Assembly (NCBI GenBank): GCA_026987955.1
Contig: JALSME010000026.1
Span: forward strand, 1 to 38,405
Direction of reading: 5' to 3'
From: Sulfurospirillum sp.
GTDB lineage: Bacteria; Campylobacterota; Campylobacteria; Campylobacterales; Sulfurospirillaceae
DNA: 38,405 bases
This document shows positions 1-38,405 of the stretch, piece by piece; within the stretch, counting starts at the first letter, position 1; every line of letters begins with the position of its first letter. The notes under the pieces were generated by a model. The model was not told the DNA's origin and made no database searches. It worked only from the letters and a program-made list of their open reading frames with translations. The position numbers and the translations under genes are program-made.

Positions 1-14
1 GAAAATATTGTAGA

Positions 15-34
15 TTTGTCATAAATATGACAAA
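15..34. promoter_or_regulatory. 20-bp palindrome at the -35 position of the fdhD promoter
   Basis: Two 9-bp arms, TTTGTCATA and TATGACAAA, flank a 2-bp centre. The site lies 19 bp upstream of a TATAAT at 53-58, where a -35 element or activator site would be. It resembles a dimeric regulator site in symmetry, but I cannot assign a regulator. It differs from the palindrome at 45-67. Confidence 0.5.
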
Positions 35-44
35 CTTTGATTTA

Positions 45-67
45 AAATATGCTATAATTGCATATTA
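45..67. promoter_or_regulatory. fdhD promoter -10 with overlapping palindromic operator
   Basis: The -10 hexamer TATAAT is at 53-58. It is embedded in AAATATGCT, five spacer bases, then TGCATATTA. The right half matches the right half of the wtpA-upstream palindrome (1906-1928) 9/9 and the left half matches 7/9, with identical spacing. A protein bound here would cover the -10, so repression is the simplest reading. The likely ligand is the ModE-type regulator encoded by the second gene of this operon; that assignment is inference. Confidence 0.65.
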
Positions 68-83
68 ATTTTAAGGCAGTATC

Positions 84-881
84 ATGTGGACTATATTTGA
101 AACAAAAGTAACCAAGGTAATTAACGGTAAAAAAGTCGAACAAGACGATAGTGTTATACGAGAAGTCAAACTAACAATCATAGTAAATAAAAAAAGAATT
201 GGAGCTATGATGGCTGTTAGAGTTGATCTCAAAGAGTTAAGTGTTGGCTACCTTATGAGTGAAAATATAATAAAAGATGTAAAGGATATAAGAAAAATTG
301 AGATTATAGATAGGGATAATGAAGAGAAAAATTTTGAAGCTATAGTCGAAGCAGATGTAGTAGAAAATAGTTTGGATAGACTAGATTTAGAAGGTGTTAT
401 TGTAAGTGGTTGTGGGCGAGCTAGTAGTACTCATATCTCTCCAAAAGCGATTGACTCAGGAGTGATAGACTCAAACTTTTCTATAAAAGTAGACCTACTC
501 TTTGAGGAGATGGCAAAGTTCTATACCCAATGCCCTCTTTATGAGCAAACCGGTTGTGTTCATACAGCAAAGGTATATTTTGATGAAGAGACATATTTCA
601 TAGGCGAAGACATAGCTCAACACAACACAATAGATAAGGCAGTTGGAAAAGCAAGACTTGCTGGCGTTGATGTAAGCAGATGCTTTTTAATGGTTAGTGG
701 AAGGCTTAGTTCAGAGATGGTTGCAAAAGCAGTTATGCATAAAATTCCAATTTTAGCTTCAAGAACAGCCTCAACTTGCCGAGGTTTAAACATAGCAGAT
801 AAGTTTGGACTAACTCTTATAGGTTTTGTAAGAGGTAAAAAGATGAATATCTATAGAAATCCACAAAGGATAGAAGTATGA
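84..881 (+). CDS. fdhD: Formate dehydrogenase accessory sulfurtransferase FdhD
   Basis: FdhD proteins pass sulfur from a cysteine desulfurase to the bis-MGD molybdenum/tungsten cofactor of formate dehydrogenase in the cytoplasm. The 265-aa product has family hallmarks: the VSGCG segment near residue 107, a QTGCVHTA block near 155, EDIAQHNTIDKA near 178, VSGRLSSEM near 203 and the C-terminal SRTAST motif. The ATG has AAGG seven bases upstream. Its stop overlaps the next start (ATGA). The E. coli CxxC loop is reduced here to one cysteine, about C110, followed by GRASS. Formate dehydrogenase genes are not in the window and may lie to the left. Confidence 0.95.
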   Translation: MWTIFETKVTKVINGKKVEQDDSVIREVKLTIIVNKKRIGAMMAVRVDLKELSVGYLMSENIIKDVKDIRKIEIIDRDNEEKNFEAIVEADVVENSLDRLDLEGVIVSGCGRASSTHISPKAIDSGVIDSNFSIKVDLLFEEMAKFYTQCPLYEQTGCVHTAKVYFDEETYFIGEDIAQHNTIDKAVGKARLAGVDVSRCFLMVSGRLSSEMVAKAVMHKIPILASRTASTCRGLNIADKFGLTLIGFVRGKKMNIYRNPQRIEV

Positions 882-1612
882 GTTTGAAAGAGTTTATAGA
901 AGAGTATTTAAATGAAGATGGAAAGCTTGACTGCAAAGATGCATATAAAATATCAGCCAAATCTAAAACACCTATTGGCGAAGTTGGTCAAAAAGCAAAA
1001 GAGTTAGGTGTTCGTATAGCAGCTTGTGAGCTTGGACAGTTTGGCAATCTAAAGGGAACAGGAGAGTATAGCCAAGAGGCAGAAGATAGACTAACACCAT
1101 TTTTAGATGATAAAAAAAGAGTTACATGTAAAGATGCAAGAGCTCAAGCTGGAGGTATTGGATTAAAGAAGATAAGAGGAACCCTAAAAGAGAAAAATAT
1201 AGATGTTACCTATTGTGAGCTTGGCTGTTTTACTGAAAAAAGACGAGCAAGACTCTATTTGAAAACAAAAAGCTGGATAGAAAATCAAGAGGGTGAGCTT
1301 CTTTTTGGCAAAGGTAAAACGGAAGTTTTAGAACTTATTGAACAAGAGGGAAGCATAGCAAAAGCAGCCGAAAAACTGGGTATGAACTATAAAAAAGCAT
1401 GGACACATGTAAAAATATTACAAAAAAATCTAGATGATATTTTGGTTGAATCGCAAAAAGGAGGAGGAGGGCAAGGAGGAAGCAAGCTGACACCAAGAGC
1501 AAATGAGTTTATAGATAGCTATAAGCAGCTAGAAAAAGACATAGAAGAGTATGCAAATGAGCGTTTCAAAGAGTTGTTTTTGAAACCTAGGAATAAAAGA
1601 GAGTTTAAGTAG
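878..1612 (+). CDS. ModE-type transcriptional regulator with duplicated Cys-containing N-terminal domain
   Basis: The C-terminal half (about residues 130-240) is a ModE/LysR-type winged helix: an HTH with GSIAKAAEKLGMNYKKAW, then ILVESQKGGGGQGG and LTPRANEFI, matching the ModE DNA-binding domain. The molbindin/TOBE domains of E. coli ModE are absent. The N-terminal half is instead two copies of a roughly 45-aa unit (about 11-56 and 76-118), each with CKDA and CELGxF motifs (C19/C50 and C84/C113). Inferred role: metal- or oxyanion-responsive control of fdhD and the wtp operon, whose promoters share a palindrome. The ATGA overlap with fdhD suggests translational coupling. The effector is unknown. 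Confidence 0.85.
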   Translation: MSLKEFIEEYLNEDGKLDCKDAYKISAKSKTPIGEVGQKAKELGVRIAACELGQFGNLKGTGEYSQEAEDRLTPFLDDKKRVTCKDARAQAGGIGLKKIRGTLKEKNIDVTYCELGCFTEKRRARLYLKTKSWIENQEGELLFGKGKTEVLELIEQEGSIAKAAEKLGMNYKKAWTHVKILQKNLDDILVESQKGGGGQGGSKLTPRANEFIDSYKQLEKDIEEYANERFKELFLKPRNKREFK

Positions 1613-1637
1613 TTATTTTTAAATACTACTATCAATA

Positions 1638-1909
1638 ATTAGACTTCTTGCATAACCCCTTGCAGTCTCAGCAACTCATAGATAAGTTTGAGTGAGGCAG
1701 TTTATCTCTTGCGTGCCTTGTGCACGGATGAGATGAACTAACGAAGCTCAAGTTTATCTATGAGTTGCCCGCAGGGAGGAATTAGAAGTAGCAATCTTGC
1801 ACAAAACTTTTCATCGCAATAGCTATGGCTATTACTCAAAAAAGGTTTTGAACAATCTTACTACTTCTAATTCCTCTGAGACTACAAGGGGTTATGCAAG
1901 AAGTCTAAT
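1638..1909. mobile_element. MITE-like 272-bp element with 34-bp terminal inverted repeats
   Basis: This fills most of the gap at 1613-1943. The 34-bp ends (1638-1671 and 1876-1909) are inverted repeats matching 33/34. Inside are two further arm pairs, 1671-1692 with 1747-1768 and 1777-1791 with 1861-1875, so a single strand can fold into a three-way junction. Arm 1 contains another hairpin (1699-1708 with 1730-1739). There is no coding capacity. TA flanks a possible 32-bp core on both sides, but TA is its own complement, so a target duplication is unproven. Part of the same end recurs at 10916. As RNA it could also terminate the fdhD operon. Confidence 0.75.
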
Positions 1910-1928
1910 ATGCAAAATATGCATATTA
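1906..1928. promoter_or_regulatory. Perfect 9+5+9 palindrome upstream of wtpA, predicted ModE-type operator
   Basis: TAATATGCA and TGCATATTA flank AAATA, a perfect 18-base dyad ending 15 bases before the wtpA ATG. It shares spacing and 16 of 18 arm bases with the palindrome over the fdhD -10 (45-67). Its left arm overlaps the last four bases of the MITE-like element, so the insertion edge and operator are fused. Confidence 0.65.
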
Positions 1929-1943
1929 TAAAAGGGGATATTG

Positions 1944-2891
1944 ATGAAAAAGTTGATTTTAGCATTGAGTTTGGTTGCAACATTTGGTTTTGCAAAACAG
2001 GATATTGTAATTTTTCATGCGGGTAGTTTGAGTGTTCCATTTGGTGAGATAGAGAAGGTTTTTGAAGCAAAATATCCTCAGTATGATGTTAAGAGAGAGC
2101 CAGCAGGGAGCAGAGCATGTGCAAGAAAAATAACCGATATAGGTAAACCAGCAGATGTTATGGCAAGTGCAGATTATAAAGTAATCGATAACTTAATGAT
2201 TCCAAAAGATGCAAAGTTTAACGCACAGTTTGTTACAAATGAGATGGCGATAGCATATACCCCAAAATCAAAATATGCAGATGAGATCAATTCTAAAAAC
2301 TGGACAGAGATTTTTTTAAGAGATGGTGTAAAAGTAGGACATTCAAATCCAAATATGGACCCTTGCGGTTACCGCTCAATGTTAGTTACAAAACTTGCTG
2401 AAGATTTTTACAAAGAACCAAATTTTTATGATAAACTATTTGGATATGGTGAGAGCTATACTAACGGTGAGGAAGATACAAAAAAAGTTATCGTCCGCCC
2501 AAAAGAGACTGATTTGTTGGGCTTAATTGAAGCTGGCATGTATGATTATCTTTTTATATACAAATCAGTAGCCGAGCAACATGGATTAAAGTATATTACC
2601 CTTCCACCAGAAGTTTCTCTAAAAAGTGCAGATTTAAAAGAGCAATACAAAAAAGCAGAATTTAAAATCAATGGGAAAAAACCAGGAACTTGGATAACAA
2701 AAAAAGGTGCTCCTATGGTTTATGGTATCACAGTAGTTCAAAATGATAAATCTCCAATCAATAAAGATGGTGCAGTTAAGTTTGTCAACTTTGTACTATC
2801 TAGCGAGGGTCAGGCAATCATGAAAAAGAATGGACAGGGTATTATAAATCCACCTGTTATTACTGGCAATGCAAGTATAATAGGAAAGTAA
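1944..2891 (+). CDS. wtpA: Tungstate/molybdate ABC transporter substrate-binding protein (WtpA-like)
   Basis: This is the periplasmic oxyanion-binding protein of the importer encoded with the next two genes. The first 17 residues (MKKLILALSLVATFGFA) form a signal peptide. The mature protein opens with the family motif IVIFHAGSLSVPF and continues with AGSRACARKITD and a Pro-Cys-Gly-Tyr segment typical of WtpA/ModA-type proteins. I place the start at ATG 1944, preceded by AAGGGG, rather than the in-frame TTG at 1941; this gives 315 aa. The stop overlaps the next start (TAATG). Sequence alone does not settle tungstate versus molybdate, but the WtpA-like sequence and formate dehydrogenase context favour tungstate. 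Confidence 0.88.
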   Translation: MKKLILALSLVATFGFAKQDIVIFHAGSLSVPFGEIEKVFEAKYPQYDVKREPAGSRACARKITDIGKPADVMASADYKVIDNLMIPKDAKFNAQFVTNEMAIAYTPKSKYADEINSKNWTEIFLRDGVKVGHSNPNMDPCGYRSMLVTKLAEDFYKEPNFYDKLFGYGESYTNGEEDTKKVIVRPKETDLLGLIEAGMYDYLFIYKSVAEQHGLKYITLPPEVSLKSADLKEQYKKAEFKINGKKPGTWITKKGAPMVYGITVVQNDKSPINKDGAVKFVNFVLSSEGQAIMKKNGQGIINPPVITGNASIIGK

Positions 2892-3871
2892 TGAATATAT
2901 TTGAAGTAGAAAATCTCTCATACAAGTTAGGAAATTTTAAACTAGATAATATAAATTTTAAAGTAAATCAGGGAGAATATTTTGTTCTCCTTGGTCAAAG
3001 TGGAAGTGGTAAAACACTTCTTTTAGAATCAATTGCAGGTTTCAATGCGGTGAAGGGTAAGATAAACTTTAAAAACAAAGATATATCGAAACTTACACCA
3101 GAAAATAGAGATGTGGGATTTGTATATCAAGATTTTGCACTCTTTCCCAATATGAATGTCAGAGATAATATAATGTTTTCTGCAAGATATAAAAGTGTAA
3201 AAAACCCAGAAGAAACCCTACATGATTTAGCTGATTTTTTAGGATTAGGACCACTTTTATCAAGAGAGGTAGATAACTTATCAGGCGGTGAGAGACAAAG
3301 AGTAGCTATTGCAAGGGCCCTTTTTTCAAAACCAAAAATACTTCTTTTAGACGAGCCTTTGAGTGCGATTGACCCTACTTTTAGAAACTCTATTATGAAG
3401 TTTTTAAAAGATATTCATAGAAGATATAACCTTACAACAATACATGTAACACATAACTTTCGTGAAGCTTCGTACCTTGCTGATAGAATTGCCATAGTTA
3501 TGAATGGGCAAATAAAACAGATAGGATCTGCAAGTGATGTCTTAAATAGTCCTGCAAATATAGAAGTTGCAAAGTTTTTAGGCTTTAAAAATATACTCAA
3601 TGATAAAATGCTTGATAAAAGGGGCAATAGGCTTTTTTCAGTAGATCCTAATGCGATATATATATCTAAAGATGAGTTAAATTGTGATTATGTTTTTATG
3701 GGAAAACTAGAAGAGTGTATGGGCATAGTTGATCACTATAAGATATTTGTAAGAGTTGGAGAGGAGCAACTTTTTGCTAAGTTACTCAAGCGTGATTTCT
3801 TAGGGTGTTATGCAGATAGAGGAGAGAGTATATATGTTGGATTTAATAGAAAGGATATAAGTTACTTATGA
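2891..3871 (+). CDS. wtpC: Tungstate/molybdate ABC transporter ATP-binding protein
   Basis: This cytoplasmic ATPase powers the importer. Walker A GQSGSGKTL is at about 35-43, the Q-loop lies in VYQDFALF, the signature LSGGERQR is near 136, Walker B ILLLDEPLSAID follows, and the switch histidine is in HVTHNF. The 326-aa length leaves a C-terminal extension of about 90 aa that may be a degenerate regulatory domain; I see no clear TOBE motif. It overlaps wtpA by one base and the permease gene by four bases, so the three genes are probably translated together. Confidence 0.9.
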   Translation: MNIFEVENLSYKLGNFKLDNINFKVNQGEYFVLLGQSGSGKTLLLESIAGFNAVKGKINFKNKDISKLTPENRDVGFVYQDFALFPNMNVRDNIMFSARYKSVKNPEETLHDLADFLGLGPLLSREVDNLSGGERQRVAIARALFSKPKILLLDEPLSAIDPTFRNSIMKFLKDIHRRYNLTTIHVTHNFREASYLADRIAIVMNGQIKQIGSASDVLNSPANIEVAKFLGFKNILNDKMLDKRGNRLFSVDPNAIYISKDELNCDYVFMGKLEECMGIVDHYKIFVRVGEEQLFAKLLKRDFLGCYADRGESIYVGFNRKDISYL

Positions 3872-4635
3872 GAAATTGGTTTTTATATAGTTTAATATTT
3901 TTAGCTACTATTGTCCTTCTTTTTTTAGCTGTTCCTCTGTTAAATATGATATTTGGCAATGATTTAATGATGCTGCTAGACACACTAAAGCAAAAAGATG
4001 TAGTAGGTTCTATCTACTTAACTATGAAAGTCTCTTTGTGGGCTATGATTTTTGTTCTTATTACTGGTCTACCTTTGGCATATATAATAGCAAGGTATAA
4101 TTTTTTTGGACGCTCTTTTATTGAGGCTCTTATAGATATACCTATTATGATTCCTCATACAGCAGCAGGAATTGCCCTTCTTATGATATTTGGAACAGGA
4201 GCAATATCTGATGCTTTTAAGTCGATTGGAATTACTTTTGTAGATACCCAAATGGGAATTATGATTGCTATGATGTTTCTTTCTTCTACATTTTTGATAA
4301 ACGGAGCTAAAGAGGGTTTTAAAAAAGTTGATGTAAAACTTGAAAAAGTAGCAAGAACACTTGGAGCAAATCCCATGCAAGTTTTTTTAAGAATTTCAAT
4401 TCCAAATGCTAGAAAGGACATCATAAATGGGGCATTGATGATGTGGGGAAGGGGCTTGGGAGAGTTTGGAGCGGTAATCATGATAGCTTATCATCCTATG
4501 GTAGCACCTGTTCTCATTTACGATAGATTTACAAGCTATGGCTTGAGTTACTCTGCTCCTGTTGCTGCGATTATGGTAATTATCTCAATTTTAATATTTT
4601 TAAGTGTAAGATTTGTAAATAATAGGTTAAAATAG
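3868..4635 (+). CDS. wtpB: Tungstate/molybdate ABC transporter permease
   Basis: This is the inner-membrane permease of the importer, 255 aa with about six hydrophobic segments. The first begins at residue 4; later ones include VPLLNMIFG, an IMIPHTAAGIALL segment and the C-terminal AAIMVIISILIFLSV. The EAA-type cytoplasmic loop that docks on the ATPase is visible as EKVARTLGANPM followed by the conserved glycine. The order binding protein, ATPase, permease differs from the usual wtpABC order. The gene overlaps its predecessor by ATGA and a new -10 element begins two bases after its stop. Confidence 0.9.
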   Translation: MRNWFLYSLIFLATIVLLFLAVPLLNMIFGNDLMMLLDTLKQKDVVGSIYLTMKVSLWAMIFVLITGLPLAYIIARYNFFGRSFIEALIDIPIMIPHTAAGIALLMIFGTGAISDAFKSIGITFVDTQMGIMIAMMFLSSTFLINGAKEGFKKVDVKLEKVARTLGANPMQVFLRISIPNARKDIINGALMMWGRGLGEFGAVIMIAYHPMVAPVLIYDRFTSYGLSYSAPVAAIMVIISILIFLSVRFVNNRLK

Positions 4636-4636
4636 G

Positions 4637-4642
4637 TATAAT
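4637..4642 (+). promoter_or_regulatory. -10 element upstream of the 60-aa gene and yedF
   Basis: TATAAT lies 29 bases before the ATG at 4672, immediately after the permease stop codon, and is followed by an AT-rich leader and AAGGATG. No convincing -35 is visible, which is common in Campylobacterota promoters. Confidence 0.5.
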
Positions 4643-4671
4643 TTAGAAAATAAAAATTTAAAGGATGAAAA

Positions 4672-4854
4672 ATGTTTGTAACATTAAATGATAGAGTATT
4701 TTTAAATACTAACAGAATTACAAGAGTTAAGATTGATGAGGTTCAAGATGGAATTAGAATTCGTTTCTACGAAGGTGCAGTTCAAGTAGCAAAATCAAAT
4801 AAGTTTGCAACAGTCGAAGATGCTACAAAATGGATAAAAGAGAATATGAAATAA
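4672..4854 (+). CDS. Small protein of unknown function (60 aa)
   Basis: I do not recognise this family. The 60-residue product is hydrophilic, begins MFVTLNDRVFLNTNRIT and ends in an amphipathic helix (VEDATKWIKENMK). The alternating pattern in the middle suggests a small beta-rich fold followed by one helix. It has no signal peptide or cysteines. A good Shine-Dalgarno (AAAGGATG) precedes the start, and its TAA overlaps the yedF ATG (TAATG), so it is probably coupled to the selenium gene. That coupling makes it a candidate partner in selenium or sulfur handling, but nothing in the sequence shows this directly. Confidence 0.8.
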   Translation: MFVTLNDRVFLNTNRITRVKIDEVQDGIRIRFYEGAVQVAKSNKFATVEDATKWIKENMK

Positions 4855-5435
4855 TGAAGATAGACTGTAGAGGCTTAGCGTGTCCTGAGCCAGTAATAAA
4901 CACAAAAAAATCACTAGATCTTTTAGATGATAATGCTCTTCTTGAGGTACTTGTTGATTCAAATGCTTCTAGAGAAAATGTCATAAGATTTGCCAATAAT
5001 GAAGGATTGAGTGTAAGCGATGAGATTACAGAAGATGGTTCTGTTAAAATCACTATAGTAAAGGGTTTTGCTTGTTCAGTTGTAGATCCGGATGGTGACA
5101 AGTTTCTTAATAAAGTACTTTTTATAAAAGACGATAAAGTTGGTGAAGGCGAGCTTGGTAGCAAACTAATAGTTGGCTTTTTAAAGAGTATTTTGGAACT
5201 TCCAAAGCTACCAAAAACAGTTATATGTGTAAATAAAGGGATATACCTAACCACAAAAAATACAGCTGCTGTTGAAATCTTGCAAGAGTTGGAGAAAAAA
5301 GGTGTAGAAATTTTTTCTTGTGGAGTATGCTTGGATTTTTACGAGGTAAGTGATGAACTTAAGGTTGGAGTAGTTGGGAATGCTTATGGAACTGTAGAGT
5401 CTTTATTGAACTCAGATGGAACTATATCACTATAA
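4854..5435 (+). CDS. yedF: Selenium metabolism protein YedF (TusA-DsrE fusion)
   Basis: YedF-type proteins occur with selD and are thought to handle selenium or sulfur. Residues 1-75 are a TusA domain with CRGLACPEP (active Cys about C10). Residues from about 80 form a DsrE/DsrF-like domain with a conserved SCGVCLDFY segment holding two more cysteines. The start at ATG 4854 overlaps the previous stop and puts the TusA motif at the usual distance; an upstream in-frame ATG at 4830 lies inside the preceding gene and is less likely. The product is 193 aa. A delivery role to SelD is inferred from the neighbourhood. Confidence 0.9.
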   Translation: MKIDCRGLACPEPVINTKKSLDLLDDNALLEVLVDSNASRENVIRFANNEGLSVSDEITEDGSVKITIVKGFACSVVDPDGDKFLNKVLFIKDDKVGEGELGSKLIVGFLKSILELPKLPKTVICVNKGIYLTTKNTAAVEILQELEKKGVEIFSCGVCLDFYEVSDELKVGVVGNAYGTVESLLNSDGTISL

Positions 5436-5472
5436 ATTACACAATAAAGAAAAAAGCCTCTACTCAAGGCGT

Positions 5473-5574
5473 AAGCTTTCTCAAAGAGAGTGATTTACTT
5501 AAGTAAACCGCTTTGCTTCACAGGAGTGAGAGGAATTTTTACTGGGCTTTGCTCAGTAAAAAGGAGACAATAAA
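5473..5574 (+). promoter_or_regulatory. Two-hairpin leader element before selD
   Basis: The segment just before selD contains GTGAGAGGAATTTTT, then a hairpin ACTGGGC-TTT-GCTCAGT (5541-5557), then AAGGAGACAATAAA and the ATG at 5575. The same arrangement, with the same distance from Shine-Dalgarno to ATG, precedes rpmJ (23192) and is repeated at the window's right end. Upstream lie AAGCTT, a short TCTC-AAA-GAGA stem (5479-5489) and a 14-bp palindrome (5494-5507). A control or RBS-presenting role is inference. Confidence 0.6.
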
Positions 5575-6609
5575 ATGAACAATAGTAGTAAATTGACAAA
5601 GTTTGTCAAGGCTGCTGGATGAGCCGCTAAACTAGCTCCGGGTGAGCTATCACATGCACTTGGCGAGCTTAAAAGTAGCAATGATAATCTTATTATAGGA
5701 ATGGAAGCATCAAATGAAGATGCAAGTGTATATAGGCTAGATGATGAAAGAGCATTGGTCCAAACTGTAGACTACATAACACCCGTAGTGGATGATCCAT
5801 ATATTTATGGTCAAATTGCAGCAGCAAACTCTTTGAGTGATGTTTTTGCCATGGGTGCAGATGTAGCAACAGCACTCAATCTTGTAGGATTTGATGGATG
5901 TAATCACAAAGCAGAAGTACTCAATGAGATTTTACAAGGTGGACTTTCAAAGGTACAAGAGTGTGGTGGGATTATTGTTGGTGGACACACTATAGAGACT
6001 CCAGAGATGACATATGGACTTAGTGTTGCTGGTTTTGTGCATCCTAAAAAGATATATAGGAACAATACACCACGAGTTGGTGATGTTTTGATTTTAACAA
6101 AACCTATAGGCATGGGAGTGTTAACAACTGGTATAAAAGCAGATATGCTTGATGCTAAGGCTGTAGAGAAAACAGCAGATATACTTGCTCAACTAAACTA
6201 TAAAGCATCTTTGATTATGCGTGATTTTGATGTTAGTGCTTGCACGGATGTGACTGGATTTGGTTTAGCAGGACACGCCTATGAGATGAGTGGAAAAAAC
6301 TTTACAATAGAGTTTGATTTTAACTCAATCCCAATCATAAGCGAGGCAATAGAGCTTGCCAATATGGGAATAATCCCAGCAGGGACATATGCAAACCAAG
6401 AGTATGTATCTCTACATGTAGAGGTTAAAAAAGAGTACCAAAATGAGATATTTTTCTACGATGCACAGACTTCAGGCGGACTTTTGATAGCGGTAAAAGA
6501 GAGTGATACAATAGGACTAGTAAAAAGGCTGAAAGATGCTGGTTATGAGTATAGTAGCATAGTAGCAGTATTAAAAGAATTTAGTGGAACAAGTTTAGTA
6601 TTGAGATAA
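5575..6609 (+). CDS. selD: Selenide, water dikinase SelD, a selenoprotein with in-frame UGA
   Basis: SelD makes selenophosphate from selenide and ATP for Sec-tRNA synthesis. The frame runs from ATG 5575 through a TGA at 5620-5622 (codon 16) to the stop at 6607-6609, giving 344 residues, close to E. coli SelD (347). The TGA sits exactly where SelD has its catalytic Cys or Sec, after VKAAG and before AAKLAPGEL. Downstream motifs fit the family: QTVDYITPVVDDPY, the SLSDVFAMGA segment, GGHTIETPE and TDVTGFGLAGHA. Standard gene callers would start at ATG 5701 and lose 42 residues. A hairpin begins 10 bases after the UGA. It follows yedF. Confidence 0.96.
5620..5649 (+). promoter_or_regulatory. Sec UGA codon and bacterial SECIS-like hairpin in selD
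   Basis: After the UGA (5620-5622) and a 10-base spacer comes a perfect 6-bp stem, TAGCTC (5633-5638) with GAGCTA (5644-5649), capped by the five-base loop CGGGT. Spacer length, short upper stem and a GGU-containing loop match known bacterial SECIS elements read by SelB. Confidence 0.8.
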
Positions 6610-6619
6610 TTTTAAGTGA

Positions 6620-6625
6620 TAAAAT
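6620..6625 (+). promoter_or_regulatory. Possible -10 element for the FecR-OmpA-HD-GYP operon
   Basis: TAAAAT in the context GTGATAAAATAG lies 27 bases before the ATG at 6653 and just after the selD stop, with AAGGAG closer to the start. It is the only plausible promoter in this short gap. Confidence 0.4.
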
Positions 6626-6652
6626 AGTAACATACTTTATTAAGGAGTCAAT

Positions 6653-7075
6653 ATGTTTCGTATTTTATTTGTTTTACTATTTACTTTGTCGTATCTATTT
6701 TCAGCTGATGTGGCAATAGTTAAAAATATTTCAGGGGATGTTTTTGCTAAAAAACAGGATCAAATGCAAAAACTATCTGTGGGGCAAAAGATTCAAGAAC
6801 ATGATGTCATAATTACCAAAGACAATAGCAGTATAGGTATGATATTTGAAGATGGCACTATTATTTCTCTTGGTAAAAACAGTATTTTATCAATAGATAA
6901 GTATCTTTTTAGACCATCACAAGATGAATTTTTATTTGATGTTAATATGAAAAAAGGTCTAGCTACTTATGAGTCAGGAAAGCTAGGAAAATTATCTCCT
7001 GAATCAGTAAAGTTTAGAATTCCAGAAGGTGTTATAGGTATTCGTGGAACTAAGTTTTATGTGGAGGTGAAGTAA
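6653..7075 (+). CDS. Secreted FecR-domain protein
   Basis: The 140-aa product starts with a signal peptide (about 1-19, hydrophobic, ending in SA before DVAIV). The rest is a FecR-type domain: a jelly-roll-like beta pattern with KLSVGQKIQEHDVIITKDNS, GTIISLGKNSILSI and the closing VIGIRGTKFYVEV. Such stand-alone periplasmic FecR domains are common next to CHASE2-containing signalling proteins, as here. Its TAA overlaps the start of the OmpA-like gene. Likely role: a periplasmic component of an envelope-sensing unit; the ligand is unknown. It is not a classic FecR, because no sigma factor or TonB receptor genes adjoin it. Confidence 0.85.
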   Translation: MFRILFVLLFTLSYLFSADVAIVKNISGDVFAKKQDQMQKLSVGQKIQEHDVIITKDNSSIGMIFEDGTIISLGKNSILSIDKYLFRPSQDEFLFDVNMKKGLATYESGKLGKLSPESVKFRIPEGVIGIRGTKFYVEVK

Positions 7076-7674
7076 TGGAAGTAGCTGTAATTGCAACTTG
7101 GATTGTCATGTTTATTGCTTCAGTTATGAACACAGGAACTAGTACAACAGTAGTTTTAGCCGATAACAAAGGAAATCCAAATGCTATAGTTATAACAACA
7201 GCTGCAGGATCAAAAATTATAGATAAAACAGGTCAGTATGTTAGTATATCATCAAAAGGTGATTTTGCAAGTGAAGTAAAAATAATGCCAAAAGATGAGA
7301 TAAAGAGCAGATTCAAAAGTGCTATTGAAGCTATACCTTTAGAGCCTGTACATGTAAATTTATATTTTAAAAACAATTCAAATGAACTAACAGAGAGTTC
7401 AAAAAAGAAGCTGCCTTATATTTTAGTTCAAATTAAACAAAGAATACCTTGTGATGTGAATATCATAGGGCATACAGATACAAAAGGCTCAGCAACATAT
7501 AATACAAAGTTAGCATTAAAGCGTGCACAATATGTTAAAAATTGGATTTTAGATTCGGGCGCAGATTTTAATAATCTGAAAGTTAAATCATATGGAGAGA
7601 GTGATTTATTGATAAAGACTAAAGATAATGTAGCTGAAGCAAGAAATCGTAGAGTAGAAATTTTTATAAAATAG
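7075..7674 (+). CDS. OmpA-family protein with peptidoglycan-binding C-terminus
   Basis: The 199-aa protein has a short hydrophobic N-terminus (about 3-18), which could be a signal peptide or anchor, and a C-terminal OmpA-like domain from about residue 95: HVNLYFKNNSNELTESSKK, NIIGHTDTKGS, LALKRAQYVKNWI, and SYGESDLL leading to EARNRRVEIFI. The aspartate and arginine of the meso-DAP binding pocket (HTD and NRRVEI) are present. The middle section resembles the tail of a FecR-type domain (VVLADNKGNPNAIVITT). It is coupled to the FecR gene by TAATG and followed after one base by the HD-GYP gene, so all three probably form one unit. Confidence 0.87.
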   Translation: MEVAVIATWIVMFIASVMNTGTSTTVVLADNKGNPNAIVITTAAGSKIIDKTGQYVSISSKGDFASEVKIMPKDEIKSRFKSAIEAIPLEPVHVNLYFKNNSNELTESSKKKLPYILVQIKQRIPCDVNIIGHTDTKGSATYNTKLALKRAQYVKNWILDSGADFNNLKVKSYGESDLLIKTKDNVAEARNRRVEIFIK

Positions 7675-7675
7675 T

Positions 7676-9580
7676 ATGCAATACTTCAAAATACTTATTG
7701 GATTTTTCTTTATAATCCTGCTTAATACAGGACTATATAAGAGTGGTATTATTGAGTATTTTGATTATAAATTGTATGATATTATTAGTAATACTATAAA
7801 AGCAGACAGCTCAACTTCTAAAAGTTCAGTTGTAGTAGTAGATATAGATGAAAAAAGCTTAAATACAATAGGGCAATGGCCTTGGTCTAGAGTTATTTTA
7901 GCTAATTTGATTCGTACAATTAGCAGTGCTAGCCCTACCTCAATAGGGCTTGATGTTATATTTGCGGAGCCTGATAAAACATCTCCAGATCAAATGATAA
8001 AATTTTATAAAAACTATTTTTCTAAAGATATAAAGATAGATGGTTTATCAAGACATTTTTATGACAATGATGAGATATTTAAAAGGTACATAAACAACTC
8101 ACAAACTGTTTTAGCTGTTTATCTGAGTAGCAATAAAACAAAAGATGAAGAGTGCCAGTTGCCAGAACAAAATATAGACATAAAAGATAAATCGATTATA
8201 GGATATAGAGCCAATAATATATTGTGCAATATAGAAAAAATTCAAAGTAGCAGTTCTTCCGTAGGATTTATAAATTCTTCTACAGACTCTGATGGTATAT
8301 TTAGAAGAGTACCACTTTTTATGCAGTATAAAGATTATGTTGTCCCTATACTAGGTCTTGCTATGTTTACAAGTTTAGATAAGGTTGTTTTAAATAGAGA
8401 GGATGTTTCTATACTCAATCATAGTATAAAAATTGGAGAGAATACAGAGGTATTACTAAATTTTTATGATAAAGATTGGTATACAACTATCTCTGCTGTT
8501 GATTTACTTTTAGGAAAAATTGATAAAAATGCATTGCAAGGAAAATTTGTATTGCTAGGAACTTCCGCTATTGGTCTTCATGATAGATATCTTATCTCAG
8601 CAGGGGAGACTATAGCTGGTGTAAGGGTCCATGCAACTCTTATTGATAATATTTTGCATGATGAGTTAAGGTATCAGCCATTATGGATAAAATACACAAA
8701 TATTATTTTTTCTATTTTTCTCTCTCTAATTTTACTCTATTACATGCTTCTTAAAGAACATATTAAAATTTTACAAGTTTTTGTAGTAGCTGCAATCATA
8801 TACATAATATTATCACTTTATATGTTAAGTGACAATATCTATCTATCTTCCGCATATTTTTTAGTTCCAATTAGTGTATGTTTTTTTATTATTAATATTG
8901 TTTTAATAGTTTTGGATTACCAAGAAAGAAAATCTTTTTATATAGAATTAAACAAGGCTCACTCTTCTGCGATTGATAGTATGGCATTAGTTGTTGAGAG
9001 TAGAGATACAGAAACAGGCGCACATATAAAAAGAACAAAAGAATATATAAATTGCATGTGCGAATACTTATATAAGAAAAAAATGTATCAAAATATTTTA
9101 ACTAAAGAGTATATCTCTTTAGTATATAGAGCTAGTCCACTTCATGACATAGGAAAAGTTGCTATACCTGATGATATATTAAAAAAACCTGGACGATTAA
9201 CTGCTGAAGAATTTTTGGTAATGAAAGAGCATCCTAGCATTGGTAAAAAGATTTTGGAAAATGCTTTGGTAGAACATAAGGACAATGAATTTTTAAAGAT
9301 TGCGCTTCGTATAGCACATAGTCATCATGAGAAATGGGATGGAACAGGTTATCCTGAGGGCATAAAAGGTGAAGATATACCATTGGAAGCTAGGATGATG
9401 GCTTTAGCTGATGTTTATGATGCTTTAATAAGCAGAAGAGTTTATAAAAAAGCTATCTCATTTGAAGAAACAGAGCAGATTATTATAGATGGTAGAGGAA
9501 CTCATTTTGACCCTGTTTTAGTTGATATTTTTATTGTACTAAAAGATAAATTCAAAGAAATTGCTATAAAAATATCGTAA
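7676..9580 (+). CDS. CHASE2 sensor with HD-GYP cyclic-di-GMP phosphodiesterase domain
   Basis: The 634-aa inner-membrane protein has one N-terminal membrane segment (about 4-24) and an extracytoplasmic CHASE2 domain (about 25-335, with VVVVDIDEKSLNTIGQWPWSR and GVRVHATLIDNIL). Three membrane segments follow (about 340-415), then a cytoplasmic HD-GYP domain (about 430-634). The catalytic HD pair is in HDIGK at 490-491 and the GYP motif is at 558-560 (HHEKWDGTGYPEG), so c-di-GMP hydrolysis is expected. The FecR and OmpA-like proteins just upstream are likely periplasmic partners of CHASE2. The stop is four bases from the convergent MFS gene, leaving no room for a conventional terminator. Confidence 0.92.
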   Translation: MQYFKILIGFFFIILLNTGLYKSGIIEYFDYKLYDIISNTIKADSSTSKSSVVVVDIDEKSLNTIGQWPWSRVILANLIRTISSASPTSIGLDVIFAEPDKTSPDQMIKFYKNYFSKDIKIDGLSRHFYDNDEIFKRYINNSQTVLAVYLSSNKTKDEECQLPEQNIDIKDKSIIGYRANNILCNIEKIQSSSSSVGFINSSTDSDGIFRRVPLFMQYKDYVVPILGLAMFTSLDKVVLNREDVSILNHSIKIGENTEVLLNFYDKDWYTTISAVDLLLGKIDKNALQGKFVLLGTSAIGLHDRYLISAGETIAGVRVHATLIDNILHDELRYQPLWIKYTNIIFSIFLSLILLYYMLLKEHIKILQVFVVAAIIYIILSLYMLSDNIYLSSAYFLVPISVCFFIINIVLIVLDYQERKSFYIELNKAHSSAIDSMALVVESRDTETGAHIKRTKEYINCMCEYLYKKKMYQNILTKEYISLVYRASPLHDIGKVAIPDDILKKPGRLTAEEFLVMKEHPSIGKKILENALVEHKDNEFLKIALRIAHSHHEKWDGTGYPEGIKGEDIPLEARMMALADVYDALISRRVYKKAISFEETEQIIIDGRGTHFDPVLVDIFIVLKDKFKEIAIKIS

Positions 9581-9584
9581 GAAG

Positions 9585-10733
9585 TTATTTTATATATCTT
9601 GTTAGCAAAAACCCCATTGGTATACAGCCAATTGCCAATATATTAAAAATTATATAAGTTGTATTGAGCCCTAAAGTATCTCCTAAAAATCCAACTATAA
9701 ATACTATAACAGAGCTAACTCCAAAGTTGATAGACATATACATGCTATTCATAAATGTTGGCATATTTGAGTTGGTGTCTTGAACTGCTGCCATGAGTAT
9801 TGGTCCTGTTGAGAGAAGGAAAAATCCTATGATACCAAGTATAAAAATATTGTTAAAGTAGATAAAAAGAGCTACACTTACAGCAGAGCCCGTACTAGCC
9901 AAGATAAGAGTTGGTTTTCTGCCAATTTTATCTGAAATATTTCCAGCAACTAAAGCTCCAAGAACTCCAGAAAATTGTAGTATAGATAGAGAGATACCTG
10001 CATACCAAAGTGATTCACCTTGGTCTATTAGATAAACAGGAAGGTATAGGGTCAATGCACTTTTGATACCAGATTGAAATAGTATAAACCCTCCTAAAAC
10101 CATAAAAAATGGAAAGTATTTTTTTAAAAGTCTTTTTGTATCACCTTTCTCTTTTGGCTTTCTTAGAGGTCTTTCTAAATCATAATCTTTTAGTTTTATA
10201 TATAGAATAATAGAAGCGATGATTCCAACAGGAAGAAGTTTATAGATACCTTCAAGTCCCCACCAAGATACTGCCGCAGTTGCTACAAGAGGACCAACAC
10301 TTCTTGCTAACTCACCGCCAACCATAAAAAAACTCATACCAGTCCCTGTTTTATCTCCTGAACTCTCTTTGATCATAGTTGGGCTAGGAACATGAAAAAG
10401 TGCAGCACTAATACCAGCTACAAAAAGTAGTATAAGTAGTACAACATAGGATGATGTTAGACCAATCAAACTCATACAAGTAGCGGTAATTGCAGGTGTT
10501 AGTATTACAAAGTATTTAGCTCCAGTTTTTTCTGCAATAAGACCAAAAAATGGATTGAAAAGAGATGGTATTCTTCTTGATATATCTAAAAAAGCAGCCA
10601 TAAATAGGCTCATTTCTAACTTAGCAATAAGAAGAGGTAAAAGAGGAGCTAAAAAAGATGAGTAGACATCATGTGCAAAGTGTGCGAATGAGATGGTAAA
10701 AACTTTTGATTTCTGAAATTTTTTGTTGTGCAT
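9585..10733 (-). CDS. Major facilitator superfamily transporter
   Basis: The 382-aa protein has about 12 membrane segments. Features include SFAHFAHDVYSSFLAPLLPLL in the first helix, DISRRIPSLFNPFFGLIAEK in the loop between helices 2 and 3, and GNISDKIGRKP, the equivalent motif of the second half. The pattern recalls the fosmidomycin-resistance (Fsr) subgroup, but the substrate is unknown. I chose ATG 10733 (MHNKKFQKSK); the frame stays open for 34 more codons, but those lie in tRNA-Sec. The gene starts 23 bases after the tRNA end on the same strand and may share its promoter. Confidence 0.87.
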   Translation of the reverse strand: MHNKKFQKSKVFTISFAHFAHDVYSSFLAPLLPLLIAKLEMSLFMAAFLDISRRIPSLFNPFFGLIAEKTGAKYFVILTPAITATCMSLIGLTSSYVVLLILLFVAGISAALFHVPSPTMIKESSGDKTGTGMSFFMVGGELARSVGPLVATAAVSWWGLEGIYKLLPVGIIASIILYIKLKDYDLERPLRKPKEKGDTKRLLKKYFPFFMVLGGFILFQSGIKSALTLYLPVYLIDQGESLWYAGISLSILQFSGVLGALVAGNISDKIGRKPTLILASTGSAVSVALFIYFNNIFILGIIGFFLLSTGPILMAAVQDTNSNMPTFMNSMYMSINFGVSSVIVFIVGFLGDTLGLNTTYIIFNILAIGCIPMGFLLTRYIK

Positions 10734-10755
10734 ATATATTCTTTTATTAAGAAAA

Positions 10756-10857
10756 TGGCGAGAAGGTGTAGGAATCGAACCTACCTTCAGACGGTCAACC
10801 GCCCAAACATCGGGTTTGAAGCCCGTGCTGCCCACCAGGGTCAGATACCCCCCACTC
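10756..10857 (-). tRNA. selC: tRNA-Sec (anticodon TCA)
   Basis: On the minus strand the anticodon loop CTTCAAA is closed by GGG/CCC, giving anticodon TCA, which reads UGA. The long variable arm has a 6-bp stem (GGCGGT with ACCGTC). The T arm is perfect (GTAGG-TTCGATT-CCTAC). The 3' end is CTC, discriminator G and encoded CCA. The D arm is a long stem with loop TGGT, as in other tRNA-Sec. The 8-bp acceptor pairs GAGTGGGG with ACCTTCTC, with one T-T and one G-A mismatch and one G-T, so the exact 5' end is less certain. It supplies the adaptor for the UGA codon in selD. Confidence 0.88.
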
Positions 10858-10867
10858 GCAAAATAAA

Positions 10868-10873
10868 ATTATA
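10868..10873 (-). promoter_or_regulatory. -10 element for tRNA-Sec
   Basis: On the minus strand TATAAT lies 10 bases upstream of the tRNA-Sec 5' end, in the context AAGAGTATAATTTT. Transcription could continue into the MFS gene. Confidence 0.55.
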
Positions 10874-10915
10874 CTCTTAAAATACTTGTAAATTGTTGAA
10901 CCCAAACTATTGTAT

Positions 10916-10968
10916 ATTAGACTTCTTGCATAATTCTTTGAGACTATAAGGGTTTTTAGAGGTGCCCT
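10916..10968. repeat. Remnant of the MITE-like element
   Basis: The first 18 bases (10916-10933) are identical to the outer end of the element at 1638-1909. They are followed directly by a sequence close to the inner part of its other end (TTTGAGACTATAAGGG), as if the middle were deleted. It finishes with TTAGAGGTGCCCT, whose exact reverse complement occurs at 37087-37099. It lies just beyond the stop codon of the minus-strand ATPase gene. Confidence 0.6.
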
Positions 10969-10972
10969 ATAT

Positions 10973-12037
10973 TTAATCCTGCAATGCCCAATCCCAAAAT
11001 GGAATAATAGTACATTTTATATTTTTTAGCCAAAATTCTCCTTCGTTCCCTACTGTTACTATATCTATCTTTTTAACTCTCAACTCCTTTACATGTAGAA
11101 GTATTTTTTGAAGTCTTAGTTTTATCATCTCTTGCGGCAAGAAAGGTATGCAAAGAACCGCATAATCCTTTTTTGGAATGTAAAGATCTAAAAAGTTTGT
11201 GTAGTAGGTTTGATTGCCTTTCTTCATAAGCTCTAAAAAAACCATATTTTCAAATCTTTTTAAGAACTCTTTTTTGAAGGTAAGAGCATTTTTAAGAGCA
11301 AAGTCAATGAGAAACAGTTTTTTGGCTGATTTGGCTGAGCCAAACTTTTCTACTAAAAATACCATTTTATCATCTTCTAATTTTCTAACTTTCTTATAGA
11401 GTGAGTCTTTTGAAATTTTTATAAAAGATTTTAGCTGATTATATATCTGATAAAGAGAGATTTTAGAACTTTGTGCTTCACTGAGTTTTTTAAAAATCTC
11501 AAACTCTATCTTGTCATCTATCATAACGGTGAGCATCTCTTGCATTGACCAATGAACGCTGTTAGATGAGTTAAGTACGACTTGTGGGTATGAGCCTGTA
11601 TTGGCGTATATCTGAAATATATGCTCTATGTTGGAGTGTCTAGCATCAAAAGAAATGAACTCTTCAAAGTCAAGTGGAAAGAGTGTTATAGTATCAAATC
11701 CATCTAAACTATCTCTACATGTAAGTATGATTTCTTCGGTATCTGGTAGCTCAAAACTAGAATCAAAATTTTCGATTACTAAGATTTTTATAGGATTATT
11801 TTTAACAAACTTATGAATATTTTTTGCAATATTTTTTTTATCAACTCTTGTGTCATTTAAGTCAACATATAAAATCTCATTTTGTGCAAAGTTTGAAATA
11901 TAATCTATGATTATAGTGGTTTTACCACTTTTTTTTGGACCATTTATAAGGGTTCTTTTTGAAGAAATTCTAAGTTTTCTATCATAGAAGTGATTATTTT
12001 TGTGTTTTATATCATAAAGATTTTCAAGTAATTGCAT
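10973..12037 (-). CDS. AAA-type ATPase with DUF4143-like architecture
   Basis: The 354-aa protein has a Walker A motif (INGPKKSGKTTI, about 32-43), a Walker B-like strand (IKILVIENFD, about 85-94) and a sensor-like ILTCRD segment. This is the layout of AAA_14-type P-loop ATPases. The middle holds a winged-helix-like region (ISKDSLYKKVRKLEDDKMVFLVEKF). The C-terminus resembles a nuclease-like fold (FLELMKKGNQTYYTN, then DYAVLCIPF), but I cannot identify a complete catalytic site. It is transcribed away from the ribosomal cluster, and the two starts are 178 bases apart. No function is assigned; similar genes are often taken for archaeal-type or defence-linked ATPases. Confidence 0.75.
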   Translation of the reverse strand: MQLLENLYDIKHKNNHFYDRKLRISSKRTLINGPKKSGKTTIIIDYISNFAQNEILYVDLNDTRVDKKNIAKNIHKFVKNNPIKILVIENFDSSFELPDTEEIILTCRDSLDGFDTITLFPLDFEEFISFDARHSNIEHIFQIYANTGSYPQVVLNSSNSVHWSMQEMLTVMIDDKIEFEIFKKLSEAQSSKISLYQIYNQLKSFIKISKDSLYKKVRKLEDDKMVFLVEKFGSAKSAKKLFLIDFALKNALTFKKEFLKRFENMVFLELMKKGNQTYYTNFLDLYIPKKDYAVLCIPFLPQEMIKLRLQKILLHVKELRVKKIDIVTVGNEGEFWLKNIKCTIIPFWDWALQD

Positions 12038-12109
12038 GAGTGAATTATATTCTTTTCCTTATTAAAAGGAAATAAAATCAATAACTTTGGATTACAAATC
12101 CCTATATAC

Positions 12110-12138
12110 TTGACTTTTAAGTAAAATTTTAGTAAAAT
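12110..12138 (+). promoter_or_regulatory. Promoter of the ribosomal protein cluster
   Basis: A -35 TTGACT (12110-12115) and a -10 TAAAAT (12133-12138) are separated by 17 bases, a near-consensus sigma-70 promoter. The expected start near 12145 leaves a leader of about 70 bases before rpsJ. No strong hairpin for autoregulation is evident in that leader. Confidence 0.7.
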
Positions 12139-12215
12139 CACGGTCCTTATTTAGTCATCTTTGTAGGTTTCGAGTTGAAATACTAGAGGTGACGAGTTCT
12201 TTATTAGGGGAGAAA

Positions 12216-12527
12216 ATGGAAAAAATTAGACTTAAACTCAAGGCGTATGACCACAGAGTTTTAGACAGATCTGTTGCAGCAATTATAGAAGCTGTTAAGC
12301 GAACTGGAGCTGAAATTAGAGGCCCAATTCCTATGCCGACAAAGATAAAGCGCTATACAGTGCTTAAATCACCACACGTCAACAAAAAATCAAGAGAGCA
12401 ATTTGAGATGAGAATACATGGTCGTATGATAGATATCGTATCTGCTACAACCGACACTATCGACTCTTTGATGAAACTTGACTTAGCGCCTGAGGTGAAT
12501 GTCGAAGTTAGAGCTATGGGTAAATAG
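12216..12527 (+). CDS. rpsJ: 30S ribosomal protein S10
   Basis: S10 is part of the 30S head and also acts as NusE in antitermination. The 103-aa product starts [17 protein letters not shown] and contains [19 protein letters not shown] and the conserved [12 protein letters not shown] segment. I chose ATG 12216, preceded by AGGGGAG, because the upstream in-frame start at 12189 would add nine residues not found in S10. It is the first gene of the cluster; neither rpsL, rpsG, fusA nor tuf precedes it, and an unrelated gene on the opposite strand lies upstream. Confidence 0.97.
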
Positions 12528-12537
12528 GGAGTACATG

Positions 12538-13116
12538 ATGGAATATATAGTAGAAAAAATCGGAATGAGCAGAACAATAACTGTGCCGGCTGTTCCTGTT
12601 ACTCTTTTAAAAGTAGTAGAAGTAAAAGTTTGTGAAGTAGATGAATCTAAGCGTGCAATCGTTGCATATGCAAATGGTAAGAAGATGAACAAAGCAATTG
12701 CTGGTCAGCAAAAAAAGTATGACTTAAGTAGTGAGTTTAATCGTTTTGTTACAATGGATGTTGCTAATAGCGAAGCTGGAACACTAGATACTACACCATT
12801 AAGTGAAGCAAAAAACTTGAAAGTTTCTTTTAACTCTAAAGGTAGAGGTTTTGCTGGTGTTATAAAGCGTCACGGATTTGCAGGTGGACCTGCAAGCCAC
12901 GGTAGTAGATTCCATAGAACTGGTGGTTCTATTGGTAATGCTGAATGGCCTGGTCGTGTTCAAAAAGGTAGAAAAATGCCAGGACACATGGGGAACGCTA
13001 AAGTTACAGTTAAAAATGACATAGTTTCATTTGATGCTGAAAACGGAATCCTAGCGGTTAAGGGAGCAGTTCCTGGACCAAATGGTGCAATAGGCAGAGT
13101 AAGGATTGTTAAATGA
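12538..13116 (+). CDS. rplC: 50S ribosomal protein L3
   Basis: L3 is an early-assembling 50S protein near the peptidyl-transferase centre. The 192-aa product shows [21 protein letters not shown], trimmed here to its core [13 protein letters not shown], then [16 protein letters not shown] and KKMPGHMG-like KMPGHMGN. Two adjacent ATGs occur (12535 and 12538). The second has the better distance from GGAG and gives the expected [10 protein letters not shown] start; an ORF opening at 12499 overlaps rpsJ and is not credible. It overlaps rplD by four bases (ATGA). Confidence 0.96.
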
Positions 13117-13727
13117 GTAAAGCAATAATACTTAATGATAAATTTGAAAACTCAGGAGAGTTAGCTCTTCCTGAAAAGTTTGAGGGTATAAATTCTCATA
13201 ACTTACATATATATGTTAAATCTTACCAAGCAGCTTTGCGTGCAAACACAGCTTCAACTAAGAGTAGAAGTGATGTTAGCGGTGGCGGTAAAAAACCATT
13301 TGCACAAAAAGGTGGCGGTAGAGCAAGAGCTGGTAGTAGAACTAACCCTGTATGGGTTGGTGGTGGTATCGCTTTTGGTCCTAGAGCAAACAGAAACTAT
13401 GATCAAAAAGTGAATAAAAAACAGAAGAGATTAGCATTAGAATTTGCACTTAACGACAAAGCATCTAAAGATGCACTTTTTGTAGTTGATTCTATAGCGG
13501 TTGAGTCTGGTAAAACAAAAGATGCGGCAGCGATTGTAAAATCAATAGGCGCAAGAGATGTACTGATAGTAAAAGACCTTATAGATGAGAAAACATTTTT
13601 GGCATTTAGAAATGTACCAAATGCTTACTTAATAGAGTCAAATGAACTAAACGCATATTTGGCTACAGCATTCTATGCAGTAGTTATAGAAAAATCAGTG
13701 CTTGAAACAATAGCAAAAGAGGGCTAA
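13113..13727 (+). CDS. rplD: 50S ribosomal protein L4
   Basis: L4 binds domain I of 23S rRNA and lines the exit tunnel with an extended loop. The 204-aa product contains the tunnel loop signature [20 protein letters not shown] (about 53-72) and then [12 protein letters not shown]. In E. coli L4 autoregulates the S10 operon through the leader; no comparable leader hairpin is evident before rpsJ here. It starts within the rplC stop (ATGA) and ends two bases before rplW. Confidence 0.96.
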
Positions 13728-13729
13728 TT

Positions 13730-14011
13730 ATGGCAGATATAACAGATATCAAAGCAATACTTTATACAGAAAAGAGCTTAAGCCTTCAAGAGAATGGTAC
13801 AGTTGTTATTCAGACTTCAACAAGAATGACAAAAAACCGTCTTAAAGAGGTGCTTAAAGAGTACTTTGGCTTTACTCCACTAAAAGTTAACTCAATGAGA
13901 GTGCTTGGAAAAGTGAAGAGATTTAAAGGTATCCAAGGTAAGCGTAATGACACTAAAAAGTTTTATGTTCAGCTACCTGAGGGTGCTCAACTAGAAAATA
14001 TAGGAGCATAA
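13730..14011 (+). CDS. rplW: 50S ribosomal protein L23
   Basis: L23 sits at the tunnel exit and docks trigger factor and SRP. The 93-aa protein has the family's opening ([16 protein letters not shown]), the [20 protein letters not shown] helix region, here cited by its TKNRLKEVL core, and [20 protein letters not shown]. Length and order match bacterial L23. It lies between rplD and rplB with spacings of two and one bases, inside the same transcription unit. Confidence 0.96.
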
Positions 14012-14012
14012 T

Positions 14013-14846
14013 ATGGCGATTAAATCATATAAACCATATACTCCGAGTCGTAGATATGTAACTGGCTTGGATTCAAGCGATATTACAGCAAAGCCAAGTG
14101 TTCCGGCACTTCTTAAAAAGCTTCCTGTAACAGCTGGTAGAAATAATAACGGTAGAATCACATCTCGCCATAAGCAAGGTGGAGCTAAGAAGCTTTATAG
14201 AATCATCGATTTCAAAAGAAGAAAGTTTGATATTGAGGGTACTGTAGAAGCTATTGAGTATGATCCAAATAGAATTTGTCGTATTGCACTAATTAAGTAT
14301 GTTGACGGTGAGAAGAGATATATTCTTCAGCCTTCAGGACTTAATGTAGGTGATAAAATCATGGCTGCTGAGTCTGGACTTGATATTAAGCCTGGTAATG
14401 CAATGAAAATGAAAAATATCCCAGTTGGTACAATTATTCATAACATCGAGATGAAGCCTGGCAAAGGTGCTCAGATGGCAAGAAGTGCTGGTGGTTATGC
14501 TCAACTTATGGGTAGAGAAGAGAAGTATGTTGTTCTTAGATTACCATCAGGTGAGATGAGACAAGTTCTTGGTGAGTGTATGGCAACTATAGGTACAGTT
14601 GGATGTGAAGACTGGGCCAATGTTGTAATTGGTAAAGCTGGAAGAAATAGACATAGAGGAATTAGACCACAAACTCGTGGATCTGCGATGAACCCAATCG
14701 ATCACCCACACGGTGGTGGTGAAGGTAAAACTAACTCGGGTCGTCACCCAGTTACTCCTTGGGGTAAGCCAACTAAAGGTGCTAAAACTCGTCGTAAAAA
14801 AGCGAGTGATAAACTAATTATTTCAAGAAGAAAGGGAGGCAGATAG
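14013..14846 (+). CDS. rplB: 50S ribosomal protein L2
   Basis: L2 is needed for 50S-30S association and peptidyl-transferase assembly. The 277-aa protein has the N-terminal RNA-binding part ([16 protein letters not shown]), the [13 protein letters not shown] segment, and the strongly conserved C-terminal [14 protein letters not shown] with the functionally important histidine. It ends ISRRKGGR as usual. The gap to rplW is one base, and rpsS follows with no gap, its ATG coming directly after the TAG. Confidence 0.97.
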
Positions 14847-15128
14847 ATGGCAAGAAGTCTAAAAAAAGGTCCTTTTGTTGATGATCACTTAATTAAAAAA
14901 GTGCTAAAAGCAAAAGAGGAAAAATCAAATAAGCCTATCAAGACTTGGTCAAGAAGAAGTACTATTACTCCTGATATGATTGGTTTAACACTAAATGTTC
15001 ATAATGGAAGAAATTTTATCCCTGTTTATGTTACTGAGAATCACATCGGTTATAAACTTGGTGAATTTGCTCCAACTCGTACTTTTAAGGGTCATAAAGG
15101 CTCTGTTCAGAAGAAGGTAGGTAAATAG
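14847..15128 (+). CDS. rpsS: 30S ribosomal protein S19
   Basis: S19 forms the 30S head complex with S13 and contacts the bridge to 50S. The 93-aa protein opens [19 protein letters not shown] and contains [33 protein letters not shown] and [14 protein letters not shown], all hallmark blocks. It abuts rplB directly and is two bases from rplV, implying coupled translation. Confidence 0.97.
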
Positions 15129-15130
15129 TC

Positions 15131-15463
15131 ATGAGTAAAGCAATATTAAAATTTATTAGACTATCACCACTAAAGGCAAGAATGGTAGCACGCGAAGTTC
15201 AAGGAATGAATGCAGAATTTGCACTAGCAAGTTTAGAATTTATGCCTAACAAAGCTGCTAGAATCATCTCAAAAGTTATTGCAAGTGCAGTGGCAAATGG
15301 TGGTTATGAGCCTGAAGAAGTAGTAATTTCATCTTGTCGTATAGACCAAGGTCCAGTTCTTAAGAGATTTAGACCAAGAGCAAGAGGAAGTGCTAGTGGC
15401 ATCAGAAAACCAACTTCACATGTATTTGTAGAAGTATCAAAAGCTGCAAAGAAGGAAGACTAA
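15131..15463 (+). CDS. rplV: 50S ribosomal protein L22
   Basis: L22 spans the exit tunnel; its beta hairpin lines the wall near macrolide sites. The 110-aa product has the N-terminal [17 protein letters not shown], the VIASAVANG block and the hairpin region [19 protein letters not shown] with the expected basic residues. Nothing unusual is seen. rpsC starts one base after its stop. Confidence 0.96.
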
Positions 15464-15464
15464 G

Positions 15465-16154
15465 ATGGGTCAAAAAGTAAATCCAATTGGTTTAAGACTT
15501 GGAATCAATAGAAACTGGGATTCAAGATGGTTTCCTGGAGAGAATTTAGCGGCAAATATTGGCGAAGATCACAAGATAAGAAAGTTTTTGAAAAAAGAGC
15601 TTTACTATGCTGGTGTTAGTCAAATTCTTATTGAAAGAACTGCTAAAAAATTAAGAGTTACAGTTGTTGCTGCAAGACCTGGTATCATTATTGGTAAAAA
15701 GGGTTCAGATATTGAGAAGCTTAGAGTTAAGTTAAACAAACTTGTCGGTAAAGATGTAAATGTAAATATTAAAGAAGAGAGAAAGCCACAAGCTTCTGCT
15801 CAACTTGCAGCAGAAAATGTTGCTATGCAGTTAGAGAGAAGAGTTGCATTTAGAAGAGCTATGAAAAAGGTTATTCAAGGTGCACAAAAATCTGGAGCAA
15901 AAGGTATCAAGATATCTGTTTCAGGTAGACTTGGTGGTGCAGAGATGGCTAGAACTGAGTGGTATCTTGAAGGTAGAGTTCCTTTACATACACTTAGAGC
16001 TAAGATAGATTACGGTTTCGCTGAAGCACATACTACATACGGAATTATCGGTATTAAAGTATGGATCTTTAAAGGGGAAGTTTTAACAACTGGTGTTCAA
16101 GCTGAGCCAAAAGAAGAGAAGAGACCAAGAAAACCAAGAAGAGGTAAAAACTAA
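15465..16154 (+). CDS. rpsC: 30S ribosomal protein S3
   Basis: S3 lies at the mRNA entry channel of the 30S head. The 229-aa protein begins [14 protein letters not shown], has a type II KH domain with the GxxG loop in [13 protein letters not shown] (about 70-82), and the C-terminal half contains [14 protein letters not shown] and [15 protein letters not shown]. The lysine/arginine-rich tail ([14 protein letters not shown]) is typical. Its TAA overlaps the rplP start (TAATG). Confidence 0.97.
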
Positions 16155-16579
16155 TGTTAATGCCTAAGAGAACAAAATATAAGAAGCAGATGAAGGGTAG
16201 AAACCGTGGTAAATCATTTAGAGGCAATAGTGTTGCTTTTGGTGATATAGCACTTAAAGCTACTGAAGCTGGTCGTATTGATTCGCGTCAAATTGAAGCG
16301 GCAAGAATCTCATATACAAGACATGTTAAGCGTCAAGCAAAGACATGGATTAGAGTATTCCCTGATAAGCCTTTAACTGCAAAGCCATTAGAGACAAGAA
16401 TGGGTAAGGGTAAGGGACCAGTTGATAGATGGGTTATGAATATTAAGCCAGGAAGAATCATTTTTGAGATGGCTGGAGTTAGCGAAGAGTTAGCGCGTGA
16501 AGCACTTACACTTGCTATGCATAAGCTACCTTTCAAAACTAAGATAGTTACAAGAGAGAGCGAAAATGAAGTATACTGA
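16154..16579 (+). CDS. rplP: 50S ribosomal protein L16
   Basis: L16 helps position the A-site tRNA and the central protuberance. The 141-aa protein shows [20 protein letters not shown] at the start, then [31 protein letters not shown] and [13 protein letters not shown], all canonical. A second ATG at 16160 could serve as start; the first matches the common ML-PKRTK form and is coupled to rpsC. The 3' end overlaps rpmC by 14 bases. Confidence 0.96.
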
Positions 16580-16754
16580 TTTAAGTGAAAAATCTGCAAC
16601 TGAGTTAGCAGAGTTATTAAAAGAGAAAAAGGTTCTTTTGTTTACAGTAAAGCAAAAGTTAAAGACAATGCAACTAACTAATTCAAATGAAATTAGAGAA
16701 GTTAGAAGAGATATCGCTCGTATTAGTACGGCTATTTCGGCTCAAAATAAGTGA
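16566..16754 (+). CDS. rpmC: 50S ribosomal protein L29
   Basis: L29 is a small two-helix protein at the tunnel exit next to L23. The 62-aa product ([20 protein letters not shown] at its start, then [16 protein letters not shown]) has the typical antiparallel coiled-coil composition. It begins inside rplP, 14 bases before that gene's end, so its ribosome-binding site lies within rplP coding sequence (AGAGAGCGAAA). Confidence 0.94.
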
Positions 16755-16767
16755 TTAGGGGAAAGTA

Positions 16768-17019
16768 ATGGCTTTAAAAAGAGAAATACAAGGCGTAGTT
16801 GTACAAAAAACTGGTGATAAATCAATCACTGTTTTAGTAGAGAGACGCGTAATGCACCCTAAATATCGCAAAATTGTTAAGCGTTTTAAAAAGTTTATTG
16901 TTCATGATGAGAAAAATGAATCAAAAGCTGGCGATATTGTAAGAGCTATCGAGTGTAGACCACTATCTAAAAGAAAATCTTTTAGACTCTCACAGATAGT
17001 TACAGTAGGAGTTGAGTAA
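16768..17019 (+). CDS. rpsQ: 30S ribosomal protein S17
   Basis: S17 is a primary 16S rRNA-binding protein with an OB fold. The 83-aa product has the characteristic [20 protein letters not shown] opening, then [19 protein letters not shown] and [14 protein letters not shown] strong AGGGGA lies before the start. The stop overlaps the rplN ATG (TAATG). Confidence 0.96.
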
Positions 17020-17387
17020 TGATACAAGGTTTTACTAGATTAGCAGTTGCTGATAATACTGGTGCAAAAGAGATTATGTGTATTAAGGTACTCGGTGGTT
17101 CTAAGCGTCGTTATGCAACAGTAGGTGATGTAATTGTTGCGTCTGTCAAAAAAGCTTTACCAGTTGGTAAGGTAAAAAAAGGACAGGTTGTTAAGGCAGT
17201 TGTTGTTAGAACAAGAAAAGAGATTCAAAGAGAAAATGGCTCACTTATCAGATTTGATGAGAATGCAGCTGTTATCCTTAACGATAAAAAAGAACCAATA
17301 GGAACAAGAATATTTGGACCTGTTGGAAGAGAAGTGAGATACTCTGGTTTTATGAAGATAGTTTCACTTGCTCCGGAGGTAATATAA
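17019..17387 (+). CDS. rplN: 50S ribosomal protein L14
   Basis: L14 forms intersubunit bridges and binds the silencing factor RsfS. The 122-aa protein, exactly the usual length, begins [18 protein letters not shown] and carries [27 protein letters not shown] and the signature [12 protein letters not shown] followed by [13 protein letters not shown]. It is coupled at both ends by TAATG junctions. Confidence 0.97.
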
Positions 17388-17623
17388 TGGCTGTTAAGTT
17401 TAACATTAAAAAAGGTGATAGTGTAAAAATTATTGCTGGAGATGACAAAGGTAAAGTGGCTAAAGTTCTTCGTGTTATTAAGAAGGATGCTAAGGTTGTT
17501 GTCGAGGGTTGTAAGATAGCTAAAAAAGCTATCAAGCCTGATGATGCTAATCCAAAGGGTGGCTTTATAAACAAAGAGATGCCAATAGATATCTCTAATG
17601 TGGCAAAAGTAGAGGGTGAATAA
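17387..17623 (+). CDS. rplX: 50S ribosomal protein L24
   Basis: L24 initiates 50S assembly. The 78-aa protein contains the KOW motif ([20 protein letters not shown], about 8-27) followed by [15 protein letters not shown] and a [18 protein letters not shown] tail. It is shorter than the roughly 100-aa E. coli protein, a size common in Campylobacterota. Both ends are TAATG junctions. Confidence 0.95.
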
Positions 17624-18168
17624 TGAACAGATTAAAAGCTAGATATGCATCTGAAATAAAAGATGCTTTAACAAAAGAGTTTGACATCAAAAACCCAATG
17701 CTAGTTCCTGCATTAGAAAAAGTTGTTATCAGCGTTGGTGTTGGTGCAGATGGTAGTGATAGTAAAATATTACAAAATATAGTAGATACTATCTCTTTAA
17801 TAAGTGGGCAAAAAGCACAAGTAATGAATGCTAAGAAATCAGTAGCTGGTTTTAAAGTAAGAGAGGGATATCCTGTAGGCGTTAAAGTTACACTTCGTGA
17901 CGAACAAATGTTTGCATTTTTGGATAAGCTAATAAGCGTAGCACTTCCAAGAGTTAAGGATTTCCGTGGATTACCAAGAAATGGATTTGACGGAAGAGCA
18001 AATTATAATTTTGGTTTAACTGAACAATTAATGTTCCCAGAAGTGAATTTTGATGATGTATTAAAAACACACGGAATGAACATAACAATTGTAACAACTG
18101 CAGCTGATGATAAGCAAGCTTTTAAGCTTCTTGAATTAGTTGGTATTCCGTTCACGAAGGGCAAGTAA
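17623..18168 (+). CDS. rplE: 50S ribosomal protein L5
   Basis: L5 binds 5S rRNA in the central protuberance. The 181-aa product has [39 protein letters not shown], the loop [11 protein letters not shown] and the segment [20 protein letters not shown], all strongly conserved. The rpsN start follows its stop by one base. Confidence 0.97.
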
Positions 18169-18169
18169 C

Positions 18170-18355
18170 ATGGCAAAAAAATCTATGATTGCAAAGGCTG
18201 CAAGAACGCCTAAGTTTAAAGTTAGAGGATATAGCAGATGTCAAATTTGTGGTCGTCCTCATTCAGTTTACAGAGATTTTGGTGTATGTAGAGTTTGTCT
18301 AAGAAAAATGGCAAACGAAGGTCTAATCCCAGGCCTTAAAAAAGCAAGCTGGTAA
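18170..18355 (+). CDS. rpsN: 30S ribosomal protein S14, zinc-binding type
   Basis: S14 sits in the 30S head near S19. This 61-aa form has four zinc-ligand cysteines, C24/C27 (CQIC) and C40/C43 (CRVC), so it is the short Zn-dependent (type Z) version. I chose ATG 18170 ([10 protein letters not shown]) because the upstream start at 18140 would lie within rplE and add ten unrelated residues. The usual C-terminal IPGLKKASW is present. Confidence 0.97.
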
Positions 18356-18364
18356 GGAAACAGA

Positions 18365-18760
18365 ATGATAAATGATTTATTGGCAGATGCACTAACAAGA
18401 ATTAGAAATGCATCATTAAGAAAACTAGATGTTACAAAGTTAATGCACTCAAAATTGGTTGAAGCTGTAATGGTTGTATTCCAAGACAAAGGTTATATTG
18501 AGAGTTTTAATGTTATTGAAGATGGAAATAAAAAATTCATCAAAGTTGTATTAAAATATGACAAAAACGAAAATAGCGTAATAACAGAAGTGAAAAAAAT
18601 ATCTAAGCCAGGACGCCGTGTTTACAAGGGTTCTAGTGAGATTAAGAAGTTTAAAAATGGTTACGGTACTTTCGTAGTTTCAACTTCAAAAGGTGTACTA
18701 AGCAACGATGATGCTCATAAAGCAAAAGTCGGTGGTGAAGTACTTGTTAGTATCTGGTAA
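18365..18760 (+). CDS. rpsH: 30S ribosomal protein S8
   Basis: S8 binds the central domain of 16S rRNA and represses the spc operon in E. coli. The 131-aa protein opens [18 protein letters not shown] and ends with the canonical [19 protein letters not shown] and GGEVLVSIW, with [12 protein letters not shown] between. After it comes a 70-base gap, the longest between rpsJ and infA, containing a small imperfect hairpin (TGGTATTCGATAACCA, about 18776-18791). Confidence 0.97.
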
Positions 18761-18830
18761 AACAGATTTCTTTTATGGTATTCGATAACCATTCAAGTTA
18801 AGTCTTATCGTAGACAAGTAAAGGAAATAG

Positions 18831-19367
18831 ATGTCACGTATTGGAAAGAATCCAGTTACAATTCCTGCTGAAGTAAATGTTTCAGTAGAAGGAAATGTAA
18901 TTGTTTTTAAAAAAGGGAGTGTTCAAAAAGAGTTGGATACTAAAGGAAATGTTGAAGTCAAAGTAGATAACGGTTTGTTGGTTTTTGCTCCAAAGAGTGA
19001 TGACAGACAAGATCGTGCTTACTGGGGAACTTACCGTGCACTAAGCGCTAACATTATAGTTGGACTAACAACAGGTTACCAAAAGCAATTGGAAATCAAT
19101 GGTGTTGGTTATAGAGCTGCAGTTAAAGGAAATGTTCTTGAGCTTCAACTTGGTTTTTCACACCCAATTAATTATGAATTTCCAAAGGATCTTCAAATTA
19201 GTGTAGAAAAAAATATTGTTACTATCAAGGGTGATGATAAACAAGTTGTTGGACAAGTTGCTGCTGAAGTTAGAAGTTTTAGACCGCCAGAGCCTTACAA
19301 GGGCAAAGGTGTTAAGTATGTTGAAGAGCATATCCGCCGAAAAGCGGGAAAAACTGCTAAGAAATAG
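18831..19367 (+). CDS. rplF: 50S ribosomal protein L6
   Basis: L6 lies near the factor-binding site beside the sarcin-ricin loop. The 178-aa product has two repeated halves: [17 protein letters not shown] in the first, and [16 protein letters not shown] and [19 protein letters not shown] in the second. The [15 protein letters not shown] segment is conserved. The AAAGGAAATAG before the ATG is a fair Shine-Dalgarno. Nothing unusual. Confidence 0.97.
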
Positions 19368-19376
19368 GAGTAGCAA

Positions 19377-19733
19377 ATGAGACCAAATATTTTAAAAAGA
19401 AAACTTGCATTAAGAGCAAAGCGTAAAAAGAGAGTTAGAGCAGATATTTTCGGAACAGTAGAGCGTCCAAGAGTATCGATTTTTAAATCAAATAAATATG
19501 TTTATGTTCAGGCAATAGACGATGTAAACGGTGCTACACTTGCAGCTGCAGATGGAGCAAAGTTAGGTTTTAAAGCTAACAAGGCTGGAGCAGGCGAGCT
19601 TGCAAAAGCTTTTGCTGAGACTTTAAAGGGTAAGGATATATCAACTGTAGTTTATGACAGAAATGGATACCTTTACCATGGTGTTGTTGCTGCTTTTGCA
19701 GATGGCTTAAGAGAAAACGGCATTACGCTGTAA
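19377..19733 (+). CDS. rplR: 50S ribosomal protein L18
   Basis: L18 binds 5S rRNA with L5. The 118-aa product begins with a basic tail ([20 protein letters not shown]), then [19 protein letters not shown] and the closing [10 protein letters not shown]-type motif, here [20 protein letters not shown]. Length and order are standard. AGGAGTAGCAA lies before the start. Confidence 0.96.
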
Positions 19734-19752
19734 TAGAAGGAAAGACGATTCA

Positions 19753-20196
19753 ATGGAAAAGTATAATAGAGAAGAATTTGAAGAAGTCATCGTTAACATC
19801 GGCCGTGTAACTAAAGTTGTTAAAGGTGGTAGACGATTTAGATTTACAGCACTAGTAGTTGTTGGAAATAAAAATGGATTAGTTGGATTTGGTTTTGGTA
19901 AAGCAAAAGAAGTTCCTGATGCTATCAAAAAAGCAGTTGATGATGCGTTTAAAAGTATTGTACAAGTTAATACTAAAGGCTCAACTATTGCTCATGATAT
20001 TGAAGTAAAATATAATGCAAGTAGAATTTTACTTAGACCAGCTAGTGAAGGTACAGGAGTTATTGCCGGTGGTGCAACTCGTCCAGTTCTTGAACTTGCA
20101 GGTATTAAAGATATTTTGACTAAATCGTTAGGATCAAATAATCCAGCAAATGTAGTAAGAGCAACAATGAAAGCTCTTAGTATGTTGAAATCTTAG
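19753..20196 (+). CDS. rpsE: 30S ribosomal protein S5
   Basis: S5 takes part in decoding fidelity and mRNA unwinding. The 147-aa protein contains the N-terminal double-stranded RNA-binding fold ([20 protein letters not shown]), the [17 protein letters not shown] segment, and the C-terminal [14 protein letters not shown]-type block ([15 protein letters not shown]). The next gene is rplO, 11 bases on; rpmD, normally here, is absent. Confidence 0.97.
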
Positions 20197-20207
20197 AAGG
20201 AGTAGAC

Positions 20208-20606
20208 ATGACATTAGAAAATCTATCTCCAGCTACGGGTTCAACTCACTCAAGAAAGAGAGTTGGTCGTGGTCAGGGAAGTGGCATGGGAAAAACTGCA
20301 AGTCGTGGTTGTAATGGTCAAAAATCTCGTTCAGGTTATAAGATTAAAAGAAACTTTGAAGGTGGACAACAGCCACTAAGTAAAAGACTACCAAAAGTAG
20401 GTTTTTATTCAAGAGTTAGTAAACCTTATAGTATAAATGTAGATAGAGTAAAATCAGTAGCTGCACTTGAAGAGATCACAATTGAGTCAATCAAGAGTGT
20501 TCATAAGATGGCAGGGACAGTTAGTAGAGTTAAACTTATCGGTGCAGGAGCAAAAGAGCTTGCAAGTAAAATAAAAGACGACAATATAACTTGCACTGGC
20601 AACTAA
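20208..20606 (+). CDS. rplO: 50S ribosomal protein L15
   Basis: L15 is a late-assembly 50S protein that links several rRNA domains. The 132-aa protein has the glycine-rich N-terminus ([18 protein letters not shown], then [18 protein letters not shown]), [11 protein letters not shown] and a C-terminal [14 protein letters not shown] domain. It is a little shorter than E. coli L15 (144). secY follows after one base. Confidence 0.96.
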
Positions 20607-20607
20607 A

Positions 20608-21870
20608 ATGAGTAACGATCTTACTAAAAAAATTCTGATTACATTAGGATTTATTTTTGCGTACAGAATACTGGCATATGTGCCAGTACCTGGCGTAAAC
20701 CTAGATGTAATTAAAGAATTCTTTGACTCAAATAGTTCAAATGCATTAGGTATGTTTAATATGTTCAGTGGTAACGCTGCGCAAAGAATGAGTATAATTT
20801 CACTAGGAATTATGCCATATATTACCGCTTCAATTGTTATGGAGCTTCTAGCTGCTACATTTCCTGCGCTTGGAAAGATGAAAAAAGAGCGTGACGGAAT
20901 GGTTAAGTATATGCAAATTATTCGTTATGCAACTATAGGTATCACAATTGTTCAAGCAATTGGAGTTTCTGTGGGACTTGGAAGCATGACTGGTCGTGGT
21001 GGCGAGAGTGCTATTATGGTTGATATGGCAACATTTTCTGCAATTGCTGCTGCATCAATGCTAACAGGTACAATGTTACTTATGTGGATTGGTGAGCAGA
21101 TAACTCAGCGTGGTATTGGTAATGGTATATCTTTGATTATCTTTGCTGGTATAGTTTCTGGAATTCCTACTGCAATTGGAGGTACAATTAACCTTGTAAA
21201 TACAGGTGAAATGAACTTTTTAGTTGTGATTGGTATTTTGCTAGTGATTTTGGCTACTGTTGGCTCTATTATTTATGTTGAGATGGGAGAACGGCGTGTA
21301 CCTATTTCGTATAGTCGAAAAGTTATGATGCAAAATCAACATAAGAGAATTATGAATTATGTACCTATAAAAGTAAACCTTAGTGGAGTTATACCACCGA
21401 TTTTTGCAAGTGCGATTTTGATGTTTCCATCAACAATCATGCAAGCAAGTACAAATCCTATAATTCAAAGAATAAATGATTTTTTAAACCCAAATAGTTA
21501 TGCATTTAATGTTCTAACTTTTATATTTGTTATATTTTTTGCATACTTTTATGCATCTATTGTATTTAGTGCAAAAGATATATCTGATAATTTAAAGAGA
21601 CAGGGTGGCTTTATTCCAGGTGTTCGTCCTGGTGAAAGTACTGCAATGTATCTTAATGAAGTTGCAAGTAGACTAACATTTTGGGGATCAATATACTTAG
21701 GACTTATTTCAACTCTTCCATGGGTTTTAGTAAAGACTATGGGTGTTCCGTTTTTCTTTGGAGGAACGGCAGTTCTTATTGTAGTTCAAGTTGCACTTGA
21801 TACTATGAGAAAAATTGAAGCTCAGATGTATATGAATAAATATGAAACATTGAGTGCAGTAGGTCTTTAA
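20608..21870 (+). CDS. secY: Protein translocase subunit SecY
   Basis: SecY is the channel of the Sec translocon. The 420-aa protein has about ten membrane helices and the family motifs GIMPYITASIVMELL in helix 2, GNGISLIIFAGI in helix 5, the cytoplasmic loop GERRVPISYSRK, and GFIPGVRPGE in the last large loop. It is somewhat shorter than E. coli SecY (443), as usual in this class. Its TAA overlaps the map start (TAATG). Confidence 0.97.
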   Translation: MSNDLTKKILITLGFIFAYRILAYVPVPGVNLDVIKEFFDSNSSNALGMFNMFSGNAAQRMSIISLGIMPYITASIVMELLAATFPALGKMKKERDGMVKYMQIIRYATIGITIVQAIGVSVGLGSMTGRGGESAIMVDMATFSAIAAASMLTGTMLLMWIGEQITQRGIGNGISLIIFAGIVSGIPTAIGGTINLVNTGEMNFLVVIGILLVILATVGSIIYVEMGERRVPISYSRKVMMQNQHKRIMNYVPIKVNLSGVIPPIFASAILMFPSTIMQASTNPIIQRINDFLNPNSYAFNVLTFIFVIFFAYFYASIVFSAKDISDNLKRQGGFIPGVRPGESTAMYLNEVASRLTFWGSIYLGLISTLPWVLVKTMGVPFFFGGTAVLIVVQVALDTMRKIEAQMYMNKYETLSAVGL

Positions 21871-22628
21871 TGGCAATTGCTCTTAGAAAACCAAAAGATA
21901 TCGAAAAACTTCGAATATCCAATAGAATAGTAGCTGAAACTCTTCAGCTACTCTCTAGTAAAGCAGAGGCGGGTATGACGCTTGCTGAGTTAAATGCTAT
22001 GGGCGAAGAGTATATAAAATCACAAGGATCAAGACCTGCTTTTAAGGGACTATATGGCTTTCCTGCAGGAGTTTGTACTTCAGTAAATCAAGTTATTATT
22101 CATGGTATACCAAATAATTATAAACTAAAAGATGGTGATATTGTTGGCTTTGATATAGGTGTAGAAAAAGATGGATGGTTTGGTGATGCTGCTGTTACTG
22201 TTGGCATAGGAAATATTTCAAAAGCAAATCAAGAGCTTATAGATTGTTCTCGTGATACACTCTATCATGCTATAAACAATATTAAAGCTGGAATGAGATT
22301 TAAAGAATTAAGTCTTATACTAGAGGAGTTTATTCATTCAAAAGGGTATATACCACTACGAAATTTTTGTGGTCACGGAATAGGTCGAAAACCGCATGAA
22401 GAGCCAGAGATTCCAAACTATTTAGAGGGTACAAATTCAAAACAGGGTCCAAAGATTAAAAATGGAATGGTTTTTTGTCTTGAGCCAATGATTTGTCAAA
22501 AAAGTGGTATATCAAAAATATTAGAAGATAAGTGGTCAGTAGTTTCAGAAGATGGACTTTTTGGAAGTCACTATGAGCATACTGTAGCAATTATAAACAA
22601 CAAAGCCGAAATTTTATCGGTTGTCTAG
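21870..22628 (+). CDS. map: Methionine aminopeptidase, type I
   Basis: This enzyme removes the initiator methionine from nascent proteins. The 252-aa product has the pita-bread fold ligands: the two aspartates in [15 protein letters not shown], the histidine in [14 protein letters not shown], one glutamate in FCLEPM and another in the C-terminal segment near HYEHTVAI. The substrate-binding histidine lies in VIIHGIPN. The gene is coupled to secY, and infA begins nine bases after its stop. Confidence 0.96.
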
Positions 22629-22636
22629 GAGGCAAA

Positions 22637-22855
22637 ATGGCAAAAGCTGATGTAATCGAAGTAGATGGTAAAGTTTTAGAAGCTCTACCAAATGCAACGT
22701 TTAAAGTTGAAGTTCAAAATGGGCATGTGGTTCTATGTCACATAGCTGGTAAGATGAGAATGCATTATATAAAAATAATGCCAGGTGATACAGTAAAACT
22801 TGAGTTGACTCCTTATAGTCTAGACAAAGGGCGTATTACTTATAGATATAAATAG
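22637..22855 (+). CDS. infA: Translation initiation factor IF-1
   Basis: IF-1 occupies the ribosomal A site during initiation. The 72-aa S1-type OB-fold protein begins [20 protein letters not shown], contains [13 protein letters not shown] and ends [13 protein letters not shown], all conserved. AGGAGGCAAA before the ATG is a strong ribosome-binding site. A 336-base gap without a gene follows. Confidence 0.97.
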
Positions 22856-22896
22856 GTTATTTGTACTTTATAAGTAAATTATTAGCTTATTTTGAG

Positions 22897-22902
22897 TATA
22901 AT
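22897..22902 (+). promoter_or_regulatory. -10 element in the infA-rpmJ gap
   Basis: TATAAT in the context TTTTGAGTATAATATGCC suggests transcription starting near 22910, giving rpmJ and the alpha-type genes their own promoter and a leader of about 280 bases. No -35 match is evident. Confidence 0.55.
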
Positions 22903-22913
22903 ATGCCCCCTTT

Positions 22914-23043
22914 GTAAAACTGTGTGAAGAATACTTGAAAAAACCCCACTATTTTTTCAAATATTGGTTTAGCCAAGATCGCTAAACCTGTGACAGTTTA
23001 CGAATTTGGAGTGGACTGTTTAGATATGCGTGGCATATCTTTT
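22914..23043 (+). ncRNA. Candidate structured RNA: three-way junction plus terminator-like hairpin
   Basis: A 9-bp closing stem (22914-22923 with 22993-23001, one bulged A) encloses two hairpins. P2 pairs 22930-22943 with 22952-22965 (13 pairs, one mismatch, loop CCCCACTA). P3 pairs 22966-22973 with 22981-22988 (8 perfect pairs, loop CAAGATC). P2 and P3 abut with no spacer, so they could stack. A further 8-bp hairpin (23022-23029 with 23033-23040) is followed by TTT. It fits no known RNA class I recognise. It may be an rpmJ leader regulator or a separate small RNA; both readings are inference. Confidence 0.5.
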
Positions 23044-23074
23044 AATCATCGTATTTATTTTTCTTACAAGTAGC

Positions 23075-23191
23075 CTTCGCAAAGCGAAAGCTTCAGTGAG
23101 AGGAGCTATTAAATTAGTTTCTTCTTCGCAAAGCGAAAGCTTCAGTGAGAGGAATTTTTCTGGGCTTTGCCCAGCAAAAGGAGACATTAAA
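23075..23191 (+). promoter_or_regulatory. Two-hairpin leader element before rpmJ, with a 30-base direct repeat
   Basis: A 30-base segment (23075-23104) holding the hairpin TTCGC-AAA-GCGAA is repeated exactly at 23124-23153. The second copy runs into a perfect hairpin CTGGGC-TTT-GCCCAG (23160-23174), AAAGGAGACATTAAA and the rpmJ ATG. It matches the selD leader and the right-edge repeat in layout and spacing. The AAA and TTT loops, with neighbours, are complementary and could pair with each other. Confidence 0.65.
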
Positions 23192-23305
23192 ATGAAAGTA
23201 CGACCTTCTGTAAAGAAGATGTGTGATAAGTGCAAAGTGATTAAGCGTAAAGGTATCGTTAGAATCATTTGTGAAAATCCAAAACACAAACAGAGACAAG
23301 GATAA
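23192..23305 (+). CDS. rpmJ: 50S ribosomal protein L36
   Basis: L36 is the smallest 50S protein, here 37 aa with zinc ligands C11, C14, C27 and H32 (the C+ form). The sequence begins [21 protein letters not shown] chose ATG 23192, eight bases after AAGGAG. The frame is open upstream to 23030, but that extension runs through the repeated hairpin leader and would not be L36. rpsM follows after two bases. Confidence 0.96.
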
Positions 23306-23307
23306 AC

Positions 23308-23673
23308 ATGGCAAGAATTGCAGGTGTAGACCTTCCTAAGAAGAAGAGAGTAGAGTACGGTTTAACATATATTTATGGTATAGGTTTAACAAGCTCAAGA
23401 TTAATCTTAAATGCTGTTGGAATATCATATGACAAAAGAGTTCACGAACTTAATGAGTCAGATGTTGCAGCTATTCGTAAAGAGATTCAAGAGAATTTCC
23501 AAGTTGAAGGTGATTTAAGAAAGAAAGTAACATTGGATATTAAAGCTCTAATGGATATGGGTAGCTACAGAGGGTTAAGACACAGACGTGGTCTTCCTGT
23601 TCGTGGTCAAAAAACAAAAACTAATGCGCGTACGAGAAAAGGTAAGAAAAAGACCGTCGGCGCAAAAGCATAA
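23308..23673 (+). CDS. rpsM: 30S ribosomal protein S13
   Basis: S13 contacts the P-site tRNA and bridges to L5. The 121-aa protein starts [20 protein letters not shown], contains the helix-two-turn-helix region with [14 protein letters not shown], and ends with the conserved [20 protein letters not shown], then ARTRKGKKK. It is standard in length. Confidence 0.97.
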
Positions 23674-23692
23674 TTACTCAAGGAACAATTAA

Positions 23693-24085
23693 ATGGCAAA
23701 AAGAAGAGTAGTAAGAAAAAAAGTTGCTAAGAAGAATATCGCTAAAGGCGTTGTTTATATCTCTGCAACATTTAATAATACTGTCGTAACTGTTACTGAT
23801 GAAATGGGTAATGTTATAGCATGGAGCAGTGCTGGTAGTTTGGCTTTTAAAGGTAGTAAGAAATCTACTCCTTATGCAGCTCAACAAGCAGTTGAAGATG
23901 CATTAGCAAAAGCTAAAGAACACGGTATTAAAGAAGTAGGTATCAAGGTTCAAGGACCTGGTAGCGGAAGAGAAACAGCAGTCAAGAGTGTTGGTGCAAC
24001 AGAGGGAATCAAGGTAACTTTCTTAAAAGATATCAGCCCACTACCACATAATGGCTGTAGACCTCCAAAGCGTAGAAGAGTTTAA
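23693..24085 (+). CDS. rpsK: 30S ribosomal protein S11
   Basis: S11 lies on the 30S platform near the E site and mRNA exit. The 130-aa product has the family blocks [55 protein letters not shown] and the C-terminal [19 protein letters not shown] 74-base AT-rich gap separates it from rpsD. Confidence 0.97.
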
Positions 24086-24159
24086 TTTTAACATTTTAGT
24101 TAATAATTAATTATATAAAAAACGAAATATTTTTTGGTTTATAATGATTAGGAGAAACG

Positions 24160-24786
24160 ATGGCTAGATACAGAGGACCTGTCGAGAAGCTAGAGAGAAG
24201 ACTAGGTGTTAGTTTGGCTCTTAAAGGTGAGCGTCGTCTTGCTGGTAAGAGCGCATTGGACAAGCGTCCATATGCACCAGGACAACACGGTCAAAGAAGA
24301 ACAAAGATTAGTGAGTATGGACTTCAACTAAGAGAGAAGCAAAAAGCTAAATTTATGTATGGAGTTTCTGAAAAGCAATTTAGAAGATTGTTTAAAGAAG
24401 CAGCAAGAAGAGATGGTAATACTGGAGAAAACCTTATTACTTTAATCGAAAGACGTTTAGATAATGTTGTTTATAGAATGGGTTTTGCAACTACTAGAAG
24501 ATTTGCTAGACAGTTAACAACTCACGGACACGTTCTTGTAAATGGAAAGAAGTTAGATATACCTTCTTATCAAGTTAAACAGGGTGATAAAATTGAGATT
24601 TGTGAAAAATCTAAAAGCAACCCTCAAGTTGTTCGTTCATTAGAATTGACAGCACAAACCGGAATTGTTCCATGGGTTGATGTTGAGGCAGCAAAGGCAA
24701 TGGGTATATTTACTCGTTTCCCAGAGCGTGAAGAAGTAGTTATTCCGGTTGAAGAGAGATTGATCGTCGAGCTATACTCTAAATAA
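24160..24786 (+). CDS. rpsD: 30S ribosomal protein S4
   Basis: S4 nucleates 30S assembly and represses the alpha operon in E. coli. The 208-aa protein begins [17 protein letters not shown], carries [13 protein letters not shown], and has an S4 RNA-binding domain from about residue 97 ([20 protein letters not shown] and [17 protein letters not shown]). It lacks the zinc cysteines of some S4 proteins. AGGAGA precedes the ATG. Confidence 0.97.
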
Positions 24787-24803
24787 TAAGTGAGGAAGTT
24801 TTA

Positions 24804-25811
24804 GTGAAAAAAATCAGTACAGCGGCACATATGCCAACAGAGATTGAAGTAGAAAATATTTCAGATAATAAAGCTCAAGTAATAGCATATCCATTTGAAG
24901 CTGGTTTTGCTGTAACTCTAGCTCACCCATTAAGAAGATTATTGCTTAGTAGCACAGTTGGATTCGCTCCAACTGCTATTAAGATAGATGGTGTAACACA
25001 TGAATTTGATAGCATGCGTGGTATGCTTGAAGATGTTGCACTATTTATCATCAATCTTAAAAATATTCGTTTCAAAATCAATGGTGATGAGAAGCGAGTA
25101 GAGGTAAATTATTCTTTTACTGGACCAAAAGAGATTTATGGTAGTGATCTTTCTAATGAAGAGATAGAAGTTGTTACTCCTGAGGGGTATTTAGCAACTA
25201 TTAATGAAGATGCAGAGCTTAACTTTTCTCTTATTGTAGAGAAGGGAATAGGGTATGTTCCTAGTGAAACTATTAGAGATTTAGTTGACAGTGATTATAT
25301 AGCACTAGATGCTTTTTTTACACCAGTGAAAAAAGCTATATATGAGATAGAGAATGTTCTAGTTGAGGACAATCCAAACTTTGAAAAGGTAATTTTTACC
25401 ATTGAAACTGATGGATTGATATCGCCAATAGAGGCTTTTAAAGACTCTTTGGAAGCTATGTACACTCAAATGTCAGTATTTAATGGTGTTTTAGATATTG
25501 ATATTACTCCAAAAGTTGAAAGCAGTAGTGATACTGTCGAGTTAAATAAACTACTTCAGAGTATTGAAGAGTTAAATTTGAGTGCTAGAAGTTTCAATTG
25601 TTTAGATAGAGCAGAAGTAAGATTTGTAGGTGAACTTGCACTAATGAGTGAATTAGAGCTTAAAAACCTTAAAAATCTTGGTAAAAAATCTCTTGAAGAG
25701 ATAAACGCTGTGATGGAAGAGATTGGCTTTCCAGTAGGATCAGATTTTTCTGATGATACTGTTGATGTACTTAAGAACAAAATCGCAGATTTGAAATCGA
25801 ATGAGGATTAA
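24804..25811 (+). CDS. rpoA: RNA polymerase alpha subunit
   Basis: Alpha dimerises to nucleate RNA polymerase and contacts UP elements and activators. The 335-aa protein has an N-terminal assembly domain (about 1-225, with [18 protein letters not shown]) and a C-terminal domain (about 250-325, with [11 protein letters not shown] and [15 protein letters not shown]). The start is GTG 24804, with GAGGAAG upstream. It lies between rpsD and rplQ as in most bacteria. Confidence 0.97.
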
Positions 25812-25814
25812 TAA

Positions 25815-26165
25815 ATGAGACATAAGCATGGATACAGGAAGCTTGGTCGTACTTCAACGCATAGAGCTGCGCTTTTGAAGAATATGGCTATAGCAATTAT
25901 AAAAAGTGAAAAGATAGAAACTACTATTCCAAAGGCAAAAGAGCTTAGAGGGTATATAGAAAAATTAATCACTAAAGCAGGTAAGGGTGATTTCAACGCT
26001 CATAGAGCAATATTTTCTGCACTACAAGATAAAGAGTGTACAAAGAAACTAGTTGAAGAAATCGCACCTAAATATGTAGATAGAAATGGTGGTTATACAA
26101 GAATCATCAAAACTCGCACAAGAAGAGGCGATGCTGCTCCTATGGCTTTCATAGAGTTAGTATAA
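25815..26165 (+). CDS. rplQ: 50S ribosomal protein L17
   Basis: L17 sits near the tunnel exit. The 116-aa protein begins [20 protein letters not shown] and contains [18 protein letters not shown] and the closing [20 protein letters not shown], all typical. It is the last gene of the ribosomal cluster and is followed 14 bases later by a hairpin. Confidence 0.97.
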
Positions 26166-26178
26166 CACTTCAAAACTC

Positions 26179-26196
26179 GGAGACCTTTGGGTCTCC
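26179..26196 (+). terminator. Likely terminator of the ribosomal cluster
   Basis: A perfect 7-bp stem, GGAGACC with GGTCTCC around loop TTTG, lies 14 bases after rplQ. The T-rich part (CTTTCTTTTTATT) begins about 15 bases downstream rather than directly, so termination may be incomplete. Confidence 0.6.
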
Positions 26197-26232
26197 AACT
26201 CTCCTTTAAACTTTCTTTTTATTCATTTATAG

Positions 26233-26238
26233 TATAAT
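26233..26238 (+). promoter_or_regulatory. -10 element for the Nfu-murE genes
   Basis: TATAAT in the context TATAGTATAATCACC is 28 bases before the ATG at 26266, downstream of the rplQ hairpin. Confidence 0.55.
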
Positions 26239-26265
26239 CACCATATTAAAATAAATGGAGATGTG

Positions 26266-26544
26266 ATGATACCTTTTAGTGATGAGGAATTACTTCCTGC
26301 AGTTGAAAAATCTTTAGAAAAAGTAAAACCAATGTTGGCGTTAGATGGTGGTGGTATGACACTTCTTGCCATTAAAAATGGTAGAGTTTTTGTTCAGCTT
26401 TTAGGAGCTTGTGTCGGTTGTGCTTCAAGTGGACAGACTCTTAAATATGGAATTGAAAGACAATTGAGGATTGATATACATCCTGAAATTGAGGTTATAA
26501 ATATAGCTCCAGGAATGGAAGATACTATAGAAAAGTTTGACTAA
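26266..26544 (+). CDS. NifU C-terminal-domain (Nfu-type) Fe-S carrier protein
   Basis: The 92-aa protein is a stand-alone NifU C-terminal domain with LDGGGMTLL and the cluster-binding pair C49/C52 in GACVGCASSGQTLK. Such proteins carry and transfer [4Fe-4S] clusters in the cytoplasm. I chose ATG 26266, five bases after GGAG, over an adjacent in-frame GTG at 26263. It has its own promoter after the ribosomal terminator and slightly overlaps or abuts the next gene, depending on that gene's start. Confidence 0.93.
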   Translation: MIPFSDEELLPAVEKSLEKVKPMLALDGGGMTLLAIKNGRVFVQLLGACVGCASSGQTLKYGIERQLRIDIHPEIEVINIAPGMEDTIEKFD

Positions 26545-26545
26545 A

Positions 26546-27109
26546 TTGAAAAAGTATTTAAAAAGAGGAATTAATAGTTTTTATAAAAAAAACTATGATG
26601 AGGCACTTTTGTACTTCTCACTTGCACTTAATGATAAGCCAAGTTCAAAAGAAGCTAGAGTTTGTGCAATTTTATCAGAATTGGCGATTGATAAAGAGGA
26701 TGAAGCAACTGCTCTTTATGAATACTATTTAATTAGCAAAGATAGTGGTGTACATAATCCTGAAGAGATGATTGAAGATATAGTAGATTCAATAGAGTTA
26801 ACCATGGAAAGTTTAAATGCCCTCTTTTTTGAAAGTGAAATAGAGGCAAAGATTGATGAAGAAAATGGTATTGCTTATGATGATTTTAGAGCTTTTATAG
26901 AGAGTAAAGATAGTTTTAGAGAAGCTTTTGAAAATATTATGTTTTCTACAAAAGTTATTATTCATAAAAAAGATGATTTTATAGATTTTTTAGAAAAATT
27001 AATAGACAATGGCTTTAAAGAGATGTCTATGAATTACTTTGAAAGTGCAATTCAGCTATTTCCAAATGATGAGAAAATATTAAACCTTGTAAAAAAAGTA
27101 AAAAATTGA
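26546..27109 (+). CDS. TPR-like protein of unknown function
   Basis: The roughly 187-aa acidic, helical protein begins MKKYLKRGINSFYKKNYDEA, a TPR-like opening (Lys-rich, then NYDEALLYFSLALND), and ends with another possible repeat (MNYFESAIQLFPNDEKILNL). No enzyme motif or signal peptide is visible. TTG at 26546 gives a natural start just after the Nfu stop; a TTG at 26537 is an alternative. Its stop overlaps the murE start (TTGA), so it is probably co-translated with murE. A role in envelope growth is only a guess. Confidence 0.75.
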   Translation: MKKYLKRGINSFYKKNYDEALLYFSLALNDKPSSKEARVCAILSELAIDKEDEATALYEYYLISKDSGVHNPEEMIEDIVDSIELTMESLNALFFESEIEAKIDEENGIAYDDFRAFIESKDSFREAFENIMFSTKVIIHKKDDFIDFLEKLIDNGFKEMSMNYFESAIQLFPNDEKILNLVKKVKN

Positions 27110-28389
27110 TACTAAAAATAGATAATATAAGTGGCTTTAGTGCAATTACAGACGATTCGACTGAGTGCAGTGAGACAACAGCATTTATTTTAACTCATCA
27201 AAATAAAAAATACCTTGATTGTGTGAGAACTAAAGTAATAACTCCAAAGGAGTGTTTAGATATATTAGGAATAACAGATAAGATTAAAATTATCGGTATA
27301 ACAGGAACTAATGGAAAAACAACAACAGCTGCTGCAATATACTCTATACTTTTAGATTTAGATAAAAAAGTTGCTTTTCAGGGAACTAGGGGCTGCTTTA
27401 TAAATGAGAAAAGATATGAAGAAAAAAGTTTAACTACCCCACCTATATTACAATCAATTGCAAATATTAAAAAGGCTATAGAGCAGGGTTGTGAATATTT
27501 TGTTATGGAAGTTAGCTCACATGCAATAGAGCAAAAACGCATTGAAGGGTTAGAATTTGCACTAAAAATTTTAACAAATGTTACACAAGACCATCTAGAT
27601 TATCATGGCACAATAGATGAGTATATTGCAGTAAAAAGTAGATTTTTTGAAGATGATGGGATGAAGCTCATCAACAAAGATGATGGCAAAATAAGATTCA
27701 ACAAAAGAGGTTGTATGACCTATGGTGCAGAATACCCATCGACTTATAAAGTCACTGCTTACTCTTTAAGCAGTGGAGTAAGTGCAGTAATACAAAAGTT
27801 TGATAAGATGTACGATTTTAGCTCTCCTCTTCATGGGTTTTTTAACCTTTATAATATAGTTGCAGCAATTAGTGCAGTAGATATGCTTGAAGTTGCTCCA
27901 ATTGAAGATATTTGTGAGGCAGTTTCACATTTTGGTGGGGTAGAAGGTCGCATGGAAGTTGTTAGTGATGAGCCTTTAGTTATTGTAGATTTTGCACATA
28001 CTCCAGATGGAATGGATAAAGTATTAGATGCCCTAAAAGAGCGAGATATGATAGTAGTTTTTGGAGCAGGTGGCGATAGAGATAGAAACAAAAGACCAAA
28101 GATGGGAAACATAGCTAACAGATATGCAAAAAAAGTTATAGTAACAAGTGACAACCCAAGAAGTGAAGATCCAAATCTAATCATAGAAGATATTGTATTG
28201 GGGATAAAAAACAAAAACTCTCTACATGTAGAGGTAGATAGGAAAAAAGCTATTGAGTATGCTTTACAAATAAGAGATGAAAATGAAATTGTTGTTATAT
28301 TAGGAAAAGGTGATGAGTCCTATCAAGAAGTAAAAGGAAACAGAATTCCTTTCGATGATAGAGAAGTAGTTAGGGAGCTATTAAACTAA
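27106..28389 (+). CDS. murE: UDP-MurNAc-tripeptide synthetase, meso-DAP-adding (MurE)
   Basis: MurE adds meso-diaminopimelate to UDP-MurNAc-L-Ala-D-Glu in the cytoplasm. The ATP-binding motif GITGTNGKTTT is near residue 65, the central EVSSHAIEQKRIEGL block near 140, TNVTQDHLDYHGT follows, and the DNPRSEDP motif near 344 is the DAP-specificity signature. The 427-aa length is short, because the N-terminal UDP-binding domain is reduced, a common state in Campylobacterota. The start is TTG 27106, overlapping the preceding stop. Confidence 0.93.
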   Translation: MILKIDNISGFSAITDDSTECSETTAFILTHQNKKYLDCVRTKVITPKECLDILGITDKIKIIGITGTNGKTTTAAAIYSILLDLDKKVAFQGTRGCFINEKRYEEKSLTTPPILQSIANIKKAIEQGCEYFVMEVSSHAIEQKRIEGLEFALKILTNVTQDHLDYHGTIDEYIAVKSRFFEDDGMKLINKDDGKIRFNKRGCMTYGAEYPSTYKVTAYSLSSGVSAVIQKFDKMYDFSSPLHGFFNLYNIVAAISAVDMLEVAPIEDICEAVSHFGGVEGRMEVVSDEPLVIVDFAHTPDGMDKVLDALKERDMIVVFGAGGDRDRNKRPKMGNIANRYAKKVIVTSDNPRSEDPNLIIEDIVLGIKNKNSLHVEVDRKKAIEYALQIRDENEIVVILGKGDESYQEVKGNRIPFDDREVVRELLN

Positions 28390-28401
28390 TTTTTTCAGCT
28401 A

Positions 28402-28425
28402 AAAAACATATGTTTTTGATACAAT
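28402..28425 (+). promoter_or_regulatory. Palindrome and -10 element before the ferredoxin gene
   Basis: A 16-base palindrome AAAAACATATGTTTTT (28402-28417) is followed by TACAAT (28420-28425), 26 bases before the ATG at 28452. The palindrome could be an operator or a weak murE terminator. Confidence 0.35.
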
Positions 28426-28451
28426 TCAAGCAAAATTTATAAGGATTTATT

Positions 28452-28826
28452 ATGGGAATTCCACAACCAGCATTTTATATTTTTAAGTGTGAACAGAGCT
28501 CACCTCCAGGTATGCCAAAACCAAGCTGTGTAAATGCACAAACAAGAGAACTATACCAGTATATGGCAAACAAGTTAATGGCAATGGGAGTAACTTCAAC
28601 AGTTCATCCAATAAGAACAGCATGCCTAAACAGGTGTCAAATGGGACCAGTTATGCTGATTGAGCCAGGTCACCATATGTATATTGGTCTTACTAAGGAA
28701 AAAATAGATAGAATAATAGATGAACATATCATAAAAGGTAACCCAGTAAAAGAGTATATAATACCAGATGAGTATTGGGATGAGGCGATAAGCCCTGCTA
28801 AAATGATGGAAATGACACAAGGATAA
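28452..28826 (+). CDS. Thioredoxin-like [2Fe-2S] ferredoxin
   Basis: The 124-aa protein has the four-cysteine pattern of thioredoxin-fold ferredoxins: FKCEQ (C13), C26 in PSCVNAQ, and CLNRC in the second half, followed by [17 protein letters not shown]. Such proteins move electrons in the cytoplasm and resemble NuoE-type subunits. The C-terminal 35 residues ([20 protein letters not shown]) end in an extension. It lies two bases before panD, possibly in the same transcript. Its partner enzyme cannot be told from context. Confidence 0.88.
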
Positions 28827-28828
28827 AC

Positions 28829-29194
28829 ATGACATTTGAAATGTTATACGGAAAAATTCATAGAGCAACAGTAACGGATGCAAATCTAAACTATGTAGGT
28901 TCCATTACAGTTGATAAAGACTTGATGGATGCTTCAAAGCTTGTAGTAGGTCAAAAAGTAGAGATAGTAAACATAAATAATGGTGAAAGATTTAGCACTT
29001 ATGTTATAGAGGGAGAGAGAGGCAAAAAAGATATTTGCCTAAATGGAGCAGCTGCAAGAAAAGCTGAGGTAGGAGATAGAATCATCATAATTGCATATGC
29101 AAGTATGGATGAGACAGAGAGAGAAAAGTTTAAGCCAAATGTTGTATTGGTTGATGAAAACAACAATATAGAAGAGATACGAGATTTTATTTAA
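28829..29194 (+). CDS. panD: Aspartate 1-decarboxylase (PanD)
   Basis: PanD makes beta-alanine for pantothenate and CoA. It is made as a proenzyme that cleaves itself at Gly24-Ser25 (YVGSITVD here) to create the pyruvoyl group. The 121-aa length is standard, and [20 protein letters not shown] is the conserved second half with the substrate-binding region. It starts two bases after the ferredoxin gene and is followed 14 bases on by the YbaB gene. Confidence 0.95.
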
Positions 29195-29208
29195 AATAGG
29201 TAGTAAAT

Positions 29209-29520
29209 ATGTTTGAAAATATGGACTTCTCTAAAATGGGAGAAATGTTACAAGAAGCACAAAAAAATGCTCAGAAAATGCAAGAAGAGGCAAAAAGTAG
29301 ACTGTATACTGCAAAAAGTGGTGGAGGTCTTGTAAGTATTAGTATAAACGGAGAAGGTGAAGTGAACGATATAACTATAGATGACTCTCTTTTAGAAGAT
29401 AAAGAGTCTTTACAGATTCTTCTTATGAGTGCGACAAATGATGCCATTAAAATGGTAGAAGATAGTAAAAAACACGCAGCAGCTCAGATGCTTCAGGGCA
29501 TGGGTGGCTTCGGTAAATAA
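29209..29520 (+). CDS. YbaB/EbfC-family nucleoid-associated protein
   Basis: The 103-aa protein binds DNA as a dimer in characterised relatives. The sequence has the typical N-terminal helix rich in Gln, Lys and Met (MGEMLQEAQKNAQKMQEEAK), a central GGGLVSISINGEGEVNDITI sheet region, and a C-terminal helix ending QGMGGFGK. It lies between panD and the PDZ gene and shares close spacing with both. It is not next to dnaX/recR, its usual neighbours elsewhere. Confidence 0.92.
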   Translation: MFENMDFSKMGEMLQEAQKNAQKMQEEAKSRLYTAKSGGGLVSISINGEGEVNDITIDDSLLEDKESLQILLMSATNDAIKMVEDSKKHAAAQMLQGMGGFGK

Positions 29521-29531
29521 GGAAAGGCCAT

Positions 29532-30545
29532 ATGGTTCGTTTAGTAATTTCACTTTTTTTAATTTTTCAAGTTCTAGCTGCTACAGAGTTTACATATCCT
29601 GATTTTAGACAATGCTACAAAAAAAATAAACAATCATTTGTATATTTTGGAGATACTAGAGCAGTTGCTGTAAGTAAATACTTAGCAGTCGCATACTCTC
29701 AAACAAAGCCTAAAGTACCATTTATAAAGTTTGATCCATTTTTAAATTTGTATCTTTTTAAATCTAAAAAGAGTTTAAATCCTGTTAAGTTAAAAGAGAC
29801 AAAGGCACTCAAGCTTGGAGAGTGGATTGCTGGAATGGATGACACCTCTTTATATGCTGGAAATTTTGCAAAAAGTGGAGATGTGTTAGATAGTTTTTAT
29901 CTTCAAAATGCAAAACTAGATGAAAATAGTATTATTGTATGTCTTTGTTGTGAAGTATATGGTATAGGGATTGGTGCAGGATCATTTATCGGAAGTGAGT
30001 ATATCAAAAGATTTATAAGCGCTAAAGAGATCTATTATGGAGATATTGGAGTTAGATTTGAAAAACATGCAAATAACTTTGTTGTTAAAAGCAAAGATCC
30101 ATTTTATGTTAATCAACTTCTTAATGTTGGCGATAAGATTTTAAAAATAAATGGAAAAAGAGTAACTACTTTAAAACAGTTAAATCAAACTATACTTTTC
30201 TCTAAACCTAAAAGTATTATAAAATTAGATATTTTAAGAGATAAAAATATTTTAAAAAGAAGTTTAGTAGTTCGTTCTCGTATGGGTGGCGGTTATCTGA
30301 GCGACTCATTTTTAGAAAAAAAAGGTATATTTTTAGATAAAGATATGAAGATTAAAAACATAACCCCAAATAGTTTTGCTCAAAAAAGTGGTCTACATGT
30401 AGGAGATAGACTTATACAGATAGATCATAAAAAAATACAGAGTGAAGATAATATAAAAGAGTATCTCTCAAATATAAAATCAAAAGAAGCTCATCTTCTG
30501 TTTGACAGAAATGATTTTCAATTTTTTGTTAAAATAGGATTTTAA
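29532..30545 (+). CDS. Secreted PDZ-domain protein
   Basis: The 337-aa protein has a signal peptide (about 1-17, hydrophobic LVISLFLIFQVLAA). Its N-terminal half (about 20-180) matches nothing I recognise and contains a CLCCEVYGIGIG cysteine segment. Two PDZ-like domains follow: about 190-255 (LLNVGDKILKINGKRVTTL) and 265-337 (NSFAQKSGLHVGDRLIQID). There is no protease catalytic triad. It is likely a periplasmic scaffold or regulator; similar genes are found across Campylobacterota. Its TAA overlaps the start of the prenyl synthase gene. Confidence 0.85.
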   Translation: MVRLVISLFLIFQVLAATEFTYPDFRQCYKKNKQSFVYFGDTRAVAVSKYLAVAYSQTKPKVPFIKFDPFLNLYLFKSKKSLNPVKLKETKALKLGEWIAGMDDTSLYAGNFAKSGDVLDSFYLQNAKLDENSIIVCLCCEVYGIGIGAGSFIGSEYIKRFISAKEIYYGDIGVRFEKHANNFVVKSKDPFYVNQLLNVGDKILKINGKRVTTLKQLNQTILFSKPKSIIKLDILRDKNILKRSLVVRSRMGGGYLSDSFLEKKGIFLDKDMKIKNITPNSFAQKSGLHVGDRLIQIDHKKIQSEDNIKEYLSNIKSKEAHLLFDRNDFQFFVKIGF

Positions 30546-31390
30546 TGATAAAAGATTTTGAAATTTTTTTAAAAGATAACCTACCTCAAGTAGACAGTTT
30601 TCATCCATATTTTAACCAAGCTTTAGGAGAGATGCTAGATGCTGGAGGTAAAAGGTTTAGACCTCTTTTACTTCTTAGTGTGGTGCAACACTCATCTCCT
30701 CTTTTGGTTAAAAATGCAATGCATGTTGCACTTGGAGTAGAGATGCTTCATACCTACTCACTTATACATGATGATTTACCATCTATGGATAATGCAGGTT
30801 TAAGAAGAGGACAAACAACTCTACATGTAAAGTATGATGAAGTAACAGCGATACTTGTTGGAGATGCTTTAAACTCTCATGCATTTTATATGATAGCCAA
30901 TGCACCACTAAGCGATGATGTGAAAGTAAAGTTAACTTCTATTTTGGCACGAGATGGTGGTGTTAGTGGCATGATAATAGGTCAAGCAATTGATTGCAAG
31001 TTTGAGGATGAAAAACTAACCTTAGAACAACTAAAATTTCTACATTTAAATAAGACAGCAAAATTAATAGCAGCATCACTACTAATGGGAGCTGTCATTG
31101 GCGGCATAAGTGAAGATAAGCAAAAAATTCTTTATAATTTTGGATTAAAACTTGGAGTTTTATTTCAAGTTCAAGACGATATTATAGATGCAACACTTTC
31201 GAGCAAAGAGGCAGGAAAGCCAACTAGTAATGATAAGCACAAAAATTCTTTTGTTAACTTATTGGGGCTTAGTGGTGCGAAAAGAGAGAAGCAAAAATTA
31301 ATTGAAGAGTTAAATAAAGAGACAAATATATTAGAGAGTGGTCTAGCAAAAATGCTACAAAAAATAATAAGTGATTACTTTAAAGGATAA
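30545..31390 (+). CDS. ispA: Polyprenyl synthetase, farnesyl diphosphate synthase-like
   Basis: The enzyme condenses isopentenyl diphosphate with allylic diphosphates to make C15 or C20 chains. The 281-aa product has GGKRFRPLLLLS, the first aspartate-rich motif HDDLPSMDN (with two residues inserted, as in FPP synthases) and the second motif QVQDDIIDAT. Its product length is not settled by sequence. It lies upstream of tkt and, five genes on, uppP, which recycles a related lipid. Confidence 0.93.
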   Translation: MIKDFEIFLKDNLPQVDSFHPYFNQALGEMLDAGGKRFRPLLLLSVVQHSSPLLVKNAMHVALGVEMLHTYSLIHDDLPSMDNAGLRRGQTTLHVKYDEVTAILVGDALNSHAFYMIANAPLSDDVKVKLTSILARDGGVSGMIIGQAIDCKFEDEKLTLEQLKFLHLNKTAKLIAASLLMGAVIGGISEDKQKILYNFGLKLGVLFQVQDDIIDATLSSKEAGKPTSNDKHKNSFVNLLGLSGAKREKQKLIEELNKETNILESGLAKMLQKIISDYFKG

Positions 31391-31393
31391 AAT

Positions 31394-33367
31394 ATGGAAG
31401 ATAAACAAATGTTACAAAAACAGGCCGATACAATTAGATTTTTATGTGCAGATATGGTTCAAGCTGCAAATAGTGGACACCCAGGGGCTCCAATGGGGCT
31501 AGCAGATATAGTGACTGTTTTAAGTAGACATATTAACCATAATCCAAAAGATACAAAATGGCTAAATAGAGATAGATTAGTTTTTAGTGGTGGTCATGCA
31601 TCATCATTGGTATACTCATTTTTGCATTTAAGCGGATATGATTTGAGTTTGGAAGATTTAAAAGAGTTTAGACAGTTTGGTAGTAAAACTCCAGGTCATC
31701 CAGAGTATGGAGATGTTCCTGGTGTTGAAGTAACAACAGGACCTTTAGGACAAGGTGTAGCCAATGCAGTAGGTTTTGCAATGGCAGCTAAGTATGCAGC
31801 CAATATTTTAAATAGTGATAAAGCAACTGTAATAGACCATAAAGTTTACTGTTTGTGTGGAGATGGAGATCTTCAAGAGGGAATTAGTTATGAAGCATGT
31901 GCATTTGCAGGGCATTTAAGTCTTGATAATCTTGTAGTAATTTATGATTCCAATGAAATCACGATCGAAGGAAATACAAATATTGCCTGGAGTGAAGATG
32001 TAAAACGAAGATTTGAGGCTCAAGGTTGGATAGTAGCACGCATCGATGGACATGATTTTGATGAGATAAATGAAGCGATAGAGAATTCAAAAGAGGCAAA
32101 TAAGCCATTTTTAATTATTGCTAATACAACTATTGCTAAAGGAGCTTGTCAAATGGAAGGAAGCCACCATGCACATGGTGCACCTTTGGGGGATGAAGAG
32201 ATTTCAAACTCAAAAAAGAAAGCTGGATTTGATCCTCAAAAGAAGTTTTTTATTCCTGAAGATGTAAAAGCAAGATTTGAATGTGCTTTAGAAAAGGGAG
32301 AGCTAGCACAGTCACAATGGAATAGAGTAATAGAAAATGATCTAAGTGAAGAACAAAAAAATCTTTTAGCGGCACTGCTAAATCCAGATTTTTCAAAGAT
32401 TGAGTATCCAACTTATGAAGATGGAAATGGTGTAGCTACTCGTGATAGTAACGGACAAATTTTAAATGCGATTGCTAAGGCTGTTCCAGGCTTCATGGGT
32501 GGAAGTGCTGATCTTGGACCATCAAATAAGAGTGAGCTAAAAGGTATGGGGAATTTTCCATTTGGAAGAAATATCCACTTCGGAATTCGTGAACACTCTA
32601 TGGCAGCCATTACAAATTCATTTGCTCTTTATGGTCTATTTATCCCTTTTTCGGCTACATTTTTTATATTTAGTGATTACTTAAAACCTGCAGCGAGATT
32701 GAGTGCTCTTATGAGTCTTAAAAACTTCTATGTTTGGACTCATGATAGTATTGGAGTTGGTGAAGATGGACCTACTCACCAGCCAATTGAACAATTAAGC
32801 CAGTATAGAGCTTTACCAAATTTTTACACATATCGTCCAGCTGATGCAATAGAAAATGTAAAGTCTTGGAAAAAAGCACTTAGTATGAATGCTCCAGCAT
32901 CTTTTGTCTGTTCTCGTCAAAAACTTACAGTATTAAAAGATAAAAGAGAGATAGGCGATGTTGAAAATGGAGGATATCTACTTACAAAAAGAGAAAATGC
33001 AACTCTAACATTGATGGCAAGTGGTAGTGAAGTTTATCTATGTCTAAGAGCTGCATGTGCACTAGAAAAACTAGGTATTAATGCAAATATTGTTAGTGTT
33101 CCTTGTTTCGACCTTTTAGTAGAACAAGACAAAAGTTATATAGACTCTATCATAGATCCAAACACAAAAGTTCTTGCAGTTGAGGCAGGAGCAGGAACAG
33201 AGTGGTATAGATTTGCAGATGAAGTTATCTGTATGACTCGTTTTGGGGCATCAAGTCCAGCTGATAAGCTATTTAAAAAGTTCGGTTTCTCTGAAGCAAA
33301 TATAACAAAAAAAGCTTGTGAGTTGGTTGGAGTAGAGTATAAGCAGTCATCAAGTTGCGATGTATAA
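31394..33367 (+). CDS. tkt: Transketolase
   Basis: Transketolase moves two-carbon units in the pentose phosphate and Calvin-type pathways with thiamine diphosphate. The 657-aa protein has the N-terminal ANSGHPGAPMGLAD and TTGPLGQGVANAVG blocks, the ThDP motif GDGDLQEGISYEA through YDSNEITIEG, and the pyrimidine domain with GIREHSMAAI and HDSIGVGEDGPTHQPIEQL. All are intact. It overlaps the phosphatase gene by eight bases in another frame. Confidence 0.96.
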   Translation: MEDKQMLQKQADTIRFLCADMVQAANSGHPGAPMGLADIVTVLSRHINHNPKDTKWLNRDRLVFSGGHASSLVYSFLHLSGYDLSLEDLKEFRQFGSKTPGHPEYGDVPGVEVTTGPLGQGVANAVGFAMAAKYAANILNSDKATVIDHKVYCLCGDGDLQEGISYEACAFAGHLSLDNLVVIYDSNEITIEGNTNIAWSEDVKRRFEAQGWIVARIDGHDFDEINEAIENSKEANKPFLIIANTTIAKGACQMEGSHHAHGAPLGDEEISNSKKKAGFDPQKKFFIPEDVKARFECALEKGELAQSQWNRVIENDLSEEQKNLLAALLNPDFSKIEYPTYEDGNGVATRDSNGQILNAIAKAVPGFMGGSADLGPSNKSELKGMGNFPFGRNIHFGIREHSMAAITNSFALYGLFIPFSATFFIFSDYLKPAARLSALMSLKNFYVWTHDSIGVGEDGPTHQPIEQLSQYRALPNFYTYRPADAIENVKSWKKALSMNAPASFVCSRQKLTVLKDKREIGDVENGGYLLTKRENATLTLMASGSEVYLCLRAACALEKLGINANIVSVPCFDLLVEQDKSYIDSIIDPNTKVLAVEAGAGTEWYRFADEVICMTRFGASSPADKLFKKFGFSEANITKKACELVGVEYKQSSSCDV

Positions 33368-34010
33368 AGCAGTAATATTCGACCTAGATGGTACACTTCT
33401 TGATACTCTTGAAGACATAGCTATAAGTTGTAACTATGTACTAGAACAGTTTAAAAAAAGTCCTCTACCTATAGAGGACTATAAACTTATAGTTGGACAA
33501 GGTGCAGCTCAACTTTTTAAAGATCTTTTACCAAACTTATCAGAAGACGAACAAGTAGAGGCATTAGAAATATTTGAAAAACACTATGCAAAACAGTTTG
33601 ACAAACATACAAAAATCTATACCGACATAAGTAAAGTCCTTACTTTTTTGCAAGTAAGAGGAATAAGGATAGCTGTTCTTTCGAACAAGCCAAACTCATT
33701 TACAAAAAAGTGTGTTATAAAATACCTTCAAGATTGGAACTTTGAAGCAGTTTACGGCATACGAGAAGGAATTCCAAAAAAACCAAATAAAGTAGGTGTA
33801 ATAGAGATACTAAAAGAGTTACATTTAGATGCTTCAGAAGCTATTTTTATAGGCGATACTAAAGTAGATATGCAAACTGCAAAAAATGCAAATATGACTT
33901 CTATAGGTGTTTTATGGGGTTTTAGAGACCGAGATGAACTTGAAAAAAATGGAGCAGACTATATAGTAGAAACTCCAGTGGATTTAGTAAAGTTACTGGG
34001 CGATTTATGA
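33360..34010 (+). CDS. HAD-family phosphatase, phosphoglycolate phosphatase-like
   Basis: The 216-aa cytoplasmic HAD hydrolase has motif [11 protein letters not shown] (about 7-16), motif II VLSNKP, motif III lysine near PKKPNK, and motif [16 protein letters not shown]. The cap is of the Gph/PGP type, so phosphoglycolate is the best guess at substrate, though HAD specificities vary. It overlaps tkt by eight bases and uppP by four (ATGA), so it sits in one operon with them. Confidence 0.85.
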
Positions 34011-34774
34011 ATATTTTTGATGCGATAATTCTTGGAATCATTGAAGGATTTACGGAGTTCTTACCAGTATCTTCAACAGGACACCTTATAGTAGCAAGCC
34101 AATTTTTAGGAATTGAACAGACCAATGTATCAAAAGCATTTGAGGTAATAATTCAATCAGCTGCTATTTTAGCTGTATTTTTTAACTACAAAGATAAGTT
34201 TAAAGTAGAAAAGTTTGATTTATGGGTCAAGGTAATCTTGGCATTTATTCCTATAGGAGCGGTTGGATTTATTTTCTCTCATCAGATAAAAGCTCTTTTT
34301 AGTGTAGAGATTGTTGCATGGATGTTTATCATTGGTGGAGTGATATTTATATTTGTAGAGAAGTTTTTTCTAAAAGATGAAAAAACAGCAATTGATGATG
34401 TAGAAAAAATTACTATAAAACAATCTCTTTGGATTGGTTTTGCACAAATTTTTGCACTAATTCCAGGTACTAGTAGGGCAGGATCGACTATCATAGGTGG
34501 ATTGCTTGTTGGACTTAGTAGAAAGGCGAGTGCAGAGTTTAGTTTTTTGCTTGCATTTCCTGTCATGGGTGCAGTAACAGGCTATGATATATTGAAGCAT
34601 TATAAAGAATTTGATGCTGATCATCTTCTAAATTTAGGTATTGGTTTTTTTGTTTCATTTATAGTAGCATATTTTACAATAAAACTTTTTTTAGTTTTTC
34701 TTCAAAGATTTACTTTCGTACCATTTGGTATATATAGAATCATTTTAGGAATCATTCTATTAAATTTTGTCTAA
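34007..34774 (+). CDS. uppP: Undecaprenyl-diphosphatase UppP (BacA)
   Basis: UppP recycles undecaprenyl diphosphate to the monophosphate carrier for cell-wall precursors at the inner membrane. The 255-aa protein has the catalytic segment [15 protein letters not shown] (about 14-28), the second conserved motif [10 protein letters not shown] near 156, and about eight hydrophobic segments. It overlaps the phosphatase gene by ATGA. Confidence 0.95.
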
Positions 34775-34786
34775 TAAGGAGAGAGC

Positions 34787-35938
34787 TTGATTAAGTATGC
34801 AGACTATAAAGATGTAGATAAAGAGCAGTTGCAAAGAGATATTGATGCTATAAAAGAGACTATTGGTGATGCAACTGAGGAGGATTTTAAACATCTATTG
34901 AAACTAAAAAGATGGGGAAAGGGAGCAAGTTTATTTGGCATTTTCCTGATAGTTGTGATAACGGTTTTTGAGCCAAACTCTTTTGTTTTTTGGACTCTTG
35001 GTATTATTGCAGCAACTTTTATTGGCATTGGCAATGTTGGAAGATGGGCAAATGTAGCTCATCCTATTCTTCATGGAGCTTACGATAAGGTACCAAATAT
35101 TCCCACAAGATATACTAAAAAAGGTTTTGCTTCGGGAAAAAGAAGATATGTAGATTGGTTTGACTGGATTACTCCTGATGCTTGGGCGTATGAGCATAAC
35201 ATTATGCATCACTATCATTTAGGAGAGCTAGATGACCCTGATAATGTAGAGAGAAACTTAAAATGGCTTCATGATGCAAAAGTACCAATGTTTGTAAAGT
35301 ATGGTGTTGTTTATGTTTTTGCTGTTATGTGGAAACTTGCTTATTATGCACCAAACACTCTTAGAATTTTAGAAAACAAAGAGAGAGTAAAAAAGAAACT
35401 AGAGCCAACTGAAGATTATCAAATCAGTCCTTTTAAGAAGAATGGATTACTCCTTTGGAAAGACTATATCTTGCCATATGGTTTAGTGAAATTTGTTATT
35501 TCCCCTTTAGTCTTTTTACCGTTTGGATTTGATGCCGTAATATCTGTATTTTTTATACTTATTCTTAGTGAGATTGTCGCTAATCTATGGTCGTTTTTGG
35601 TAATAGTTCCAAATCACTCTGCTGAGGATATTTATCAGTTTAGTACGCCACATAAGAGTCAAGGAGAGTACTATTTGCGTCAGATTATGGGTAGTGTAAA
35701 TTACAACACAGGATCAGACCTTATTGATTTTGCTCATGGTTTTTTAAACTATCAGGTAGAACACCATCTGTTCCCAGATAAGCCTCATAGTTTTTATCAA
35801 AAAATGCAACCAATAGTAAAAGAGATATGTAAAAAACATAATTTGGAGTACAGACAAGAGTCAGTTTTTAAAAGAATTAGGATGAGTGTAGATTTAATGG
35901 TAGGAAAAACAAAACTTCTTACCATCAATGGAGTATAA
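34787..35938 (+). CDS. Membrane fatty acid desaturase-family protein
   Basis: The 383-aa membrane protein belongs to the histidine-box desaturase/hydroxylase group. Boxes visible are HPILHG (near 100), HNIMHHYHLGE (near 141), NHSAED (near 280) and QVEHHLFPD (near 325), which together would hold a di-iron centre. Hydrophobic segments lie around 45-85 and 225-275. It may introduce double bonds in membrane lipids with a ferredoxin as donor; substrate and position are unknown. The start is TTG 34787, with AAGGAGAG upstream. Confidence 0.88.
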   Translation: MIKYADYKDVDKEQLQRDIDAIKETIGDATEEDFKHLLKLKRWGKGASLFGIFLIVVITVFEPNSFVFWTLGIIAATFIGIGNVGRWANVAHPILHGAYDKVPNIPTRYTKKGFASGKRRYVDWFDWITPDAWAYEHNIMHHYHLGELDDPDNVERNLKWLHDAKVPMFVKYGVVYVFAVMWKLAYYAPNTLRILENKERVKKKLEPTEDYQISPFKKNGLLLWKDYILPYGLVKFVISPLVFLPFGFDAVISVFFILILSEIVANLWSFLVIVPNHSAEDIYQFSTPHKSQGEYYLRQIMGSVNYNTGSDLIDFAHGFLNYQVEHHLFPDKPHSFYQKMQPIVKEICKKHNLEYRQESVFKRIRMSVDLMVGKTKLLTINGV

Positions 35939-35943
35939 CTAGA

Positions 35944-35982
35944 TAGTAAAAAGATATTATTGCAAGAGGATATTTTTTACTA
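35944..35982 (+). terminator. Possible terminator after the desaturase gene
   Basis: TAGTAAAAAGATAT (35944-35957) pairs with ATATTTTTTACTA (35970-35982) with one bulge, forming a 13-bp AT-rich stem. Only a short, impure T-run follows, so it might instead be an operator of the downstream gene. Confidence 0.4.
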
Positions 35983-36040
35983 TTTTATGGTATTATTGTA
36001 AATTGTGACATTTATTATGGTAATACCAGAGGAGTTAGTT

Positions 36041-37087
36041 ATGATAAAAGAGTTAGTACCAAATTTTAAAAAAGATTCTAGGCAACTTATTGCTTCAAAA
36101 TCTATTACTTTGTTTGGACTAGGCGTTACTCTCTTTTTTACAATGTATAGCTATTTTTTTAACAATAGTATACTTTTATATGTAGATTTGTTTTTATTGT
36201 TATTGCTTTTTATAACAACTTTAATTATGAAAAAAAGAAATATATATCTACTTGGAAAGATTGCACTAATCATTATGCTTGCTGGAGTTTTTATTCTTAT
36301 TTATGCAAACAATGGAATGGGTTTAGTTTTCGCATGGTCTTTTATTGCTACAAAATTTATAATAATTATATTTGGTTATAAAAGAGGACTTATTTATTCC
36401 TTTTTATTTAATATAGCTATTTTTGTATTGATGTATAAATATATAGGCGAAGCTATAACATCTAGTGGTTATGTAAGATTTATTAGTATATCAATAACCT
36501 TAACAATTATAGCATTTGCATATGAATACTCTATCGATAATACAATAAAAAGACTTCATAAAATACAGGCTAATTTAGAAGAGACTATAAAAATCGATAG
36601 TTTAACTAATATTTTCAATAGAAGGTACTTTGATACTATATTTCCGCAGCAGATAAAAATATCAAAAAGAAACAACAAGTATTTAGCTCTTACTATGATA
36701 GATATTGATAACTTTAAAAGTTACAATGATACCTATGGGCATCAAGCAGGTGATGAGGTTTTAAAGTCGGTTGCCCAATCCTTTAAAAGCTCCTTAAAAA
36801 GACCAGATGACTATGTCTTTAGACTCGGAGGCGAAGAGTTTGGAGTGCTTTATCAACTAAATAAAAAAGAAAATGCTTTAGTAGTGGCTAATAAAATATG
36901 TAAAAATATAGAGAGATTAAAAATAGCTCATAGTGAAAATAGTGTCTCACCTTTTGTAACTGTATCAATTGGAGTACATATTGTAAAACCACAAGATAAA
37001 CATGATTGTGATGATATTTACAAGATAGCAGATGATGCACTATATGTTGCAAAACAAAATGGTAAAAATAGAGTAGAAGAGCTCTAA
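36041..37087 (+). CDS. Membrane-bound diguanylate cyclase (GGDEF domain)
   Basis: The enzyme makes c-di-GMP from two GTP. The 348-aa protein has five or six membrane segments (about 20-175) and a C-terminal GGDEF domain (about 190-348) with an intact active site, GGEEF at 263-267. Six residues before it an RxxD inhibitory site (R254-D257) is present, so product inhibition is expected. I chose ATG 36041, six bases after GAGGAG; an in-frame GTG at 36005 would add 12 residues without a ribosome-binding site. It has the opposite activity to the HD-GYP protein at 7676. Confidence 0.92.
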   Translation: MIKELVPNFKKDSRQLIASKSITLFGLGVTLFFTMYSYFFNNSILLYVDLFLLLLLFITTLIMKKRNIYLLGKIALIIMLAGVFILIYANNGMGLVFAWSFIATKFIIIIFGYKRGLIYSFLFNIAIFVLMYKYIGEAITSSGYVRFISISITLTIIAFAYEYSIDNTIKRLHKIQANLEETIKIDSLTNIFNRRYFDTIFPQQIKISKRNNKYLALTMIDIDNFKSYNDTYGHQAGDEVLKSVAQSFKSSLKRPDDYVFRLGGEEFGVLYQLNKKENALVVANKICKNIERLKIAHSENSVSPFVTVSIGVHIVKPQDKHDCDDIYKIADDALYVAKQNGKNRVEEL

Positions 37088-37099
37088 GGGCACCTCTAA
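37087..37099. repeat. 13-base repeat shared with the remnant at 10956
   Basis: AGGGCACCTCTAA is the exact reverse complement of 10956-10968. It begins in the stop codon of the GGDEF gene. It may be the end of an old insertion element; on its own it is short enough to be chance. Confidence 0.35.
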
Positions 37100-37102
37100 G
37101 TT

Positions 37103-37129
37103 ATTTTTAGATAAAATAAGTCTAAAAAT
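37103..37129 (+). promoter_or_regulatory. Hairpin or operator overlapping a -10 before the aminotransferase gene
   Basis: ATTTTTAGA (37103-37111) and TCTAAAAAT (37121-37129) form a perfect 9-bp dyad. Its 9-base centre contains TAAAAT (37112-37117), a fair -10 placed 29 bases before the ATG at 37147. It could be an operator or a terminator of the GGDEF gene. Confidence 0.35.
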
Positions 37130-37146
37130 TTATTATAGGGTTATAT

Positions 37147-38250
37147 ATGTTACTTCTTACTCCTGGACCGACACCAGTCCCTGAAGATATACGCATGGCA
37201 ATGAGTGAGCCAACAATTCACCACAGAACTCCAGAATTTGAAGAAATTTTTGGTAAGACAAGAGTGCTTTTAAAAGAGCTTTTTAATATGCCAGAGGTTC
37301 TTATGCTAGCAAGTAGTGGCACAGGGGCTATGGAAGCATGTGTCTTAAATCTATGTCATGCTAAAGCACTTACGATTAACTCCGGCAAGTTTGGCGAGAG
37401 ATTTGGTAAAATTTGTGAATCTTACGGAAAAGATTATACTGAGTTAAAACAAGATTGGGATACACCTGCAAGTGTTGAAGATGTAGTAGATACAGTTAAA
37501 AACGATGACAAGATAGATGCAGTTTTTATCCAAGTTTGTGAGAGTGCAGGCGGACTTCGTCATCCTGTTGAAGATATAGCAAAAGAGATAAAAAAGATAC
37601 GACCAAATATCATGGTTATAGCTGATGGTATTACAGCAGTTGGTGTTGAAAAAGTAGATACAGCAAATATTGATGCACTCATAAGTGGAAGTCAAAAGGC
37701 TTTAATGCTCCCTCCTGGGCTTGCTTTGATTGGGTTAAGTAATCAGGCTGTAGAAATTATAGAAAAAAGTGGAGTAGGCTACTACTTGAACTTAAAAACT
37801 GAACTTAAAGCACAAAAAAAGAATACAACGGCATATACAGCGGCAACTACTCTTATAATTGGGCTTAAAGCAATGCTAGAGAAACTACATGCTGATGGTT
37901 TTGACAAACTTTATAGCGATACAAAAAAGCGCTCATTTGCAACAAAGAGAGCACTCGAAGCATTAGGTTTAAAAATCTTTCCAAAATCACCAGCAGATGC
38001 TATGAGTGCTGTTTATGATGAGGATGCAGCAAAAATAAGAAAGATTTTAAAAACAAAATATAGAGTAAATATAGCAGGCGGACAAGACCATGTTAAAACT
38101 ACACTTTTTAGGATAAACCATATGGGTTTAGTTCATGACTATGAAACAGCATGGACACTAAATGCAATCGAAATGGCACTTGAAGAGATAGGAAGACGAC
38201 CATATGATGGAACTGCAAATGCAGTCTTTACAAAAGAGATAACAAAATGA
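37147..38250 (+). CDS. Class V PLP-dependent aminotransferase
   Basis: The 367-aa enzyme belongs to the alanine-glyoxylate/serine-pyruvate group of class V aminotransferases. It opens LLTPGPTPVPEDIRMAM and has MLASSGTGAMEACVLNL, the PLP aspartate in VIADGITAVG and the Schiff-base lysine at about K184 in SGSQKALMLPPG. RINHMG lies near the C-terminus. Such proteins are often called soluble hydrogenase 42-kDa subunit in databases, a misleading name. The donor and acceptor cannot be read from sequence. Its TGA overlaps the first ATG of the 80-bp tandem repeat. Confidence 0.9.
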   Translation: MLLLTPGPTPVPEDIRMAMSEPTIHHRTPEFEEIFGKTRVLLKELFNMPEVLMLASSGTGAMEACVLNLCHAKALTINSGKFGERFGKICESYGKDYTELKQDWDTPASVEDVVDTVKNDDKIDAVFIQVCESAGGLRHPVEDIAKEIKKIRPNIMVIADGITAVGVEKVDTANIDALISGSQKALMLPPGLALIGLSNQAVEIIEKSGVGYYLNLKTELKAQKKNTTAYTAATTLIIGLKAMLEKLHADGFDKLYSDTKKRSFATKRALEALGLKIFPKSPADAMSAVYDEDAAKIRKILKTKYRVNIAGGQDHVKTTLFRINHMGLVHDYETAWTLNAIEMALEEIGRRPYDGTANAVFTKEITK

Positions 38251-38405
38251 AACACTCTATGCAAAGCATAAGCTTTAGTCGCGAGGAATTTATCTCGGAC
38301 TTGTTCGAGTTAAAGGGGACAATAATATGAAATATTCTATGCAAAGCATAAGCTTTAGTCGCGAGGAATTTATCTCGGACTTGTTCGAGTTAAAGGGGAC
38401 AATAA
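38247..38405 (+). repeat. 80-bp tandem repeat carrying the two-hairpin leader and a start codon
   Basis: Unit 1 (38247-38326) and unit 2 (38327 to the window end) match at 77 of 79 bases. Each has hairpin TATGC-AAA-GCATA, AAGCTTTAGT, GAGGAATTT, hairpin CTCGGA-CTTG-TTCGAG and AAAGGGGACAATAA, eight bases before an ATG. Unit 1 also encodes a possible 27-codon ORF (38247-38330) whose ends are ATGA overlaps with its neighbours. The gene that follows lies beyond the window. Confidence 0.75.

Follow-up and report, generated by a model that had tools for sequence, protein, structure and literature searches.

Several small mobile repeats with reading frames have been described, among them RPE, ERIC, YPAL and Correia (PMC2229807). 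The Rickettsia palindromic elements (RPE) are small, structured and remain readable, occurring in genes for proteins and, for the class as a whole, also in genes for RNAs; they insert in frame within ORFs and thereby lengthen the protein (PMC2229807). ERIC, YPAL/RU-2 and Correia/NEMIS are likewise small, dispersed and structured operon repeats with empty and filled sites, some of them with reading frames; they have terminal inverted repeats and mostly TA-type target duplications, and no start-codon specificity has been described for them (PMC2229807). REPs with their RAYT (TnpA-REP) genes are short dispersed palindromes in many copies, extragenic, often in inverted pairs and marked by GTAG tags (PMC3733652). 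In addition, translational coupling at NTGA junctions is known, the ATGA overlap being the commonest spacing of co-oriented genes (PMC12548453).

The repeat analysed here shares traits with each of these systems and differs from each in its position and ends. In contrast to RPE, it lies between genes at start codons, any of the three frames may be the one used across its core, and it rebuilds a Shine-Dalgarno sequence (SD), a stop and a start. It appears to lack one long inverted repeat as in MITE-like elements and ends in SD plus ATG, and, unlike REPs, it has two different hairpins per unit and occurs sense-only at ATG with no RAYT link, although RAYT genes are present in the source genome. 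Its ATGA overlaps are those of NTGA coupling, with the difference that an apparently mobile repeat places a coding mini-ORF between the gene pair, rebuilds the overlap at both ends and is repeated in arrays. In the open literature, a scope outside which most subscription papers lie, we found no description of a start-codon-targeting repeat that keeps a stop-start relay.

The window (the whole stretch of DNA analysed, 38,405 nucleotides) is the entire contig C26 of a Sulfurospirillum genome of 1.97 Mb in 143 contigs. Two 80-bp units lie at its right end (Table 1), the second represented by 79 of its 80 bases where the contig ends, and over these 79 bases they differ by two C/T mismatches (38253 and 38255 versus 38333 and 38335). 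TRF returned a period of 80, 2.0 copies and a 97% match (score 304), with just one other array in the window (score 58). The first ATG (38247) is overlapped by the TGA stop of the aminotransferase gene (38248–38250), and the 27-codon ORF that it opens closes on a TGA overlapping the second ATG (38327); sequence and TRF thus bear out the near-identical tandem units and ATGA chaining described in an earlier note on this DNA, as well as its observation that the window ends inside the second unit. Contig C27 opens within the same repeat, with 48 bp and two full units followed by hisZ and purA, and the adjacency of the aminotransferase gene and hisZ in relatives supports a join of the two contigs, which very probably meet across the array. 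Extension of the contig, as the note had suggested, in this way very probably gives an array of at least four units with hisZ as the downstream gene, a count that is a lower bound because identical units collapse in assembly. Many contig ends of this genome lie in or beside the element (C26/C27, C123/C124, C142/C143, C55/C56, C47, C98 and C114), indicating that element arrays are a main cause of the fragmentation of this assembly and that their lengths are underestimated.

Table 1. Features of the window, with positions counted from its first base.
Feature	Position	Strand	Evidence and remarks
Class-V aminotransferase, upstream gene	37147–38250	+	ORF list; Pfam PF00266, E = 8.6e-14; in relatives, adjoins hisZ with no insert
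Element unit 1, 80 bp from ATG to ATG	38247–38326	+	TRF; 87.8 bits with covariance model R1
Element unit 2, 79 of 80 bp	38327–38405	+	Sequence and covariance model; array very probably goes on in C27, where two or more further units precede hisZ
27-codon mini-ORF MKHSMQSISFSREEFISDLFELKGTII, TGA stop overlapping the second ATG	38247–38330	+	Sequence; family-wide open-frame test
Hairpin 1 of unit 1 (ATGC AAA GCAT)	38259–38269	+	By eye in this copy; in the commoner subtype, 56 of 58 distinct forms pair fully at the corresponding hairpin
Conserved linker AAGCTTTAGTCGCGAGGAATTT	38270–38291	+	Columns invariant across 14 aligned copies of the source genome
Hairpin 2; inner stem CTCGGAC/GTTCGAG at 38294–38309	38289–38314	+	Covarying pairs among 104 distinct copies
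Shine-Dalgarno AAAGGGG, 8 nt before the second ATG	38312–38318	+	Sequence; same position in other copies
Further element copy before selD	5488–5577	+	R1, 69.0 bits
Further element copy before rpmJ; partial copy just upstream	23112–23194	+	R1, 57.1 bits

The unit belongs to a dispersed family. A DNA search matched 22 places in the source genome, and a covariance model built from 14 copies gave 44 matches, two more of them in the window; relatives in the Sulfurospirillaceae contain up to 108 copies, and Sulfurospirillum arcachonense DSM 9755 contains 58. A strict scan matched 36 of 347 Campylobacterota genomes, in five families, and 271 distinct units were collected by profile search. Nearly all copies are co-oriented with the following gene, whose SD and ATG form the end of the element. 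The genes after copies include hisZ, nadC, nuoG, frdA/sdhA, selB, apt, leuA, oorC, parA, ugd, fliJ and flgG, among others, most of these names being what we take the proteins to be from their sequences. Of the 271 units, 153 have their right end at the start codon of an ORF with 60 or more codons and 34 at the ATG of a following unit, and the left ATG is absent from many copies. The copy at argF is common to several genera of the family (nine loci), indicating that some copies are old and have been retained. Downstream of the first copy in the window, a selD-like gene (5575–6609) has an in-frame TGA at codon 16 (5620–5622) that probably encodes selenocysteine; the listed ORF begins too late, at 5701, and the frame with TGA read as Sec contains AIRS domains.

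Eight junctions (hisZ, nadC, nuoG, frdA, selB, apt, leuA and oorC) lack the element in some or all of the relatives examined. The empty junctions at hisZ, nadC, nuoG, frdA, selB and oorC read ...ATGA without insert, and the filled ones have exact ATG junctions, which argues for entry precisely at the start codon. The hisZ site is empty in four species, with overlaps resembling ...ATGATAGA, and reads ...ACAAAATG/AAACAC...GACAATAAAATG/ATAGACG in the source genome. The idea of an expandable array, raised in the earlier note, gains from these comparisons, as hisZ has no copy in relatives versus at least four here, and frdA has one unit in genome G004 versus three here; copies at leuA also occur in two further genomes (G001 and G012), and the one at nuoG is also found in G004. 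The note's tandem duplication is borne out, but the unit is not a native leader copied locally: it is a dispersed element at dozens of start codons with empty sites in relatives, which the window by itself does not reveal. ATG stands on both sides of the insert, and the match beyond it averaged 1.92 bases versus 1.48 by chance (P = 0.0006); this slight excess likeness of the bases after the left ATG to the start of the gene itself makes a short target duplication possible. One locus of the source genome (C5:10539–10625) has a near-duplicate of about 20 bp (AAGCATTAAAAAA.TAGG.TAG) in both flanks, longer than the ATG shared elsewhere.

We propose that the repeat is probably a tandemly amplified, non-autonomous dispersed mobile element of about 80–83 bp, found in Sulfurospirillaceae and other Campylobacterota, that inserts at start-codon ATGs and serves as a relay that ribosomes can pass. 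Insertion would take place exactly at the start ATG, often at the ATGA overlap of two operon genes; the TGA stop of the upstream gene is kept because the insert begins with A, and the downstream start because the insert closes with its own Shine-Dalgarno sequence and ATG. The old ATG then opens a mini-ORF of 26–28 codons, free of stops through the element and ending at, or at most about 4 nt from, the new ATG, so that a ribosome leaving the first gene could restart, cross each unit and pass to the second. With more reserve, we lean towards regarding the family as a class of mobile element, hitherto undescribed, with start codons as its targets: it would rebuild SD and ATG, end in stops for each of the three frames and be under selection for readability in whichever frame it lands, so that operons stay coupled while arrays grow. 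The element looks like a ribosome-friendly genomic parasite or regulator, and its near-harmlessness may best be read as a consequence of transparency to ribosomes. That array length tunes hisZ expression would be a further guess.

The behaviour of the mini-ORF across the family bears directly on this proposal. Among 97 non-redundant units bounded by ATG on both sides, the frame of the left ATG was open to the right ATG in 87, compared with 17.0 ± 3.8 for shuffled interiors, leaving about a tenth with a broken mini-ORF, and a stop fell within −9 to +6 of the new ATG in 83, the arrangement expected of coupled genes, in which an upstream stop overlaps or neighbours the next start. Unit length is mostly 80 or 83, that is 2 modulo 3, which sets the mini-ORF stop on the TGA of the ATGA; at other lengths, the stop is mostly a TAA at −3 or −4. 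With the conserved core used as a ruler, the copies occupy all three phases, and the used frame was stop-free in 24/27, 46/50 and 12/15 units of the respective phase classes (82/92 in total), the unused frames in 50/184; the observed value was reached 0 times in 20,000 permutations of the phase labels and the result persisted after thinning to 36 very divergent units, although the copies are related by descent and tests of this kind are therefore not fully independent. The position of the TAA agreed with the frame (P = 9 × 10−4), and where the second codon of the gene does not start with A, ruling out TGA, the units mostly belong to another length class (P = 0.007). In 80 control units without a left ATG, a phase was open over the right half in 53% of cases on average; where a left ATG is present, the own frame was open there in 94 of 104 units. 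Furthermore, the stop of the upstream gene lay within −15 to +4 of the left ATG in 52 of 82 first units, forming exactly ATGA in 23. That the own frame is stop-free whichever of the three phases the core is read in argues for selection on openness rather than on a peptide, and a conserved small protein was rejected on the same ground, the core being read in three frames. Selection has thus kept inserts passable for ribosomes in any frame, with a stop at the new start and no conserved peptide. A relay would predict precisely such selection, and the translation-coupling relay suggested in the earlier note draws strong support from this family-wide pattern, from which we infer termination and reinitiation at the junctions.

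The unit is also conserved in structure. Over 104 distinct copies, hairpin 2 had 94.9% paired cells and 251 double-sided changes, with a covariation score of 0.562 compared with 0.202 for shuffled and at most 0.170 for slid alignments, and in the commoner subtype the number of fully paired forms of hairpin 1 (56 of 58) exceeded a shuffled maximum of 42. The linker between the hairpins, GCTT.AGT...AGGAATTT, is nearly invariant among the 14 aligned copies of the source genome. The minimum-energy fold of the window copy differs from the covarying hairpin and is of modest stability (z = −1.3); the hairpin is therefore assigned on the strength of the family rather than of its own energy. No Rfam match at gathering score was obtained for window positions 36000–38405, and inspection of the aligned units revealed no long terminal inverted repeat. 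The alignments likewise contained no constant GTAG/CGTC tag at the foot of a stem and no tagged palindrome of 20–40 bp such as defines REPs, the unit being 80 bp long with two unlike hairpins.

Other explanations for these patterns were weighed against the relay. The open frame would be predicted equally well if the repeat were mobile and its mini-ORF were kept open just against Rho-dependent polarity, with no relay and a downstream gene that starts independently from the strong SD of the element: untranslated inserts of 80–400 nt in operons would stop transcription, so that stop-free copies survive. That RNA left untranslated is subject to Rho polarity is well established (PMC12548453), and the element does bring a good SD, yet polarity avoidance accounts for openness and not for stop placement; a stop exactly at the new ATG, dependent on frame and second codon, is superfluous for avoiding polarity and counts against this reading, which we regard as possible if doubtful. 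The covarying hairpins and nearly invariant linker, together with the sense orientation throughout and the argF copies common to several genera, could instead mark a host regulatory RNA, a structured leader copied to many operons and read by a protein or the ribosome, thereby coordinating housekeeping translation. Mobility may equally require structure, however, close relatives differ in their occupied sites, the downstream genes have no common theme and copies are also found within RNase P RNA and before rRNA; we hold such a leader to be unlikely. An assembly artefact, named in the earlier note as the case that would overturn it, or a purely local slippage duplication of a native hisZ leader would suit a contig that ends in a repeat of almost identical units. 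Either is very improbable and was refuted as the sole explanation by the dozens of copies scattered over the genome and by orthologous sites that are empty; moreover, arrays occur in the isolate genome of S. arcachonense DSM 9755 and in a single-contig genome (G009).

With respect to the way of moving, the two hairpins near the ends and the strand-specific entry beside a fixed short sequence (ATG) resemble single-strand transposition, a resemblance only. A RAYT/IS200-type transposase (Y1, HUH) could mobilise the element in trans in single-stranded form, as with REPs or PATEs, and the source genome does have Y1 transposase genes. However, Y1 gene counts do not track copies across genomes (49 copies without any Y1 gene in G002, a Y1 gene without any copy in G016), and a clear copy was present in the flanks of just 1 of 32 Y1 loci; we think this route improbable. 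RAYT/Y1 was rejected as the mobiliser, the three genes of the source genome showing no link to copies and no correlation. No reverse transcriptase was found in the source genome or in three other element-rich genomes (G002, S. arcachonense and G012), reverse transcriptase counts likewise did not follow copy number, and no mobilising enzyme emerged among the Y1 and reverse transcriptase families examined. Plasmids yielded no copy and viral contigs no exact core pattern, and carriage by plasmids or phages was rejected on these grounds.

If the start-codon relay is correct, it would show how a repeat may spread, without breaking genes, through the tightest parts of compact genomes, namely overlaps within operons and the borders of genes for 16S, 23S and RNase P RNA. 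Its junctions would form a natural series (empty, one, three and at least four units) for measuring termination-reinitiation, polarity and spacing, and openness of the mini-ORF without selection on its peptide would be clear evidence, at the genomic level, for the importance of ribosome passage itself between genes.

Copies at RNA genes extend the range of sites. In several Sulfurospirillum genomes (five loci) a copy lies within RNase P RNA; at five empty sites, the position is occupied in relatives by a short hairpin, CTACC-TAGAATTTTTCTA-GGAAAAGG, which we take to be helix P12. RNase P RNA was not found in the source genome, which is about 99% complete, and may fall in an assembly gap. Copies lie directly before 16S rRNA in S. 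arcachonense, in G022 and in the more distant G348 and G371 (two families), and directly before 23S rRNA in S. arcachonense. The right end of the copies at RNA genes is again ATG, here not a start codon, in S. arcachonense and in the majority of the RNase P RNAs. Six rRNA-adjacent loci were recorded in total, and a role of these copies in rRNA processing is conceivable.

Some members depart from the chained arrangement, and these, like the broken mini-ORFs, the copies without a left ATG and the differing minimum-energy fold, count against the proposed reading. Arrays without an ATG between units were seen at six loci in G002, G010 and G009, and in these the start codon comes from the last unit only. 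At seven loci, a subfamily with AGTAGAGCGTGAATT and/or AAGATGAC replacing the SD occupies upstream positions in the arrays of another genus of the family, and this subfamily seems to have lost the ribosome-binding function.
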